Origin: Streptacidiphilus jiangxiensis
Lineage (GTDB): Bacteria > Actinomycetota > Actinomycetes > Streptomycetales > Streptomycetaceae
NCBI RefSeq assembly: GCF_900109465.1
Contig: NZ_FOAZ01000004.1
Span: forward strand, 62,001 to 126,000
Direction: 5' to 3'
DNA: 64,000 bases
Each line of letters opens with the position of its first letter. The first letter of the stretch is position 1. Of the stretch, positions 1-64,000 are shown piece by piece. A model generated the notes under the pieces. It did no database searches, had not been told where the DNA came from, and saw nothing but the letters and a program-made list of their open reading frames with translations. A program made the position numbers and the translations under genes.

Positions 1-1170
1 GCGCCCAACGGCCTGGGCACCGAGGCGTACTGGGCGGCCACCCTGCGCGGTGAGAGCGGGATCGGCCCGGTCTCCCGGTTCGACGCCAGCGGCTACCCGC
101 TGCGGCTGGCCGGCGAGGTGCCGGGCTTCGCGGCGGAGGAGCTGCTGCCCGGGCGGCTGCTGCCGCAGACGGACCACATGACCCGCCTGGCACTGGTCGC
201 CGCCGACTGGGCGCTGGCCGACGCCGACGTCCGGCCGCAGGAGTGGCCCTCGCTCTCCCTGGGCGTGATCACGGCCAGCTCGGCGGGCGGCTACGAGTTC
301 GGCGAGAACGAACTGCGGGCGCTGTGGAGTCGGGGCGCGCAGTACGTCAGCGCCTACCAGTCCTTCGCCTGGTTCTACGCGGTGAACACCGGTCAGATCT
401 CCATCCGCAACGGGATGCGCGGACCGAGTGGTGTCGTCGTCGCGGACCAGGCGGGCGGGCTCGACGCGGTGGCGCAGGCGCGCCGGCAGATCCGCAAGGA
501 CACGATGCTGGTGCTGACCGGTGGCGTGGACGGCTCGGTCTGCTCCTGGGGCTGGGCCGCCCGCCTCGCCGGTGGCCAGGTGAGCACCTGCGCGGATCCC
601 GCGCTGGCCTACCGGCCCTTCCACGCCGAGGCGGCCGGGCACGTGCCCGGCGAAGGCGGCGCGCTGCTGGTCCTGGAGGACGCCGGTTCGGCCCGTGAGC
701 GCGGTGCCCGCGTCTACGGAGAGATCGCGGGCTACGGCGCCACCTTCGACCCCGCTCCCGGCAGCGGCCGGGTCGGCGGGCCGGAGCGGGCGATCCGGGC
801 CGCGCTGGCCGACGCCGGTGTCGCAGCCGAGGAGGTCGACGTCGTCTTCGCCGACGCGGCGGGGCTCCCGGAGAGCGACCGGGTCGAGGCCGAGGCGATC
901 GGAGCCGTCTTCGGGCGGCACGGCGTGCCGGTGACGGCACCCAAGACGATGACCGGACGACTGCTCTCCGGTGCCGCCCCGCTGGACCTGGCGGCGGCCC
1001 TGCTGTCGATCCGGGACGGTGTGATCCCGCCGACCGTGAACACCACCGCGGCCGCCGAGCTCGGCCTGGACCTGGTGGCGGGCGGGCCGCGGGTTGCTCC
1101 CGTCAAGACCGCGCTGGTGCTGGCCCGCGGCGAGGGCGGCTTCAACTCCGCCATGGTCGTCCGCCGCTGA
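1..1170 (+). CDS. Type II PKS chain-length factor (KS-beta), 5' truncated by window
   Basis: This is the chain-length factor that pairs with the ketosynthase KS-alpha in the cytoplasmic minimal type II polyketide synthase and governs how many malonyl units are added. The frame is open from base 1, so the start lies upstream and about 389 codons are visible. The decisive sign is the segment ADQAGGLD (fragment residues 148-155), with Gln where a condensing ketosynthase has its catalytic Cys. The later stretch PKTMTGRLLSGAAPLD is also typical of the KS/CLF fold. KS-alpha should lie just outside the window. The halogenase gene follows 58 bases downstream on the same strand and is probably co-transcribed. 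Unusually, no acyl carrier protein gene follows; it lies about 12 kb away. The family call is secure; chain length cannot be read from the sequence. Confidence 0.93.
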   Translation, partial: APNGLGTEAYWAATLRGESGIGPVSRFDASGYPLRLAGEVPGFAAEELLPGRLLPQTDHMTRLALVAADWALADADVRPQEWPSLSLGVITASSAGGYEFGENELRALWSRGAQYVSAYQSFAWFYAVNTGQISIRNGMRGPSGVVVADQAGGLDAVAQARRQIRKDTMLVLTGGVDGSVCSWGWAARLAGGQVSTCADPALAYRPFHAEAAGHVPGEGGALLVLEDAGSARERGARVYGEIAGYGATFDPAPGSGRVGGPERAIRAALADAGVAAEEVDVVFADAAGLPESDRVEAEAIGAVFGRHGVPVTAPKTMTGRLLSGAAPLDLAAALLSIRDGVIPPTVNTTAAAELGLDLVAGGPRVAPVKTALVLARGEGGFNSAMVVRR

Positions 1171-1228
1171 GCGCGGCGCCGACACCCCCGCACGCAGCAA
1201 CCAGACCTACCGAAGAGAGGTTCCGCTC

Positions 1229-2926
1229 ATGCCCAGCAAGGTGATGGCGGCGCAGCCGGCCGTGCCGGCCGGCGCCAAGCCGACCGAATGCGACGTGCTC
1301 ATCATCGGGTCCGGCCTGGCCGGATCGGTGAGCGGCGCGATCCTCGCCCGTCAGGGCGCCTCCGTCGTGCTGATCGACGCGGCGCAGCACCCCCGGTTCG
1401 CCATCGGCGAGTCGATGACCCCGCAGCTGGTGGAGTGGCTGCACATCCTGAAGTCGCGCTTCGACGTCCCCGAGATCGGCCACCTGATCGACACCAGGTC
1501 CGTGGCGGAGCACATCGGTCCGCAGCACGGCAAGAAGCAGAGCTTCGGGTTCATCAAGCACGAGGCCGGTCAGGAGCCGGACCCGGAGCAGGCGAACATC
1601 TTCGTCATACCCAAGGCGCTGACCGAGGCGAGCCACCTGTTCCGGCAGGACACCGACGCCTACTACTTCAACGTCGCCGCGAAGTACGGCTGCACCACCC
1701 GGCAGAACTGGCGGGTGCAGGACCTGGACTTCGACGACGACGGCGTCACCGTCACCGGGGCGAACGGCGAGCAGTTCCGCGCCAAGTACCTCATCGACGC
1801 GAGCGGCTTCCGCTCGCTGCTGGCGGAGAAGATGAACCTGCGCGAGCAGCCGGCGCGGTTCAAGCACCACGCGCGCTCGATGTTCACCCACTACATCGGG
1901 GTCAAGCCCTTCGACGAGGTCTCCCACCACCCGCAGAGCCTGCGCCCGCCGGCGCCCTGGCACGGCGGCACGCTGCACCACCTGATCGAGCGCGGCTGGT
2001 TCTGGATCATCCCCTTCGACAACCTGAAGGGTTCGCGCAACCCGCTGTGCAGCGTCGGCCTGACCATCGACGAGCGGACCTACCCCAAGCCCAAGGACCT
2101 GACCGGGGAGCAGGAGTTCCGTCAGTTCCTGGACCGCTATCCGGCGGTCAAGCGCCAGTTCGTCGGGGCCAAGCGGGTGCGCGAGTGGGTCTCCACCGAC
2201 CGCCTGCAGTACTCCTCCTCGCACTCCATCGGCTACCGCTGGTGCCTGATGTCGCACGCGGCCGGCTTCCTGGACCCGCTCTACTCGCGCGGCCTGTCCA
2301 ACACCTTCGAGGTCGTCTTCGCGCTGGTCACCCGCATCCTGGACTCGCTCAAGGACGACGACTGGTCGGTCGAGCGCTTCCAGTACGTCGACCAGCTGGA
2401 GCGCGGCCTGCTGCAGTACAACGACGACCTGGTCAACGCCTCCTACATCTCCTTCTCCCACTACCGGCTGTGGAACGCGGTCTTCCGGGTGTGGGGCGGC
2501 TACCTCACCCCCGGCGTGATGCGGCTGCACCGGGCCCGTGTGCAGTACGAGCTGGACGGCAACGAGCAGCACCTGCGGGACCTGGAGAAGGCGCCGTACC
2601 CGGGCCTGTGGTGGCCCACCGACGAGTTCAGGCAGCTGCTGGAGCTCACCTCGGACGCCTGCCTGCGCTACGAGGCCGGCGAGATCGACGGCGACAAGGC
2701 CGCGGACCTGGTCTTCGAGGCGCTGAACAACTGCGAGGGGCTGAACCCGGTCTTCGGCTGGAAGGACGACGAGGACACCCGCTTCGTCTACCCCTCGACG
2801 CAGATGGTGGCCAAGTTCATGTACTGGTCCCTGCGCAAGGCCCCGAACGGCGAGATGCGCGACCTGGCCCACTCGCTCGTGGGCAGCGCGGTGCGCTCCG
2901 CCCTCCGCGGCCGCAAGCCCCTGTGA
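1229..2926 (+). CDS. Flavin-dependent halogenase 1
   Basis: A 565-residue FADH2-dependent halogenase that would chlorinate an electron-rich aromatic substrate, probably the polyketide. The ATG at 1229 follows a GAGAGG ribosome site. Visible signatures are the FAD dinucleotide fold GSGLAGS (residues 27-33), a lysine in GKKQSFGF (Lys103) matching the conserved catalytic lysine region, WFWIIP (257-262, the WxWxIP halogenase motif) and FLDPLYSRG (347-355, a full FxxPxxSxG motif). The phrase RQDTDAYYF is typical of phenolic and polyketide halogenases. A candidate reduced-flavin supplier is the flavin reductase at 9004-9552. It is clearly paralogous to the second halogenase at 16906-18561 but keeps all motifs. 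Substrate and halide choice cannot be read here. Geranylgeranyl-reductase-like oxidoreductases are the main alternative and lack WxWxIP. Confidence 0.88.
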   Translation: MPSKVMAAQPAVPAGAKPTECDVLIIGSGLAGSVSGAILARQGASVVLIDAAQHPRFAIGESMTPQLVEWLHILKSRFDVPEIGHLIDTRSVAEHIGPQHGKKQSFGFIKHEAGQEPDPEQANIFVIPKALTEASHLFRQDTDAYYFNVAAKYGCTTRQNWRVQDLDFDDDGVTVTGANGEQFRAKYLIDASGFRSLLAEKMNLREQPARFKHHARSMFTHYIGVKPFDEVSHHPQSLRPPAPWHGGTLHHLIERGWFWIIPFDNLKGSRNPLCSVGLTIDERTYPKPKDLTGEQEFRQFLDRYPAVKRQFVGAKRVREWVSTDRLQYSSSHSIGYRWCLMSHAAGFLDPLYSRGLSNTFEVVFALVTRILDSLKDDDWSVERFQYVDQLERGLLQYNDDLVNASYISFSHYRLWNAVFRVWGGYLTPGVMRLHRARVQYELDGNEQHLRDLEKAPYPGLWWPTDEFRQLLELTSDACLRYEAGEIDGDKAADLVFEALNNCEGLNPVFGWKDDEDTRFVYPSTQMVAKFMYWSLRKAPNGEMRDLAHSLVGSAVRSALRGRKPL

Positions 2927-2964
2927 CCCCTCCCGGCCCGCGTACCGAAAGGCGACCTCCCGTC

Positions 2965-3606
2965 ATGTCCGAAACGACGATGCCCAAGACCGGCGGCCCG
3001 GAGACGGCACCGCAGGCGGCCGCGGACCAGAGCGCCACGCTGTCGTCCTGGTCCACCACCCGGCCGCAGATGGAGAACACCTCGGCCCTCACCCAGGCGT
3101 TCACCCGCTTCAACGTGTACCTGTACTCGAAGCCGCCGTCCCCGGCGATCAAGAAGATCAACCGCTCCTTCCTGCACCTCAACATCTTCCTGTACCGGGC
3201 GTCCAAGGGCCGGATCCTCGGCCGCTTCGGTCGCCTCGACGCGATGCTGCTGACCACGAAGGGGGCCAAGTCCGGCCTGGAGCGGGTCACCCCGGTCGGC
3301 TACATCTACGACCGCGGCCGCTACATCGTCTGCGCGGCCCCGGGCCACTTCGACGTGCCCGGCGGACCGCAGGCCAAGCACCCGGCCTGGTACCACAACC
3401 TCCGCGCCAACCCGGGCGCCCACGCCCACATCGGCCCGGAGCAGCTGGCGGTGACCGCCGAGATCCTCAAGGGCGAGGAGCGCGACCGGATGTGGACGCG
3501 CTTCACCGAGGTCTTCCCCTTCATCGCCGAGTTCCAGAAGCGCGCCAGCCACCGGATCCCGGTGATCGCGCTGACCCCCGACGACCGCGACCCCCAAGAG
3601 CTCTGA
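2965..3606 (+). CDS. Deazaflavin (F420)-dependent nitroreductase-family protein (DDN-like) 1
   Basis: A 213-residue protein of the DDN/DUF385 split-beta-barrel family, which uses coenzyme F420 (sometimes another flavin) to reduce quinones or related aromatics. The core signature is KGAKSGLERVTPVGY followed by HPAWYHNLRANPGAH, which is the family layout of a cofactor-binding G-[AR]-[KR]-S-G-x-x-R-x-x-P segment and a WYxNLxANP segment. The first 65 residues are a polar, probably flexible extension. The ATG at 2965 was chosen for its position 38 bases after the halogenase stop. It lies in the run halogenase, DDN, ABM monooxygenase, SDR, so a quinone/hydroquinone redox step on the polyketide is plausible. 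A second, shorter family member is at 9585-9992. Confidence 0.8.
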   Translation: MSETTMPKTGGPETAPQAAADQSATLSSWSTTRPQMENTSALTQAFTRFNVYLYSKPPSPAIKKINRSFLHLNIFLYRASKGRILGRFGRLDAMLLTTKGAKSGLERVTPVGYIYDRGRYIVCAAPGHFDVPGGPQAKHPAWYHNLRANPGAHAHIGPEQLAVTAEILKGEERDRMWTRFTEVFPFIAEFQKRASHRIPVIALTPDDRDPQEL

Positions 3607-3632
3607 CCGCTCCCGAGATCCAGGAGACCCGC

Positions 3633-3998
3633 ATGAAGATCGACCACCTCGACCCGGCCGTCCCGCTGATGGCCCAGTTCGGCACCGAGACCGGCCCGAT
3701 CGTCCTGGTCAACACCTTCGTGGTGCCCGCCGACCTGTACGAGGAGTTCCTCACCATCTGGAAGGAGGACGCGGCCTACATGAAGTCCGCCCCCGGCTGC
3801 ATCTCCACCCAGCTGCACAAGGGCACCGCCGGCAGCAGCCTGCTGGTCAACGTCGCCGTCTGGGAGTCCACCGCGGCGCTGTTCGCGGCCTTCAGCAAGC
3901 CCGAGTTCCAGCAGTCCGCCGCGAAGTACCCCGAGGGCATCGTCGCCTACCCGCACATCTACGAGCGCATCGCCGTCGAGGGCATCTGCGTCGCCTGA
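3633..3998 (+). CDS. ABM-domain monooxygenase (anthrone-oxygenase type)
   Basis: A 121-residue single-domain protein resembling antibiotic biosynthesis monooxygenases (ABM). These are dimeric ferredoxin-fold enzymes that oxidise anthrone-like polyketides to quinones without an added cofactor. Recognisable are the opening strand GPIVLVNTFVVPADLYEEFL, the central SAPGCISTQLHKG and the helix-strand pair around VAVWESTAALFAAFSKPEF. The ATG at 3633 follows a CAGGAG ribosome site, and the gene sits 26 bases after the DDN-like gene. In aromatic polyketide clusters such enzymes usually install a quinone oxygen, which fits the neighbouring reductases. Stress or heme-degrading ABM proteins are an alternative, but the cluster context favours biosynthesis. 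Confidence 0.8.
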   Translation: MKIDHLDPAVPLMAQFGTETGPIVLVNTFVVPADLYEEFLTIWKEDAAYMKSAPGCISTQLHKGTAGSSLLVNVAVWESTAALFAAFSKPEFQQSAAKYPEGIVAYPHIYERIAVEGICVA

Positions 3999-4038
3999 CG
4001 CCCCTTCCACCGAAGAGATCGAAGGAGCAGGGGAAGCC

Positions 4039-4773
4039 ATGAAGCAGGGCAAGGTCGCGCTGGTCACCGGCGCGTCCCAGGGGATCGGCCGGGCCGTCGC
4101 AGCCCGGCTCGGCGCGGACGGCCACAGCGTCGTGGTCAACTACCGCGCCGACGCGGCCGCCGCCGCCGAGGCGGTGGCGGCGGTGGAGGCGGCCGGCGGC
4201 CGCGCCGTCGCCGTGCAGGCCGACGTCACCGAGCCGAAGGAGGTCGTCCGGCTCTTCGACGCGGCGACCGAGCACTTCGGCGGCGTGGACGTGCTGGTCA
4301 ACAACGTCGGCGGGATCCGCTTCGCGCCGCTGGCGCAGGCGTCCGACGAGGACTTCGACTGGCACTTCGACCTCAACACCCGTTCCACCTTCACCGCCCT
4401 GCGCGAGGCCGCCCGGCGCATCGGCGACGGGGGACGGATCGTCGTCATCTCCAGCGGCATGACGCTGACCCACCGGGCCACCGCCGGGCTCTACATCGCC
4501 AGCAAGGCGGCGATCGAGGCGCTGGCCGGTGTGCTGGCCCAGGAGCTCGGGCCGCGCGGGATCACCGTCAACAGCGTCCGGGCCGGGCTGACCCTGCAGA
4601 CCGGATCCGAGCGCGACCTGACGGACGAGATCGCCGCCCAGGTGATCGCGCGCACCCCGCTGCGGAGGCTCGGCCTGCCGGACGACATCGCGGAGGTCGT
4701 CGGCTTCCTCGTCTCCGAGCAGGGCCGGTGGGTCACCGGCCAGTCGATCTCCGCCGGTGGCGGCGGGTTCTGA
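4039..4773 (+). CDS. Short-chain dehydrogenase/reductase
   Basis: A 244-residue classical SDR with Rossmann fold. The NAD(P) motif TGASQGIG begins at residue 10. NNVGG stands in place of NNAGG, and YIASK supplies the catalytic Tyr and Lys after the strand VVISSGM. The C-terminal QSISAGGGGF is a normal family ending. The ATG at 4039 is preceded by GAAGGAG. It is only distantly like the ActIII-type ketoreductase at 13535-14338, so it is better seen as a second reductase that reduces a ketone or quinone during tailoring. It lies between the ABM monooxygenase and a dienelactone-hydrolase-like gene in one tightly spaced operon. The exact ketone reduced is unknown. Confidence 0.85.
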   Translation: MKQGKVALVTGASQGIGRAVAARLGADGHSVVVNYRADAAAAAEAVAAVEAAGGRAVAVQADVTEPKEVVRLFDAATEHFGGVDVLVNNVGGIRFAPLAQASDEDFDWHFDLNTRSTFTALREAARRIGDGGRIVVISSGMTLTHRATAGLYIASKAAIEALAGVLAQELGPRGITVNSVRAGLTLQTGSERDLTDEIAAQVIARTPLRRLGLPDDIAEVVGFLVSEQGRWVTGQSISAGGGGF

Positions 4774-4819
4774 CGCGCCGCCCCACAAGGACGACCGCAC
4801 CCCAGGAAGGGCCACAGCC

Positions 4820-5635
4820 ATGTCGCACAGCCACCCCGGCTCCGCGCCGACCGCCGGTCTCGACGGCTGGGAGCGTGCCCCGTTCACCGCGGCCGGGATC
4901 ACCCACGAGGTCCTGCGCAAGGGGAGCGGCCCGGGTGTGGTCCTGCTGCCCGAGCTGCCCGGCATCACCCCCGAGGTGCTCGGCCTCGCGCAGCACCTGG
5001 TCGACGCCGGCTTCGCCGTGGCGGTCCCCTCCCTGTTCGGGACGCCGGGCCGGCGTGCCACGGCGGGCGCGATGCTCACCGTGACGCCGAAGGTCTGCGT
5101 GGCGAAGGAGTTCCGCGCCCTCGCGACCGACGCCGAACGGCCGGTGGCCGCGTACGTCCGGGCCCTGGCCCGGGACCTCGCGGGACGGACCGAGGGGCCG
5201 GGCGTCGGGGTCGTCGGGATGTGCTTCACCGGCGGCTTCGCCCTGGCGGCGGCGGTCGAGAAGAGCGTCCTCGCCCCGGTGCTGAGCCAGCCCTCCGTGC
5301 CGCTGCCGCTCGGATCGGCCCGTCGGGGCGATCCGGGCGTGTCCGAACGGGAGCTGGCCGAGGTACGGCGGCGTGCCCGGGAGGACGGACTGTGCCTGCT
5401 GGGCCTGCGGTTCAGCCGGGACGGGCTCAGCCCGGCGGAGCGCTTCACCGGGCTGAGGCGCGCGTTCGGCGACGCCTTCGAGGTCATCGAGCTCGACTCG
5501 GGCCCGGGCAACCCGGCCGGCCTCCCGGCGAGCGCCCACGAGGTGCTCACCGTCCAGGTGCGCGAGCAGGAGGACCATCCGGCCCAGCAGGCCCGGGCCC
5601 GGGTCGTCGCCTTCCTGCGCGAGCGGCTGGGCTGA
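4820..5635 (+). CDS. Dienelactone hydrolase family protein
   Basis: A 271-residue alpha/beta hydrolase of the dienelactone hydrolase family. The nucleophile motif is GMCFTGG with Cys135 in the place of the usual serine, which is characteristic of this family, and a candidate catalytic His lies in SAHEVLTVQ near the C-terminus. The ATG at 4820 follows AGGAAGG. The protein could open or close a lactone on a tailored polyketide, but members are also general ester hydrolases. It is the fifth gene in the run starting at the chain-length factor and directly precedes the exporter gene. I see no signal peptide, so it should be cytoplasmic. Confidence 0.82.
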   Translation: MSHSHPGSAPTAGLDGWERAPFTAAGITHEVLRKGSGPGVVLLPELPGITPEVLGLAQHLVDAGFAVAVPSLFGTPGRRATAGAMLTVTPKVCVAKEFRALATDAERPVAAYVRALARDLAGRTEGPGVGVVGMCFTGGFALAAAVEKSVLAPVLSQPSVPLPLGSARRGDPGVSERELAEVRRRAREDGLCLLGLRFSRDGLSPAERFTGLRRAFGDAFEVIELDSGPGNPAGLPASAHEVLTVQVREQEDHPAQQARARVVAFLRERLG

Positions 5636-5686
5636 CGTCGTCGGCGCGCGGAGCCGACACCCCATCACCATCACGAAGGAGGAACT

Positions 5687-7339
5687 GTGTTCCGCAAACT
5701 GCACGGCAACCCGTGGGCGATCCTGGTCGTCCTCAGCCTCGGGTTCTTCATGACCCTGGTCGACCTGACGATCGTCAACATCGCCATCCCGAAGCTCACC
5801 GACGACCTGCACGCCTCGCTCGACGAGGTGCTGTGGGTGGTCAACGCCTACACGTTGGCGCTGGCCACGCTGATCATCACCGCCGGTCGCCTGGGTGATC
5901 TACGCGGCAAGTCGCGGATCTTCATCAGCGGTGTGGCCCTGTTCACCCTCGCCAGTCTGGCCTGCGGCCTGTCCGCCAACGCTGGGGAGCTGATCGCGTT
6001 CCGCGCGGTGCAGGGTCTCGGCGCGGCGATGCTGATCCCGCAGACGCTGTCGATCATCGCCGACGTCTTCCCGGCGGAGAAGCGCGGCGCGGCGCTCGGC
6101 ATCTGGGGCGCGGTCGCCGGTGTCTCCGGCGCGGTCGGCCCGACCCTGGGCGGCCTGCTGGTCAGCCACTTCTCCTGGCGCTGGGTCTTCTTCGTCAACA
6201 TCCCGATCGGCGCCGTGGTGCTGCTGTTCGCGATCCCGGTGATGCCGAAGGCCACCCGCAGGATCGCGCACAAGCTGGACATCCCCGGGGTGGTGCTGAT
6301 CTCGGCCACCCTGTTCTGCCTGGCCTTCGCCCTGACCGAGGGGGAGCGCTACAACTGGAACGGCTGGATCGTGGCGCTGATCGTCGCCGCCGCGGTGCTG
6401 CTGGTCGCCTTCCTCGCCTACGAGCGCAGCCGCCAGCACGACGAGCCGCTGCTGCCCTTCTCGCTCTTCCGCGACCGCAACTTCTCCGTGGTCAACGTGG
6501 TCGGCGTGGCCGTCTCCTTCGGTGTGCTCGGCCTGCTCCTGCCCACCACCATCTACCTGCAGTCGGTGCTCGGCTTCAGCCCGCTGAAGACCGGCCTGAC
6601 GCTGGTGCCGCTGGCCATCGGCTCCATGATCACCGCAGGTCCGGCCGGCATCCTCGCCGAGAAGTTCGGTGGCCGGTTCATCCTCTTCGTCGGCCTGGCG
6701 GCCTTCGGCGGCGGCATCACCTGGATCCTCGCCGAGGCGAGCACCACCAGCTCCTGGACCGCGTTCATCGGCCCGCTGGCCCTGTGCGGCCTCGGCGCGG
6801 GCTGCACCTTCGCGCCCATGGGCTCGGAGATCATGCGCAACGTGCCACCGCGACTGACCGGTGCCGCGTCCGGTGCCAACAACGCGCTGCGGCAGATCGG
6901 TTCGGTGGTGGCGGGGGCGATCCTCGCCGCCGTCCTGCAGAGCCAGCTGCTCTCCCAGCTGCGCACCCACGCGCAGACCAGCGCCGCCCAGCTGCCCGCG
7001 GCCTACCGGGGCGGCTTCGTGGACACCTTCGCCCGCGCCGGTGCGAAGAGCCTGGAGGTCGGCACCAGCGGCAACCAGGGCGGCTGGAGCACCTCCGGCC
7101 TGCCGGCCGACGTGGCCGCCACCTTCCACCGGCTGGCGGGCGAGGTCTACCAGGGCGCCTTCGTGGACGCGCTGCGGCCGACCATGCTGATCCCCGCCGT
7201 GGTGATGTTCGTCGGCGCCCTCTCCTGCCTGCTGCTGAAGGGCGGCCCCGTCCCCGGCGGCGGCGGTCACGGCATCCCGGCCCCCGCGGCCGAGGGCGCC
7301 GAGCGGTCGGACGCCGAGCCCACCGCGGCGCACAGCTGA
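5687..7339 (+). CDS. MFS drug exporter, DHA2 (14-TM) family
   Basis: A 550-residue proton-driven multidrug exporter of the EmrB/QacA type and the probable self-resistance and export pump for the cluster product. The first membrane segments (ILVVLSLGFFMTLVDLTIVN) carry the D-x-T-I-V-N motif typical of DHA2 proteins. The family loop GRLGDLRGKSRIF and the antiporter motif around GAVAGVSGAVGPTLGG follow. The GTG at 5687 was chosen because AAGGAGG stands 6 bases upstream. The insert of about 100 residues near the C-terminus (around 6960-7150) is a periplasmic loop common in this family. A perfect hairpin follows the stop, so this gene ends the first transcription unit. Confidence 0.9.
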   Translation: MFRKLHGNPWAILVVLSLGFFMTLVDLTIVNIAIPKLTDDLHASLDEVLWVVNAYTLALATLIITAGRLGDLRGKSRIFISGVALFTLASLACGLSANAGELIAFRAVQGLGAAMLIPQTLSIIADVFPAEKRGAALGIWGAVAGVSGAVGPTLGGLLVSHFSWRWVFFVNIPIGAVVLLFAIPVMPKATRRIAHKLDIPGVVLISATLFCLAFALTEGERYNWNGWIVALIVAAAVLLVAFLAYERSRQHDEPLLPFSLFRDRNFSVVNVVGVAVSFGVLGLLLPTTIYLQSVLGFSPLKTGLTLVPLAIGSMITAGPAGILAEKFGGRFILFVGLAAFGGGITWILAEASTTSSWTAFIGPLALCGLGAGCTFAPMGSEIMRNVPPRLTGAASGANNALRQIGSVVAGAILAAVLQSQLLSQLRTHAQTSAAQLPAAYRGGFVDTFARAGAKSLEVGTSGNQGGWSTSGLPADVAATFHRLAGEVYQGAFVDALRPTMLIPAVVMFVGALSCLLLKGGPVPGGGGHGIPAPAAEGAERSDAEPTAAHS

Positions 7340-7371
7340 CCCGCTGACACCTTCCGCACCCACCCCCACCC

Positions 7372-7401
7372 GCGGCCCGGGGTCCCCACGCCCCGGGCCG
7401 C
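7372..7401 (+). terminator. Perfect 11-bp stem-loop after the exporter gene
   Basis: GCGGCCCGGGG (7372-7382) pairs exactly with CCCCGGGCCGC (7391-7401) around an 8-base loop. It begins 33 bases after the exporter stop and ends 43 bases before the next start. There is no T-tract, as is common in Streptomyces. Confidence 0.75.
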
Positions 7402-7443
7402 CCCATGCGACGAACCCCACGAACCCGACGGACAGGAACGACG

Positions 7444-8946
7444 ATGATCAGCCGAAGAACCCTTCTCGGTGCGGGTGCCGCCACCCTCGGCCTCACGACG
7501 CTCGGGGTCACCCGGGCCCCGGCGCTGACCTCGACGCAGTGGAGCAGCCTCGCCTCCCGACTGACCGGGACCCTCGTCCTGCCGACCGACAGCACCTACG
7601 CCACGGCCAAGCAGATCGAACTGATGCAGTTCGACTCGATCAACCCCCAGGCGATCGCCTACTGCGCCACCCCCGCCGACGTGTCGCTCTGCCTCGGCTT
7701 CGCCCAGCAGAACGGCGTGTCCATATCCGTCCGCAGCGGCGGCCACAGCCTGGGCGGCTACTCGCTCGGCAGGGGCCTGGTGGTCGACGTCTCGCGGATG
7801 AACTCCGTATCCATATCCGGTGGTTCCGTGCAGGTCGGCGCCGGCGCGGAGAACGTCGACGTGCTGGACGCGCTCGCCCCCTCCGGCCTGGCCCTGGTCG
7901 GCGGGGCCTGTCCGACCGTCGGTGCCGGCGGCTTCGTCCAGGGCGGTGGCCTCGGCTTCCTCAGCCGCAGCTACGGCATGGCCTGCGACCAGCTGACGGC
8001 GGTCCAGCTGGTGACCGCCTCCGGCCGGCAGCTGACCGCGTCCGCGACCCAGAACACGGACCTGTTCTGGGCCCTGCGCGGCGGTGGCGGCGGCAACTTC
8101 GGCGTGGTCACCGGGTACACCTTCGCGCCGGCTCAGCTGAGCATGGTCTCGATCAACAACCTGGTCTTCGATCCCGCGAACACCGTCGACATGCTGGACG
8201 GTTTCCAGAACTGGCTGGTCGACGCACCCTGGACGATCGGCGGGGCGGCCGTGGTGGCCCTGAACGACGCCGCTGCGGGCAACCCGGTGAGCCCCACCGT
8301 CCTGCTGGTGTCCACCGGCACCGCCACCGAACTGGCCGCCGAGGTCACCCGGCTGCTGACGTACACCGGCGCGGCCGTCGCGCAGAACCCGGCGACCATG
8401 CCCTACCAGGCGCTGATGACGAACATCTACGGCTGCGCCTCGCTGACCGAGCTCCAGTGCCACCTGGTCACCGCGCCGAGCGGACAGCTGCCGCGTACCG
8501 CCTACGCCCGCGAGCGCAGTCGGCTCTTCAGCGGCCCGGTCTCGCGTGACATGTGGTCCGCCGCGCTCTCGGTCTTCGACAAGGACCGGATGACGGGGCA
8601 GACCCACGAGCTCCAGGTGATCTCGATGGGTGGCGCGGTCGGCGACCTGGCCCGGACCGACACCGCCTTCGTGCACCGCGACTCGCTGTTCACCACGGTC
8701 TTCTCCGGTGTCGTGCAGGGGAGCAGCGCGAGCACGACGGCCGCCGGCACCGCGCAGGCCTGGGTCGACGCCGGCTTCAACGCGATCGACCCGTACTCCA
8801 ACGGCGAGACCTACCAGAACTTCATCGACCCGGAGCTGAGCGGCTGGCGCAGCGCCTACTACGCGGAGAACTACTCGCGGCTGGCGTCGATCAAGCAGTC
8901 CTACGACCCCAACGGGGTGTTCCGGTTCGCCCAGAGCATCCTCTGA
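7444..8946 (+). CDS. Tat-exported berberine-bridge-enzyme-like FAD oxidase
   Basis: A 500-residue FAD-linked oxidase of the BBE/AknOx type. It starts at ATG 7444 with a twin-arginine signal (SRRTLLGAGAATLGLTTLG), so the folded flavoprotein should be exported. Both anchor residues for bicovalent FAD are present: His101 in GGHSLGGYS and Cys156 in GGACPTVGAGG. The C-terminus has the usual YYAENYSRLASIKQSYDPNG block. Known relatives oxidise alcohols or sugars of polyketide antibiotics outside the cell (AknOx) or close rings. No glycosyltransferase or deoxysugar gene is visible in this window, so the substrate may be the aglycone itself. It starts a new unit after a hairpin and is followed by the flavin reductase gene. 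Confidence 0.88.
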   Translation: MISRRTLLGAGAATLGLTTLGVTRAPALTSTQWSSLASRLTGTLVLPTDSTYATAKQIELMQFDSINPQAIAYCATPADVSLCLGFAQQNGVSISVRSGGHSLGGYSLGRGLVVDVSRMNSVSISGGSVQVGAGAENVDVLDALAPSGLALVGGACPTVGAGGFVQGGGLGFLSRSYGMACDQLTAVQLVTASGRQLTASATQNTDLFWALRGGGGGNFGVVTGYTFAPAQLSMVSINNLVFDPANTVDMLDGFQNWLVDAPWTIGGAAVVALNDAAAGNPVSPTVLLVSTGTATELAAEVTRLLTYTGAAVAQNPATMPYQALMTNIYGCASLTELQCHLVTAPSGQLPRTAYARERSRLFSGPVSRDMWSAALSVFDKDRMTGQTHELQVISMGGAVGDLARTDTAFVHRDSLFTTVFSGVVQGSSASTTAAGTAQAWVDAGFNAIDPYSNGETYQNFIDPELSGWRSAYYAENYSRLASIKQSYDPNGVFRFAQSIL

Positions 8947-8959
8947 CCGCCTCGAGGAC

Positions 8960-8999
8960 GCTCCGAGAAGAAGCTCCGAGAAGGAGCTTCGAGAAGAGG
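8960..8999 (+). repeat. Three tandem copies of a purine-rich 12-14 base unit
   Basis: Copies GCTCCGAGAAGA, AGCTCCGAGAAGG and AGCTTCGAGAAGAG lie head to tail in the 57-base gap before the flavin reductase gene. The last copy supplies its ribosome site (GAAGAGGGG). Function unknown; perhaps slippage-born ribosome-site duplication. Confidence 0.6.
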
Positions 9000-9003
9000 G
9001 GAC

Positions 9004-9552
9004 ATGACCGTCTCGGACATCCAGCAACCCGACCTCTCGCCCGCCGTCGACGGCCGGACGCTGCGCAGCGTGTGCGGGCTCTTCGTCACCGGCGTCACCG
9101 TGATCACCAGCGGGGCGGGCGACACCGCCACCGGGACCACGGTGAACTCGTTCACCTCCGTCTCGCTGGACCCGCCGTTGGTGCTCTTCTGCCTGCACCG
9201 CGACTCGCGGCTGCGTTCCGTGGTGGAGCAGTCGCAGGCCTTCGCCGTCAACTTCCTCTCCAGCCGGCAGGAGCAGCTGGCGCTGTCCTTCGCCGGCGCG
9301 CAGACGGCGGACTTCGGCGGGGTCCGGCACCAGGGCTCGGCCACCGGCGTGCCGGTGCTGAGCGAGGCGCTGGCCTACCTCTCCTGCCGTCTGGTCAACG
9401 AGTTCGACGGCGGGGACCACGCGATCTACCTGGGCGAGGTGGTGGAGCTCGGCCTGCCGCAGCGCCACCACGACCCGCTGATCTTCTTCCGCGGTTCGCT
9501 GGGCGCGCTGGAGGACCAGACGCCGCCGCACCACCCCATCTTCGACGGCTGA
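9004..9552 (+). CDS. Flavin reductase (HpaC/ActVB-like)
   Basis: A 182-residue NAD(P)H:flavin oxidoreductase of the FMN-binding split-barrel type. Seen motifs are the N-terminal FVTGVTVIT, the strand-loop TTVNSFTSVSLDPPLVLFCL and FAVNFLSSRQEQLALSFAG, all standard for the flavin reductase domain. Its most likely job is to supply reduced FAD to the two flavin-dependent halogenases, which cannot reduce flavin themselves. It is the only such reductase visible in the cluster, so both halogenases may share it. The ATG at 9004 follows GAAGAGGGG. It lies between the exported oxidase and a DDN-family gene. Confidence 0.87.
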   Translation: MTVSDIQQPDLSPAVDGRTLRSVCGLFVTGVTVITSGAGDTATGTTVNSFTSVSLDPPLVLFCLHRDSRLRSVVEQSQAFAVNFLSSRQEQLALSFAGAQTADFGGVRHQGSATGVPVLSEALAYLSCRLVNEFDGGDHAIYLGEVVELGLPQRHHDPLIFFRGSLGALEDQTPPHHPIFDG

Positions 9553-9584
9553 GCGCGTCGAGAGCTCACCGAGAGGGAGTACCG

Positions 9585-9992
9585 ATGACGACCAACCAGA
9601 GGCGGGCGGCCCGCTTCAACAAGGCGTTCGGCAACCGCCTTGCCGGGCCACTGCTCTCCCGTATGCCCGGCTTCGGCGCCGTGCTGCACAAGGGCCGCAG
9701 GTCCGGACGCGTCTACCGGACGCCGGTGAAGATCTTTCGGACCGCGGGCGGCTTCACCATGTCGCTGCCGTACGGGCCGAAATCCGACTGGGTACGTAAC
9801 GTCCAGGCGGCCGGCGGCTGCCAACTGGTAAGCCTGGGACGGCGGTTCGATCTGGTGGAGCCGCGGGTGTACCACGACAGGGAACAGCGGGTGATTCCCC
9901 GGCCGCTGCGCCCGCTGCTCGCCCGGTTCAAGGCGTTCGACTTCATCGAGCTGCGGCTCGCCCCGGCGGGCGCCGGGCGGGCTGAGCGATGA
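9585..9992 (+). CDS. Deazaflavin (F420)-dependent nitroreductase-family protein (DDN-like) 2
   Basis: A compact 135-residue member of the DDN family. It shows HKGRRSGRVYRTPVKIF, the Gly-Arg-Arg-Ser-Gly version of the cofactor segment, then PYGPKSDWVRNVQAAGGC, which is the family's second half. It lacks the N-terminal extension of the copy at 2965-3606, and the two are clearly diverged. The ATG at 9585 follows GAGAGGGAG. Its stop overlaps the next start by 4 bases (ATGA), so it is translationally coupled to the antiporter gene. A redox role on a quinone intermediate is plausible but unproven, and quinone detoxification is an alternative. Confidence 0.75.
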   Translation: MTTNQRRAARFNKAFGNRLAGPLLSRMPGFGAVLHKGRRSGRVYRTPVKIFRTAGGFTMSLPYGPKSDWVRNVQAAGGCQLVSLGRRFDLVEPRVYHDREQRVIPRPLRPLLARFKAFDFIELRLAPAGAGRAER

Positions 9993-11284
9993 GCGCGCCG
10001 TTGGCGCCGGAGACCGTCGCCATCGCGGACGTCGCGGTGGTGCTGCTGGTGGCCCTGCTCGTGGGCCGGTTCACCCGTCGGCTGCACCAGCCGCCGGTTG
10101 TCGCCGAGATCCTCACCGGCATCCTGCTCGGGCCGAGCCTGCTGGGCCTCTTACCGGGGCACCTGCCGGCCCACCTCTTTCCCGACCAGTCCCGTTCACT
10201 GCTGAACGGGATCGCCCAGGTCGGCCTGGTGGTCTTCATGTTCCTGGCCGGCTGGGAGCTGGACCTGCGCAGCTTGCGCGGACGGGGCCGCTGGCTCGGC
10301 GCGACCGCCGGGCTGACCATGGCGGTGCCCTTCGCCGTCGGCGCCGGCGCGGGTGCCCTGCTGGTCGGCGGCTTCGGGCCGAAGGGGGTGAGCCACGGAG
10401 ACTTCGTGCTCTACCTGGCCACGGCCTTCTCGATCACCGCCTTCCCGGTGCTGGCCCGGGTGCTGCGCGACAACGGTCTCTCCCGCAGCCGGGTCGGTAA
10501 TCTCGCCATGGCCTGCGCCGCCGTCGGGGACGTGCTGGCCTGGTGCCTGCTGGTGCTGGTGGTGGCGCTGGTCTCGGCCAAGGGACAGTCCCAGTTCTGG
10601 ACCGTGCTGGCGGAGACCGCCGGCTACGGGCTGGTCCTGGTGGTCGTGGTGCGTCCGCTGCTGTCCCGGCTGGTCGACCGGGCGGGAGCGCGCGGAGGCT
10701 ACGGGACGCTGTTCACGGCGACCGCGGCCGGGCTGATGCTCTCCGCCTACGCCACCGGGTGGATCGGCATCCACACCATCTTCGGCGCCTTCGCCTTCGG
10801 CCTGGTGATGCCGCGGCGTCCGGCGACCGAGCTGCACGAGCAACTGGGCGTCCCGATGGAGCGCCTGGCCGCGCTGCTGCTGCCGGTCTACTTCGTGGTG
10901 ACCGGGCTTTCGGTGGACGTCAGCGCGCTCGGCGGACGGGGCCTGGTGGCGCTGCTGGTCGTCCTGGCGGCCGCGGTGAGCGGCAAGGCCGTCGGCGCGG
11001 TGGTCCCGGTGCGGCTGTCCGGACTGGGCTGGCGCGAGTCGTTGGCCTTCGGGGCACTGATGAACACCCGCGGCCTGACCGAGCTCGTCGTGCTCGGTAT
11101 CGGGCGCCAACTCGGCCTGATCACGGGCGAGATGTTCACCATCATGGTGCTCATGGCGCTGCTCACGACGGCCATGGCCGGCCCGCTGCTGCGGGCGCTG
11201 AGGATGGTCCCGGCCGCCGTGCCGGGCCGGGCCGAGGCGGAGACGGTCACCGACCGCCAGCCGCGCCCGGCCGCGGTGAAGTAG
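9989..11284 (+). CDS. Kef-type cation/proton antiporter (CPA2 family)
   Basis: A 431-residue inner-membrane antiporter with about 12 hydrophobic segments. Family signs are HQPPVVAEILTGILLGPSLL in the first third, the SITAFPVLARVLRD segment, and MNTRGLTELVVLGIGRQLG near the end, all standard for CPA2 Na+(K+)/H+ antiporters. No regulatory TrkA-N domain follows. Antiporters of this type occur in several antibiotic clusters, where they may support export or pH/ion homeostasis during production. It is translationally coupled to the DDN-like gene and converges on the sigma-factor gene 21 bases downstream. Confidence 0.87.
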   Translation: MSAPLAPETVAIADVAVVLLVALLVGRFTRRLHQPPVVAEILTGILLGPSLLGLLPGHLPAHLFPDQSRSLLNGIAQVGLVVFMFLAGWELDLRSLRGRGRWLGATAGLTMAVPFAVGAGAGALLVGGFGPKGVSHGDFVLYLATAFSITAFPVLARVLRDNGLSRSRVGNLAMACAAVGDVLAWCLLVLVVALVSAKGQSQFWTVLAETAGYGLVLVVVVRPLLSRLVDRAGARGGYGTLFTATAAGLMLSAYATGWIGIHTIFGAFAFGLVMPRRPATELHEQLGVPMERLAALLLPVYFVVTGLSVDVSALGGRGLVALLVVLAAAVSGKAVGAVVPVRLSGLGWRESLAFGALMNTRGLTELVVLGIGRQLGLITGEMFTIMVLMALLTTAMAGPLLRALRMVPAAVPGRAEAETVTDRQPRPAAVK

Positions 11285-11299
11285 GCCCTGGACAGGGCC
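11284..11299. terminator. Short hairpin between convergent antiporter and sigma genes
   Basis: GGCCCT and AGGGCC pair around a 4-base loop in the 21-base gap between the two stops. It could end transcription from both sides but is weak. Confidence 0.45.
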
Positions 11300-11305
11300 G
11301 GGCGC

Positions 11306-12289
11306 TCACTCGTCCGGATCCGAGTTGAGCGAGCCGAGCTTGTCGGGGTTGGTCACCGCGTAGATGCCCTGGACCCGGTCGCTGGTCGGCTCCAGGTCCA
11401 CCACCAGGACCGCGTAGGGCGCCTCCGCGGAGAAGATCACCGCCGAGGGGTCGCCGTTGACCGGTCGGTAGCGGATGTCGAGGTCGTGCGGTGCCCGGTT
11501 CGCGTAGCCCGCGAGCAGGCGCATCACCTTCTCCCGGCCCGCCACCGGGCGCAGCCCGGCGGTGCGCACCTTGCCGCCGCCGTCCGTCCACATGGTGACG
11601 TCCGGCGCCAGGATCTCCAGCAGGGAGCTCAGGTCGCCGCCGAGCGCGGCGGCGATGAAGCGCTCGGTCACCTCCGCCTGCACCCGCGGGTCGGTCTGGT
11701 AGCGCGGCCGGCGGGCGTGCACGTGCCCGCGGGCCCGGTGGGCCAGCTGGCGCACCGCCGAGGGGCTCCGCTTGAGGATGTCCGCGATCTCGGTGTGCGC
11801 GTAGCCGAACACCTCGTTCAGCACGAAGACCGCGCGCTCCAGCGGGGTCAGCGTCTCCAGCACCACCAGCATGGCCAGCGAGACCGACTCGGCGCGCAGC
11901 GCCCGCTCGGCGGTGTCCGAGACCGGGCCGGCCGCCATCTCCTCGGTGATCAGCGGCTCGGGCAGCCAGGGGCCGACGTAGGTCTCCCGGCGCCGGGTGA
12001 TGCTGGCGCGCCGGGCCAGCGCGTGGTTGACCGCGATCCGCACCAGGTAGGCCCGGGGGTTCTGCACCTCCTCGTGGCCCGCCTCGTCGGAGCGCTGCAG
12101 CCGGCTGGTCCAGGAGAGCCACGTCTCCTGCAGCACGTCCTCGGTGTCGGCCACGCTGGCCAGGAGGTTGTAGACGATCGAGAACAGCAGCTCCCGGTGG
12201 CTGACGAAGACCCGCGTCGCGCCGTCGAGGCGCTCCGCCTCGTCCGCCGCCCGGGCCTCACCCGGCTCGTCGAATGACCCGTCGAACAT
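11306..12289 (-). CDS. ECF41-family RNA polymerase sigma factor (SigJ-like) with SnoaL-like C-terminal domain
   Basis: A 327-residue extracytoplasmic-function sigma factor. Region 2 is recognised by HRELLFSIVYNLLASVADTE followed by DVLQETWLSW; region 4 by LTPLERAVFVLNEVFGY and the helix KRSPSAVRQLAHRAR. The linker WLPEP and the C-terminal motifs DGGGK and NPDKL are the hallmarks of the ECF41 group. There an NTF2/SnoaL-like extension modulates the sigma factor in place of a separate anti-sigma protein. ECF41 genes normally neighbour a carboxymuconolactone-decarboxylase-like gene; here the divergent neighbour is a hemerythrin gene. The start at 12289 has an AGGAGG ribosome site. It may drive itself and the hemerythrin gene. 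A role in switching on the polyketide genes is only an inference from position. Confidence 0.9.
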   Translation of the reverse strand: MFDGSFDEPGEARAADEAERLDGATRVFVSHRELLFSIVYNLLASVADTEDVLQETWLSWTSRLQRSDEAGHEEVQNPRAYLVRIAVNHALARRASITRRRETYVGPWLPEPLITEEMAAGPVSDTAERALRAESVSLAMLVVLETLTPLERAVFVLNEVFGYAHTEIADILKRSPSAVRQLAHRARGHVHARRPRYQTDPRVQAEVTERFIAAALGGDLSSLLEILAPDVTMWTDGGGKVRTAGLRPVAGREKVMRLLAGYANRAPHDLDIRYRPVNGDPSAVIFSAEAPYAVLVVDLEPTSDRVQGIYAVTNPDKLGSLNSDPDE

Positions 12290-12325
12290 CCGCGTTCCTC
12301 CTGTCCCGCAACCCTTCGCAGCTGA

Positions 12326-12386
12326 GATGCCCGCAGGGGCGCGAGTGTGACATCCGCCCGCGGATTGTGTTTCGGGTCACACTCGC
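12326..12386. promoter_or_regulatory. Divergent promoter region with perfect 11-bp inverted repeat; ECF41-type promoter for the sigma gene
   Basis: GCGAGTGTGAC (12341-12351) and GTCACACTCGC (12376-12386) are exact inverted copies 24 bases apart. On the minus strand TGTCACA (12352-12346) is followed after 16 bases by CATC (12329-12326). That is one base from the published ECF41 promoter TGTCACA-N16/17-CGTC, so the sigma gene probably activates itself. The mirrored arm gives GGTCACA facing the hemerythrin gene, but I cannot find an equally well spaced -10 there. Confidence 0.65.
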
Positions 12387-12486
12387 CCGCCGTCACGTCA
12401 CGCCTGCGGGCCCCCGAACCCTCTGATGAACGGACCCGCCCGGACCCACCGGACGCGTCCCCTCCCGGATCGAGAAAGGCACGACC

Positions 12487-13110
12487 ATGGTTGCCACCAA
12501 GGAAAAGATCAACTTCGCCGTCATGTACGCGACCCACGACGCGTTCCGGCGCGACCTGGGCCGCCTCGAGCGCGCCGTCACCGCGGGCCGGGCCGCCACC
12601 CCCGAGGTGCGCGCCGGCTGGGAGAACTTCAAGCGCCAGCTGCACGTCCACCACACCGTCGAGGACGCCGAGCTGTGGCCGCGGGTGCAGCGCGCGGTGG
12701 CCGGGCGGCCGGCCGATCTCGCCCTGATGGGCGAGATGGAGGCCGAGCACGCCAAGCTCGACCCGCTGCTCGTGGCGGTCGACAAGGCGATGGCCGTCAA
12801 CGCGCCCGACCTGCCCTCCCTGGTCGGCGAGCTGTCCCAGGTGCTGCGCGACCACATGAAGCACGAGGAGGAGAGCGCCCTGCCGCTGATCCAGGAGGTG
12901 CTGACCCTCAAGGACTGGGGGGCGTTCCGCGGCGGCATGGCCAAGGCCCAGGGCCCGAAGGGCGCCGCCGTCTACATCCCCTGGATCATGGACGGCGTCA
13001 ACAACCAGGGCCGCGAGGAGTTCCTCGCCGAGATGCCCGCCCCGGTCAAGGTCATCAACAAGCTCTTCTGGGAGTCCCGCTACCAGAAGCGCAAGCTCTT
13101 CGGCGCCTGA
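12487..13110 (+). CDS. Hemerythrin/HHE cation-binding domain protein
   Basis: A 207-residue four-helix-bundle protein with the hemerythrin ligand pattern: His in YATHDAF, the HHTVEDAELW helix (HxxxE), EAEHAKLDP, and DHMKHEEESALP. These would hold a di-iron centre that binds oxygen, senses redox state or handles reactive oxygen or nitrogen species. The C-terminal 60 residues (from KDWGAFRGGMAK) extend past the bundle and end in a basic tail. The ATG at 12487 follows GAAAGG. It is transcribed away from the ECF41 sigma gene and shares a symmetrical regulatory region with it, so it is a candidate sigma target. A large terminator separates it from the acyl carrier protein gene. Confidence 0.87.
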   Translation: MVATKEKINFAVMYATHDAFRRDLGRLERAVTAGRAATPEVRAGWENFKRQLHVHHTVEDAELWPRVQRAVAGRPADLALMGEMEAEHAKLDPLLVAVDKAMAVNAPDLPSLVGELSQVLRDHMKHEEESALPLIQEVLTLKDWGAFRGGMAKAQGPKGAAVYIPWIMDGVNNQGREEFLAEMPAPVKVINKLFWESRYQKRKLFGA

Positions 13111-13133
13111 GCCGTCCTGAACCGTCCTGACCA

Positions 13134-13191
13134 GATCGCGCCCCTGGCGTGTCCGCCTCCCCTCGCGGACCGCCGGGGGCGCGGTCGTTTT
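13134..13191 (+). terminator. Strong rho-independent terminator after the hemerythrin gene
   Basis: A 16-bp stem (13134-13149 with 13171-13186, two G-U pairs) continues into a second perfect 6-bp stem GTCCGC/GCGGAC around an 8-base loop. GTTTT follows at once (13187-13191). It lies between the hemerythrin stop and the acyl carrier protein start. Confidence 0.85.
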
Positions 13192-13223
13192 CCGACCTGC
13201 ATCGTCCCGAAGGGAAATCACCC

Positions 13224-13499
13224 ATGAGCAGCTCCGCCTTCACCCTCGACGACCTGCGCCGCATCCTGCTCGAGGGCGCCGGTGCCGACGAGGCCGTGGA
13301 CCTCGACGGCGACATCCTCGACAAGGACTTCGAGGAACTCGGCTACGAGTCGCTGGCCCTGCTGGAGACCGGCGGCCGGATCGAGCGCGAGTACGGCATC
13401 CGCCTCGACGACTCGGTGCTGACCGAGGAGCCCACCCCGCGCTCGCTCATCGAGGCCGTCAACACCGCCCTGGCCGCCCAGCGTCCGGCCGCCGCCTGA
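13224..13499 (+). CDS. Acyl carrier protein of the type II PKS
   Basis: A 91-residue acyl carrier protein that carries the growing polyketide on a phosphopantetheine arm. The attachment site is Ser43 in LGYESLALLE; Glu replaces the more usual Asp before the serine, as in some type II PKS carriers. The acidic helices around it (DGDILDKDFEEL, IEREYGIRLDD) are typical. The ATG at 13224 follows AAGGGAAA. The PPTase at 21071-21892 is the obvious activating enzyme. The gene is separated from the chain-length factor by about 12 kb and stands at the head of the ketoreductase unit, an unusual layout since KS-alpha, KS-beta and ACP normally lie together. Confidence 0.93.
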   Translation: MSSSAFTLDDLRRILLEGAGADEAVDLDGDILDKDFEELGYESLALLETGGRIEREYGIRLDDSVLTEEPTPRSLIEAVNTALAAQRPAAA

Positions 13500-13534
13500 C
13501 CGGCGTCCCGAGCGCCCCGCAGGAAGGAGCGAAC

Positions 13535-14338
13535 ATGTCGCAGCAGGAGCAGCACGAGCAGCAGAAGGGCCGGGTGGCCCTGGTCACCGGCGCCACCAGC
13601 GGCATCGGCCTCGCGGTCGCCCGGCTGCTGGCCGGCACCGGTCACCGTGTCTTCATCGGCGCCCGCAGCGCCGAGACCGTCTGGGCCACGATCAAGCAGT
13701 TGCGCGAGGAGGGCCTCGACGTCGACGGCGCCGAGCTGGACGTGCGGTCCGGCGAGTCGGCCACGGCCTTCGTACTCGCCGCCGTCGAGCGGTTCGGTCC
13801 GGTGGACGTCCTGGTCAACAACGCCGGCCGCAGCGGCGGCGGGGTCACTGCCGACCTCACCGACGAGCTGTGGGACGACGTCGTCGAGACCAACCTCACC
13901 AGCGTCTTCCGGATGACTCGTGAGGTCCTCAACTCCGGTGGGATGCGCCACCGGACGTGGGGCCGGATCGTCAACATCGCCTCCACGGCGGGCAAGCAGG
14001 GCGTGATCCTGGGCGCCCCCTACTCCGCGTCCAAGCACGGGGTGGTGGGCTTCACCAAGGCCCTGGGCAACGAGCTGGCCCCGACCGGCATCACCGTCAA
14101 CGCCGTCTGCCCCGGCTACGTGGAGACCCCGATGGCCCAGCGGGTCCGCCAGGGCTACGCGGCCGCCTACGACACCACCGAGGACGCGATCCTCACCAAG
14201 TTCCAGGCCAAGATCCCGCTCGGCCGCTACTCGACGCCCGAGGAGGTGGCCGGTCTGGTCGGCTACCTGGTCTCGGACACGGCGGCGTCCATCACCGCGC
14301 AGGCGCTCAACGTCTGCGGCGGGCTCGGCAACTTCTGA
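13535..14338 (+). CDS. Type II PKS C9 ketoreductase (ActIII-like)
   Basis: A 267-residue SDR closely resembling actinorhodin ketoreductase ActIII. It reduces the C9 carbonyl of the nascent poly-beta-ketone while it is bound to the carrier protein. Seen are the NADPH motif TGATSGIG, NNAGR, catalytic Tyr163 and Lys167 in YSASK, and the ending ALNVCGGLGNF shared with ActIII. ActIII has Pro-Gly-Gly after NNAGR, a loop tied to substrate orientation; here it is SGGG (residues 100-103), so the proline is replaced by serine. The ATG at 13535 follows AGGAAGGAG. Together with the di-domain aromatase downstream it predicts a C9-reduced, first-ring-aromatised polyketide (angucycline-, anthracycline- or actinorhodin-type start). 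Confidence 0.92.
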   Translation: MSQQEQHEQQKGRVALVTGATSGIGLAVARLLAGTGHRVFIGARSAETVWATIKQLREEGLDVDGAELDVRSGESATAFVLAAVERFGPVDVLVNNAGRSGGGVTADLTDELWDDVVETNLTSVFRMTREVLNSGGMRHRTWGRIVNIASTAGKQGVILGAPYSASKHGVVGFTKALGNELAPTGITVNAVCPGYVETPMAQRVRQGYAAAYDTTEDAILTKFQAKIPLGRYSTPEEVAGLVGYLVSDTAASITAQALNVCGGLGNF

Positions 14339-14343
14339 CCGTT

Positions 14344-14389
14344 CCGTGGCGCGGGCCGGCCGGAGGACCCGGTCCGGCCCGCGCCACGG
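14344..14389 (+). terminator. Very stable hairpin between ketoreductase and aromatase genes
   Basis: A perfect 16-bp stem (14344-14359 with 14374-14389) is extended by 4 bp of CCGG pairing past one bulged base. It starts 6 bases after the ketoreductase stop and ends 22 bases before the aromatase ATG, leaving room for the ribosome site CGAGGAGG but not for a normal promoter. It may attenuate or stabilise the mRNA rather than end it fully. Confidence 0.65.
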
Positions 14390-14411
14390 TCCTGCCCCGA
14401 GGAGGACCGGA

Positions 14412-15356
14412 ATGACCACGTACGACCTGCGTGAAGTCGAGCACGAGATCACCGTCGACGCCCCGGCGGAGAAGGTGTACGCGTTGATCTCGGCGGTGGA
14501 GAACTGGCCCCGCGTCTTTCCGCCGACCATCTGGGTGGACAAGCTGGACGAGGAGGGGGCCGAGGAGCGGATCCAGATCTGGGCCACCGCCAACGAGCGG
14601 CCCGCCGGCTGGACCTCGCGCCGCCGGCTGGACCCGGAGCAGCTGCGGATCACCTTCCGCCAGGAGGTCTCCACCCCGCCGGTCGCGGCGATGGGCGGCG
14701 CCTGGCTGATCGAGCCGCTCCCGCAGGGCGGCACCCGGGTCCGGCTGCTCCACGACTACCGTGCCGTCGACGACGACCCGGCCGGCCTGCGCTGGATCGA
14801 CGAGGCGGTGGACCGCAACTCCCGCAGCGAACTGGCGGCCCTCAAGCGCAACATCGAGGAGGTCGTCGCGGAGGACGAGCTGACCTTCTCCTTCGAGGAC
14901 ACCGTGCACGTCGCCGGGTCCGCCAAGGACCTCTACGACTTCGTGCTGGAGGCCGACCGCTGGGCCGAGCGGCTGCCGCACGTCGCCTCGGTCACGCTGG
15001 AGGAGGTGCAGCCCGGCCTGCAGAGCCTGGAGATGGAGACCCGGGCCAAGGACGGCTCGGTGCACACCACCAAGTCCTACCGCGTCTGCCGGCCGCACCA
15101 CCGGATCGCCTACAAGCAGGTCACACTGCCCGCGCTGCTGGCCCTGCACACCGGCTACTGGACCTTCACCGAGGTCGAGGGCGGTGCCACGGCCTCCTCG
15201 CAGCACACCGTCGTGCTCAGGCGTGAGGCGATCACCACGGTGCTCGGCCCGGACGCCACCGTCGCGCAGGCGCGGCAGTTCGTCCAGGACGCTCTGAGCA
15301 CCAACAGCCTGGCGACGCTCGGCCACGCCAGGGACTTCGCCGAGGCCCGGGCCTGA
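14412..15356 (+). CDS. Di-domain polyketide aromatase/cyclase
   Basis: A 314-residue protein made of two START/Bet v1-like (SRPBCC) domains, residues about 5-145 and 155-305, as in ActVII-type aromatase/cyclases that act on C9-reduced chains. Each domain opens with the same pattern: EHEITVDAPAEKVYALISAV and FEDTVHVAGSAKDLYDFVLE. It would dehydrate and aromatise the first ring after C7-C12 closure in the cytoplasmic PKS complex. The ATG at 14412 follows CGAGGAGG. The next gene starts only 2 bases after its stop, so translation is coupled to the hydroxylase. No other cyclase is recognisable in the window, so later ring closures probably depend on genes left of base 1 or on the SnoaL-like protein. 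Confidence 0.9.
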   Translation: MTTYDLREVEHEITVDAPAEKVYALISAVENWPRVFPPTIWVDKLDEEGAEERIQIWATANERPAGWTSRRRLDPEQLRITFRQEVSTPPVAAMGGAWLIEPLPQGGTRVRLLHDYRAVDDDPAGLRWIDEAVDRNSRSELAALKRNIEEVVAEDELTFSFEDTVHVAGSAKDLYDFVLEADRWAERLPHVASVTLEEVQPGLQSLEMETRAKDGSVHTTKSYRVCRPHHRIAYKQVTLPALLALHTGYWTFTEVEGGATASSQHTVVLRREAITTVLGPDATVAQARQFVQDALSTNSLATLGHARDFAEARA

Positions 15357-15358
15357 CC

Positions 15359-16909
15359 GTGGCCCCGACCAGGTGGGACACCGACGTCGTCGTCGTGGGC
15401 GCGGGACCGGTCGGGCTGCTGCTCGCCGGTGAACTGCGCCTCGGCGGCGCCGAGGTGATCGTGTTGGAGCAGTTGGGCGCCCCGACGACCGAGTCGCGGG
15501 CGTCCACCCTGCACGCCAGGACCCTGGAACTGCTCGACAGCCGGGGCCTGCTGGAACGTTTCGGCGCCATGCCCCGGGAGTTCCGCGGCCACTTCGGCGG
15601 GCTGCCCCTGGACCTGGCCCGGCCCGGCCCCTGGCCCGGTCCGTACCCGGGCCAGTGGAAGGCCGCGCAGACGCTGACTGAGAAGGTCCTCGGCGCCTGG
15701 GCCGCCGACCTCGGTGCCCGGGTGCTGCGCGGCCACCGGCTGCGGGCGCTGCGGGCGGACGACACAGGGGTCGAGGCGGTCGCCTCGGCCCATGGCGGCC
15801 CGGTGCGCGTGCGGGCCCGCCACCTGGTGGCCTGCGACGGCGAGAACAGCACCGTCCGCCGGCTGCTGGACGCTCCGTTCCCCGGCCAGGACGCCCGGCG
15901 TGAGCTGCTGCGGGCCGACGTGGCCGGTCTCGACATCCGCGACCGGCGCTTCGAACGGCTCCCGCAGGGCCTCGCCATCGCCGCCCGCCGCCCCGACGGC
16001 GTCACCCGGGTCATGGTGCACCGCTTCGGCGAGCCCTTCCGCACCCGCCCCGGCGCGCCCGACTTCGCCGAGGTCGCCAAGGACTGGCTGGCCGTCACCG
16101 GCGAGGACATCTCCGGCGGCGAGCCGCTGTGGGTCAACGCCTTCGGCGACGCCAACCGCCAGTTGGCCCACTACCGGCACGGACGCGTGCTGTTCGCGGG
16201 CGACGCCGCCCACGTGCAGATGCCGGCCGGTGGACAGGCGCTCAACCTCGGTCTTCAGGACGCGTTCAACCTCGGGTGGAAGCTCGCCGCGCAGGTCCGC
16301 GGCACCGCGCCCGAGGGGCTGCTCGACAGCTACCACGCCGAGCGCCGGCCGGTCGGCCGCCGGGTGCTGGCCGACATCGCCGTCCAGGCCGACCTGCTCA
16401 TGGGCGGTACCGAGGCCCAGTCGCTGCGCGAGCTGCTCGGCGAACTGCTCACCCTCGGGCCGGTCCAGGAACAGCTGGCGGGCCTGATCAGCGGTGTCGA
16501 CGTGGACTACGGGCGCGAGACGCCCGACCTGCTGGCCGACGGCGCGTGCGGCCGCCGACTGCCGCCCCTGCCGCTGCACACCGACGCCGGCCCGACCACC
16601 ACCGCCGCGCTGCAGCGCACCGCCCGCGGTGTGCTGCTGGTGCTCGACGAGGAGGCGGCCCAGGCCGCCGTCCTGCACGCCCGCGCCTGGGCCGACCGCG
16701 TCGAGCTGGTCACCGCCCGCGCGGACGCCGACGGGCCGGGTCCGCTCGCCGGGGTCGGCGCCCTGCTGCTCCGCCCGGACGGCCACCTCGCCTGGACCTC
16801 GGACGACGGGGACGACCCCCGTCCGGCCCTGCGCCGCTGGTTCGGGGCGCCCGTCACCCCCGCACATCCCCTCCCCGCCGCACCTCGGTCTGTGAAGGAC
16901 AGTCGATGA
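15359..16909 (+). CDS. FAD-dependent aromatic polyketide hydroxylase 1 (PgaE/UrdE-like)
   Basis: A 516-residue class A flavoprotein monooxygenase of the kind that hydroxylates angucycline and related aromatic skeletons with NADPH and oxygen. FAD motifs are intact: GAGPVG near residue 17, the DG motif in CDGENSTVRR, and GDAAHVQMPAGGQALN. The C-terminal ~130 residues form the thioredoxin-like domain usual in this group. The start is GTG 15359, two bases after the aromatase stop, and the stop overlaps the halogenase start (ATGA), so three genes are translationally coupled. It is paralogous to the hydroxylase at 18592-20133 (both have AGELRLGGA after the FAD motif). Position of hydroxylation cannot be read. 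Confidence 0.9.
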   Translation: MAPTRWDTDVVVVGAGPVGLLLAGELRLGGAEVIVLEQLGAPTTESRASTLHARTLELLDSRGLLERFGAMPREFRGHFGGLPLDLARPGPWPGPYPGQWKAAQTLTEKVLGAWAADLGARVLRGHRLRALRADDTGVEAVASAHGGPVRVRARHLVACDGENSTVRRLLDAPFPGQDARRELLRADVAGLDIRDRRFERLPQGLAIAARRPDGVTRVMVHRFGEPFRTRPGAPDFAEVAKDWLAVTGEDISGGEPLWVNAFGDANRQLAHYRHGRVLFAGDAAHVQMPAGGQALNLGLQDAFNLGWKLAAQVRGTAPEGLLDSYHAERRPVGRRVLADIAVQADLLMGGTEAQSLRELLGELLTLGPVQEQLAGLISGVDVDYGRETPDLLADGACGRRLPPLPLHTDAGPTTTAALQRTARGVLLVLDEEAAQAAVLHARAWADRVELVTARADADGPGPLAGVGALLLRPDGHLAWTSDDGDDPRPALRRWFGAPVTPAHPLPAAPRSVKDSR

Positions 16910-18561
16910 ACACGAACCTCACCGGCCCCGCGCCGGAGAAAGCGCCGGAGAGCGCGCCGGCCACGTCGCCGGAGAACCGCTACGACGTGGCCGTCCTCGG
17001 CGCCGGCATGGCCGGCGGGATGCTCGCCGCGGTGCTCGCCCGACACGGCGTCAAGGTCCTGCTGCTGGACGCCGGCACCCACCCGCGCTTCGCGGTCGGG
17101 GAGTCGACCATCCCCTACACCTCGACCATGACGCGGGTCATCGCCGAGCGCTACGACGTGCCCGAGCTGCTGCCGCTGGCCAGCTTCGCCGGGGTGCGCG
17201 AGCACGTCGCGCCGATGTCCGGTCGCAAGCAGAACTTCGGCTTCGTCTACCACCGCGAGGGCCACCCGCAGGACCCTGAGCAGATCAACCAGCTCGTGGT
17301 GCCCGAGTGGCAGCGCACCGAGACGCACCTGTTCCGCCAGGACGTGGACGCCTACCTCTTCCACCTCGCCGTCCGCCACGGCGCCGAGGCGCGCACCGCC
17401 ACCAGGATCACGGAGATATCCGTCGACGCCGCCACCGGAGCCGTGCTGCGTTCCGACCGCGGCGAGGAGTTCCACGCCTCCTACGTCGTCGACGGCAGCG
17501 GCTTCCGCTCGCCGCTCGCCGACGCGTTCGGCCTGCGCGAGCAGCCCACCCGGGCGCGGCACCACTCCCGTTCGCTGTTCACGCACATGGTCGGGGTCAC
17601 CCCCTACGACGACGCCCCCTCGGCACGCGGCCACAAGCAGCCCAGCCCCTGGCATGCGGGCACCCTGCACCACGTCTTCGACGGCGGCTGGCTGTGGGTG
17701 ATCCCCTTCGACAACCACGACGGCGCACTCAGCCCGCTGTGCAGTGTCGGGCTCACCCTGGACGAGCGGGTCTTCCCCAAGGGCGAGGCCGACGCGCAGC
17801 AGGAGTTCGACGCGTTCCTGGCGCGGTTCCCGCAGATCGCCGAGCAGTTCCAGGACGCCCGGGCGGTCCGGCCGTGGGTGAGCACCGGCCGCCTCCAGTA
17901 CTCCGCCAACCGCACCGTGGGCGACCGCTTCTGCCTGACCGCGCACGCCGCCGGATTCATCGACGCGCTCTACTCGCGCGGCCTGACCAACACCATGGAG
18001 ATCGTCAACGTGCTGGCCTGGCGCCTGATCGAGGCCTCCCGCGACGGGGACTGGTCCACCGAGCGCTTCGCCCACGTCGACCGCCTGCAGCAGGGGCTCT
18101 TCGACGTCCACGACGACGTCGTCTACAGCTCCTTCGTCGGCTTCCGCGACTACGAGCTGTGGAACGCCGTGCTGCGGGTCTGGGAGGCGACCAGCATCAT
18201 GCCGACGATGACGCTGGAGCGCGCCTACCGCAGCTTCCTGCAGTCGCGCGACGACCGCGTCTTCCGTGAGCTGGAGGCCTCGGACACCCCCGGCCTGCCG
18301 GCGCCCGTCGGCGCCGACGTCTCGGCGCTGCTCACCTTCACCCGCGAGACCTGCCAGGCGGTCGAGGCCGGGGAGTTGGCGTCCGGCGAGGCCGCGGCCC
18401 GGATCCTGGCGCGGGTCGAGGCGGCCGACTTCCTGCCGCGTCCCTTCGCACTGGGCGACCGGGACAACCGCTGCTTCGAGGCGACGCCGGAGCTGATGCA
18501 GCGGGCCATGGAGTGGGGTCGCACCGAGGCCCCCGCCCACATCGGCGCACTCTTCGGCTGA
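16906..18561 (+). CDS. Flavin-dependent halogenase 2, with altered FxxPxxSxG motif
   Basis: A 551-residue paralogue of the halogenase at 1229-2926. It has the FAD fold GAGMAGG, the lysine segment GRKQNFGF (Lys108), FRQDVDAYLF and WLWVIP (residues 262-267, WxWxIP). The FxxPxxSxG motif reads FIDALYSRG (351-359): Ala354 replaces the proline, while halogenase 1 keeps it. The first 25 residues are a disordered Pro/Ala/Glu-rich leader. The ATG at 16906 overlaps the preceding hydroxylase stop by 4 bases, and a second hydroxylase follows 30 bases after the stop. It may halogenate a hydroxylated late intermediate, with reduced flavin from the reductase at 9004-9552. The proline change may alter activity or substrate choice, or the enzyme may no longer halogenate. 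Confidence 0.83.
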   Translation: MNTNLTGPAPEKAPESAPATSPENRYDVAVLGAGMAGGMLAAVLARHGVKVLLLDAGTHPRFAVGESTIPYTSTMTRVIAERYDVPELLPLASFAGVREHVAPMSGRKQNFGFVYHREGHPQDPEQINQLVVPEWQRTETHLFRQDVDAYLFHLAVRHGAEARTATRITEISVDAATGAVLRSDRGEEFHASYVVDGSGFRSPLADAFGLREQPTRARHHSRSLFTHMVGVTPYDDAPSARGHKQPSPWHAGTLHHVFDGGWLWVIPFDNHDGALSPLCSVGLTLDERVFPKGEADAQQEFDAFLARFPQIAEQFQDARAVRPWVSTGRLQYSANRTVGDRFCLTAHAAGFIDALYSRGLTNTMEIVNVLAWRLIEASRDGDWSTERFAHVDRLQQGLFDVHDDVVYSSFVGFRDYELWNAVLRVWEATSIMPTMTLERAYRSFLQSRDDRVFRELEASDTPGLPAPVGADVSALLTFTRETCQAVEAGELASGEAAARILARVEAADFLPRPFALGDRDNRCFEATPELMQRAMEWGRTEAPAHIGALFG

Positions 18562-18591
18562 CGGCCGTCGACTGATCACAGAGGAGGACTG

Positions 18592-20133
18592 ATGGACACG
18601 GACGTGATCGTCGTCGGGGCCGGACCCACCGGGCTGATGCTCGCCGGGGAGCTGCGTCTCGGCGGCGCGCGGGTGATCGTGCTGGAGCGACTGACCGAAC
18701 CGACGGGCCAGTCCCGCGGGCTGGGCTTCACCACGCGGGCCCGCGAGTCGTTCGAGCAGCGCGGTCTGCTGCCGCGGTTCGGAGAGGTCACCAGCAGCCC
18801 GCAGGGACACTTCGGCGGCATGCAGTTCGACTACGCGGTGCTGCCGGGAGCCGACTTCGGCGCCCGCGGGATACCGCAGTCGCGCACCGAGGCCGTGCTC
18901 GAGAACTGGGCGCTGGAGCTGGGCGCCGAGGTGCGCCGCGGCGTGGAGTTCCTGGACGCGGTCGACCTGGGTGACTCCGTCGAGGTGACCGTGAGCACCA
19001 AGGACGGCGTCCGCCGGATGAGCGCCGGCTACCTGGTCGGCTGTGGCGGCGGGCACAGCCCCGTCCGCAAGGCGGTCGGATTCGACTTCCCCGGCAGCGC
19101 GCCCTCGCGCGGGATGTACCTCGCGGACGTGTCCGGCTGCCGGATCCGGCCGCGCTTCCTCGGCGAACGCCTACCCGGCGGCATGGTGATGGCGGCGCCG
19201 ATCGGGCCGGACACGCACCGGATCATCCTGGTCGAGGACGGCGCGCCGCCGGCCGAGCGCGGGCGCGTGCCCGACTTCGTCGACCTGGCCGCCGCCTGGC
19301 AGCGGCTGACCGGCGAGGACATCAGCTCCGGGCGGGCGGACTGGGTCGGCACCTTCTCCGACGCCAACCGCCAGGTGATCGAGTACCGGCGCGGCCGCGT
19401 CCTGCTGGCCGGCGACGCGGCGCACGTCCACCTCCCGGCCGGCGGCCAGGGGTTGAGCACGGGCGTGCAGGACGCCGTCAACCTGGGCTGGAAGCTGGCC
19501 GCCACGGTGCGCGGCTGGGCCCCCGAAGGACTGCTGGACAGCTACCACAGCGAGCGGCACCCCGTCGGGGCCCGGCTGCTGATGAACACGGCGGCCCAAG
19601 GGATGCTCTTCGTCGGGCCCCCGCAGTTCGACCCGCTGCGGGAGCTCTTCGGCGAGCTGATGAACTACGAGGACGTGCGGCGGCACCTGGCCGGCGTGGT
19701 CAGCGGCGTCGACATCCGCTACGACGTCGGTGACGGCGACAACCCGCTGCTGGGCCGGCGGCTGCCACCGCGCCGCCTGGTCGGCGGCGCGCCCGCGGCC
19801 ACCACCGCCGAACTGCTGCACCCCGCCCGGGGCCTGCTGCTCGACCTGGGCGACGACCCGCTGCTGCGGGAGGCCGTGGCCCCCTGGGCGGACCGGCTCG
19901 ACGTGGTGACGACCCGTCCCGAGGCGGAGGGGCCGGACGACGCCTTCGCCTCCAGCGTCGCGCTGCTGGTCCGCCCGGACGGCTACATCGCCTGGACCGA
20001 CTCGGACCGCGACCGGCTGGAGACGGCACTGACCCGCTGGTTCGGCGCCCCGGCCGCGCCTGGCGTCGCCGGGGTCGGCGGTGCCCCGGCCGCGGTCGGC
20101 GCGGGCACCGGCGTGGCGTCCGAGGGGAGGTGA
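18592..20133 (+). CDS. FAD-dependent aromatic polyketide hydroxylase 2, altered DG motif
   Basis: A 513-residue class A flavoprotein monooxygenase, paralogous to the hydroxylase at 15359-16909. GAGPTG (FAD-binding) and GDAAHVHLPAGGQGLS are normal. The DG fingerprint, usually C-D-G-x-x-S-x-V-R, reads CGGGHSPVR: the aspartate that helps bind FAD and NADPH is glycine. A thioredoxin-like C-terminal domain follows, then a Gly/Ala/Val-rich tail (about residues 485-513). The ATG at 18592 follows AGAGGAGG. With hydroxylase 1 it brackets halogenase 2, suggesting a hydroxylate-halogenate-oxidise set. The missing aspartate may mark a changed role, as seen when angucycline oxygenase paralogues become reductive or ring-opening partners. 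Confidence 0.88.
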   Translation: MDTDVIVVGAGPTGLMLAGELRLGGARVIVLERLTEPTGQSRGLGFTTRARESFEQRGLLPRFGEVTSSPQGHFGGMQFDYAVLPGADFGARGIPQSRTEAVLENWALELGAEVRRGVEFLDAVDLGDSVEVTVSTKDGVRRMSAGYLVGCGGGHSPVRKAVGFDFPGSAPSRGMYLADVSGCRIRPRFLGERLPGGMVMAAPIGPDTHRIILVEDGAPPAERGRVPDFVDLAAAWQRLTGEDISSGRADWVGTFSDANRQVIEYRRGRVLLAGDAAHVHLPAGGQGLSTGVQDAVNLGWKLAATVRGWAPEGLLDSYHSERHPVGARLLMNTAAQGMLFVGPPQFDPLRELFGELMNYEDVRRHLAGVVSGVDIRYDVGDGDNPLLGRRLPPRRLVGGAPAATTAELLHPARGLLLDLGDDPLLREAVAPWADRLDVVTTRPEAEGPDDAFASSVALLVRPDGYIAWTDSDRDRLETALTRWFGAPAAPGVAGVGGAPAAVGAGTGVASEGR

Positions 20134-20141
20134 GCGGGCGG

Positions 20142-21071
20142 ATGACCGTCACCACTGAGGCACCCCGCCGGGACGCCGCCGCCGTCGGCACCGTCGCGAC
20201 CACCCTGGACGCCGCGGGTGTCCCGCTCTCCGCCCTGCTCCAGGAGCCGGACCGGACGCCTCCGCGCGCGGTGATCGTCGCCCTGCACGGCGGCGGCATG
20301 CGGGCCGGCTACTTCGACGGGCGGGCGCATCCGGACGTCTCGCTGCTGCGGCTCGGCGCCCGGCTCGGCTACAGCGTGCTGGCGGTGGACCGTCCCGGTT
20401 ACGGCCGGTCCGCCGCCCGCTTCCCGCAGGGCCGCACCCTGGCGGAGCAGTCGGCGCTGCTGCACGCCGCGCTCGCCGACTTCGCCCGGCGTTACCCGGT
20501 CGGTGCGGGCTTCCACCTGCTCGGCCACTCCTACGGCGGCAAGCTCGCCCTGACCGCCGCGGCCGAGGACGGCGACAGCACGACGCCGAGGGTCCTCGGG
20601 GTCGACGTCTCCGGGTGCGGGCACCGGTACGCGGACGACGCCGTGGACGCCGGCGGCAGGATCCGGCGGGTGCCGTGGACGTGGAACTGGGGCGCCCTGC
20701 GCTTCTACCCGCCCGACACCTTCCGCTCCAGCGCCGCCATCGTCTCCGCCATGCCCGAGCAGGAGGTGGCCGAGGCCGCGCGCTGGCCCCGGCTCTTCCG
20801 CGGGATCGCCGCCCGGATACGGGTGCCGGTCCGGTTCACCTTCGCGCAGTCGGAGAGCTGGTGGCGCCACGACGAGGCCGCGACGGCCGAGCTGTCCGCC
20901 GCCTTCCCGCGGGCACCCCAGGTGGTGATCGACCGTCAGCCCGACTCCGGCCACAACCTCAGCCTCGGCTGGGCGGCCCGCTCCTACCACCTGCGGGCGC
21001 TCGGGTTCTTCGAGCAGTGCCTCGGCGCGCCCGAGATCCAGCTCGCCCAGGCACCCCTGGCCGTGGGCTGA
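20142..21071 (+). CDS. Alpha/beta hydrolase
   Basis: A 309-residue alpha/beta-fold hydrolase. The nucleophile elbow is GHSYGG, an oxyanion-type HGGGM segment lies near residue 49, and the catalytic His is likely in DSGHNLSLGW near the end. The start ATG 20142 has GGGGAGG 11 bases upstream; a GTG at 20130 overlapping the previous stop is possible but sits on the ribosome site. No signal peptide is seen. Its stop overlaps the PPTase start (TGATG). It could release, hydrolyse or cyclise an ester or thioester intermediate. The sequence gives no clear subfamily, so the substrate is unknown. Confidence 0.8.
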   Translation: MTVTTEAPRRDAAAVGTVATTLDAAGVPLSALLQEPDRTPPRAVIVALHGGGMRAGYFDGRAHPDVSLLRLGARLGYSVLAVDRPGYGRSAARFPQGRTLAEQSALLHAALADFARRYPVGAGFHLLGHSYGGKLALTAAAEDGDSTTPRVLGVDVSGCGHRYADDAVDAGGRIRRVPWTWNWGALRFYPPDTFRSSAAIVSAMPEQEVAEAARWPRLFRGIAARIRVPVRFTFAQSESWWRHDEAATAELSAAFPRAPQVVIDRQPDSGHNLSLGWAARSYHLRALGFFEQCLGAPEIQLAQAPLAVG

Positions 21072-21892
21072 TGGGGGCCGCTGCCACGCGTCCGGTCCCG
21101 GGCGCCGCGCTGACGCTGCCGACCGTCGGCTCCCAGCTGCACCTGTGGGTGCTCTGGCACGAGTGGCTCGGCGACCGTCCCGAGGAGATGGTGACGGCGG
21201 AGCTGAGCGAGCAGGAGCAGCGCCGCGCCGCCGGTTTCGTCCGCGACTACGAACGGCTGACCTACTTGTCGGCGCACATCTCACTGCGCCGGGTGCTCTC
21301 CGCCTACACGGGCATCGCGCCCGGAGATCTGCCACTGGCCCGGGAGCCCTGCTCCTGCGGCCACGGCGGCGGCCAGCACGGACGGCCCGTGCTGGCCGGC
21401 CCCCGTCCGCTGATCCAGTTCTCGCTCTCGCACAGCCACGGGGTGGTCCTGATCGCCGTCGCCCGCGAGCGCGTCGGCGTCGACGTGCAGCGGGTTCCCT
21501 CCGCGCGGACCACCGAGCGGTGCATCCCGGAGCTCCACCCGCGGGAACAGGCGGAGCTGAACGCCCTGCCCGACGAGGACCGCCCGCTCGCCTTCGGCGA
21601 GCTCTGGAGCAGGAAGGAGGCCTACCTCAAGGGGCTCGGTTCGGGGCTGACCCGCAGTCCCGCCCTGGACTACCTCGGGCGCCACAACGACGGACCGCAG
21701 GGCTGGCAGGTGCGGAACGTGCCGAGCTGTCCGGTGCACGTCGCCGCGGCGGCGCTGCTCTCCCCGGACCCGATGGACGTCGTGGCCCGCCGGCTGCCGA
21801 CCGAATCCCTCTACGTGGACGACGCCACCCAGCTGATCGCCTCGGAGCGGCGCGTCTGCCCCAACTCGACAACCTCGAGCCATCAGGAGTGA
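21071..21892 (+). CDS. Sfp-type 4'-phosphopantetheinyl transferase
   Basis: A 273-residue PPTase that transfers phosphopantetheine from coenzyme A to carrier proteins, here most likely Ser43 of the acyl carrier protein at 13224-13499. It has the two core motifs of the family, VGVDVQ (magnesium-binding) and WSRKEAYLKGLGSGL (W-S-x-K-E-A-x-x-K), and the earlier FSLSHS. The segment CSCGHGGGQHGRPVL is a Cys-rich form of the usual G-R-P loop. The ATG at 21071 overlaps the hydrolase stop by one base. A dedicated PPTase inside the cluster suggests that activation of the carrier protein is supplied locally. Confidence 0.92.
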   Translation: MGAAATRPVPGAALTLPTVGSQLHLWVLWHEWLGDRPEEMVTAELSEQEQRRAAGFVRDYERLTYLSAHISLRRVLSAYTGIAPGDLPLAREPCSCGHGGGQHGRPVLAGPRPLIQFSLSHSHGVVLIAVARERVGVDVQRVPSARTTERCIPELHPREQAELNALPDEDRPLAFGELWSRKEAYLKGLGSGLTRSPALDYLGRHNDGPQGWQVRNVPSCPVHVAAAALLSPDPMDVVARRLPTESLYVDDATQLIASERRVCPNSTTSSHQE

Positions 21893-21898
21893 GCGAAC

Positions 21899-23572
21899 AT
21901 GCCGACAGCGCACACGGGGGCGACCGGACTGGCCGCGAGACCGCTCGGGCACGAGCCGGCGGCGGCACCGGCCTCACCACCTCGGGACCGGCCCGCCGAA
22001 CACCCCGGTGACGGGGCCGCCGGACACCCTGGCGACCAGGTGCCGGACCTGGAGCGGATCAGGGCCTCGGCCCATGCCGGTCCGGACGAGTCGGCGACCG
22101 AACGCCAACACGCCAAGGGCAAGCTGACGGCCAGGGAGCGCATCGGGCTGCTGCTGGACGAGGGCAGCTTCACCGAGATCGAGACGCTGCGCCGGCACCG
22201 GGCCACCGGCTTCGGGCTGGAGAAGAAGCGGCCCTACACCGACGGCGTGGTGACCGGCTGGGGCACCGTCTTCGGTCGGACCGTCTTCGTCTACGCGCAC
22301 GACTTCCGGATCTTCGGCGGCGCACTGGGCGAGGCCCACGCGCAGAAGATCCACAAGTTGATGGACCTCGCGCTGGCCTCGGGCGCACCGCTGGTCTCGC
22401 TCAACGACGGCGCCGGCGCCCGGATCCAGGAGGGCGTCAGCGCGCTGGCCGGCTACGGCGGCATCTTCCAGCGCAACACCCGGGCGTCGGGCGTGATCCC
22501 GCAGATCTCGGTGATGCTCGGCCCCTGCGCCGGTGGCGCGGCCTACAGTCCCGCGCTGACCGACTTCGTCTTCGCGGTCCGCGGCATCTCGCAGATGTTC
22601 ATCACCGGCCCCGACGTGGTCCAGGCGGTGACGGGGGAGAAGGTCACCCAGGACGGTCTGGGCGGGGCCGACGTCCACGCCGCCAACTCCGGTGCGGCCC
22701 ACTTCGTCTACGACGACGAGGAGACCTGCCTGGCGGAGGTGCGCTACCTCCTCTCGCTGCTCCCCTCCAACAACCGCGAGCTGCCCCCGGCCGCCGCCTG
22801 CGAGGACCCGGCGGACCGCGGCAACGAGGTGCTGGAACGCGTCGTGCCCGCCAGCGGCAACCAGTCCTACAACATCCGCGAGGTGATCGAGGAACTCGTC
22901 GACGACGGCGAGTTCATGGAGGTGCACGCAGCCTGGGCGCCCAACCTCGTCTGCGCACTGGGCCGCCTGGGCGGCCACGTGGTCGGGATCGTGGCGAACC
23001 AGCCGGCGGCGATGGCCGGGGTCCTGGACATCAAGGCGAGCGAGAAGGGCGCGCGGTTCGTCCAGTTCTGCGACTCCTTCAACATCCCGCTGGTCACCCT
23101 GGTCGACGTCCCCGGCTTCCTGCCCGGCGTGGACCAGGAGCACGAGGGCATCATCCGGCGCGGTGCCAAGCTGCTGTACGCGTACTGCAACGCGACCGTG
23201 CCACGGATCTCCGTCGTGCTGCGCAAGGCCTACGGCGGCGCCTACATCGTCATGGACTCCCGCTCGATCGGCGCGGACCTCGCCTACGCCTGGCCCACCA
23301 ACGAGATCGCGGTGATGGGCGCCGAGGGCGCGGCCAACGTCGTCTTCCGCCGCGAGATCGCCGCCGCGCCGGACGCCGAGGCGATGCGGCGCGAACGGAT
23401 CGAGCAGTACAAGCGCGAGCTGGTCCACCCCTACTACGCGGCGGAACGCGGACTCATCGACGAGGTGATCAGCCCCGCCGAGACCCGATCGGTGCTGGTC
23501 CGCGCGCTGGCGATGCTCGGCCGCAAGGACGCCGCACTGCCCCGCCGCAAGCACGGCAACCCACCCCAGTGA
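21899..23572 (+). CDS. Acyl-CoA carboxylase beta subunit (carboxyltransferase)
   Basis: A 557-residue carboxyltransferase subunit of the AccD5/PccB type, which moves CO2 from carboxy-biotin to acetyl- or propionyl-CoA to give malonyl- or methylmalonyl-CoA. Landmarks are the biotin/acyl-CoA site block LNDGAGARIQEGVSALAGYG, PCAGGAAYSPALTDF and the second-half KAYGGAYIVMDSRSIGADLA. The first ~45 residues are a Pro/Ala/Gly-rich extension not usual in the family. The gene starts 6 bases after the PPTase stop with AGGAGTGAG upstream. The epsilon subunit follows, but no biotin-carrying alpha subunit is in the window, so it must use one encoded elsewhere. It presumably boosts malonyl-CoA for the PKS. 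Confidence 0.93.
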   Translation: MPTAHTGATGLAARPLGHEPAAAPASPPRDRPAEHPGDGAAGHPGDQVPDLERIRASAHAGPDESATERQHAKGKLTARERIGLLLDEGSFTEIETLRRHRATGFGLEKKRPYTDGVVTGWGTVFGRTVFVYAHDFRIFGGALGEAHAQKIHKLMDLALASGAPLVSLNDGAGARIQEGVSALAGYGGIFQRNTRASGVIPQISVMLGPCAGGAAYSPALTDFVFAVRGISQMFITGPDVVQAVTGEKVTQDGLGGADVHAANSGAAHFVYDDEETCLAEVRYLLSLLPSNNRELPPAAACEDPADRGNEVLERVVPASGNQSYNIREVIEELVDDGEFMEVHAAWAPNLVCALGRLGGHVVGIVANQPAAMAGVLDIKASEKGARFVQFCDSFNIPLVTLVDVPGFLPGVDQEHEGIIRRGAKLLYAYCNATVPRISVVLRKAYGGAYIVMDSRSIGADLAYAWPTNEIAVMGAEGAANVVFRREIAAAPDAEAMRRERIEQYKRELVHPYYAAERGLIDEVISPAETRSVLVRALAMLGRKDAALPRRKHGNPPQ

Positions 23573-23584
23573 ACGGAGTCGACG

Positions 23585-23824
23585 ATGGAAGCCACGAACG
23601 AGGCGCCGACACCCGTCGTGCTGCGGGTGGTGCACGGTCGGCCGACCGCTGAGGAGCTGGCCGTGGTCACCGCGGTTCTGCTCGCCCGCGCGGCGGCCGC
23701 GGCCGACGCCCGCACGGCGACGGTGCTCTCCCTGATCTCCCGCTCCGACCAGGCCGGCTGGCGCCGGCTGGAGCGGGCGGGTGGCTTCGAAGGCCCCCGC
23801 AGCTGGCAGCGTGCGGCCGCGTGA
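23585..23824 (+). CDS. Acyl-CoA carboxylase epsilon subunit
   Basis: A 79-residue protein with the layout of actinobacterial acyl-CoA carboxylase epsilon subunits: the N-terminal LRVVHGRPTAEELAVVTAVL segment, an Ala/Arg-rich middle and a C-terminal tryptophan region. Such subunits bind the carboxyltransferase core and raise its activity. It lies 12 bases after the beta-subunit gene, with GGAG in the gap, as in other actinomycete carboxylase operons. The tail GGFEGPRSWQRAAA departs from the usual W-x-x-S ending, so conservation is partial. Confidence 0.8.
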   Translation: MEATNEAPTPVVLRVVHGRPTAEELAVVTAVLLARAAAAADARTATVLSLISRSDQAGWRRLERAGGFEGPRSWQRAAA

Positions 23825-23863
23825 CCGTCCCCGGTCGACCCGCGCGCCCGACCGGCCGTCCCA

Positions 23864-23896
23864 CGATCCGACCCCGATCCGACCCCGATCCGACCC
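23864..23896 (+). repeat. Three perfect tandem 11-bp repeats upstream of the SnoaL-like gene
   Basis: CGATCCGACCC occurs three times without interruption at 23864, 23875 and 23886, ending just before the ribosome site GGAGG. The 11-base spacing equals the direct-repeat spacing bound by SARP-type activators, but the repeats lie close to the start codon, so they may instead sit in the leader mRNA. Confidence 0.7.
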
Positions 23897-23915
23897 ACGA
23901 GGAGGCTCCGCCACC

Positions 23916-24395
23916 ATGTCGATGACCAACGACGACATCGCCGGGATGCTGTTCACGCAGCTGCGTGAACTCAGCGACCGCGACGAGGTCACGCGGCTCT
24001 GCGACCGCTACGTGTTCCACCTGGACCGCGACCGCTACGACGACTCCTGGCTGGGCACCGTCTTCACCGACGACGCCCAGCTCAGCTTTCCCTTCGGTGA
24101 GTACCACGGGCTGTCCGGCATAGCCGAGTTCCAGGAGATGACCCGGCGGGTCGAGCGCACCCACCACATCAGCGCCAACCACGTGATCGAGCTGGAGGGC
24201 GACAGCGCCCGCGTCCGTGCGCAGCTGACCGCGGTGCACGTGCCCCGCGCCGCCGCGCCGAGCGAGCACTTCGGCATCGGCGGCCACTACCACGCCGACC
24301 TGGTCCGCGGCGAACAGGGCTGGCGCATCCGTAAGTTCGTCTTCGAGCTGGCCTGGCAGTCCGGGCACGCGCCGGGGATCGAAGAAGCGGCCTGA
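23916..24395 (+). CDS. SnoaL-like (NTF2-fold) protein
   Basis: A 159-residue NTF2-fold protein related to SnoaL polyketide cyclases, hydroxylases and dehydratases. The opening ELSDRDEVTRLCDRYVFHLD, the FTDDAQLSFPFG strand and RTHHISANHVIEL with paired histidines match the SnoaL-like 2/4 families. In type II clusters such proteins close the last ring or act as cofactor-free oxygenases (SnoaL2/AclR type). No dedicated second cyclase is otherwise visible, so this is a candidate. The ATG at 23916 follows ACGAGGAGG. MarR follows 2 bases after its stop. Dehydratase or a non-catalytic role cannot be excluded. Confidence 0.8.
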   Translation: MSMTNDDIAGMLFTQLRELSDRDEVTRLCDRYVFHLDRDRYDDSWLGTVFTDDAQLSFPFGEYHGLSGIAEFQEMTRRVERTHHISANHVIELEGDSARVRAQLTAVHVPRAAAPSEHFGIGGHYHADLVRGEQGWRIRKFVFELAWQSGHAPGIEEAA

Positions 24396-24397
24396 GC

Positions 24398-24931
24398 ATG
24401 GACGCGCCGGCGACTCCCGCCGATGCCGATGATCCCTCCCCACCCGACATCGGCAGAGCCCTGCGATCCGCGGGGCTGCGGCTCGCGCAGCTCAACCGCC
24501 GGATCGGCGTCGCGCTCGGGCTGCGCGACGTCGACATGGACTGCTTCGAGCTGATCACCCGGCTGGGCCCGATGACGCCCGGCGGGCTGGCTCGGGCGGC
24601 GTCCCTGCACCCGGCCACGGTCACCGGCATCCTGGACCGCCTGGAGCGCGCCGGATGGGTCGGTCGCACGCGCGATCCGGCCGACCGGCGGCTCGTCCGG
24701 ATCCAGGCCCTGCCGGAGCGCTACACCGAGGTCTTCACGCTGTTCGCGGGGATGAACGACGCCGTGGAGCGGATCTGCTCCGGGTACCGCGACGATGACC
24801 TCCGGCTGATCGCGGACTTCCTGCAGCGGGTGGCGGAGGCCGGCCGCGTAGCCGTCGCCGCCCTCGCCGAACGCCCGGCCGCCCCACGTCCCGCCGAGCG
24901 ACCGACCGATCGTCCGACCGCGTCCGCCTGA
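24398..24931 (+). CDS. MarR-family transcriptional regulator
   Basis: A 177-residue winged-helix regulator. The DNA-binding part reads MDCFELITRLGPMTPGGLAR, AASLHPATVTGILDRLERAG as recognition helix and then RTRDPADRRLVRI as the wing, which is the standard MarR DxRD/R wing. MarR proteins are usually repressors released by phenolic ligands, which would suit control by an aromatic polyketide or homogentisate-type compound. It is translationally close to the SnoaL-like gene (2-base gap) and followed by a strong hairpin. I see no clear palindromic operator near its own operon. The exporter gene and the HPPD promoter region are candidate targets. Confidence 0.9.
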   Translation: MDAPATPADADDPSPPDIGRALRSAGLRLAQLNRRIGVALGLRDVDMDCFELITRLGPMTPGGLARAASLHPATVTGILDRLERAGWVGRTRDPADRRLVRIQALPERYTEVFTLFAGMNDAVERICSGYRDDDLRLIADFLQRVAEAGRVAVAALAERPAAPRPAERPTDRPTASA

Positions 24932-26245
<1,314 letters not shown>

Positions 26246-26259
26246 AGGGAGAGGACCCC

Positions 26260-27516
26260 ATGACGACACCCACCGTTCCACAGGCCCGGAGAGTCGGGCA
26301 ACTGCCCTCGCTCACCGGGCTGCGATTCCTCTGCGCACTGTCCGTCTTCTTCACCCACGCCTGGTTCGTGGCGGACATCTTCGCCGGTGCCCATGCGCAG
26401 CAGGCGGTCAAGGCCGTGCTGCCGCTCGGCATGGTCGGCGTCTCGGTGTTCTTCGTGCTGAGCGGGTTCGTGCTCACCCTGACCGCCCCCGCGCAGGAGT
26501 CCGCCCGGCTCTTCTGGCGGCGTCGCGCGGCCAAGATCTACCCCAACCACCTGGTGGTCTGGGCGCTGCTGCTGGTCTTCGTCCTCGCCACCGGCCAGGC
26601 CGTGACCGGCGGCAAGGGCGGCGCCTTCCCCTGGCTGCCGGCCCTTTCGAACCTCCTCCTGGTCCACGCCTGGCTGCCCGGGCCCGGCTTCACCGCGGGC
26701 CTGAACATCGTCACCTGGTCCCTGTGCGTCGAGGTGTTCTGCTACCTCATGTTCCCCTGGCTGCTGCCGAGGATCCGCAGGATCCCCGCGGCCCGGCTGT
26801 GGATCGCCGCCGGGGCCACCGTGCTCGTGGTCTGGTCCGTGGCCGCGATCGCGGCGCAGTTCACCGGCGGCCGCACGGTGCCGGGGGTCGGCGTCAACCA
26901 GTGGCAGTTCTGGATCCCCTACTTCTTCCCGCTGGGCCGCCTGCCCGAGTTCGTGCTCGGCATGCTGCTCGCCCGGATCCTGAGGGAGCGTCGGGTGCGC
27001 GTGCCCGGCATGGCCCTGTCCGGTCTCGCCGTCGTGCTCGCGCTCGGAGCGGCCCTGCCGGTGCTGCCCTTCGCCTTCCTGCCGGCGGCCGTGACCGTCG
27101 TCCCCGTCGGCGCGCTCGTCCTGGCGGCGGCCCGCGCGGACCTGGAGGGCCGGCGCTCCTGGCTGCGGCGCCCAGGCCTGGTGCTGCTGGGCGAGGCCTC
27201 TTTCGCCTTCTACGTCGTGCACTGGCCGGTGATCATGGTGGCGCACTGGGCCGTCGGCGGAGGCCGCTGGTCAACGCCGGTCGCCCTGGCCGCCACCGGC
27301 GGCTTCTTCGTCCTGGCCCAGCTCGTCGCCCTGGCACTGCACCGCGGCGTGGAACTGCCCGCGATGGCCCGCTTCGCCCGCCCGCGCCCGCGCCCGCACC
27401 TTGCGGTGGCGGCGACGGCAGCGGCAACGGCGACGGCGACGGCGACGGCCGGGACGCAGGCAGCGCCCGTCGCCGAGGTCCGGGTGCCGGCCGCCGGCGT
27501 CCCGACCCGGAGGTGA
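26260..27516 (+). CDS. Acyltransferase-3 family membrane O-acyltransferase (OafA-like)
   Basis: A 418-residue integral membrane acyltransferase with about ten hydrophobic segments. Family signs are the start LPSLTGLRFLCALSVFFTHA with its essential His, the cytoplasmic loop RRRAAKIYPNH, and the late FAFYVVHWPVIM segment. It would move an acyl group onto a hydroxyl of a sugar, terpenoid or polyketide at the membrane. The C-terminus after the last membrane span is an Ala/Thr-rich low-complexity tail (ATAAATATATATAG). The ATG at 26260 follows AAGGGAGAGG. Neighbours suggest acylation of a meroterpenoid. Acyl donor and acceptor are not deducible. Confidence 0.85.
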   Translation: MTTPTVPQARRVGQLPSLTGLRFLCALSVFFTHAWFVADIFAGAHAQQAVKAVLPLGMVGVSVFFVLSGFVLTLTAPAQESARLFWRRRAAKIYPNHLVVWALLLVFVLATGQAVTGGKGGAFPWLPALSNLLLVHAWLPGPGFTAGLNIVTWSLCVEVFCYLMFPWLLPRIRRIPAARLWIAAGATVLVVWSVAAIAAQFTGGRTVPGVGVNQWQFWIPYFFPLGRLPEFVLGMLLARILRERRVRVPGMALSGLAVVLALGAALPVLPFAFLPAAVTVVPVGALVLAAARADLEGRRSWLRRPGLVLLGEASFAFYVVHWPVIMVAHWAVGGGRWSTPVALAATGGFFVLAQLVALALHRGVELPAMARFARPRPRPHLAVAATAAATATATATAGTQAAPVAEVRVPAAGVPTRR

Positions 27517-27519
27517 CCG

Positions 27520-28665
27520 GTGAGCGGCACCCTGCCCCGCACCTCCCCGCCACCCGTCGTCCGGCCATACGTCCCGGCACCTGTCGTCCCGGCACCGGCT
27601 CCCCCGCCGGCCGAACGTCGCCTGCTCGCCTTCGTCCGGCTCGGCCGCCCCAAGTTCCTGGTGCAGAGCCTGATGGTGGTCGGCCTCGGCGTCACCATGG
27701 CGGTCCGTGACGGGCACCCGTTCCGGCCCGGGTGGTTCCTGCTGACCCTCGGCTTCGCCTGGTGCACGCACCTGATGACCCACTACTGCAACGAGTACTT
27801 CGACCTGGAGGCGGACCGTGCCAACGCCGCGCCGACCTCCTGGACCGGAGGCAGCCGGATCCTGGTCAGCGGGCAACTCCAGCCCGAGGTGAGCCTGTCG
27901 GCGGCGTTCGTCCTGGCCTTCGTCGCCCTGGGCCTGATCGCGCTGATGCCAGGAACCGAGGCCCGGCTGACCGCGGCCGCCATCGCCACCCTCGCCTGGT
28001 TCTACACCGCGCCGCCGCTGCGCCTGAACTACCGGGCGCTGGGGGAGCTCGCCTGCGCCGTCGTCCTCTACGGCCTCGGTCCGCTGCTGGCCTGCCTGCT
28101 CCAGGCGGACCGGCTCACCGCCGACGACGTGGTCGGCGCCGGCCTGGTCTGCACCCTGCAGTTCCTGCGCATGTCCGTGATGAACCTGTCCGACATCGAC
28201 GGTGACCGGGCCACCGGCAAGCGCACGCTGGCCGTCGCGCTCGGCGAGCGCCGCCTGGTCGCGGTGTACTGCCTCGGTCAACTGCTTGCCCCTGCAGTCC
28301 TGCTGACGGCCTGGGCGCTGAGCCGGGCGCTGCTGCCGGACCTGCTGGCCGTCGCGGTGACCGCCCCGGTCGCCGCCTGGGTCGCCCGGGAGCTGCTGCT
28401 CGGCCGGCTCCGCGACCCGGCGCGGGCCAACGCCATCACCTTCCGCGCCTCCATGCACATGCCGCTGACCGCGTGCGCGCTCACGCTGGCCCTGCTCGGT
28501 GACGCGCTCACCGGTCCGCACGGCGTCCCGGTCTCCTGGCTCGCCGTCTACGGCATCGCGCTGGCGGGTTTCTGGACCTGGCTCGGCCGGGCGGTCCGCG
28601 CCAACGGCGTCGCCGCCCACGGCGTTCCCGCCGACCCACCGACGACGCAGGAGGATCCGCGATGA
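27520..28665 (+). CDS. UbiA/MenA-family membrane prenyltransferase
   Basis: A 381-residue membrane prenyltransferase that joins a polyprenyl diphosphate to an aromatic acid, often with loss of the carboxylate. Both magnesium-diphosphate motifs are visible: NEYFDLEAD (residues 91-99) and NLSDIDGDRATGKRTLAV (from 222). The loop TGGSRILVSGQL after the first motif resembles MenA, which uses dihydroxynaphthoate, more than 4-hydroxybenzoate-specific UbiA. About nine membrane spans follow a 35-residue Pro-rich leader. Homogentisate from the preceding dioxygenase is the simplest acceptor; a carboxylated polyketide is possible. The GTG at 27520 has CCGGAGGTG upstream and lies 3 bases after the acyltransferase stop. 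The stop overlaps the prenyl-synthase start (ATGA). Confidence 0.9.
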   Translation: MSGTLPRTSPPPVVRPYVPAPVVPAPAPPPAERRLLAFVRLGRPKFLVQSLMVVGLGVTMAVRDGHPFRPGWFLLTLGFAWCTHLMTHYCNEYFDLEADRANAAPTSWTGGSRILVSGQLQPEVSLSAAFVLAFVALGLIALMPGTEARLTAAAIATLAWFYTAPPLRLNYRALGELACAVVLYGLGPLLACLLQADRLTADDVVGAGLVCTLQFLRMSVMNLSDIDGDRATGKRTLAVALGERRLVAVYCLGQLLAPAVLLTAWALSRALLPDLLAVAVTAPVAAWVARELLLGRLRDPARANAITFRASMHMPLTACALTLALLGDALTGPHGVPVSWLAVYGIALAGFWTWLGRAVRANGVAAHGVPADPPTTQEDPR

Positions 28666-29732
28666 CCACGACCGTGCAACCCGCGTCCCCGCCCGCGTCC
28701 ACCCGGGCGCTCGCGGCCGACCTGACCGGTCGGGCGCGGGACCTGGTCGAGCCGTACCTGCGCGAGTCGGTGGCCCTGCTGGAGCCCGGCCTCGCCGCCA
28801 TCTGCGGCTACCACCTGGGCTGGACGGGCCCGGACGGCTCACCGGCCGTTCCCGCCGTCCCGGCGGGCAAGGCCGTGCGTCCCGCCTTCGCCCTGCTGGC
28901 CGCCGAGGCCGTCTGCGGATCGGTCCGCCACGCGGCCCCGGCCGGCGCGGCCGTCGAGCTGATCCACAACTTCAGCCTGATCCACGACGACATCATGGAC
29001 CGCGACGAGGAGCGTCGTCGTCGCCCCACCGTGTGGAAGCAGTTCGGCGTGCCCGCGGCCATCCTGGCCGGCGACGCCCTGCAGACGCTGGCCTTCGACG
29101 TCCTGCTGCGCCACGGCGGTCGCCGTGGCCCGCAGGCGGCCGAGCGCCTGGCGGACTCGCTGCGCGAGCTGGTCGACGGGCAGGCGCGGGACCTGTGCTT
29201 CGCCGAGCGCCCGTGGACCGGTCCGGAGGCGGTCACCGTCGAGGAGTACCGCGCCATGGCCCTCGGCAAGACGGGAAGCCTGCTGGCCTGTGCCTCCGGG
29301 CTGGGCGCCCTGCTCGGCGGCGGCACCGCGCTGCAGGCCGCCACGCTCGCCGAGGCCGCGGGCCAACTGGGCCTGGCCTTCCAGTGCGTGGACGACATCC
29401 TCGGCATCTGGGGCGATCCGGCGCTGACCGGCAAGCCGGCCCGTGGCGACCTGCGGGAACGCAAGCGCAGCCTGCCGGTGCTCGCCGTGCTCTCCGGCGC
29501 CGATGCCCCGGCCCGCCACCTCGCCGACCTGCTGACCGCCGAGCCCGGCGAGGCGGAGCTGCTGGTCGCGGCGGACCTCATCGAGGAGCAGGGCGGCCGC
29601 GCCCTGTGCGAACACGAGGCCACCACGGCCCTCGCCCGCGCCCACGCGCTCCTCGACCGAGTCGCCATGCCCGCCTCCACCCGCGCCGGCTACGCGGCCC
29701 TCGCCGCCGCCTGCGTCGCCCGCACGAGCTGA
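28662..29732 (+). CDS. Short-chain polyprenyl diphosphate synthase (FPP/GGPP-type)
   Basis: A 356-residue trans-prenyl diphosphate synthase that builds the chain used by the adjacent prenyltransferase. It has the GKAVRP substrate loop, first aspartate-rich motif DDIMD (from residue 109) and QCVDDILGIWGD as the second. The last Asp of the second DDxxD is Gly (DDILG), a form I associate with actinomycete GGPP synthases of this branch. Phe at position -5 from the first motif points to a short product (C15-C20) rather than a long quinone chain. The start overlaps the prenyltransferase stop by 4 bases. C20 is my best guess; only assay will tell. Confidence 0.88.
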   Translation: MTTTVQPASPPASTRALAADLTGRARDLVEPYLRESVALLEPGLAAICGYHLGWTGPDGSPAVPAVPAGKAVRPAFALLAAEAVCGSVRHAAPAGAAVELIHNFSLIHDDIMDRDEERRRRPTVWKQFGVPAAILAGDALQTLAFDVLLRHGGRRGPQAAERLADSLRELVDGQARDLCFAERPWTGPEAVTVEEYRAMALGKTGSLLACASGLGALLGGGTALQAATLAEAAGQLGLAFQCVDDILGIWGDPALTGKPARGDLRERKRSLPVLAVLSGADAPARHLADLLTAEPGEAELLVAADLIEEQGGRALCEHEATTALARAHALLDRVAMPASTRAGYAALAAACVARTS

Positions 29733-29810
29733 GCCCTCCGGGGCCCTCGGGGGGTGTTCCGTCCCGTTCGCTCCGGATCACCTGCGACGAGTCCTCAGGG
29801 AGGGCCTCTC

Positions 29811-31565
29811 ATGACCACTGTTCAGAACGGCCTGCCGCGCCCTGGGCGCGTCGAGCCCGAGCGGGCTGCGTCGACGACGGCCGACGCCGTCAGCGCGGCG
29901 AGCGGGCGGCTGCTGGCACTGCAGCGCGAGGACGGGTCCTGGGACAACCCGCGCCCCGGCGCGGTGTCCGGCGCGGGCGGGGCCGTGCTCGCCTTCGTGC
30001 TCGCCCACGAGTCGGGCGAGCCGGGGGAGCCCGGGGACGTCGCGTTGACCGACCGTGCCTGCGCCTGGCTGCTGCGCGTGCGCCGCAGCGACGGTGGCTG
30101 GGGCACCCTGGACGGCTGCCCCTCCGACGTCGTCGCGACGTCCATGGCGGCGACCGCCCTCGCCCTGTGGAGCCGAAGCCGTCGAGGCTCGGAGCTCCCG
30201 GACGCGGCCGCCGCCGTCAGCGAGGCCCTGGCGTGGCTCGGCGAGCACGGCGGCGTGCCCGGCATCGTCGACCCGACGGTACGTCAACTCTGCGGACTTG
30301 TCCTGGCGGCGGCCGATCTGGCCAGACCCCGGGGACTGCCCGGGGTGCCCGTCGAGGTGGTCCTGCTGCCGGCGCGGCTGCGGCGGCGCGCGCTGTCCTA
30401 CCTGTCGCCGCCGCTCGTCGCACTGGCGCTGCTGCAGCGCCGTTTCGGACACCTCGGCCCGCTGCGCCGGGGCGTGCACCGGCTCGCGCGCCCCGCGGCG
30501 CTCCGGCTGCTCCACGAGGTCACCCGGGCCGAAGGCGGCGTCGGCTCCTTCGGTGGCGACCCGTGGCTCACCGGCCTGGTCACCGCGGCGCTCGCGGTCA
30601 ACGGCGCCGCGCCCGACCTGGTGCGTTCCGGCCTCGCCTACCTGCGTCGCACCGCGCAGCCGGACGGCTCCTGGGCGATGATCCACGGCATGGAGGCCGA
30701 GCGGGTCGAGCTGACCGGCCCCGCCTTCGCCGCCGCCGCGCTGGGCGACGCGGGACACGCCGCCTCCGCGCGGCTGACCACGACGCGCGCCTGGCTCGCC
30801 GACTGCCGGCAGAGCCGACCCTTCCCGCTGTACGACTGCCCGCCCGGCGGCTGGACCTGGTCCGGTGCGAAGGGCTGGCCGAACGTGCTGGACTCACTGG
30901 CGGTCCTGGAGGTGCTGGCCCAGGGTCCCGCCGACGGGCCCGCCCTGACTGAGGGCCTGGCCTGGCTGCGCTCGCGCCAGGACCGTCGCGGCACCTGGAG
31001 CACCTTCGTGCGCAACACGCTGGTGCCGCTCGACGGCCCGTGCCCCTACATCACGGCGAGGGCGTTGCGGCTGCTGTTCCGGACCGGGGTGCCCATCTCC
31101 GATCCGGACTGGAGCCGGGGGCTCCGCGCGCTCTTGAGCCGCCAGCAGGCCGACGGGGGTTTCGAGGCGCTGTGGCACCGAGGGCCGGTTCCGGCCACCG
31201 CCGCCGTCCTGCGGCTGCTGGCCGAGCTCGGCCTCGCCACGACGCCGGCCGCCCGCCGGGCCGCCGCGCGGCTGGTCGCACTGCAGCGACCCGACGGCTC
31301 CTGGTCGACCGAGGACCCGGCCGAGCCCGGCACGGTGGACGAGACGGCCCGGGCGGTCCTCGCCCTCACCGCCCACGGCGCGCACCCGGCCGCCGCGCGC
31401 GGCGAGCGGTGGTTGGTCGACCGGCAGCGGCCCGACGGTTCCTGGGAGCCGGGCCAGACCTGCGTCTACATCCGCGGCCACGTGCACTACAGCGACCATC
31501 TGATGGCCCAGGGCCTGGCGCTGTCGGCCCTCGCCGCCCGGCTCGACACGGAAGCGAGAGTCTGA
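29811..31565 (+). CDS. Squalene-hopene-cyclase-like (class II terpene cyclase) protein with degenerate DxDD
   Basis: A 584-residue protein of the squalene/oxidosqualene cyclase and class II diterpene cyclase superfamily, expected to fold as a double alpha-barrel. QW-type repeats are seen at about residues 37-44 (LQREDGSW), 91-97, 282-288, 389-396, 491-498 (LQRPDGSW) and 538-545. The site of the catalytic DxDD reads PNVLDSLAVL (from 357); compared with PDVDDTAVVV of squalene-hopene cyclase, the general-acid Asp has become Leu and the first Asp Asn. The oxidosqualene DCTAE motif is also absent. It starts at ATG 29811 after CAGGGAGGG and overlaps the following monooxygenase by one base. It may cyclise an epoxidised prenyl-aromatic by another acid, or may have lost cyclase chemistry. 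Confidence 0.82.
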   Translation: MTTVQNGLPRPGRVEPERAASTTADAVSAASGRLLALQREDGSWDNPRPGAVSGAGGAVLAFVLAHESGEPGEPGDVALTDRACAWLLRVRRSDGGWGTLDGCPSDVVATSMAATALALWSRSRRGSELPDAAAAVSEALAWLGEHGGVPGIVDPTVRQLCGLVLAAADLARPRGLPGVPVEVVLLPARLRRRALSYLSPPLVALALLQRRFGHLGPLRRGVHRLARPAALRLLHEVTRAEGGVGSFGGDPWLTGLVTAALAVNGAAPDLVRSGLAYLRRTAQPDGSWAMIHGMEAERVELTGPAFAAAALGDAGHAASARLTTTRAWLADCRQSRPFPLYDCPPGGWTWSGAKGWPNVLDSLAVLEVLAQGPADGPALTEGLAWLRSRQDRRGTWSTFVRNTLVPLDGPCPYITARALRLLFRTGVPISDPDWSRGLRALLSRQQADGGFEALWHRGPVPATAAVLRLLAELGLATTPAARRAAARLVALQRPDGSWSTEDPAEPGTVDETARAVLALTAHGAHPAAARGERWLVDRQRPDGSWEPGQTCVYIRGHVHYSDHLMAQGLALSALAARLDTEARV

Positions 31566-32872
31566 TGCGCGACCTGCCCCCTGCGAACGGGACATGCTGG
31601 GACGTGATCGTCTGTGGTGCGGGCGTGGCCGGACTGTCGGCGGCCCGCGCACTGGAGCTGCTGGGGCTGCGGGTGCTGCTGCTGGAGAAGCAGCGGGTCC
31701 CCGTCGCGATCGCCAAGGGCGAGGTGCTGCAACCCAGTTCACTGGAGGTGCTGCGGGAGTGGGGCGTGCTGCCGCTGCTGCGGCGGCGTGGCGCCGTGCC
31801 GCTGCACGGCCTGGCCGTGCGGGAGCCCGACGGGCGGGCCCTGATGCATTTCGACTACCAGGCCGTGCCCGGCCGCGATCGAGGGCTGCTCTCCCTGGAC
31901 TATCCCGCGATCCTGGACGCCTTCCGCGAGTCCCTGGGGCCCGGCGTCGACACCCGCGCCGGGGTGTTGGTGGACGCGCCCGTCATGGACGGCGACCGGG
32001 TGGTCGGCGTCCACTGCCGCGCGCAGGGCAGGCCTGAGCTCTTCCACGCCCCGCTCGTGATCGCCGCCGACGGTCGGTCCTCCCGGCTGCGCCGGGCGAC
32101 CGCCGTCACCGCCGAACCGAGCGGATACCCCCACCGGTTGCTCTCCTTCGAGCTGCACGCCGCCGGCCCCGAGGGCCAGGAGGTGACCAGCTACCTCAGC
32201 CCGCAGGGACTCCGGCTGCTCTACCCCCTCCCCGACGGCCGGCTCCGCCTCTACGCGCAGGTCCGCCCGGAGGAGCTGCGCGGCGCCGGGCGGGCCGAGT
32301 TGGAGCGCTGGTGCGCCGACGCCGTCGCGGGCACGCCCGCGCTGGCGCCGCTGGCGGCGCCGCTGCGCGCCGCGCTCGGGACCCGGCAACTGCTGACGCT
32401 GTGGCGGTTCACCGCCACGGCGCTCACCGCGCCCGGCCTCGCCCTGATCGGCGAAGCCGCCCACTGCGTCCACCCGATGGCGGCGCAGGGCATGAACACC
32501 GCGATCGCGGACTCGGCGACGCTCGCCCGCTCCCTCGCGGCCTGCCGCCGCGTCACCGGCGCCGCGGACGGCGTGCCGCTGGCCGCTTCGCAGGTGGACC
32601 GGGCCCTCGCCCTCTACGCGGCTGAACGCCGCGACTGGGTGCGGCACATGGACCGGATGAGCCACGACGCCACCCGGCTGGTCACCCAGGTCTCCTGGCC
32701 CGCCCGCGCGCTGGGTCGCCGCGTCCTGCGCCGGATCGACGCCAACCCACGGCTGCGCCACCGCGCCACGGTCAACATGGCGGGCCTGGTGATGGAGCCG
32801 TTCACGGTCCTCGACAGACTCCACCAACTCGGCCTCCCGGACCCCCGGTCCCGCCGAGTCCCGACCAGCTGA
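31565..32872 (+). CDS. UbiH/squalene-epoxidase-like FAD monooxygenase
   Basis: A 435-residue FAD-dependent monooxygenase. It has the dinucleotide fold CGAGVAG near residue 18, the DG motif in AADGRSSRLRR, and the third motif as GEAAHCVHPMAAQGMN, with Glu in place of the usual Asp of GDAAH. It resembles hydroxylases of ubiquinone biosynthesis and prenyl-chain epoxidases. In meroterpenoid pathways such an enzyme oxidises the aromatic head or epoxidises the prenyl tail before cyclisation. The start ATG 31565 overlaps the cyclase stop (TGATG), coupling the two and suggesting they act in sequence. The C-terminus is Arg/Pro-rich without a membrane anchor. Confidence 0.85.
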   Translation: MRDLPPANGTCWDVIVCGAGVAGLSAARALELLGLRVLLLEKQRVPVAIAKGEVLQPSSLEVLREWGVLPLLRRRGAVPLHGLAVREPDGRALMHFDYQAVPGRDRGLLSLDYPAILDAFRESLGPGVDTRAGVLVDAPVMDGDRVVGVHCRAQGRPELFHAPLVIAADGRSSRLRRATAVTAEPSGYPHRLLSFELHAAGPEGQEVTSYLSPQGLRLLYPLPDGRLRLYAQVRPEELRGAGRAELERWCADAVAGTPALAPLAAPLRAALGTRQLLTLWRFTATALTAPGLALIGEAAHCVHPMAAQGMNTAIADSATLARSLAACRRVTGAADGVPLAASQVDRALALYAAERRDWVRHMDRMSHDATRLVTQVSWPARALGRRVLRRIDANPRLRHRATVNMAGLVMEPFTVLDRLHQLGLPDPRSRRVPTS

Positions 32873-32885
32873 CCCCCCTGCACCC

Positions 32886-32902
32886 CGGGTGCTTCGCACC
32901 CG
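32886..32902 (+). terminator. Small GC hairpin after the monooxygenase gene
   Basis: CGGGTGC and GCACCCG pair exactly around TTC, 14 bases after the stop. It is short and lacks a T-tract, so termination is plausible rather than certain. Confidence 0.5.
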
Positions 32903-33094
32903 TGCCCGCGCGCTGCGCCGGTGACCGCGCGCACCAACGCGCGCACCCGTCGCCACGCGTTGCGCCCGTCACCGTCCGCACCCGTGACCGCGCGCTGCGC
33001 CCGTCCCCATGCGCTGCGCCCGTGATCACCCGCCACGCCAGTCATCACCGGTCACCACGCGCTGCACCCGTCATGACCCGCCGCGCACCTCATC
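32903..33094 (+). repeat. Degenerate GC-rich repeat tract in the 250-base gap
   Basis: Variants of GCGCTGCGCCCGT recur at 32910, 32957, 32992, 33011 and 33059, interspersed with CACCCGTCACC-like blocks. Spacing is irregular (19-48 bases), so this is not a CRISPR. No convincing protein is encoded. Nothing else is seen in the gap except a ribosome site AGGAAAGGAAGG before 33123. Confidence 0.6.
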
Positions 33095-33122
33095 ACCCGT
33101 CACCAGGAAAGGAAGGTCGACC

Positions 33123-34619
33123 ATGACCGGAACCGGCCACGCCGTCGTGCTCGGCGCAGGCTTCGCCGGGCTGCTGGCCGCCGCCGCGCTTGCGGACCAC
33201 GCCGAGCGGGTCACCCTGGTGGAGCGGGACGTGCTCCCGGCACAGCCCCCCTGGCCGGCGGGCCCGTTCTGCGGGGTGCCGCAGGCGCGACACGGGCACC
33301 TGCTGCTCCAGTCGGGCGCCACCGCGCTCGAGCGGCTGCTGCCGGGCTTCACCGCCGAGCTGTCGCAGGCGGGAGCACGGCGGCTCGCCATGCCGGGGGA
33401 CCTGCTCGCGCTCACCGCCGCCGGCTGGCTGCCGCGGACCGGGGAGGCGTCCCACGCCTGGAGCCTCAGCCGGAACCTGCTGGACTCCCTGGTCCGCACC
33501 CGGACGCTGCGGCGGCCGGCCGTCACCGTCCTCGCGCGGACCCGCGCCACCGGGCTCGTCGGTGACGCCCGCCGGGTCACAGGCGTGCGGCTGCGCTCGC
33601 TCGACGCCGGGACGGACCGCACCCTCGCCGCCGACCTCGTCGTCGACGCGACCGGCCGCGGCTCCGCCGCGCCGCGCTGGCTGGAGGAGCTGGGTCTCAC
33701 CCCGCCGACCGAGGAGCGGGTCGACTGCGGGCTCGTCTACGCCACGCAGCTGGTCCAGCCACCCGAGCCGCTCGCCCACGACTTCCCCAGCGTCTCGGTG
33801 CAGACCGGAGCCGGACACGGGCCCGGACGGTCCGGCGTCGTCTTCCCGATCGAGGACGGCCGCTGGCTGGTCTCCCTGTCCGGCACCCGCGGCGCCGAAC
33901 CGGGCCTCGGCCAGGCCGCCTTCCACGCCTTCGCCCGCGCCCTGCCCTCCCGGCTGCTCGCCGACCTGCTGGAGCTGTCCGAGCCGCTGGACCGGATCCA
34001 CCGCTTCGGCAACACCGCCGACCGGCGCCGCCGCTATGACCGGCTGGTACGCGGCAACGGCCACTGGCCCGAGGGCTTCGTGGTCGTCGGCGACGCCGTC
34101 GGCCACACCAATCCCTCCTACGGCCATGGGCTGTCGGTGGCGGCCCTCGGCATCGCCGCATTCGCCGCCGAGCTGGACCGGCGCGGCCTGTGCGCCCCGG
34201 GGCTCGGCCGACGCGTTCAGCAGCGCCTGGCGGTCGCCGGCCGGGCCGCGTGGACCTTCGCCGTCGGCCAGGACCTCCTCTACCCCGGCGTCGTCGGAGC
34301 CTCCCCGACCACCGCCGACCTGCGCGCCGCGCGGCTGGGGGAGCGACTGCACCGGGCCGCGTTCCGGCCCGAGGGGCGCCGGCCCGCGGACGACGCCCTC
34401 CTCGCCGACCTGGTCCGGATCGGCACCCTGACCGCCTCCCCTGCGGCCCTGCTCCGCACCGCCCCCCGCGCCCTGCTGCGTCGCGCCGGGGCCGCCTCCG
34501 CGACCGCCTCCGGCGCCGCCTCCCGAGCCGCGGTCCGGGTGCCGGCCGTCCCCGCGCCACCGCTGACCGCCCACGAGCGCTCGGCCCTCTCCCTGGCCCG
34601 GGCGGTCGCGCCCGTGTGA
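33123..34619 (+). CDS. LasC/Lsd18/MonCI-like flavin epoxidase
   Basis: A 498-residue FAD monooxygenase that looks like polyether epoxidases, which epoxidise alkenes before ring closure. Signs are [13 protein letters not shown], the family phrase [34 protein letters not shown] and [20 protein letters not shown]. In this gene set the likely task is epoxidation of an alkene in the prenyl chain, giving the trigger for cyclisation. A second epoxidation, beside the UbiH-like enzyme, would allow ether-ring formation. The C-terminal ~60 residues are Ala/Arg-rich and perhaps amphipathic. The ATG at 33123 follows AGGAAAGGAAGG. It stands apart from the operon by 250 bases and is the last biosynthetic gene; miaB starts 17 bases after its stop. 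Confidence 0.83.
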
Positions 34620-34624
34620 GCCCT

Positions 34625-34630
34625 TACCCT
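34625..34630 (+). promoter_or_regulatory. Likely -10 element for leaderless miaB
   Basis: TACCCT lies 6 bases before a GTG at 34637, the TAnnnT-N6/7-start arrangement of leaderless actinomycete genes. No clear -35 is seen, since that zone is inside the epoxidase gene. Confidence 0.5.
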
Positions 34631-34636
34631 TGCTGT

Positions 34637-36145
34637 GTGAGCGAGGGTGTGATGAGCGACAGCAGAAGCTACGAGATCCGTACCTACGGATGTCAGATGA
34701 ACGTCCACGATTCGGAGCGGCTCTCCGGTCTGCTGGAGGACGCCGGCTACGTCCGTGCCGCCGACGGCGGTGAGGCGGACGTGGTCGTGTTCAACACCTG
34801 CGCCGTGCGCGAGAACGCGGACAACCGCCTCTACGGCAACCTGGGCCGCCTCGCCTCGGTCAAGGCGCAGCACCCGGGCATGCAGATCGCCGTCGGCGGC
34901 TGCCTGGCCCAGAAGGACCGGGACACCATCGTCAAGAAGGCCCCCTGGGTCGACGTCGTCTTCGGCACCCACAACATCGGCCACCTCCCCGCGCTGCTGG
35001 AGCGCTCGCGGGTCCAGGAGGAGGCCCAGGTCGAGATCCTGGAGTCGCTGGAGGTCTTCCCCTCGACGCTGCCGACGCGACGCGAGTCCGCCTATGCGGC
35101 GTGGGTCTCCATCTCCGTCGGCTGCAACAACACCTGCACCTTCTGCATCGTCCCCGCCCTGCGCGGCAAGGAGAAGGACCGCCGTAGCGGCGAGATCCTC
35201 GGCGAGGTCGCGGCGCTGGTGAACGAGGGCGTCGTCGAGGTCACCCTGCTCGGCCAGAACGTCAACGCCTACGGCTCCGACATCGGCGACCGTCAGGCCT
35301 TCGGCAAGCTGCTGCGCGCCTGCGGCGAGATCGACGGCCTCGAGCGGGTCCGCTTCACCTCCCCGCACCCCAAGGACTTCACCGACGACGTCATCGCCGC
35401 GATGGCGGAGACCCCGAACGTGATGCACCAGCTGCACATGCCGCTGCAGTCCGGCTCCGACGAGGTCCTGCGCGCGATGCGCCGCTCGTACCGGCAGGAG
35501 CGCTACCTCGGCATCATCGAGCGGGTGCGGGCGGCGATGCCCGACGCGGCGATCACCACGGACATCATCGTGGGCTTCCCTGGCGAGACCGAGGAGGACT
35601 TCGAGCAGACGATGGAGGTCGTCCGCCGCGCCCGCTTCGCGCAGGCCTTCACCTTCCAGTACTCCAAGCGTCCCGGCACGCCGGCGGCGGAGATGGAGAA
35701 CCAGATCCCCAAGGAGGTCGTCCAGGCCCGCTACGAGCGCCTGGTCGAGCTGCAGGAGCAGATCTCCTGGGAGGAGAACAAGAAGCAGGTCGGCCGCACC
35801 CTGGAGGTGCTGGTCGCCGAGGGCGAGGGTCGCAAGGACGAGGCCACCGCCCGCCTGTCCGGGCGGGCGCCCGACAACCGGCTCGTGCACTTCACCCGTC
35901 CCGAGGAGCCGGTCCGACCCGGTGACATGGTGACGGTGGAGATCACCTACGCCGCCCCCCACCACCTCCTCGCGGAGGGCCCCACCCTCTCCGTCCGCCG
36001 CACCCGCGCGGGCGACGCCTGGGAGCGCCGCCAGGCGCAGGCCGCGGCGGCGAGCGCGAAGCCGGCGGGCGTCATGCTCGGCCTCCCCACCATCGGCGCC
36101 CCGGCGCCGGCGCCCGCGGCGGAGTCCAAGGGCTGCGCCTGCTGA
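34637..36145 (+). CDS. miaB: tRNA-2-methylthio-N6-dimethylallyladenosine synthase MiaB
   Basis: A 502-residue radical-SAM methylthiotransferase that adds the 2-methylthio group to N6-isopentenyl-A37 of tRNAs, after MiaA. The N-terminal domain holds the auxiliary-cluster cysteines in [14 protein letters not shown] and GGCLAQ. The radical-SAM cluster is CNNTCTFC, and a TRAM RNA-binding domain ends the protein. The C-terminal GCAC tail after an Ala/Pro-rich linker is common in streptomycetes. The start GTG 34637 was chosen from the leaderless promoter pattern; an ATG at 34652 with GAGGG upstream is the alternative. miaA lies about 1.3 kb downstream. The gene abuts the biosynthetic cluster with almost no spacer. 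Confidence 0.93.
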
Positions 36146-36263
36146 ACCGGGTTTCGGCACGGGAGCCGGTTGCCCGGTGCGGACGGCCCTGCGCGTTGAG
36201 GACCATCGCATGTCGGCGGCCTGTCGCCCCCGCGCGGCGGAGCCGCACAGGCAGAGCCTCCCG

Positions 36264-36288
36264 CCCCTGGCGGCCACGCCGCCAGGGG
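36264..36288 (+). terminator. Perfect 10-bp hairpin after miaB
   Basis: CCCCTGGCGG (36264-36273) and CCGCCAGGGG (36279-36288) pair around a 5-base loop, followed by TTGC. It lies in the gap of about 195 bases between miaB and the next gene. Confidence 0.7.
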
Positions 36289-36305
36289 TTGCTGCAACTG
36301 GCCGG

Positions 36306-36333
36306 TTGTCGTGCGGCGTTCTGCGGGTAGGGT
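36306..36333 (+). promoter_or_regulatory. Promoter TTGTCG-N16-TAGGGT, leaderless
   Basis: TTGTCG (36306-36311) and TAGGGT (36328-36333) are spaced 16 bases, and the ATG at 36341 follows 7 bases after the -10. This is a vegetative-type promoter with a probable leaderless start. Confidence 0.6.
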
Positions 36334-36340
36334 CGGGATC

Positions 36341-37048
36341 ATGTTCGTCGCCGCCGCAGTCTGCCCCTGCCCGCCGCTGCTGGTGCCCGAGGTCGCCGTC
36401 GGGGCCGCACCGGAGCTGGATCCGCTGCGGGAGGCCTGCGACGAGGCGTTGCGCGAGCTGCTCGCGCAGAAGCCGGACCTGATCTGGGTGATCGGCCCGG
36501 GCCCCGACCACCGGCTGTTCGACCGGGGTGGGGTCGGCGGTTTCCAGGGCTTCGGGGTCGACCTGACCGTGGGTCTGGGGGAGCGGCACGAGGGCGACAC
36601 CCTGCCCGCCTCCCTCGCCGTCGGCGCCTGGCTGCTGGAGCGTGCGGGCTGGGCGGGCCCGGCCCGCGCCCTCGCGGTGCCGGACTACCTGGAGTGGCCG
36701 ATCTGCCGTGAGAACGGCACCGAGCTGCGCGATGCCGCGCCGCGCGTCGCGCTGCTCGTGCTCGGCGAGGGCAGCGCCCGCCGCACCGTCAAGGCTCCCG
36801 GGTACCTGGACGAGCGGGCCGAGCCCTTCGACGCCGCGGTCGCGGCGGGCCTCGCCGCCGGCGCCCTGCCGGAGCTCGACGCGGAGCTGGCGTTCGAGCT
36901 GATGGCGTCCGGCCGCGCCCCGTGGCAGGTGCTGACAGGTGCCGCCGGCAGCGACGAGCAGCCGGCCGCTTCGGCTCGGCTGCTCTACGACGACGCCCCG
37001 TACGGCGTCGGCTACTTCGTCGCGTCCTGGTTGTCCTCGGGCGTCTGA
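36341..37048 (+). CDS. Class III extradiol dioxygenase B-like domain protein, function unknown
   Basis: A 235-residue protein of a family conserved next to miaA/miaB in streptomycetes and resembling the catalytic (LigB/MEMO-like) fold of class III extradiol dioxygenases. Visible are the opening AAAVCPCPPLLVPEVAVG and IWVIGPGPDHRLFD, then LAVGAWLLERAGW and an APYGVGYFVASW end. The usual iron-binding His pair is not obvious, so catalysis is uncertain. It is transcribed alone from a leaderless promoter. Its last 37 bases overlap, tail to tail, the antitoxin-like gene on the other strand. Confidence 0.7.
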   Translation: MFVAAAVCPCPPLLVPEVAVGAAPELDPLREACDEALRELLAQKPDLIWVIGPGPDHRLFDRGGVGGFQGFGVDLTVGLGERHEGDTLPASLAVGAWLLERAGWAGPARALAVPDYLEWPICRENGTELRDAAPRVALLVLGEGSARRTVKAPGYLDERAEPFDAAVAAGLAAGALPELDAELAFELMASGRAPWQVLTGAAGSDEQPAASARLLYDDAPYGVGYFVASWLSSGV

Positions 37049-37323
37049 TCCGGGGCCGCGTCGGTCGGCTTCTCGTCCTTCGGCTTCTCGGTCGCCTCGC
37101 CCTGGATGGTCTCCTGCGGTCCGCCCATCTTGTTGACGGCGTCCTTGGCCTTGTTGCGGCCCAGGTCGATCTGGGACTTGTACTTGCCCTTGGTGGCCTT
37201 GTCGGCCATGTCGCCGACCTTGTCCACTCCCGCGCCGATCTGTGACTTGTGGCTGCCGGCGTAGTCGGTGGCCTTCTTGGTGGCCTGGTTCATGGCTTCC
37301 TTGAGGGAGTCCGTGATGCCCAT
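37012..37323 (-). CDS. MT0933/Rv0909-like antitoxin-family small protein
   Basis: A 103-residue hydrophilic protein, rich in Lys, Asp, Gln and Ala, with the helical pattern MGITDSLKEAMNQATKKATD and GVDKVGDMADKATKGKYKSQ found in the Rv0909/MT0933 antitoxin family. A charged Glu/Lys/Pro tail follows. The start at 37323 has AAGGAA upstream on the minus strand. No partner toxin gene is adjacent, so a genuine toxin-antitoxin role is doubtful; related single proteins are common in Streptomyces. It converges on and overlaps the preceding gene by 37 bases. Confidence 0.75.
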   Translation of the reverse strand: MGITDSLKEAMNQATKKATDYAGSHKSQIGAGVDKVGDMADKATKGKYKSQIDLGRNKAKDAVNKMGGPQETIQGEATEKPKDEKPTDAAPDQTPEDNQDATK

Positions 37324-37427
37324 GACCGCTCCGTTCCTTGCCGAGGGCTCGAGAGCCCAGAACCGGGCAATAAGCCCATCAATACCCATATGGTATTTCC
37401 GCTCGACGGATTTGCCAGACTAGAGGG

Positions 37428-38375
37428 GTGACCAGTCCCGCTCCCGCGTCCCCCGCACCGGCCCTCGGCCGGGCCCGCGTCGTCGCCGTCGTCGGCGCCA
37501 CCGCCGTCGGCAAGTCCGACCTGGGCGTCGCCCTTGCCCGGCATCTCGGCGGAGAGGTCGTGAACACCGACTCCATGCAGTTGTACCGGGGCATGGACAT
37601 CGGCACCGCCAAGCTCACCCTGGACGAGCGCGGGGGCGTGCCGCACCACCTCCTCGACATCTGGGATGTCACCGAGGCCGCCAGCGTCGCCGAGTACCAG
37701 CGTCTGGCGCGTAAGCAGATCGACGCGCTGCTCGCCGAGGGTCGCACGCCGATCCTGGTCGGCGGATCGGGCCTGTACGTGCGCGCCGCGATCGACGAGC
37801 TGGAGTTCCCCGGCACCGATCCCGAGGTCCGCGCCCGGCTGGAGGCGGAGCTGGAGGAGCACGGCTCCGGCGCGCTGCATGCCCGCCTCGCGGCGGTCGA
37901 CCCGCAGGCCGCGCTGGCCATCCTGCCCAGCAACGGCCGCCGCATCGTCCGCGCGCTCGAGGTCGTCGAGATCACCGGCCTGCCGTTCACCGCCAACCTG
38001 CCCGGCCACGACTCCGTCTACGACGCCGTGCAGATCGGCGTCCGCATGCCGCGCCCGCTGCTGGACGAGCGGATCGCGCTGCGCGTGGACCTGATGTGGG
38101 AGGGCGGCCTGATCGACGAGGTCCGCGCGCTGGAGGCCCAGGGTCTGCGCGAGGGGCGCACCGCCGCGCGGGCGCTCGGCTACCAGCAGGCCCTGGCCCA
38201 GCTGGACGGCGACTACGACGAGACGGAGGCCCGCGCCGAGACGGTTCGGGCCACGCGGCGGTTCGCGCGCCGCCAGGAGTCGTGGTTCCGCCGCGATCCG
38301 CGCGTCCACTGGTTGGACCGCGACCCCGCGACTCCGGCCGCCGAGATGCTGGAGCAGGCCCTCGCCCTGTTCTGA
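37428..38375 (+). CDS. miaA: tRNA dimethylallyltransferase MiaA
   Basis: A 315-residue transferase that adds the dimethylallyl group to A37 of tRNAs reading UNN codons, the substrate for MiaB. It has the P-loop GATAVGKS, DSMQLYRGMDIGTAK (substrate-binding and catalytic Asp) and GGSGLYVRA. The YQQALAQLDG and FARRQESWFRRD motifs lie near the end. The start is GTG 37428, with AGAGGG just before it. The ~12-residue Ala/Pro leader before the fold is normal in streptomycetes. It is read in the same direction as miaB and dapF. Confidence 0.95.
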   Translation: MTSPAPASPAPALGRARVVAVVGATAVGKSDLGVALARHLGGEVVNTDSMQLYRGMDIGTAKLTLDERGGVPHHLLDIWDVTEAASVAEYQRLARKQIDALLAEGRTPILVGGSGLYVRAAIDELEFPGTDPEVRARLEAELEEHGSGALHARLAAVDPQAALAILPSNGRRIVRALEVVEITGLPFTANLPGHDSVYDAVQIGVRMPRPLLDERIALRVDLMWEGGLIDEVRALEAQGLREGRTAARALGYQQALAQLDGDYDETEARAETVRATRRFARRQESWFRRDPRVHWLDRDPATPAAEMLEQALALF

Positions 38376-38603
38376 GCGGTCCCGTCCACCTGTCGACCGC
38401 TGGTCGGCCAGCATTCGCACGTCTGTTGCCGACGATCGGACGCCCGGTTACGACCTGATCACGTCATGGCCACGGATCACCGAGAACGCCATGTGCGGGC
38501 GTCGCCGCACACCCGCGCCGTGCCATCATCGAGCATCGAGAGCATCGGTGGTCCGGTGGAGCGTGAACTCCCCGGCGAATGGCGCAGGGGAGGCCGCGTG
38601 TCC

Positions 38604-39098
38604 ATGGATACCGGCCCCGACACGCATCGCCTCCCGGACGACCCCTTCGACTCCGAGGACCAGGACGCGGTGCAGGCACAGGAGCTTCGAGCACGGGAAC
38701 TGACGCCGCTTCCGTCGCTGCCCGCGCAGGACGAGAACGCGCTGCACCCCCGTGAGCTGCGCCCCGAGGGGCGCCTGCGGGTCTGGCAGGTTCTCCCGAT
38801 CGCCGCGCTGGCCATCCTCGGCTCACTGATGTTCGCCTTCCCGTTGGCCTTCGAGGGCGGCGCAGGCGGTTCCGGCGACTCCGGCGGCAGTCTGGTCGGC
38901 ATGCTGGGTCTGCTGCTGACCGCCGCCTCCGCGGGCTGGGGCGCGATGGCCGCGCGCCGAGCCGGCTACGTCTTCCCCGGCCTGCCGCGCGCCGGTTCCG
39001 GCAAGCGCGCCGGCTGGCGGCCGTTGCTCGCCTACACGGCGACGGCGCTGGTCCTGCTCGCCCTGGGCCTCTGGCGCGTCGCCCACCTGCACGGGTAG
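38604..39098 (+). CDS. Hypothetical integral membrane protein
   Basis: A 164-residue protein of unknown function. The N-terminal 65 residues are acidic and polar (HRLPDDPFDSEDQDAVQAQE). Three hydrophobic segments follow: VWQVLPIAALAILGSLMFAF, VGMLGLLLTAASAGWGAM and LLAYTATALVLLALGLWRV. The layout suggests an inner-membrane protein with a cytoplasmic N-tail. ATG 38604 lies 10 bases after GGGGAGG; a GTG at 38598 in the same frame is possible. It lies between miaA and dapF in the same direction, a position where streptomycetes have a similar small membrane gene. I recognise no domain. Confidence 0.65.
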   Translation: MDTGPDTHRLPDDPFDSEDQDAVQAQELRARELTPLPSLPAQDENALHPRELRPEGRLRVWQVLPIAALAILGSLMFAFPLAFEGGAGGSGDSGGSLVGMLGLLLTAASAGWGAMAARRAGYVFPGLPRAGSGKRAGWRPLLAYTATALVLLALGLWRVAHLHG

Positions 39099-39163
39099 TT
39101 CCCCCGCACGGTCGGCGCCGGAGGCTGCTGCAGCCGCCACGTGGGGCGCGATGTGATCACCCG

Positions 39164-39169
39164 TACCAT
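39164..39169 (+). promoter_or_regulatory. Likely -10 element for leaderless dapF
   Basis: TACCAT is followed after 7 bases by GTG 39177, the leaderless start pattern. No good -35 is visible. Confidence 0.45.
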
Positions 39170-39176
39170 GGATCAC

Positions 39177-40055
39177 GTGAACGACATGGTGAAGGGCATC
39201 CGCTTCCTCAAGGGCCACGGGACCGAGAACGACTTCGTCATCCTCCCCGACCCCGACGGTCTGCTGGAGCTGAGCCCCGCCCAGGTGGCGCTCCTCTGCG
39301 ACCGCCGCGCCGGTCTCGGCGCGGACGGCATCCTGCGCGTGGTCCGTTCCGCCGCGCACCCCGAGGCGCGCGAGCACGCCGAGGCCGCACCCTGGTTCAT
39401 GGACTACCGCAACGCCGACGGCAGCATCGCCGAGATGTGCGGCAACGGCGTCCGCGTCTTCGCCCGCTACCTCGTCGAGGCCGGGCTGGTCGAGCCCGGG
39501 GAGTTCGCCGTCGCCACCCGCGCCGGCGTGCGCCACGTCCGCACCTCCGCGGAGGGCGACGTCACCGTCGGCATGGGCAGGGCACTGCTGCCCGGCCCGG
39601 ACACCGGTATCGAGGTGACCGTCGGCGACCGCCACTGGCCCGCGCACAACGTGAACATGGGCAACCCGCACGCGGTCGCCTTCGTCGAGGACCTCGCCCA
39701 CGCCGGCAACCTGTTCGGCGCACCCGAGGTCGCCCCCGCCGCCGTCTACCCCGAGGGCGTCAACGTCGAGTTCGTCGTGGACCGCGGCCCGCGCCACGTC
39801 GCGATGCGCGTGCACGAGCGCGGCTCCGGCGAGACCCGCTCCTGTGGGACGGGCACCTGCGCGGTGATGGTCGCGACGGCCCGCCGCGACGGCGTGGACC
39901 CGGCCGTGACGGGTGAGCCCGCGACGTACACCGTCGACGTGCCCGGCGGGCGCCTGGTCATCACCGAGCGCCCGGACGGCGTCATCGAGATGACCGGCCC
40001 GGCCGTGATCCTCGCAGAGGGCGAGTTCGACGCCGACTGGCTCGCCCGCGCCTGA
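39177..40055 (+). CDS. dapF: Diaminopimelate epimerase
   Basis: A 292-residue cofactor-independent epimerase that converts LL- to meso-diaminopimelate for lysine and peptidoglycan. The two catalytic cysteines are in MCGNGVRVFARY and SCGTGTCAVM. The N-terminal KGHGTENDF and the central NVNMGNPHAVAF complete the substrate site. The GTG at 39177 was chosen because of the TACCAT element 7 bases before it; ATG 39168 and ATG 39186 are in-frame alternatives and no strong ribosome site favours any. It is followed by a repeat-filled 270-base gap. Confidence 0.93.
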   Translation: MNDMVKGIRFLKGHGTENDFVILPDPDGLLELSPAQVALLCDRRAGLGADGILRVVRSAAHPEAREHAEAAPWFMDYRNADGSIAEMCGNGVRVFARYLVEAGLVEPGEFAVATRAGVRHVRTSAEGDVTVGMGRALLPGPDTGIEVTVGDRHWPAHNVNMGNPHAVAFVEDLAHAGNLFGAPEVAPAAVYPEGVNVEFVVDRGPRHVAMRVHERGSGETRSCGTGTCAVMVATARRDGVDPAVTGEPATYTVDVPGGRLVITERPDGVIEMTGPAVILAEGEFDADWLARA

Positions 40056-40113
40056 CCTCCGAGGGGCCGCCCCCGCGCGGCGTGAGGCCACCTGGTCCGG
40101 GTTGGTTCGGCGC

Positions 40114-40166
40114 GATCCGCCGTGATCCAACGGATCCAACGGATCAAGCGGATCCGCCGTGATCCG
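40114..40166 (+). repeat. Iterated GATCC repeats between dapF and the RelA/SpoT gene
   Basis: A roughly 9-base unit, GATCCAACG and variants (GATCCGCCGT, GATCAAGCG), repeats six times from 40114. The set is also nearly palindromic because GATCC and GGATC alternate. A -10-like TAGCAT (40271-40276) lies further downstream, before the RelA/SpoT start. Confidence 0.65.
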
Positions 40167-40325
40167 GTGAACCTCTTATCCTTGCCAACCGAGGGCCGGT
40201 TCAAATCCCCCGAATGGGTGATCAAGGTGACGTTGGGAACACGTGGCGTCGCTGTGTGTGTTGCACTCGCTAGCATGGACCACCGGAGCTGCCGCCTGCG
40301 CCGGTGATCGCTGCCGGAGGTGCGC

Positions 40326-43046
40326 ATGAATGCCGGTGATCTCCACGCCGTACCGGGCGTCCCCGGCGTCCCCCTGGAGGGGGCGCCGCTGGAGGGGCGC
40401 AGAACCGTCTCTGCAGTGTCGGCCTCTGCGGTGTCCGCAGTCCGCGCGCTGCCCGGGCTGCGCCGCGCCGCCCTCGGCCGGACCGGCCTCGGGCGCGCCG
40501 GGATGGCCGCGCTGCTGGCCGGAGGGCGTGCCCAGCCGCCGAACGCCCTGGTGCCCGTGGTCCGCGCGCACCGCCTGCACCATCCCCAGGCGCGCCTCGA
40601 CCTCGCCCTGCTCGACCGCGCCTACCGCGTCGCCGAGGCCTCGCACCGCGGTCAGATGCGCAAGAGCGGCGAGCCCTACATCACCCATCCGCTGGCCGTC
40701 GCCATGATCCTGGCCCAACTCGGCGCCGAGACCACGACGCTGGTGTCCGCCCTGCTCCACGACACCGTCGAGGACACGGCCATGACGCTGGATCAGGTAC
40801 GTGCGGACTTCGGTGACGAGGTGGCCTACCTCGTCGACGGTGTCACCAAGTTGGAGAAGGTCGACTTCGGCGCGGCGGCGGAGGCCGAGACCTTCCGGAA
40901 GATGCTGGTGGCCACCGGCCGGGACGTCCGGGTCATGGTCATCAAGCTCGCGGACCGGCTGCACAACATGCGCACGATCCGCCACATGAAGCCCGCCAGC
41001 CAGATCCGGATCGCCACCGTCACCCGAGACGTGCTGATCCCGCTCGCCGAGCGCCTCGGCATCCAGGTGGTCAAGACCGAGCTCGAGGACATCGTCTTCG
41101 CCACACTCCACCCGGAGGAGTACGCGGCCACCAGCGTCCTGCTCGGCGCCCACAGGGCCCGTTACGAGGGCGGCGGCCCCGGCCCTTCCCCCGCTGTCGC
41201 CCCGCCGGGCGCTGCGGGCGCTACGAGCGCTACGGGCGCTGTGGGCACGGCGGGTCCGGCGGGCGGCGCGGGGTCGGCGGCCGGCCTGGTGCCCGCCGCG
41301 AGCACCGCCACTGCTCCCGTCCCCGGTGCCTCCGTCGACGGTGCTCCCGTTGACGGTGACGGGGTCGCCGCGGCTCCCGCCGCCGGTGCTGCCGCCGACG
41401 CGGAGGGGCCGGTCACGGCCCCCCTGGAGCTGTTCGCCGCACAGCTGCGCCGTCAGCTGCGCGACGCCCGGGTGTCCGCCGAGGTCAGCATCCGGCCCCG
41501 GCACTGCGTCTCGCTCCAGCGCGCCCGCCTCCGGGGCCGCGCCGAGCTCGGGCCCACGGACTTCGGCCGCCTGCTGGTCGTCGTCGAGGAGAACGCCGAC
41601 TGCTACGCCGTCCTCGGTGAGCTCCACACCTGCTGGACGCCGCTGCCCGGTGAGTTCAAGGACTTCATCGCGGCCCCCAAGTTCAACCTCTACCAGTCCC
41701 TGCACACCTCGGTCGCGACCGAGCAGGGCGCGGTGGTGGAGGTGCTGGTGCGCACCGCGCGCATGCACCAGGTCGCCGAGTTCGGCGTCGTCGCCCTCGG
41801 TGCCGACGCGACGGGTGATCTGCCGGGCGGCACGTCCGGAGCCCCGCTCGCCGAGGTCGACGGCCGCGACCCGCTCGACCACACCGACCCGGCCCGGCCG
41901 GGCTGGCTCGCCCGGCTGCTGGACTGGCAGCGCGAGACGCCCGACCCCGACACCTTCTGGTCCCAGCTCACCGCCGACCTCGCCGGCGACGGCGAGATCA
42001 CCGTCCTGGCCGGTGACGCCCGCGACGGCGGCCGGCCCGCACGGCTGCAGCTGCCCGCCGGCGCCACCGGCGTCGACGCCGCCTACGCCGCCGGCGAGGA
42101 GCAGGGCCACCGATGTATCGGCATGCGGCTGGGCGGCCGCCTCACCGCCCTGTCCACCCAACTCCGCGACGGCGACACGATCGAGCTGCTGACCGAGCCG
42201 CCGGGGGAGGAGACGGTCGGGCCCGCCCCCGAGTGGCTGGCCCACGCCCGCACGCCCGGCGCCCGGATCGCCATCGAACGCTGGCTCGCCACCCACCCCG
42301 ACCAGGAGTCCGGCCTGTCCACCGGCCCGCTGCTCGGTGCCCCGCGCGGCCACCAACTGCTCGGCGGCGGCCCCGTCGACGTGGGCCGCGCCGTGATCGC
42401 CGCCCCCGCCCTGCCTGAGGCCTCCGTCCGTCTGGCCCGCTGCTGCACGCCGGTGCCGCCGGACGAGCTGCTCTGCTTCGCGATCCGCGGCGGCAGCCTG
42501 GCGGCCCACCGCGCGGACTGCCCCACCGGCACGGCCATGCGCGCCGCCGGGCGCCCGCCGGTCGAGGCCCGCTGGCTGGAGAGCCCGACCCCGACGGGTT
42601 ACCGGGTGACCATCCAGGCCGACGCGCTCGGCCGTCCCCGCCTGCTCGCGGACCTCACCGCCGCCATGTCCGGCGCGGGCGTCGACATCATCTCCGCCGA
42701 GGTCGAGCCCCCCCGCGAGCTGCAGGTCCGCCACACCTACACCGTCGAGCTGCCCGACCCCGAGGCGCTGCCGGAGCTCATGCGCGTCATGCTCCGCGTG
42801 CCGGGCGTCTACGACGTCTACCGGGCGGCGGCTCCCGGCGGGCTGCGCGGTTTCGGCAGCCTCGGTGGGCTCGGCGGGCTGTCCGAGCGCTCGGGGCTCT
42901 CCGGGCGAAATGATGGTGACCGGAGCCCGAGGGGCGTGCGACCATCGAGGGGATCGAGGGGAATGCGCGGCAGACCTGCTGCGTTGTCATCCCTGGGGGA
43001 TTCCTCCCAGCAGGAAGACTGCGACCCTGAAGACCGACTCCTCTAA
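40326..43046 (+). CDS. rshA: RelA/SpoT homologue (RshA-like) with intact HD and degenerate synthetase domain
   Basis: A 906-residue long RSH protein, which would act on the alarmone (p)ppGpp. Domains in order: HD hydrolase (HRGQMRKSGEPYITHPL, HDTVED with His145/Asp146), an 85-residue Ala/Gly/Pro/Val linker (about 279-365), the synthetase domain, TGS (from about residue 555), a Cys-rich RIS domain (ARCCTPVPPDELLCF) and C-terminal ACT. The synthetase keeps the Asp (Asp412) and FKDFIAAPK. However, RPK-SIYRKM is eroded to RPRHCVSLQRARL, E-x-Q-I-R-T is EVLVRT, and the HWAYK block is missing. It therefore looks like a hydrolase-leaning enzyme. ATG 40326 follows CCGGAGG. In S. coelicolor the second RSH gene, rshA, lies at this place beside hflX. 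Confidence 0.9.
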   Translation: MNAGDLHAVPGVPGVPLEGAPLEGRRTVSAVSASAVSAVRALPGLRRAALGRTGLGRAGMAALLAGGRAQPPNALVPVVRAHRLHHPQARLDLALLDRAYRVAEASHRGQMRKSGEPYITHPLAVAMILAQLGAETTTLVSALLHDTVEDTAMTLDQVRADFGDEVAYLVDGVTKLEKVDFGAAAEAETFRKMLVATGRDVRVMVIKLADRLHNMRTIRHMKPASQIRIATVTRDVLIPLAERLGIQVVKTELEDIVFATLHPEEYAATSVLLGAHRARYEGGGPGPSPAVAPPGAAGATSATGAVGTAGPAGGAGSAAGLVPAASTATAPVPGASVDGAPVDGDGVAAAPAAGAAADAEGPVTAPLELFAAQLRRQLRDARVSAEVSIRPRHCVSLQRARLRGRAELGPTDFGRLLVVVEENADCYAVLGELHTCWTPLPGEFKDFIAAPKFNLYQSLHTSVATEQGAVVEVLVRTARMHQVAEFGVVALGADATGDLPGGTSGAPLAEVDGRDPLDHTDPARPGWLARLLDWQRETPDPDTFWSQLTADLAGDGEITVLAGDARDGGRPARLQLPAGATGVDAAYAAGEEQGHRCIGMRLGGRLTALSTQLRDGDTIELLTEPPGEETVGPAPEWLAHARTPGARIAIERWLATHPDQESGLSTGPLLGAPRGHQLLGGGPVDVGRAVIAAPALPEASVRLARCCTPVPPDELLCFAIRGGSLAAHRADCPTGTAMRAAGRPPVEARWLESPTPTGYRVTIQADALGRPRLLADLTAAMSGAGVDIISAEVEPPRELQVRHTYTVELPDPEALPELMRVMLRVPGVYDVYRAAAPGGLRGFGSLGGLGGLSERSGLSGRNDGDRSPRGVRPSRGSRGMRGRPAALSSLGDSSQQEDCDPEDRLL

Positions 43047-43053
43047 GGATGCG

Positions 43054-44598
43054 ATGACCTCCACGTTCGAAACCCGCGACGCCGACGCGAACGACGGCCG
43101 CGGCGCCCGCCGCCCGGCCGACCTGCGCGCAGAGGCACTGATGGACGAGGACCTCGCGGGAATCGACGGGGTTCCCGGGCGCCTCTACACCAACGACTAC
43201 GACGGCGACCAGTACGACCGTTCCGACCGCGCCTCGCTGCGCCGTGTCTCCGGGCTCTCCACCGAGCTCGAGGACGTCACCGAGGTCGAGTACCGACAGC
43301 TCCGTCTGGAGCGTGTGGTGCTTGTCGGCGTGTGGACGGACGGCACCGTCGAGGAGGCGGAGAACTCACTCGCCGAGCTCGCCGCCCTCGCCGAGACGGC
43401 CGGCTCCGAGGTGCTGGACGGCGTGATCCAGCGCCGTGACAAGCCCGACCCCGCCACCTACATCGGTTCCGGCAAGGCTGCCGAGCTGCGCGAGATCGTG
43501 CTCTCCACCGGCGCCGACACGGTGGTCTGCGACGGTGAGCTCTCGCCCGGCCAGCTGATCCACCTCGAGGACGTCGTCAAGGTCAAGGTGGTCGACCGGA
43601 CCGCGCTGATCCTGGACATCTTCGCCCAGCACGCCAAGTCCCGAGAGGGCAAGGCCCAGGTCTCGCTCGCGCAGATGCAGTACATGCTGCCGCGCCTGCG
43701 CGGCTGGGGTCAGTCGCTCTCCCGGCAGATGGGTGGCGGTGGGTCCGGCTCCTCGGGCGGCGGTATGGCCACCCGTGGTCCCGGTGAGACCAAGATCGAG
43801 ACGGACCGGCGCCGGATCCGCGAGAAGATGGCGAAGCTTCGCCGGGAGATCGCGGACATGAAGAAGGGTCGCGACACCAAGCGCCAGGAGCGCCGTCGCA
43901 ACCAGGTGCCCTCGGTCGCGATCGCCGGCTACACCAACGCCGGCAAGTCCTCGATTCTCAACCGGCTCACCGGAGCCGGCGTGCTGGTGGAGAACGCCCT
44001 GTTCGCCACCCTGGACCCGACGGTCCGCCGCGCCGAGACGCCTGGCGGCCGCGTCTACACCCTGGCCGACACGGTCGGTTTCGTCCGGCACCTGCCGCAC
44101 CACCTGGTCGAGGCGTTCCGCTCGACCATGGAGGAGGTCGCCGACGCGGACCTGATCCTGCACGTCGTCGACGGCGCGCACCCCGAGCCGGAGGCCCAGC
44201 TGGCCGCCGTGCGCGAGGTCATCGTCGAGGTCGGCGCGCACAACGTGCCCGAGCTCGTGGTGATCAACAAGGCGGACGTCGCCGACCCGCTGGTGCTGGC
44301 GCGCCTGCTGCGGCGCGAGCCGCACGCGATCGCCGTCTCGGCCCGCTCCGGCATGGGCATGGAGGAGCTGCTCAAGCTCATCGAGTCCGAGCTGCCGCGT
44401 CCTTCGATCGAGGTCACCGCGCTGGTCCCGTACACGCGCGGCGACCTGGTGGCCAAGGTTCACCGCGACGGCGAGGTGCTGGGCGAGGAGCACAACGGCG
44501 AGGGCACCGTGCTGCGCGCCCGCGTCGGCGCCGAACTCGCCGCCGAGCTGGAGGCGTTCGTGCTGGAGCCGCTGGCCCTGGCGGCCGCCGAGGGCTGA
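43054..44598 (+). CDS. hflX: Ribosome-associated GTPase HflX
   Basis: A 514-residue GTPase that binds the large ribosomal subunit and splits stalled ribosomes under stress. The N-terminal domain shows VVLVGVWTDGTVEEAE and the glycine-rich loop QMGGGGSGSSGGGMATRGPG. The G domain has G1 GYTNAGKSS, the switch segment DPTVRRAETPGG, G3 DTVGFVRHLPH and G4 NKAD. An N-terminal actinobacterial extension of about 65 residues carries many Asp/Arg. ATG 43054 follows AAGGAT and lies 7 bases after the RSH stop, so the two stress genes are probably co-transcribed. A strong hairpin follows the stop. Confidence 0.95.
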   Translation: MTSTFETRDADANDGRGARRPADLRAEALMDEDLAGIDGVPGRLYTNDYDGDQYDRSDRASLRRVSGLSTELEDVTEVEYRQLRLERVVLVGVWTDGTVEEAENSLAELAALAETAGSEVLDGVIQRRDKPDPATYIGSGKAAELREIVLSTGADTVVCDGELSPGQLIHLEDVVKVKVVDRTALILDIFAQHAKSREGKAQVSLAQMQYMLPRLRGWGQSLSRQMGGGGSGSSGGGMATRGPGETKIETDRRRIREKMAKLRREIADMKKGRDTKRQERRRNQVPSVAIAGYTNAGKSSILNRLTGAGVLVENALFATLDPTVRRAETPGGRVYTLADTVGFVRHLPHHLVEAFRSTMEEVADADLILHVVDGAHPEPEAQLAAVREVIVEVGAHNVPELVVINKADVADPLVLARLLRREPHAIAVSARSGMGMEELLKLIESELPRPSIEVTALVPYTRGDLVAKVHRDGEVLGEEHNGEGTVLRARVGAELAAELEAFVLEPLALAAAEG

Positions 44599-44621
44599 GC
44601 CCCGCAGCCGTCCCTGGTCAC

Positions 44622-44661
44622 AGGCCCGCACGTCCCCCGAACCCCGGGGACGTGTGGGCCT
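44622..44661 (+). terminator. Long hairpin after hflX
   Basis: AGGCCCGCACGTCCCC (44622-44637) pairs with GGGGACGTGTGGGCCT (44646-44661) with one G-T type mismatch, loop 8 bases, 23 bases after the stop. It is one of the strongest terminators in the window. Confidence 0.82.
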
Positions 44662-44834
44662 TCGCCGTTCCCGCAGCTACGTGCAGCTGGTGTGCGGGGT
44701 TTGTGCAAAGCCGTTTCTCCTTGGCGCTCATGGTCGTTGAGCCGGATGGAACGTCACCCGAAGGGGGTGCGTACCACCGCAACCGGGGCTGCTCGTTCGG
44801 GTGGTTGCCCGTCCGCGAGGAGGTACTTGAGCCC

Positions 44835-46892
44835 ATGTCCAGCAGGGCCCCCAGGTCTGCCACGGCGCCGACGACCGCGAGGAACCAAGGGAGCGCGAGC
44901 AGTCGCAGCGCGAACAGCGGTACTGCGGACAGCCTGAGCGCGAACAGCTCCGGTGCGAGCAACTCCGGCGCGAGCACCCTCGGCGCGAACAGCTCCGGTG
45001 CGAGCAGCTCCGGTGCGAACGCTCTCGGCGCGAGCAGCTCCGGTGCGAACGCTCTCGGCGCGAACAGTGGTGGCGCGGAGGCGATCCTCGGGCGGCAGGC
45101 CGCGCGAGAGTCGGCCGCCCGTACCTACGCCCGCTCGCTGCCGATCGTGCCGGTCCGCGCCCGAGGCATGACCGTCGAGGGGGCCGACGGTCGCCGCTAC
45201 CTCGACTGCCTGGCCGGCGCCGGAACCCTCGCGCTCGGCCACAACCACCCCGTGGTGCTGGAGGCCATCCGCGCCGTGCTGGAGGCTGAGGCCCCCCTGC
45301 ACGTCCTCGACCTGGCCACGCCGGTCAAGGACGACTTCACCACCGCGCTCTTCGAGACCCTGCCGCCGTCGATGGCCCGCGACGCCCGCATCCAGTTCTG
45401 CGGCCCCGCCGGGACGGACGCCGTCGAGGCAGCCCTGAAACTGGTCCGCCTGGCGACCGGCCGCAACGGCCTGCTCGCCTTCACCGGCGGCTACCACGGC
45501 CAGAGCGCCGGCGCACTCGCCGCGACGGGCGACGTCGCCGTCCGTGCCGGGCTTGGCGAGGGGGGTGGCGCGGGCGCCTCGGTGACCCGGCTGCCCTATC
45601 CGTACGCCTACCGCTGTCCGTTCGGTGTCGGTGGCGCGGCCGGCGCCCGCTTGGGCACCCGCTGGACCGCCTCCCTGCTCGACGACCCGAAGGGCGGCGT
45701 CGAGCGCCCCGCCGGCATGCTCGTCGAGGTCGTGCAGGGTGAGGGCGGTGTCATCCCGGCACCCGACGCATGGCTGCGCGAGCAGCGCGAGTTGACCGCG
45801 CGCCACGGCATCCCGCTGATCGTCGACGAGGTGCAGACCGGCGTCGGCCGTACCGGCGCCTTCTGGGCCGTCGAGCACTCCGGCGTGGAGCCGGACGTGA
45901 TGGTCGTCTCGAAGGCCGTCGGCGGCAGCCTCCCGCTCGCCGCCATCGTCTACCGCGCGGAGCTGGACGTGTGGTCGCCCGGCGCCCACGCCGGCACCTT
46001 TCGTGGCAACCAACTCGCCATGGCCGCAGGCGCGGCGACCCTCCGCTTCGTCCATGAGCAGGGCCTTGCCGCCCGCGCCGCCGAGCTCGGCGCCCGCATG
46101 CTGGCCCGCCTGCGCGGCCTCCAACGCGAACTGCCCGTCATCGGCGACGTGCGCGGCCGAGGCCTGATGATCGGTGTCGAGCTGGTGGACCACCAACTCG
46201 CCCCCGACGACCTGGGTGCCCGCCCAGCCGCCCCCGAGCTCGCCCAGGCGGTCCGGGCGGAGGCCCTCCGCCACGGCCTGATCGTGGAGCTCGGCGGCCG
46301 CCACGGCTCAGTGGTCCGGCTGCTGCCCCCGCTCACCATGACGGACGAGCAGGCGGAGGCGGTGCTCGAGCGTCTCGCCGACTCCATCGTCGCGGCCGGC
46401 CGCGCGCTGTACGGCCCGGCCTGGCTGTCGGCCGCCTCGGCGGTCCCAGGCACCCTCGCGTCTTCGGTCTCCCCACGGGGCGAGGCCACAGCACCACACC
46501 GCGTCCCTGCCGCCCGATCCGCCGCGCCGGAGCCCACGACTCTGCCCGGGTCCGCCGCCGGGCCTGCGTCCGCAGCCGGGTCCGGGTTCGCTTCCGGGCC
46601 TGCGTCTGCTGCCGGGTCCGCTTCCGGGCCCGCATCTGCTTCCGGGCCTGCGTCCGCCGCCGGGTCCGCTTCCGGGCCTGCGTCCGCCGCCGGTCCTGCG
46701 TCTGCTTCTGGGCCAGGGGCCGCCGCCGGTCCTGCGTCTTCTTCTGGGCCTGCGTCCGCCGCCGGTCCTGCGTCTGCTTCTGGGCCAGGGGCCGCCGCCG
46801 GTCCTGCGTCTTCTTCCGGGCCTGCGTCCGCCGCCGGGCTCGTGCCGGCTTCCATGCCCATGCCCATGCCCCGTTCCGGCGGTGCGACGTGA
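44835..46892 (+). CDS. L-2,4-diaminobutyrate:2-oxoglutarate aminotransferase (siderophore)
   Basis: A 685-residue class-III PLP aminotransferase, about 200 residues longer than usual. It makes L-2,4-diaminobutyrate from aspartate semialdehyde. Core signs are TGGYHGQSAGALAATG, DEVQTGVGRTGAFW and the PLP lysine in VVSKAVGGSLPLA. The first ~75 residues are tandem A-[NS]-x-x-G pentapeptides coded by a 15-base minisatellite. The last ~130 residues after the fold are Ser/Pro/Ala/Gly repeats that include a duplicated 24-residue block. ATG 44835 follows GAGGAGG at 11 bases; shorter internal starts cannot be excluded. The next gene overlaps by 4 bases. I found no iron-box palindrome in the 170 bases upstream. 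Confidence 0.88.
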   Translation: MSSRAPRSATAPTTARNQGSASSRSANSGTADSLSANSSGASNSGASTLGANSSGASSSGANALGASSSGANALGANSGGAEAILGRQAARESAARTYARSLPIVPVRARGMTVEGADGRRYLDCLAGAGTLALGHNHPVVLEAIRAVLEAEAPLHVLDLATPVKDDFTTALFETLPPSMARDARIQFCGPAGTDAVEAALKLVRLATGRNGLLAFTGGYHGQSAGALAATGDVAVRAGLGEGGGAGASVTRLPYPYAYRCPFGVGGAAGARLGTRWTASLLDDPKGGVERPAGMLVEVVQGEGGVIPAPDAWLREQRELTARHGIPLIVDEVQTGVGRTGAFWAVEHSGVEPDVMVVSKAVGGSLPLAAIVYRAELDVWSPGAHAGTFRGNQLAMAAGAATLRFVHEQGLAARAAELGARMLARLRGLQRELPVIGDVRGRGLMIGVELVDHQLAPDDLGARPAAPELAQAVRAEALRHGLIVELGGRHGSVVRLLPPLTMTDEQAEAVLERLADSIVAAGRALYGPAWLSAASAVPGTLASSVSPRGEATAPHRVPAARSAAPEPTTLPGSAAGPASAAGSGFASGPASAAGSASGPASASGPASAAGSASGPASAAGPASASGPGAAAGPASSSGPASAAGPASASGPGAAAGPASSSGPASAAGLVPASMPMPMPRSGGAT
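44940..45074 (+). repeat. Coding minisatellite, nine 15-base copies
   Basis: Units such as GCGAACAGCTCCGGT and GCGAGCAGCTCCGGT follow one another in frame and encode A-N/S-x-S/L-G pentapeptides. The last part contains an exact 30-base duplication (45001-45030 and 45031-45060). Confidence 0.85.
46677..46838 (+). repeat. 72-base tandem duplication in the aminotransferase tail
   Basis: Bases 46677-46748 and 46749-46820 differ at one position, and 18 bases of a third copy follow. Each unit encodes 24 residues of Pro/Ala/Ser/Gly repeat. Looser copies of the same codon pattern extend back to about 46545. Confidence 0.85.
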
Positions 46893-48925
46893 GCCCCGGA
46901 CGCCCGCGTGGCCAGGGCCCTGAGGAGGGCGGCGCGATCGAGCGCGGTGGCGTTGCCGATGCCCGCGACGCGGCTGGTGCCGATGGGTCCGACGGCGCCG
47001 ACGGCTCTGCGGAGACGGTCGGCTCGGGTGGTGAGCAGCTTGCGGGCGGCACCGACGTCACCGGCCGACGTCTGGGCGAGCTCCCCTTGGGAGCGGCGAC
47101 TGCGACCACATCCCCCCACGCGCCTGCAACGGGGGTGGTGACCGGATCTGACCCAGGGCCGGCGCCGGCCCGCCTGCGGGGGGATGTCGCCGGCATGGAG
47201 GTCGCGCAGCGCAGCCTCGCGCCGCGCAGCCTCGCGCCGGGCGCCGCGCTCGCGGGGGGAGCGGACGGCCCGGAGGCCCTCGCCCCCTACCTGGCCCAGG
47301 TGTTGGGCGCGCTGCGGGTCGGCGCGGAGGCGCGTGGCGGGCCCCTGCCCGCCGGCGGGCCGACCGGTGTGGCGAGCGTGCTGCGTGACCTGCTCACTCC
47401 CGGCGCCCTCCTGCCCGAGACGGGAGACCCGGACGCCCTCGCGGAGCTGACCCGCGCGCTCGCGTCGACCGCCGTGGATCCCGCCGATCCGCTCTGCGCG
47501 GCCCACCTGCACGTCCCGTCGCTGGCTGTCGCGGCCGCGGCCGATCTGGCGGTCGCCGCACTGAACCCCTCCCTCGACTCCTGGGACCAGGCGCCGGGTG
47601 GGACCGAGTTCGAGACGGCGGTGCTGCGCCTGCTCGCGGAGACGGTCGGGTTCGAGCGGCCCGAGGCAGCCCGCGGTGTCTTCACCACGGGCGGCACCGA
47701 GTCCAACCTCATGGCCCTGCTCGTGGCCCGCGACGCGGTCCTGGCGCGCGAGTTCGGTGTGCAGGGGGGTGGCGCGATCCCCACCGAGGCCGCCGGACGC
47801 CTCCGGATCTTCTGCTCGGCGGTCGCCCACTTCTCGCTCGCCCGTGCCGCCGGGGTCCTCGGCCTCGGCGCACACGCGGTCGTCCCGATCGAGACCGGCG
47901 ACGACGGAGCCCTCGACCCGCGCCTGCTCGACTGGAGCCTCGCCGACGCCCGCACCGCCGGGAACGTCCCGTGCTGCGTCGTCGCGACAGCCGGAACCAC
48001 GGACCGTGGAGCGATCGACCCGCTGCGCAGCATCGCCGCCGTCGCCCGCCGCCACGCCGTGCCGTTCCACGTCGACGCCGCCTACGGCGGCGGCGCGCTG
48101 TTCTCCCGCCGCCTGGCTCCGCTGCTGGACGGGCTGGGCCTGGCCGACACGGTCGCCCTCGACCTGCACAAGCTCGGGTGGCAGCCGGTCGCCGCGGGTG
48201 TCCTGCTGTCCGCGGACGCGGCCACGCTGAGCCCGCTGGAGCAGCGCGTCGCCTACCTCAACCCGGCGGACGACGAGGAGGCGGGCTACACCTCGCTGCT
48301 CGGTCGTTCGCTGCGAACGACCAGGCGCCCTGACGCCTTCAAGGTCGCCGTCACGCTGCGAACCCTCGGCCGGTCCGGCCTCGGTGCCCTGGTCGACCGC
48401 TGCCACGATCTCGCACGCCACGCGGCTCGCGTGATCGCAGCCGAACCCCGCCTCGAACTGGTGGCGGAACCGGTGTTGACGACTGTGCTCTTCCGCTATC
48501 TCCCGGAGGGCGAGGGGGGCTCGGACGACACCGTCCGCGCGTCCGAGAGCCCGTCGCGGCAAGCCGCTTCGGCGGCATCCCTGCCGACGGCAGTCCCTTC
48601 GGCGGCGGCCTCACCGGCAGCTCCTTCGGCAGATCCTCCAGCAGCTCCTGCGGCAGTCCTCTCGGTCGGCGACGAGGTCAACGCCGAGTTGCGGCGACTG
48701 TTGCTCGCCAACGGGACGGCCGTCGTCGGACGCACCGAACTGCCCGGGCCCGGCGGGGGAGTCCGGCTCAAGCTGACCCTGCTCAACCCTCACACGACCG
48801 AGGCCGATCTCGACCGCCTGCTCGCCCTCGTCGTCGCGGCCGGTGCCGCCGTCGAGCGCGACCGACGCGGCGGTGACGGACCCGGCCGGCGCCGCCCCAG
48901 CACGACCCAGGAGAAGCCCGCGTGA
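46889..48925 (+). CDS. L-2,4-diaminobutyrate decarboxylase (siderophore)
   Basis: A 678-residue group-II PLP decarboxylase that turns diaminobutyrate into 1,3-diaminopropane. Fold signs are HLHVPSLAVAAAADLAVAAL, TTGGTESNLMAL, HVDAAYGGGALFS and the PLP lysine in ALDLHKLGWQP. About 120 residues of Gly/Ala/Asp-rich sequence precede the fold, and a Ser/Pro/Ala insertion of about 45 residues (around 48530-48660) interrupts the C-terminal domain. GTG 46889 overlaps the aminotransferase stop (GTGA), and the next gene overlaps in the same way. Together with the preceding enzyme it forms the known two-step route to 1,3-diaminopropane used for rhizobactin 1021 and schizokinen. Confidence 0.88.
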   Translation: MSPGRPRGQGPEEGGAIERGGVADARDAAGADGSDGADGSAETVGSGGEQLAGGTDVTGRRLGELPLGAATATTSPHAPATGVVTGSDPGPAPARLRGDVAGMEVAQRSLAPRSLAPGAALAGGADGPEALAPYLAQVLGALRVGAEARGGPLPAGGPTGVASVLRDLLTPGALLPETGDPDALAELTRALASTAVDPADPLCAAHLHVPSLAVAAAADLAVAALNPSLDSWDQAPGGTEFETAVLRLLAETVGFERPEAARGVFTTGGTESNLMALLVARDAVLAREFGVQGGGAIPTEAAGRLRIFCSAVAHFSLARAAGVLGLGAHAVVPIETGDDGALDPRLLDWSLADARTAGNVPCCVVATAGTTDRGAIDPLRSIAAVARRHAVPFHVDAAYGGGALFSRRLAPLLDGLGLADTVALDLHKLGWQPVAAGVLLSADAATLSPLEQRVAYLNPADDEEAGYTSLLGRSLRTTRRPDAFKVAVTLRTLGRSGLGALVDRCHDLARHAARVIAAEPRLELVAEPVLTTVLFRYLPEGEGGSDDTVRASESPSRQAASAASLPTAVPSAAASPAAPSADPPAAPAAVLSVGDEVNAELRRLLLANGTAVVGRTELPGPGGGVRLKLTLLNPHTTEADLDRLLALVVAAGAAVERDRRGGDGPGRRRPSTTQEKPA

Positions 48926-50997
48926 CCACCGTCCCCGCGCAGCAGTCCCCCGCCTCCAGCACCCCGGCCGAGCCCGTGCGCCCCGAGTCGGTTCGTGAGG
49001 GGCGCGCTCGCGCCGAGTCGGCCGAGGAACCGTTGCACCATCCCGATCCGTCCGTCGTCGCGGACGCTGCGGCCACCGAGAACCTGCTGCGGTGCTGGGT
49101 CCGTGAGACCGGGACGGCGGTGCCCGAGGCCGGGCAGTGGTTGGACGTCCCCGTGGCGGACGGGCTGCTGCTGCGCGCACCCGTCCGCTACCGTTCCGCC
49201 GCCGGTTGGCACCGCTTCGGCCGGGCCGTGCTGCAACCCGCGACAGGAACGGCCACCGGCCCTGCCGCCGCCGACGCCGTCATCGTGGCTGCCCTGCTCG
49301 CCCGTACGGCGGGGGTGCGCGGAGGCACCGAGCACCACCTCGCCGACTCGCCTGGTCCCGCCGGCTCCGCCCATCCCGTCGCTCCCGCTGATCCCGCCGA
49401 GCGGGCCGACTCCGCGGACCTCGCCGGTCGCGTCGCCGACTCGGTGCGCCGCACCGCCCGGTTCGTCGCGGAGCGGAGAGCGGCCGCCGAGCCGGGGCCG
49501 GCCGCGACGCCGTTCCTCCGCTCCGAGCAGGCCCTGCTGCTCGGACATCCGCTGCACCCGACCCCGAAGAGCCGCGAGGGTCTCGGCGACGCCGAAGCCG
49601 CCGCCTACGCGCCGGAGTTGCGCGGCGCCCTGCGGCTGCACTGGTTCGCCGTCGACCGCGCGCTGGTTGCCGCGGGTGAGGGTCTGCTGCCGGCGTGGGC
49701 GGCGTCGTCGGGGCACACCACCGGTCGGCCCGACGGCTCCGTGACCTGCGCCGGTCCGCAGGACGACCGGCTCGGCGTGGACGGCACCGCGCGGATCACC
49801 GCCGCGCTGCGTGGCGAGGACGCGCCACCCCCACCGGAGGGCACTGTCCTGGTCCCCGTGCATCCCTGGCAGGCCCGTGAGTTGAGCAATCGGCCGGAGG
49901 TGCGTGCGCTGCTCGACGACGGGCGGCTGCACGACCTCGGGCAGGCGGGTGGCCTCTGGTACCCGACCTCCTCCGTGCGCACGGTCTACCAGCCGGGCAC
50001 CCCGTGGATGCTCAAGCTCTCGCTCGGGCTGCGCATCACGAACTCCCGGCGGGAGAACCTGCGCAAGGAACTCCTGCGAGGTGCCGAGGTGCACCGCCTG
50101 CTGGAGGCCGGGTTGGGCGCCGAGTGGCGCCGTGCGCACCCGCGGTTCGACATCGTCCGCGACCCGGCGTGGATCGGCGTCGACCTCCCCGGCACGGCCG
50201 GTGACCCGGGTGCGGCCGGAGGCTTCGACACCGTGCTGCGGCAGAACCCGTTCGGCGCCCAGGACCGGGCCCACTGCCTGGCCGGTCTCGTCGCGGAACG
50301 GCCGTGGCGGGGCGGGTACGCCTCGCATCTGGCCGAGCTCGTCCTCCGGCTCTCCGCCCGGACCGGTCGGCCGGTCCCGACCGTGGCGGCCGAGTGGTTC
50401 CTCCGTCACCTCGACGCCGTGGTGCTCCCGATCCTCTGGCTGGACGGCCACGCGGGCATCGCCCTGGAGGCGCACCAGCAGAACACGCTCGTCATCCTCG
50501 ACGAGGAGGGCTGGCCGGTCGGCGGCCGCTACCGGGACAACCAGGGGTACTACTTCCGCGAGTCCGCAGCGTTGTCCCTCGATCGGCGTCTGCCCGGTCT
50601 CGGACGCGCCAGTGACACCTTCGTCCCGGACGCCGTCGCTGACGAGCGGTTCGCCTACTACCTGGGCATCAACCACCTCCTCGGTCTGGTGGGCGCGTTC
50701 GGCTCCCAGGGGCTGGCCGACGAGCGCGTGCTGCTCGCGGCGCTGCGCAGCTTCCTGGCCGGGCGCGCGGCCGGTACCGGATCTCCGCTGCCCGCCCGGC
50801 TGTCGCAGACGCCCACCCTGCGCTGCAAGGCGAACCTGCTGACGCGCCTCCAGGGCCTGGACGAGCTCGTCGGCCCGGTCGAGACACAGTCGGTCTACGT
50901 CCCCTTCGCCAACCCCCTGGCGGTCGCGCCGATCACCGGTTCCGCCCCCTGCGGGCCGACGGCGGGGCACGAGGCGCTCGCGGGGGCCGGCGCGTGA
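48922..50997 (+). CDS. IucA/IucC-family NIS siderophore synthetase
   Basis: A 691-residue NRPS-independent siderophore synthetase that condenses citrate, or a citryl intermediate, with a hydroxamate amine using ATP. Family motifs are GHPLHPTPKSREGL (the HPxHPxxKxRxG signature), VPVHPWQARE, SSVRTVYQPGTPWMLKLSLG with the nucleotide-binding SxR..., and LEAHQQNTLVILDEEGWP. A FhuF-like C-terminal Cys domain is not seen. GTG 48922 overlaps the decarboxylase stop by 4 bases. It is the only NIS synthetase here, whereas a schizokinen-type product needs two amide bonds; it may act twice or have a partner elsewhere. Confidence 0.92.
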   Translation: MTTVPAQQSPASSTPAEPVRPESVREGRARAESAEEPLHHPDPSVVADAAATENLLRCWVRETGTAVPEAGQWLDVPVADGLLLRAPVRYRSAAGWHRFGRAVLQPATGTATGPAAADAVIVAALLARTAGVRGGTEHHLADSPGPAGSAHPVAPADPAERADSADLAGRVADSVRRTARFVAERRAAAEPGPAATPFLRSEQALLLGHPLHPTPKSREGLGDAEAAAYAPELRGALRLHWFAVDRALVAAGEGLLPAWAASSGHTTGRPDGSVTCAGPQDDRLGVDGTARITAALRGEDAPPPPEGTVLVPVHPWQARELSNRPEVRALLDDGRLHDLGQAGGLWYPTSSVRTVYQPGTPWMLKLSLGLRITNSRRENLRKELLRGAEVHRLLEAGLGAEWRRAHPRFDIVRDPAWIGVDLPGTAGDPGAAGGFDTVLRQNPFGAQDRAHCLAGLVAERPWRGGYASHLAELVLRLSARTGRPVPTVAAEWFLRHLDAVVLPILWLDGHAGIALEAHQQNTLVILDEEGWPVGGRYRDNQGYYFRESAALSLDRRLPGLGRASDTFVPDAVADERFAYYLGINHLLGLVGAFGSQGLADERVLLAALRSFLAGRAAGTGSPLPARLSQTPTLRCKANLLTRLQGLDELVGPVETQSVYVPFANPLAVAPITGSAPCGPTAGHEALAGAGA

Positions 50998-51779
50998 GTG
51001 ACCAGCACCACCCCTGGGCGGGCGTCGACCCCGTCGGGGCCCCGGCGGGGTCCGCAGCCTCGGCGCCTCTCTCGTCGGTCCGTCCGGCCGTCGGGGCGCC
51101 GTCCTCGGCACCGCTCTCGGCGACGAGGTCCGCAGCCGCGCTGCCCGCGCAGCACCGACCCCCGGCACCGGCCAAGGCCGCACCGACGCTCTGGTCGCGC
51201 CCGCCCCGGCCGCGACGGGACGACCTGCTCGACGGGGTGGCCCGCTGGGGGGTGATGCACACCCGCCACGGGGGCTTCCGGCTCCAGCCCGTCCGGCTGC
51301 CGCGAGATCTCGCTCTCCTCGTGGAGTGGATGAACGATCCTGTCGTCTCCGCCTTCTGGGAGCTGTGCGGGCCCGCCGACCTCACCGACCACCACGTCCG
51401 CGACCAGCTCGACGCCGACGGGCGCAGCATGCCCTGCCTCGGGCTGCTGGACGGGACGCCGATGAGCTACTGGGAGGTCTATCGGGCCGATCTCGATCCA
51501 CTGGCCCGGCACTATCCGGCCCGGCCGCACGACACCGGTCTGCATCTGTTGATCGGTCCGGCCGCACAGCGCGGACGCGGCCTCGGCGGGACCCTCATCG
51601 CCGCCCTCACCCAGCGGATCCTGCGCGAGCGACAGGCCTGCCGCCGCGTCGTCGCCGAGCCCGACGTGCGGAACCTGCCCTCCGTGCGGGCCTTCCTCCG
51701 GGCCGGATTCCGCTACGACTCCGAGCTGCTGCTGCCGGAGAAACATGCCGCGCTCATGGTCTACGACCGGGTGCGATGA
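50994..51779 (+). CDS. IucB/RhbD-like siderophore acetyltransferase
   Basis: A 261-residue GNAT-fold acyltransferase that acylates the N-hydroxylated diamine to make a hydroxamate. The domain starts near residue 80 (HTRHGGFRLQPVRL) and shows the family phrases WMNDPVVSAFWEL, MSYWEVYRADLDPLARHY and the acetyl-CoA loop AQRGRGLGGTLIAALT. It ends with FLRAGFRYDSELLLPEKHA. The first ~75 residues are a Pro/Ala/Ser-rich extension, again unlike typical family members. GTG 50994 overlaps the synthetase stop by 4 bases. Its role fits the order aminotransferase, decarboxylase, synthetase, acetyltransferase, monooxygenase. Confidence 0.9.
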   Translation: MSDQHHPWAGVDPVGAPAGSAASAPLSSVRPAVGAPSSAPLSATRSAAALPAQHRPPAPAKAAPTLWSRPPRPRRDDLLDGVARWGVMHTRHGGFRLQPVRLPRDLALLVEWMNDPVVSAFWELCGPADLTDHHVRDQLDADGRSMPCLGLLDGTPMSYWEVYRADLDPLARHYPARPHDTGLHLLIGPAAQRGRGLGGTLIAALTQRILRERQACRRVVAEPDVRNLPSVRAFLRAGFRYDSELLLPEKHAALMVYDRVR

Positions 51780-51878
51780 GCGCCCGCGTCCGCAGGCCGC
51801 GACCATCCTGTCCCCTCCCTTCCCCCTCCTCAGTCGTCGTGCAGTCACGCTGCAGTCACCGTGCGAAAGAGCCATCCC

Positions 51879-53522
51879 GTGGATCCCTCACGTTCACCGG
51901 TCGGAGCCGGCGCCCACCGCCGACCGGACCAGCCCGACCCGTCCCGCCGTCTGCAGCCCCTCGAGCCGCTGCCCTTCGTGTCGCAGCCCTTCGAGTCGCA
52001 GCCCTTCGAGTCGCAGCCCTTCGAGTCGCAGCCTCTCGCTCCGCTGCCCCTCGGCCCGCAGCGACTCGACGGTCAGCGCCAGGCCTCGCAGCCCCTGGGC
52101 ACACCCGGCGTCGTCCATGACCTCGTCGGCGTGGGGCTTGGCCCCTTCAACCTCTCCCTGGCGGCCCTGGCCGACCGGGTACCAGGACTGCGATCCGTCT
52201 TCCTCGAGGCCAAACCGGAGTTCAGCTGGCACCCCGGCCTGATGATCGAGGGCGCGCGGATGCAGGTGCCCTTCCTCGCAGACCTCGTCTCGCTGGTGGA
52301 CCCGACCAGCCCATGGTCGTTCCTGGCCTACCTCGGTGACCGTGACCGGCTCTTCCCGTTCTACTTCGCCGAGCAGTGGCACCTGACCCGCCGGGAGTAC
52401 GCCGACTACTGCCGCTGGGCCGCCACCCGCCTGCCGAACTGCCGCTTCGACAGCCCCGTCAAGGCCGTCCGCTGGAACGCGGAACAGGCGCTCTTCGAGG
52501 TCGAGGTGCCGGGCTACGAGCCCTACCTCGCCCGGCATCTGGTGCTCGGCGTCGGCACCGAGCCCGTCGTCCCGCCGGCCTTCGCCGAACTGCTCGCCAC
52601 CGCAGGCCCCGTGCTGCACTCGGGGGAGTACCTCACCTCTCCTCGCTCACCCCTCACGCCGGCGGAGGGCAGTGACAACGGTGGCGGCCTGCGCCCACTC
52701 GGTGACGTCACCGTCGTCGGCTCGGGCCAGTCCGGTGCGGAGGTTTTCCTCGACCTGCTGCGCCGGCGGGGCCAGGCGGCCGGACCGAGGCTCCGCTGGA
52801 TCACCCGGAGCGCCGCGCTGGCGCCGATGGAGTACTCCAAGCTCGGCCTCGAGCACTTCACCCCCGACTACACGCGGTACTTCCACGGCCTCCCGGAGCC
52901 CGTGCGGGACACCCTCGTGCCACGTCAGTGGCAGCTCTACAAGGCGGCCAGCGCCGAGACCCTCGCCGCCATCCACGAGGCCCTGTACGAACGCACCGCG
53001 GCTCACGGCGCGCCGGACGTGGAGATCGTCCCGGGCACGGAGGTGCTCGCGGCCCGTCGGGGCCCCTGCGGTGGGCTCGAACTCCACTGCGTGCACCCGC
53101 AGTCGGCCGCCGAGTACACGCTCCGCACCGATCTCGTCGTCCTCGCGACCGGCTACGCCGCACGTCGACCGGCCCTGCTCGACCCCATCGACCACCTGGT
53201 CGACTGGGACGCCAAGGGCCGGTACCGCGTCGGCCTGGACTACCGGGTCGGGCTCTGGCCCGGAGTCACCGCCGGCCTGTACGTCCAGAACGCCGAGCTG
53301 CACACCCACGGGGTGGGCACGCCGGACCTCGGCCTCGGTGCCCACAGGGCCGCGGTGATCCTCAACGCCGTCTGTTCCGATGTGCTCGGCCGTCCGGCGC
53401 ACCGGCTGCCCGAGGCCACGGCATGGACCACCTTCGGTCGCCCGGGGAGTGCTCGGGACCTCCCGGCCGAGCACGTCGAGCGCTCCGCTCCTGAAAGCCC
53501 CGCAGCCCTGGTTCACCCCTGA
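51879..53522 (+). CDS. Lysine/ornithine-type N-monooxygenase (siderophore, RhbE-like)
   Basis: A 547-residue FAD- and NADPH-dependent N-hydroxylase, here expected to hydroxylate 1,3-diaminopropane. Family signs are GVGLGPFNLSLAAL (FAD site), FSWHPGLMIEGARMQVPFL, VVGSGQSGAEVFLDLL (NADPH site), ATGYAARRPALL and QNAELHTHGVGTPDLGLGAH. The first ~70 residues include tandem SQPFE pentapeptides from a 15-base minisatellite. GTG 51879 was chosen for the AAAGAG 8 bases upstream; GTG 51861 in the same frame is possible. It lies 99 bases after the acetyltransferase gene, so it is less tightly coupled than the others. A promoter for the next gene overlaps its stop codon. Confidence 0.9.
   Translation: MDPSRSPVGAGAHRRPDQPDPSRRLQPLEPLPFVSQPFESQPFESQPFESQPLAPLPLGPQRLDGQRQASQPLGTPGVVHDLVGVGLGPFNLSLAALADRVPGLRSVFLEAKPEFSWHPGLMIEGARMQVPFLADLVSLVDPTSPWSFLAYLGDRDRLFPFYFAEQWHLTRREYADYCRWAATRLPNCRFDSPVKAVRWNAEQALFEVEVPGYEPYLARHLVLGVGTEPVVPPAFAELLATAGPVLHSGEYLTSPRSPLTPAEGSDNGGGLRPLGDVTVVGSGQSGAEVFLDLLRRRGQAAGPRLRWITRSAALAPMEYSKLGLEHFTPDYTRYFHGLPEPVRDTLVPRQWQLYKAASAETLAAIHEALYERTAAHGAPDVEIVPGTEVLAARRGPCGGLELHCVHPQSAAEYTLRTDLVVLATGYAARRPALLDPIDHLVDWDAKGRYRVGLDYRVGLWPGVTAGLYVQNAELHTHGVGTPDLGLGAHRAAVILNAVCSDVLGRPAHRLPEATAWTTFGRPGSARDLPAEHVERSAPESPAALVHP
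51981..52040 (+). repeat. Coding minisatellite, 15-base unit
   Basis: TCGCAGCCCTTCGAG occurs three times in exact tandem (51981, 51996, 52011), followed by a diverged fourth copy, in frame as S-Q-P-F-E. Confidence 0.85.
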
Positions 53523-53548
53523 CATCCAGAGCCGGGAGCCACTAGGCT
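53519..53548 (+). promoter_or_regulatory. Promoter CTGACA-N18-TAGGCT, leaderless
   Basis: CTGACA (53519-53524), overlapping the preceding stop codon, and TAGGCT (53543-53548) are spaced 18 bases. The ATG at 53555 follows 6 bases later, suggesting leaderless transcription. Confidence 0.65.
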
Positions 53549-53554
53549 CGCCAC

Positions 53555-54421
53555 ATGGATGATCTTTCCCGGGTGCCCTCGGCCCTGCCCACCGGCCCAC
53601 TGACCGTGGCCGCCGGCCAGGCCGCCTGCACCGCCCTGGACCTCGTCGCCAACGCGGCCACCGCCGCCGACCTGGTCCGCCGCGCCGCCGATCGCGGCGC
53701 CGACCTGCTCGTCCTGCCGGAGCTCTTCCTGACCGGCTACGAGCTGCCCGGCATCACCGCCGACCCGGACCGCCACACCAGCGGCGCAGCCGACCCTCGC
53801 CTCGACCCCCTGCGCGAGGCCTGCGCCCACCACCGCACCGCCCTCGTCGTCGGCGCGCCGACCCGCACCGAATCCGGGGCGCTGCACATCTCCGCGCTCG
53901 CCTTCGACCGTGACGGAAACGTAGCAGCCACCTACGACAAGCAGCATGCGACGCCCTCGGAGCGTGCGGCCGGCTTCTCCGCCGGCTCCTGCGGCGCCAC
54001 CGTGGTGCTGGACGGCTGGCGGCTCGGCCTCAGCATCTGCTTCGACTCGTCCTTCCCGGAACACGCCCGCGCCGCCGCGCTCGACGGCTGCCACGCGTAC
54101 CTGAACGGTGCGATGTTCAGCGGCCCGTTCGCGGCCAAGGCGGGCGGCTTCCTCTTCCCGGCCCGCGCCATGGACAACACCTCCTACACGGTGCTGGCCA
54201 ACCACTGCGGTCCCAGCGGCCCCTATGTCGGCGGCGGGCGCAGTGCGATCTGGGGTCCGCTCGGCGAACTGCTGGCCGACGCGGGCACGGCCGATCCGGG
54301 CCTGGCCGTGGCCGAGTTCTCCCCGCAGGTGCTGCGCGCGGCGCGCGAGGAGGAACCCGTGCTGGTGGATCCGGGTCTGAGCGCACCCGTCCGGCCGCGA
54401 ATTGTCGGTGGTGCCCTCTAG
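53555..54421 (+). CDS. Carbon-nitrogen hydrolase (nitrilase superfamily)
   Basis: A 288-residue member of the nitrilase/amidase superfamily, which hydrolyses C-N bonds of amides or nitriles. The catalytic triad is visible as Glu in LPELFLTGYELP, Lys in TYDKQHATPSE and Cys in LSICFDSSFPEHAR. The substrate cannot be read; relatives include omega-amidases, N-carbamoylputrescine amidases and biotinidase-like proteins. It has its own leaderless promoter, so it is separate from the siderophore operon despite following it. dinG starts 12 bases after its stop and may be read from the same transcript. Confidence 0.87.
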   Translation: MDDLSRVPSALPTGPLTVAAGQAACTALDLVANAATAADLVRRAADRGADLLVLPELFLTGYELPGITADPDRHTSGAADPRLDPLREACAHHRTALVVGAPTRTESGALHISALAFDRDGNVAATYDKQHATPSERAAGFSAGSCGATVVLDGWRLGLSICFDSSFPEHARAAALDGCHAYLNGAMFSGPFAAKAGGFLFPARAMDNTSYTVLANHCGPSGPYVGGGRSAIWGPLGELLADAGTADPGLAVAEFSPQVLRAAREEEPVLVDPGLSAPVRPRIVGGAL

Positions 54422-54433
54422 GGTGGGAGGGCT

Positions 54434-56548
54434 ATGAGTGACAGCATCCTTGAGCCCGAACCGGCCGTTTCCGGCGCCGCCTCCCAGTCGACGGTCGAGC
54501 CGACGGTCGAGCCGACCGGCGAGGCCGGTCCCGACGCGGACAACCCCTCCCGCATCCGCGAGCTGCTGCATGCCGCAGTGACCGCGGTCGGCGGTGTCGA
54601 GCGGCCCGGCCAGGTCGCGATGGCCGAGGCCGTCGCCGCCGCGGTGGACAACGGGGAGCAGTTGCTCGTCCAGGCCGGCACGGGCACGGGTAAGTCGCTC
54701 GCCTACCTGGTCCCGTCCCTCGCGCACGGCGACAAGGTGGTCGTCGCCACGGCGACGCTGGCGCTGCAGCGCCAGCTGGTCGAGCGCGACCTGCCGCGCA
54801 CCGTCGACGCGCTCCATCCGCTGCTGCGGCGCAGGCCCACCTACGCCATGCTCAAGGGCCGGTCCAACTACCTCTGCCTGCACCGGGCCCACGAGGGTGC
54901 GCCGAGCGACGACGAGGACGGTCTGTTCGATCCGGCCGAGGTCCTCGGCGGCCCCAGCAGCAAGCTGGGCCAGGACATCGTCCGCCTGCGCGACTGGGCC
55001 GACGAGACCGAGACGGGCGACCGCGACGACCTGTCACCGGGGGTCTCCGACAAGGCCTGGCAGCAGCTCTCGGTCAGCTCCCGTGAGTGCCTGGGCGCCA
55101 CCAAGTGCCCCTACGGCGGCGAGTGCTTCGCCGAGAAGGCGCGCGAGCGGGCCAAGCTCTCCGACGTCGTGGTCACCAACCACGCGCTGCTCGCCATCGA
55201 CGCGTTGGAGGGCGCGCCGGTCCTGCCGGAGCACAGCCTGCTCGTCGTCGACGAGGCCCACGAACTGGTCTCCCGGGTCACCGGTATCGCCACGGCGGAG
55301 CTCACCACGACGGCGGTGAACCGGGCCGTCAAGCGCGCGGCGAAGCTCGCCAACGAGAAGGCCGTGGACAGACTCCAGGCCGCCGCGGAGAACTACCACG
55401 GCCTGATGGAGATCGCCGACGGCGGTCGTGTCGAGGAGCTCCCGGAGAACCTCTACTTCGCCGTCGCGGCGATCCGCGAGGCCGCGCGTGAGGTGATCAC
55501 CTCGCTGGGCGAGATCCGCGACCGGGGCGTCACCGACGAGGACGCCGTGCGCAAGCAGGCGATGGCCTCGCTCGAGACGATCCACGACACCACGGATCGG
55601 CTGCTCGAGGGCAGCGTCTACGACGTCGTCTGGATCGACCGCAACGACCGCTTCCTGGCCGCGCCCGCCTCCCTGCGGGTGGCTCCGCTCAGCGTCTCCG
55701 GCCTGCTGCGGGAGAACCTCTACACCGAGCGTTCCGTCGTACTCACCTCCGCCACCCTGAAGCTCGGCGGCGACTTCACCGGAGTCGCGGCGTCGCTCGG
55801 GCTCTCCTCCACGGGGCGCGACGACGTGGGGGAGACCCTGGACGGCACGGCGGCCGTGCCGGTGTGGCGGGGGCTCGACGTCGGCTCGCCCTTCGACTAC
55901 CCCAAGCAGGGCATCCTCTACGTGGCGCGCCATCTGCCGCCCCCCGGCCGCGATCCCGAGCGCCCGGAGATGCTGGACGAGCTGGCCGACCTGATCGGTG
56001 CGGCCGGCGGCCGCACCCTCGGTCTCTTCTCCTCCATGCGCGCGGCCCAGAATGCCGCGGAGGCGCTGCGTGACCGGGTTCCCGGGGAGATCCTGCTCCA
56101 GGGCGAGGACACGTTGGGCGAGTTGATCAAGCGCTTCTCGTCCGACGCGGAGAGTTGCCTCTTCGGCACACTGTCGCTCTGGCAGGGCGTCGACGTTCCG
56201 GGCTCGGCGTGTCAGCTGGTCGTGATGGACCGGATTCCCTTCCCGCGTCCGGACGATCCGCTGATGAGCGCGCGCCAGAAGGCGGTGGAGGAGCACGGCG
56301 GCAACGGATTCATGGCTGTGGCGGCCACCCATGCGGCGCTGCTGATGGCGCAGGGTGCCGGGCGCCTGGTCCGGTCGGCCGCGGACCGTGGCGTCGTCGC
56401 CGTCCTGGACTCCCGTCTGGCGACGGCCCGTTACGGCGGCTTCTTCCGGTCCTCGATGCCGGAGTTCTGGTACACCACCGACCGGAACCAGGTTCGACGC
56501 TCCCTGGCTGCCATCAACGCCTCGGCGGAGCCGATTCGAGTGCGCTGA
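54434..56548 (+). CDS. dinG: DinG-family iron-sulphur DNA helicase
   Basis: A 704-residue superfamily-2 helicase of the XPD/DinG group, 5'-3' unwinding with a 4Fe-4S cluster, active on R-loops and repair intermediates. Walker A is AGTGTGKS and the DEAH box is VVDEAHEL. Four cluster cysteines lie in SNYLC and in ECLGATKCPYGGEC. The late motifs include FGTLSLWQGVDVPG and AQGAGRLVRSAADRG. The first ~35 residues are a Glu/Pro/Thr leader. ATG 54434 follows GGGAGGG. In enteric bacteria dinG is SOS-induced; I see no SOS box here, although lexA is the convergent neighbour. Confidence 0.9.
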   Translation: MSDSILEPEPAVSGAASQSTVEPTVEPTGEAGPDADNPSRIRELLHAAVTAVGGVERPGQVAMAEAVAAAVDNGEQLLVQAGTGTGKSLAYLVPSLAHGDKVVVATATLALQRQLVERDLPRTVDALHPLLRRRPTYAMLKGRSNYLCLHRAHEGAPSDDEDGLFDPAEVLGGPSSKLGQDIVRLRDWADETETGDRDDLSPGVSDKAWQQLSVSSRECLGATKCPYGGECFAEKARERAKLSDVVVTNHALLAIDALEGAPVLPEHSLLVVDEAHELVSRVTGIATAELTTTAVNRAVKRAAKLANEKAVDRLQAAAENYHGLMEIADGGRVEELPENLYFAVAAIREAAREVITSLGEIRDRGVTDEDAVRKQAMASLETIHDTTDRLLEGSVYDVVWIDRNDRFLAAPASLRVAPLSVSGLLRENLYTERSVVLTSATLKLGGDFTGVAASLGLSSTGRDDVGETLDGTAAVPVWRGLDVGSPFDYPKQGILYVARHLPPPGRDPERPEMLDELADLIGAAGGRTLGLFSSMRAAQNAAEALRDRVPGEILLQGEDTLGELIKRFSSDAESCLFGTLSLWQGVDVPGSACQLVVMDRIPFPRPDDPLMSARQKAVEEHGGNGFMAVAATHAALLMAQGAGRLVRSAADRGVVAVLDSRLATARYGGFFRSSMPEFWYTTDRNQVRRSLAAINASAEPIRVR

Positions 56549-56591
56549 CCGCGACCCGCCCGGAGGCGTCCGGAGGGCCGACATGCGAATA

Positions 56592-56632
56592 GCGGGCCGT
56601 CATCCCGGTGCTGCGAGGCACCGACGGCCCGC
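56592..56632. terminator. Bidirectional hairpin between convergent dinG and lexA
   Basis: GCGGGCCGTC (56592-56601) pairs with GACGGCCCGC (56623-56632). Inside it GGTGC pairs with GCACC (56607-56611 with 56618-56622), leaving ATCCC bulged. It lies in the 125-base gap between the two stops. Confidence 0.78.
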
Positions 56633-56673
56633 GGTGTGGCGACGCGTCTTCGACTGCGCGTCGCCACCCGACC

Positions 56674-57507
56674 TCAAAGACGCCGGAGAACGGCTACGAC
56701 CTTGCCGAGAATCGTGGCGTTGTCGCCCGGAATGGGCTCGTAGGCCGAATTGTGCGGCATGAGCCAGATATGTCCGTCTTCGCGCTTGAGGCGCTTCACC
56801 GTGGCCTCGCCGTCGATCATCGCGGCGACGATGTCACCGTTCTCGGCGACGGGCTGGCGGCGGACGGTGACCCAGTCGCCGTCGCAGATCGCGGCCTCGA
56901 TCATCGAATCGCCGCTGACCTTCAGTACGAACAGCTCACCGTCACCGACGAGCTGGCGCGGGAGCGGGAAGACGTCCTCGACCGACTGCTCGGCGAGGAT
57001 CGGGCCGCCGGCCGCGATACGGCCGACGAGCGGCACGTAGGAGGTGGCCGGGCGACCGCTGTTGGCCTCGGGGACCGGGCGGGCGACCTCCATGCCGCGC
57101 ACCTCGTAGGCGCGCGGACGGTGCGGGTCGCGACGCAGGAATCCCTTGCGCTCCAGCGCCATCAGCTGGTGGGCGACGGAGGAGGTGCTGGACAGGCCCA
57201 CGGCCTGGCCGATCTCCCGCATGCTCGGCGGATAGCCGCGACGCTGCACGGAATCCCGGATGACCTCGATGACGCGGCGCTGGCGCTCGGTCAGCCCCGC
57301 CTCATCCGTACGGATGCCCGGCGGGCGCCCCGGGAGCGCGCGTGCGGGGCTTTCTTGAATATCCAAGGAGTGTCCCGAGGAGTGCGTGACGGAAGCGCCG
57401 CTAGCCTGGTCCGGAACGAGCCCGGAGGCGAGGTTTCGCGTTTCTTCCTGGGTGGCGAACTGGGAGCGTTCCTGCACCGGGACGGTGCTGCTTTCGGCGA
57501 TGGTCAC
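56674..57507 (-). CDS. lexA: SOS repressor LexA
   Basis: A 277-residue repressor of the DNA-damage response with self-cleaving protease domain. The winged-helix part reads [40 protein letters not shown]. The cleavage site is the Ala-Gly pair in [12 protein letters not shown]; the catalytic Ser is in [15 protein letters not shown] and the Lys in [10 protein letters not shown] 75-residue N-terminal extension before the DNA-binding domain is longer than in E. coli and typical of streptomycetes. GTG 57507 was chosen because AGAGGGG stands 5 bases upstream on the minus strand. An SOS-like box lies about 70 bases further upstream, fitting autoregulation. Confidence 0.95.
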
Positions 57508-57577
57508 GGCGGCCCCTCTCAACCTACGGACGTTCTCCCTTGAATAGGCCAACGGTAGGTCCTATCGAAAGGTTGCG

Positions 57578-57593
57578 CCAAACACACGTTCGA
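57578..57593 (-). promoter_or_regulatory. SOS-like LexA box upstream of lexA
   Basis: On the minus strand TCGAAC-GTGT-GTTTGG matches the actinobacterial consensus TCGAAC-N4-GTTCGA in one half exactly and in 4 of 6 bases of the other. It is 71-86 bases before the GTG. Confidence 0.6.
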
Positions 57594-57818
57594 GTGAATT
57601 ATTGCCAGAAACCCTGAAGTGATCAAGGTTCCGGGTGTATTTCTACTCGCTCGTACGATCGCTTGTTCGAGTCGAATCCTCTCACGGATCACCTCCGGAT
57701 GTGCTCGAAACCCCTTCCTTGCGACCGGTCGGCGCCCCTTTCGCGGCGCCTCGCGACTGACCTGCACCGATCGCGAAGCGTGAGCCGATCGACACGACAC
57801 GCGGTGGCGCGTCGGTGC

Positions 57819-57871
57819 GTGACACACCAGATCTAGTGGTTAGATAGGGGACCGCAGCCCACAGATTGTGG
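57819..57871 (+). promoter_or_regulatory. nrdR-nrdJ promoter with two NrdR-like boxes
   Basis: A -35 GTGACA (57819-57824) and -10 TAGATA (57841-57846) are spaced 16 bases. Box 1 ACACCAGATCTAGTGG (57824-57839, 12 of 16 to the consensus acaCwAtATaTwGtgt) fills the spacer. Box 2 AGCCCACAGATTGTGG (57856-57871, 11 of 16) begins 16 bases later. Paired boxes at this spacing are the known NrdR operator form. The 408-base lexA-nrdR gap (57508-57915) holds this, the SOS box and no other gene I can support. Confidence 0.68.
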
Positions 57872-57915
57872 TCTGCCTCGGAACGAGCACAGCCAGGCCA
57901 GGAGGGGAGCGGGAC

Positions 57916-58398
57916 GTGCACTGCCCCTTCTGCCGTCACCCGGACAGTCGAGTCGTGGACTCCCGTACCACCGACGACGGCAGCTCGATCCGACGCAGGC
58001 GCCAGTGCCCCGACTGCAACCGCCGGTTCACGACGGTGGAGACCGCCGCCTTGATGGTGGTGAAGCGCAGCGGGGTCACCGAGCCCTTCAGCCGCGACAA
58101 GGTGATCAACGGGGTGCGCAAGGCCTGTCAGGGCCGGCCGGTCACCGAGGACGCCCTCGCACTGTTGGGTCAGCGGGTCGAGGAGGCCGTCCGCTCCACC
58201 GGGAGCGCCGAGCTGTCCGCTCATGATGTCGGCCTGGCCATACTGGGCCCGCTCAGGGAGCTGGACGTCGTGGCCTACCTCCGGTTCGCCTCGGTCTACC
58301 GGGCCTACGACTCGCTCGAGGACTTCGAAGCCGCCATCGCCGAGCTCCGCACCGAGCTGCCCGGCGAGCGGACCCCCGTGCCCGCGCCCACGCCCTGA
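57916..58398 (+). CDS. nrdR: Transcriptional repressor NrdR
   Basis: A 160-residue repressor of ribonucleotide reductase genes. The N-terminal zinc ribbon is CPFC and CPDC in [17 protein letters not shown] and [12 protein letters not shown], and the ATP-cone domain follows ([20 protein letters not shown]), sensing dATP/ATP. GTG 57916 follows GGAGGGG. It is transcribed with nrdJ 138 bases downstream and should repress this promoter through the two NrdR-like boxes. The Pro-rich C-terminal tail is short and normal. Confidence 0.96.
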
Positions 58399-58536
58399 CC
58401 CTCGGCACGTCCCAGGCTGCGCGCGGCACCACCATCGGCACTCTGTGCCGATCTGTACGACATGAACCAAACGAACCAGCAGGCGACCCCGGGAAGCAGC
58501 GGGGCGCTCAGGGCGTTTGCCCAGGAGGAGGCGGCA

Positions 58537-61431
<2,895 letters not shown>

Positions 61432-61487
61432 CAGCCGGCCTGACCGCCGCGGCGGACCGGTGACGGTTCGCACGGATTGACCGACAG

Positions 61488-61517
61488 TGTCCCCCGGAGC
61501 CTCCGCTCCGGGGGACA
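61488..61517 (+). terminator. Perfect 13-bp hairpin after nrdJ
   Basis: TGTCCCCCGGAGC (61488-61500) and GCTCCGGGGGACA (61505-61517) pair around CTCC and are followed by TTT. Strong intrinsic terminator. Confidence 0.88.
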
Positions 61518-61525
61518 TTTCGTCG

Positions 61526-61554
61526 TTGCACGGAACAACGCAGGTCACTAGGGT
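61526..61554 (+). promoter_or_regulatory. Promoter TTGCAC-N17-TAGGGT, leaderless
   Basis: TTGCAC (61526-61531) and TAGGGT (61549-61554) are spaced 17 bases, and GTG 61561 follows 6 bases later. This is the best-formed vegetative promoter in the window. Confidence 0.7.
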
Positions 61555-61560
61555 GCGCGC

Positions 61561-62367
61561 GTGACTGCGGATGATCAGGGGACGGGCGACGAGCTCTGGG
61601 ACGAGTTCGTCCGGGAGTTCCACAAGAGCAAGGGGATCCACGAGCCCAGTGCGGCCGAGCGCACGCCGGTGGCTCAGTCGGCCGGGCGCTCGTGGCGGCG
61701 GTGGCTGCTGATCGGGGCCGCCGGTGCCGGGACGCTGGCCGTGCTGGCGGGTGTCGGCCTGTTCTCCAGCTCGCCGCGGCACTCCGCCGCGGCGGGCACG
61801 GCGGATTCCTCGCCCCGTCCGGGAGGGAGCACCCCTGTCCAGGCGGCTGCCAGGACCCCGTCGGCGGGCGGATCGGCTGAGGCGGTCACAGCTGCGCAGG
61901 CGTTCCCGGCACGGGTCGGCGGATACACGCGGGTCGCCTCGGTCACGGACAAGGTGTGCACCGGGACGGACACGGTCGGGCCGACCCTCGCCGGGCTGAT
62001 CACCCAGAGCCGCGGTTGCCGGGGTGTCGCCATCGCCCTCTATCGGGATGCGGCCGGTGACGAGTTCGACCTCGACGTGTTCAGCATGAACGACCCACAG
62101 GACGCGGCCCACCTCGTCTTCGCCCTCGGAGCGAACCCCACCGACGACGAGGTGGTGGTGCAGGTTCCGCCCGCGAACTCCGGGCTGCGGGCGCTGCCGG
62201 CGGACAGCGGCCTCGTGCAGGCGTTCGCCGGGACCAAGCGCCTTGCGGTCGTCGGTCTCGCCCAGTGGTCGGACGGACGTTCGAGGGACTTCCAGGCGCT
62301 GACCGACAAGCTCTCGCCGCTGCTGGACGCGGTGACCAAGGAGGCGGGTGGCCATGCCGGTGCGTGA
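61561..62367 (+). CDS. Hypothetical single-span membrane-anchored protein
   Basis: A 268-residue protein of unknown function. An acidic cytoplasmic N-terminus (about 45 residues, DELWDEFVREFHKSKG) is followed by one hydrophobic span WLLIGAAGAGTLAVLAGVGL and a Ser/Pro/Gly-rich linker. The extracytoplasmic domain of about 150 residues contains two cysteines (DKVCTGTDT, SRGCRGVA) that could form a disulphide. The start is a leaderless GTG. The next gene overlaps it by 14 bases, so they are expressed together. I recognise no enzyme motif; a surface-exposed binding or stress-sensing role is possible. Confidence 0.7.
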   Translation: MTADDQGTGDELWDEFVREFHKSKGIHEPSAAERTPVAQSAGRSWRRWLLIGAAGAGTLAVLAGVGLFSSSPRHSAAAGTADSSPRPGGSTPVQAAARTPSAGGSAEAVTAAQAFPARVGGYTRVASVTDKVCTGTDTVGPTLAGLITQSRGCRGVAIALYRDAAGDEFDLDVFSMNDPQDAAHLVFALGANPTDDEVVVQVPPANSGLRALPADSGLVQAFAGTKRLAVVGLAQWSDGRSRDFQALTDKLSPLLDAVTKEAGGHAGA

Positions 62368-63013
62368 CGGAGCGCAGGGTGGTCCGGGGCTGGTCACGGC
62401 CGACGATCTGGCGCACGGGGTCGCCCTGACCGTGGCCATGCTGCGGCAGCCCGCCGCCCTGGAGGCGGACTGGAGCCGTCCCGCCGGATCGCTCACCTGG
62501 GACTGCTGGGAGACCGCCGAGCATCTGGCCGACGACCTGTTCGCGTATGCGGCCGAACTCGGGTCCCCGGTGGGGGCCACTCCGGAGCCCGTGCCGTTCG
62601 TGTTGGCCCGCACCGCTCCGGACAAGCCCAGGAGCACGATCTTCGCGCAGCGGGACGCCGGGCCGTCCGGGCTGCTCCGGGTGCTGGAGTCCTGCGGAGC
62701 GCTGCTCGTCGCCATGGTGCGGACCGCTCCGCCCGAGGCCAGGGCGTTCCACGGGTTCGGAATCGCCGACGCCGAGGGCTCGGCGGCCATGGGGCTGGTG
62801 GAGACGCTCGTCCACGCCGACGACCTCGCGCAGGGGCTCGGGATTGCCTGGGAGGCTCCGGCGGACCTCTGTGCCCGGGTGCTGCACCGACTCTTCCCGG
62901 ACGCCCCGGGCGGCTTCGCGCCCTGGCCGACGCTGTTGTGGGCCGCCGGCCGCGGTGAGCTGCCGGGGTTGGCCCGGCAGGAGTGGTGGCGCTGGGACAG
63001 CTCGGTGCGGTGA
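62354..63013 (+). CDS. Maleylpyruvate-isomerase/DinB-like (mycothiol-dependent superfamily) protein
   Basis: A 219-residue protein with the DinB/MDMPI four-helix layout seen in actinobacterial mycothiol-dependent enzymes and their relatives. The N-terminal helix DLAHGVALTVAMLRQPAALE, WDCWETAEHLADDLFAYAAE with a candidate metal-binding His, and a second His in VHADDLAQGLG fit that fold. Its substrate is unknown. ATG 62354 has GAGGCGGG just upstream; GTG 62348 is possible. It overlaps the membrane-protein gene by 14 bases, and a phosphatase gene follows from its own promoter. Confidence 0.72.
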   Translation: MPVRDGAQGGPGLVTADDLAHGVALTVAMLRQPAALEADWSRPAGSLTWDCWETAEHLADDLFAYAAELGSPVGATPEPVPFVLARTAPDKPRSTIFAQRDAGPSGLLRVLESCGALLVAMVRTAPPEARAFHGFGIADAEGSAAMGLVETLVHADDLAQGLGIAWEAPADLCARVLHRLFPDAPGGFAPWPTLLWAAGRGELPGLARQEWWRWDSSVR

Positions 63014-63043
63014 GACGGCGAGGCCCGTCGGCCCCCACTGGGT

Positions 63044-63049
63044 TACGGT
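63044..63049 (+). promoter_or_regulatory. Likely -10 for leaderless phosphatase gene
   Basis: TACGGT lies 7 bases before ATG 63057; no convincing -35 is visible. Confidence 0.45.
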
Positions 63050-63056
63050 GGCCGGT

Positions 63057-63689
63057 ATGGCGCGGCCGAAGCGAATTGTCCTGATCCGACATGGTGAGTC
63101 GGAGGGCAACGTGGACGAGACGATCTACGAGCACGTCCCGGACCACGCGCTCACGCTGACCGCCCGGGGACGGGAGCAGGCCCGCGCGGCCGGTGCGGAG
63201 CTGCGGGCGCTCTTCGGCGTGGAGCGGGTGCAGGTGTACGTCTCGCCCTACACCCGCACCTGGCAGACCCTGGAGCTGCTCGGCCTGGAGCAGGCGCGCA
63301 TGCGCGTGATGGAGGAGCCCCGTCTGCGCGAGCAGGACTGGGGGAACCTCCAGGACGTCGACGACATCCGCAGACAGCGCAAGCTCCGTGACGCGTACGG
63401 GCACTTCTACTACCGCTTCACTCAGGGTGAGTCCGGAGCCGACGCCTACGACCGGGTGGGCGCCTTCTTCGAGACGTTGCACCGCAACTTCCAGCGAGCC
63501 GACTACCCGCCCAACGTGCTGCTGGTCTGCCACGGGCTGCTGATGCGGCTGTTCTGCATGCGGTGGTTCCACTGGAGCGTGGACGAGTTCGAGGTGCTGT
63601 CCAACCCCGACAACGGGGAGATGAGAACGCTCGTTCTGGGGACGGACGGCCGCTATACGCTGGACCGTCCGTTCGACCGCTGGACCTGA
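63057..63689 (+). CDS. Histidine phosphatase family protein
   Basis: A 210-residue phosphoglycerate-mutase-like phosphatase. The phospho-accepting histidine is in LIRHGESEGN near residue 11, the second active-site Arg in SPYTRTWQTLEL, Glu in EEPRLREQDWGN, and the late His in LLVCHGLLMRLF. Family members range from metabolic phosphatases to adenosylcobalamin phosphatase, and the proximity to a B12-dependent reductase is only suggestive. The ATG at 63057 follows a probable -10 by 7 bases, so it may be leaderless. Confident family, unknown substrate. Confidence 0.9.
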   Translation: MARPKRIVLIRHGESEGNVDETIYEHVPDHALTLTARGREQARAAGAELRALFGVERVQVYVSPYTRTWQTLELLGLEQARMRVMEEPRLREQDWGNLQDVDDIRRQRKLRDAYGHFYYRFTQGESGADAYDRVGAFFETLHRNFQRADYPPNVLLVCHGLLMRLFCMRWFHWSVDEFEVLSNPDNGEMRTLVLGTDGRYTLDRPFDRWT

Positions 63690-63736
63690 TCCGCCGGTCC
63701 TGATCTGCTGGTGTCGCACCGGCTAGGAGCCCAACC

Positions 63737-64000
63737 GTGTTCATCGTCACCCTCTCCTACACCGCCCCGATCGAGCAGGTGGATGCGCTCCTGCTGGAGC
63801 ACCGGGCCTGGTTGGACGAGCAGTACGCCAAGGGCGCGATGCTCGCCTCGGGTGCGAAGGTGCCGCGCACGGGCGGCATCCTCCTCGTCGGCGGCCTGGA
63901 CCGGGCCGCCCTGGACGCCCTGCTGGCCGAGGACCCCTTCGCCAAGGGCGGCGTCGCCCACTACGACGTGGTCGAGTTCACCGCGACCAAGACCGCCGAG
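63737..64000 (+). CDS. YciI-like protein, 3' truncated by window
   Basis: The first 88 codons of a small YCII-domain protein, a ferredoxin-like fold of unclear function, sometimes with hydrolase activity. The start FIVTLSYTAPIEQVDALLLE, HRAWLDEQYAKGAMLASGAK and the region GGLDRAALDALLAEDPFAKG match the family, whose members are about 95 residues, so only a few residues are missing. GTG 63737 follows TAGGAG. The His in EHRAWL and the Asp in EDPF are the conserved polar residues usually named for a putative active site. Confidence 0.85.
   Translation, partial: MFIVTLSYTAPIEQVDALLLEHRAWLDEQYAKGAMLASGAKVPRTGGILLVGGLDRAALDALLAEDPFAKGGVAHYDVVEFTATKTAE

Follow-up and report, generated by a model that had tools for sequence, protein, structure and literature searches.

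A squalene-hopene cyclase-like protein with a displaced acid motif as a candidate epoxide-opening cyclase in a homogentisate-linked gene cluster of Streptacidiphilus jiangxiensis

Analysis of a 64,000-nt stretch of the Streptacidiphilus jiangxiensis genome (hereafter the window, to which all coordinates refer unless stated otherwise) revealed a gene for a class II terpene cyclase of 584 aa resembling squalene-hopene cyclase (SHC; 29811-31565, + strand), in which NVLD stands in place of the catalytic DxDD motif. This change is neither chance nor decay: 60 of the 70 relatives share the underlying state as a fixed feature, against DxDD in 23 of the 23 SHCs aligned alongside. The preliminary description overlooked that motif loss extends beyond this protein to a whole family. 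We consider it likely that the enzyme opens a terminal epoxide on a prenylated ring derived from homogentisate, with D361 serving as the acid. Loss of DxDD would here indicate a shift of the acid by one residue, not lost function.

The cyclase reading frame starts at the ATG at 29811, and both halves of the SHC architecture (Pfam SQHop_cyclase_N and SQHop_cyclase_C) scored above cut-off in its product. The displaced motif reads PNVLDSLAVL (residues 357-366; 30879-30908, + strand), as first described. Its register against SHC was derived from three alignments, namely phmmer with the Alicyclobacillus enzyme, MAFFT with the SHC of the same genome, and profile-profile hhalign, the latter yielding an E-value of 1.4e-42 with a profile of six actinobacterial SHCs. 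All of them equate N358 with D374, L360 with the general acid D376, D361 with D377 and S362 with T378, which bears out the earlier reading that the protonating Asp has become Leu and the first Asp, Asn. Displacement of the acid by a misplaced alignment gap was ruled out, because the three methods place D361 (codon 30891-30893, + strand) on D377. The claim that the acid motif had been lost is thus right for positions 374 and 376 and wrong for the fourth position, where an acid stays. Further along the chain, Arg417 occupies the place of SHC His451. The DCTAE motif of oxidosqualene cyclases (OSCs) is also missing, as had been noted, with LDSLAV at that place. Visual inspection showed about six intact Q..G.W/F repeats (QREDGSW, QPDGSW, QDRRGTW, QQADGGF and QRPDGSW twice), in line with the earlier count, and a further one, RRSDGGW, lacks the Gln. 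The squalene-hopene cyclase model TIGR01507 gave 89.6 bits (range 53-90), below its cut-off of 431, as compared with 780 bits for the genome's own SHC, encoded elsewhere; motif and model scores together rule out a canonical SHC or OSC identity.

Departure from the textbook motif is all that would favor a decayed pseudogene or a sequencing artefact, an explanation to which we assign a negligible probability. Indeed, the 584-aa frame is intact, its stop overlaps the start of the next gene (TGATG), and a relative from a cluster with a 4-hydroxyphenylpyruvate dioxygenase (HPPD) gene, L027 of Streptomyces sp. NRRL F-6131, is 65% identical and carries the same motif. With an open frame and a conserved sequence, decay and artefact were ruled out.

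Structure prediction with AF2 delivered a model (pLDDT 89.3, pTM 0.89), which predicts the class II terpene cyclase fold, that is, two beta-gamma barrels with QW repeats. The best Foldseek match was SHC (3sqc, TM 0.77), along with human OSC (TM 0.72-0.73; 0.72 for 1w6k) and drimenyl diphosphate synthase (TM 0.66-0.70 of the query and up to 0.85 of the target), and TM values of 0.38-0.40 were scored for MstE (6sbb).

To place the motif in its family, relatives were sought at the level of the order and the class, within the genus Amycolatopsis and among GTDB contigs, rendering 70 non-redundant sequences. All are actinobacterial (Streptomyces, Saccharopolyspora, Actinomadura, Actinoplanes, Micromonospora, Amycolatopsis, Kutzneria, Nocardia and other genera) except for one contig labelled Melainabacteria, and the family profile sets SHCs clearly apart (E ~1e-42 versus <1e-120 for relatives). 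Sixty of the 70 lack an acid at position 376, which is L, V or M, and have one at 377 (43 Glu and 17 Asp), a class that we term xxx[DE]. Eight retain a 376 acid (ESED in five, DTDD in two, NTDD in one), and two are acid-free (NSGN). Every SHC examined combines DxDD with His451, a residue that all eight 376-acid relatives retain and 60/60 xxx[DE] members have lost. In a tree rooted by the SHCs, the xxx[DE] members form one clade (100/100), with the 376-acid forms branching outside, and within this clade the 377 residue switched between Asp and Glu more than once, always remaining acidic. The pair made up of the 376 acid and His451 was therefore probably lost once, together with the appearance of two new acidic positions, D250 and D391, while the 377 acid persisted. 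The six HPPD-linked cyclases constitute a 100/100 subclade of their own, with Asp at 377 in four and Glu in the two from Saccharopolyspora (L028 and L029); TAE follows in none of them.

Other members of the family show different solutions. L095 and L096, from two Amycolatopsis-genus genomes (G414 and G431), have NSGN, so that positions 374, 376 and 377 are all without an acid, carry Glu in place of His451, and are flanked by a divergent flavin monooxygenase gene on the opposite strand; a third acid solution and a loss of catalysis are both possible. The five ESED relatives (L062, L067, L094, L097 and L098), in which Glu supplies the acid at 376 and His451 is in place, lack the flavin monooxygenase partner described below and are possibly alkene-protonating cyclases in which Glu replaces the catalytic Asp. 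A further Amycolatopsis-genus genome, G468, encodes four family cyclases (L098, L099, L101 and L110), two of them of the xxx[DE] class, with DTDD and ESED represented once each, and is a good system for comparing acid types.

Which residue donates the proton is the point at which the main competing explanation enters. All 60 xxx[DE] members carry both D250 (codon 30558-30560, + strand) and D391, neither of which occurs in any of the 10 other relatives, a distribution that matches the loss of the 376 acid exactly. They track this loss more strictly than D361 does, and either could be the real acid. Besides, an Asp or Glu at 377 is older and common to SHC, so that it cannot alone account for the switch. 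An epoxide-opening cyclase protonating chiefly through D250, with D391 or the E510/E511 pair, and binding its substrate unlike squalene in SHC, is nevertheless unlikely in our judgment. D250 aligns with SHC Q262 (hhalign) or P263 (MAFFT), residues that we take to lie across the SHC pocket from the acid, at the end where cyclization terminates. D391 sits right after a QW-repeat Gln, which suggests a structural role, and the acid of the related cyclase AtoE is reportedly the Glu at position 377. On these grounds, D361 appears the best candidate acid, whereas D250, besides being its main rival, would best fit a role in cascade termination or head-group binding. The equivalent Asp elsewhere in the pocket, which the preliminary description named as a ground for refutation, is partly supplied by D361, and possibly by D250, as placed by alignment.

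The gene overlapping the cyclase stop encodes FMO1, a flavin monooxygenase matching UbiH-type and squalene epoxidase models (31565-32872, + strand). An FMO1-family gene occurs in the locus of 59 of the 60 xxx[DE] members, mostly <200 bp downstream and on the same strand, as compared with 5/10 of the remaining relatives. Furthermore, a short linker connects cyclase and FMO1 within a single reading frame in L023 (13759-16917 of its own sequence, - strand; same locus as L059) and L024, giving fused proteins of ~1050 aa; an apparent third fusion, L072, was left out of the count on account of masked bases. This conserved epoxidase-like partner, the fusions and the Asp or Glu one residue on all support the early suggestion that an epoxide is opened with another acid. 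Epoxidation by FMO1 is itself predicted from sequence likeness, which is equally strong to ring hydroxylases (UbiH, PqsL), the nearest solved structures being flavin monooxygenases such as 2x3n and VisC. The pairing also has exceptions, in that the two DTDD relatives, L099 and L100, adjoin FMO1, and L026 lacks both the motif and a detectable FMO1. A strict rule equating a nearby epoxidase with motif loss is hence ruled out, and the presence of the epoxidase does not force the loss, because DTDD cyclases also adjoin it.

The intact fold and QW repeats would suit a conventional class II cyclase in which D361 has taken over from D376 and the substrate protonated is still a terminal alkene. We regard this as very unlikely, since the first Asp and His451, which activate the acid in SHC, are both missing, and the clade is nearly always paired with a flavin monooxygenase, a partner that 5/8 relatives with a 376 acid do without. 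The fusions and the tight coupling to FMO1 could instead be read as signs of a cyclase-derived non-catalyst that binds the prenyl chain for FMO1 or acts as its scaffold, and the two NSGN proteins indicate that some family members can do without the motif altogether. On the other hand, the 377 acid, D250, the QW repeats and aromatic residues are conserved over 60 divergent proteins, and no second cyclase was found within the seven-gene cluster, which makes a non-catalytic role highly improbable.

An epoxide-opening cyclase is also in keeping with the content of this cluster, which comprises seven consecutive genes on one strand (25058-34619). The first encodes HPPD (25058-26245, + strand; TIGR01263, 430 bits, cut-off 277; closest PDB entry 1t47, E 2e-175), the predicted source of homogentisate. 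This copy looks dedicated to the cluster, because the genome has another HPPD, 71% identical, on a different contig. It is followed by genes for a membrane acyltransferase (Acyl_transf_3 by Pfam; 26260-27516, + strand; kept in L015, L027 and L030), a MenA-like UbiA-type prenyltransferase recognized by domain models (27520-28665, + strand; 58-69% identical in HPPD-linked relatives) and a polyprenyl diphosphate synthase, also recognized by domain models (28662-29732, + strand), whose product, as judged from family similarity, is probably GGPP. The synthase scored 357 bits with a model of family 2 encapsulin cargo prenyltransferases, whose cut-off is 450. Downstream of the cyclase and FMO1 lies FMO2 (33123-34619, + strand), akin in PDB matches to the polyether epoxidases Lsd18/LasC (E 3.6e-94 over 457 residues) and MonCI (1e-77), within a broad family in which many actinobacterial relatives without a known role are as close or closer. 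The two epoxidase-like neighbors announced by the preliminary description were thus recovered, on the basis of sequence. Lsd18/LasC and MonCI install several epoxides on one chain (PMC12144862, PMC10560226).

Six HPPD-linked clusters were identified in Streptomycetaceae and Saccharopolyspora. The order of the seven genes is identical in L027 and L015; the acyltransferase was not matched in the two Saccharopolyspora clusters (L028 and L029), nor FMO2 in that of S. harbinensis (L030), leaving FMO2 in 5/6. Outside this group, three non-HPPD loci were checked (L036, L057 and L062), and in each of them UbiA immediately precedes the cyclase; a polyprenyl synthase lies near the cyclase in most loci examined, and P450, TauD, aminotransferase or FAA-hydrolase genes surround the cyclase in non-HPPD loci. 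In the window, the cluster is followed by a frame for a MiaB-like tRNA methylthiotransferase. Directly upstream lies a type II polyketide cluster (118-21892) with a ketosynthase-like chain-length factor, a tryptophan-halogenase-like flavoenzyme, two aromatic-ring hydroxylases, a polyketide cyclase and an MFS pump.

From this gene content we infer an acid, substrate, chain length and product for the cyclase along the following lines. HPPD would produce homogentisate, to which UbiA would attach the C20 chain made by the polyprenyl synthase, perhaps with decarboxylation. FMO1 would then epoxidize the terminal alkene of the chain, which would be bound in the SHC-type pocket of the cyclase, where D361 would protonate the epoxide. 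The ensuing cation cascade would form fused rings with a 3-hydroxyl, and D250, on the opposite side of the pocket, may terminate this cascade or anchor the aromatic head as base, water ligand or head-group contact. A possible task of the acyltransferase is to esterify the hydroxyl so formed, and FMO2 may introduce another epoxide. Because a weaker acid suffices to open an epoxide than to protonate an alkene, a lineage tied to an epoxidase could dispense with the D376-His451 pair of SHC. As a more tentative extension, the HPPD-linked subclade might cyclize a chain with at least two epoxides, of which FMO1 would supply one and FMO2 the rest, to a carbocycle/cyclic-ether hybrid meroterpenoid, with the TAE-less motif tuned to that substrate; we think this rather doubtful.

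Collectively, these data depict a shift of the acid that probably happened a single time in a large actinobacterial clade and was accompanied by the loss of the activating His and the gain of a new Asp. They provide a sequence rule for probable epoxide-acting cyclases, that is, no acid at 376, Asp or Glu at 377, no His451, and D250 present. Searches for DxDD would miss cyclases of this type. They also point to an unstudied homogentisate-linked branch with a polyether-epoxidase-like enzyme; our literature search found no homogentisate meroditerpenoid cluster for actinomycetes.

Among known systems, the window cyclase shares with SHC (3sqc/1sqc) the whole fold, the QW repeats and D377, but it lacks D374, D376 and His451 and falls far below the TIGR01507 cut-off. 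With OSC (1w6k) it has in common the fold and, as proposed here, an epoxide substrate; on the other hand, it is devoid of DCTAE, its presumed acid comes one residue later, and a prenylated aromatic would take the place of oxidosqualene. MstE, the merosterolic acid cyclase, is comparable in that it performs class II cyclization of a prenylated hydroxybenzoate, yet is much smaller, at about 367 residues. A close parallel is AtoE, said to carry the motif xxxE314TAE, with the Glu at the 377 position as acid. One of our relatives from an Amycolatopsis-genus genome, L109, falls inside the xxx[DE] clade (100/100) and reads MALETAE, its Glu being residue 314 from its Met. We presume that it may be AtoE, a fit that rests on the residue number and the genus and is consistent with this identity without proving it. 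AtoE is likewise an SHC-like cyclase without DxDD and with a 377 acid, beside UbiA, a polyprenyl synthase and a flavin epoxidase. The kind of cyclase is therefore already known, and the one in the window represents a distinct homogentisate-linked branch of it, with NVLDSLA, that is, Asp for Glu and no TAE, and a cluster that adds HPPD, the acyltransferase and a second, Lsd18-like flavoenzyme. PMC13307353, published in 2026, cites Wang et al. 2024 (Chem. Sci.), which we take to be the work on AtoE of the atolypene pathway, and Alsup et al. 2024 (RSC Chem. Biol. 5:1010) on phenalinolactone, whose title gives sequential prenylation, epoxidation and cyclization, the same order of early steps as we propose here.
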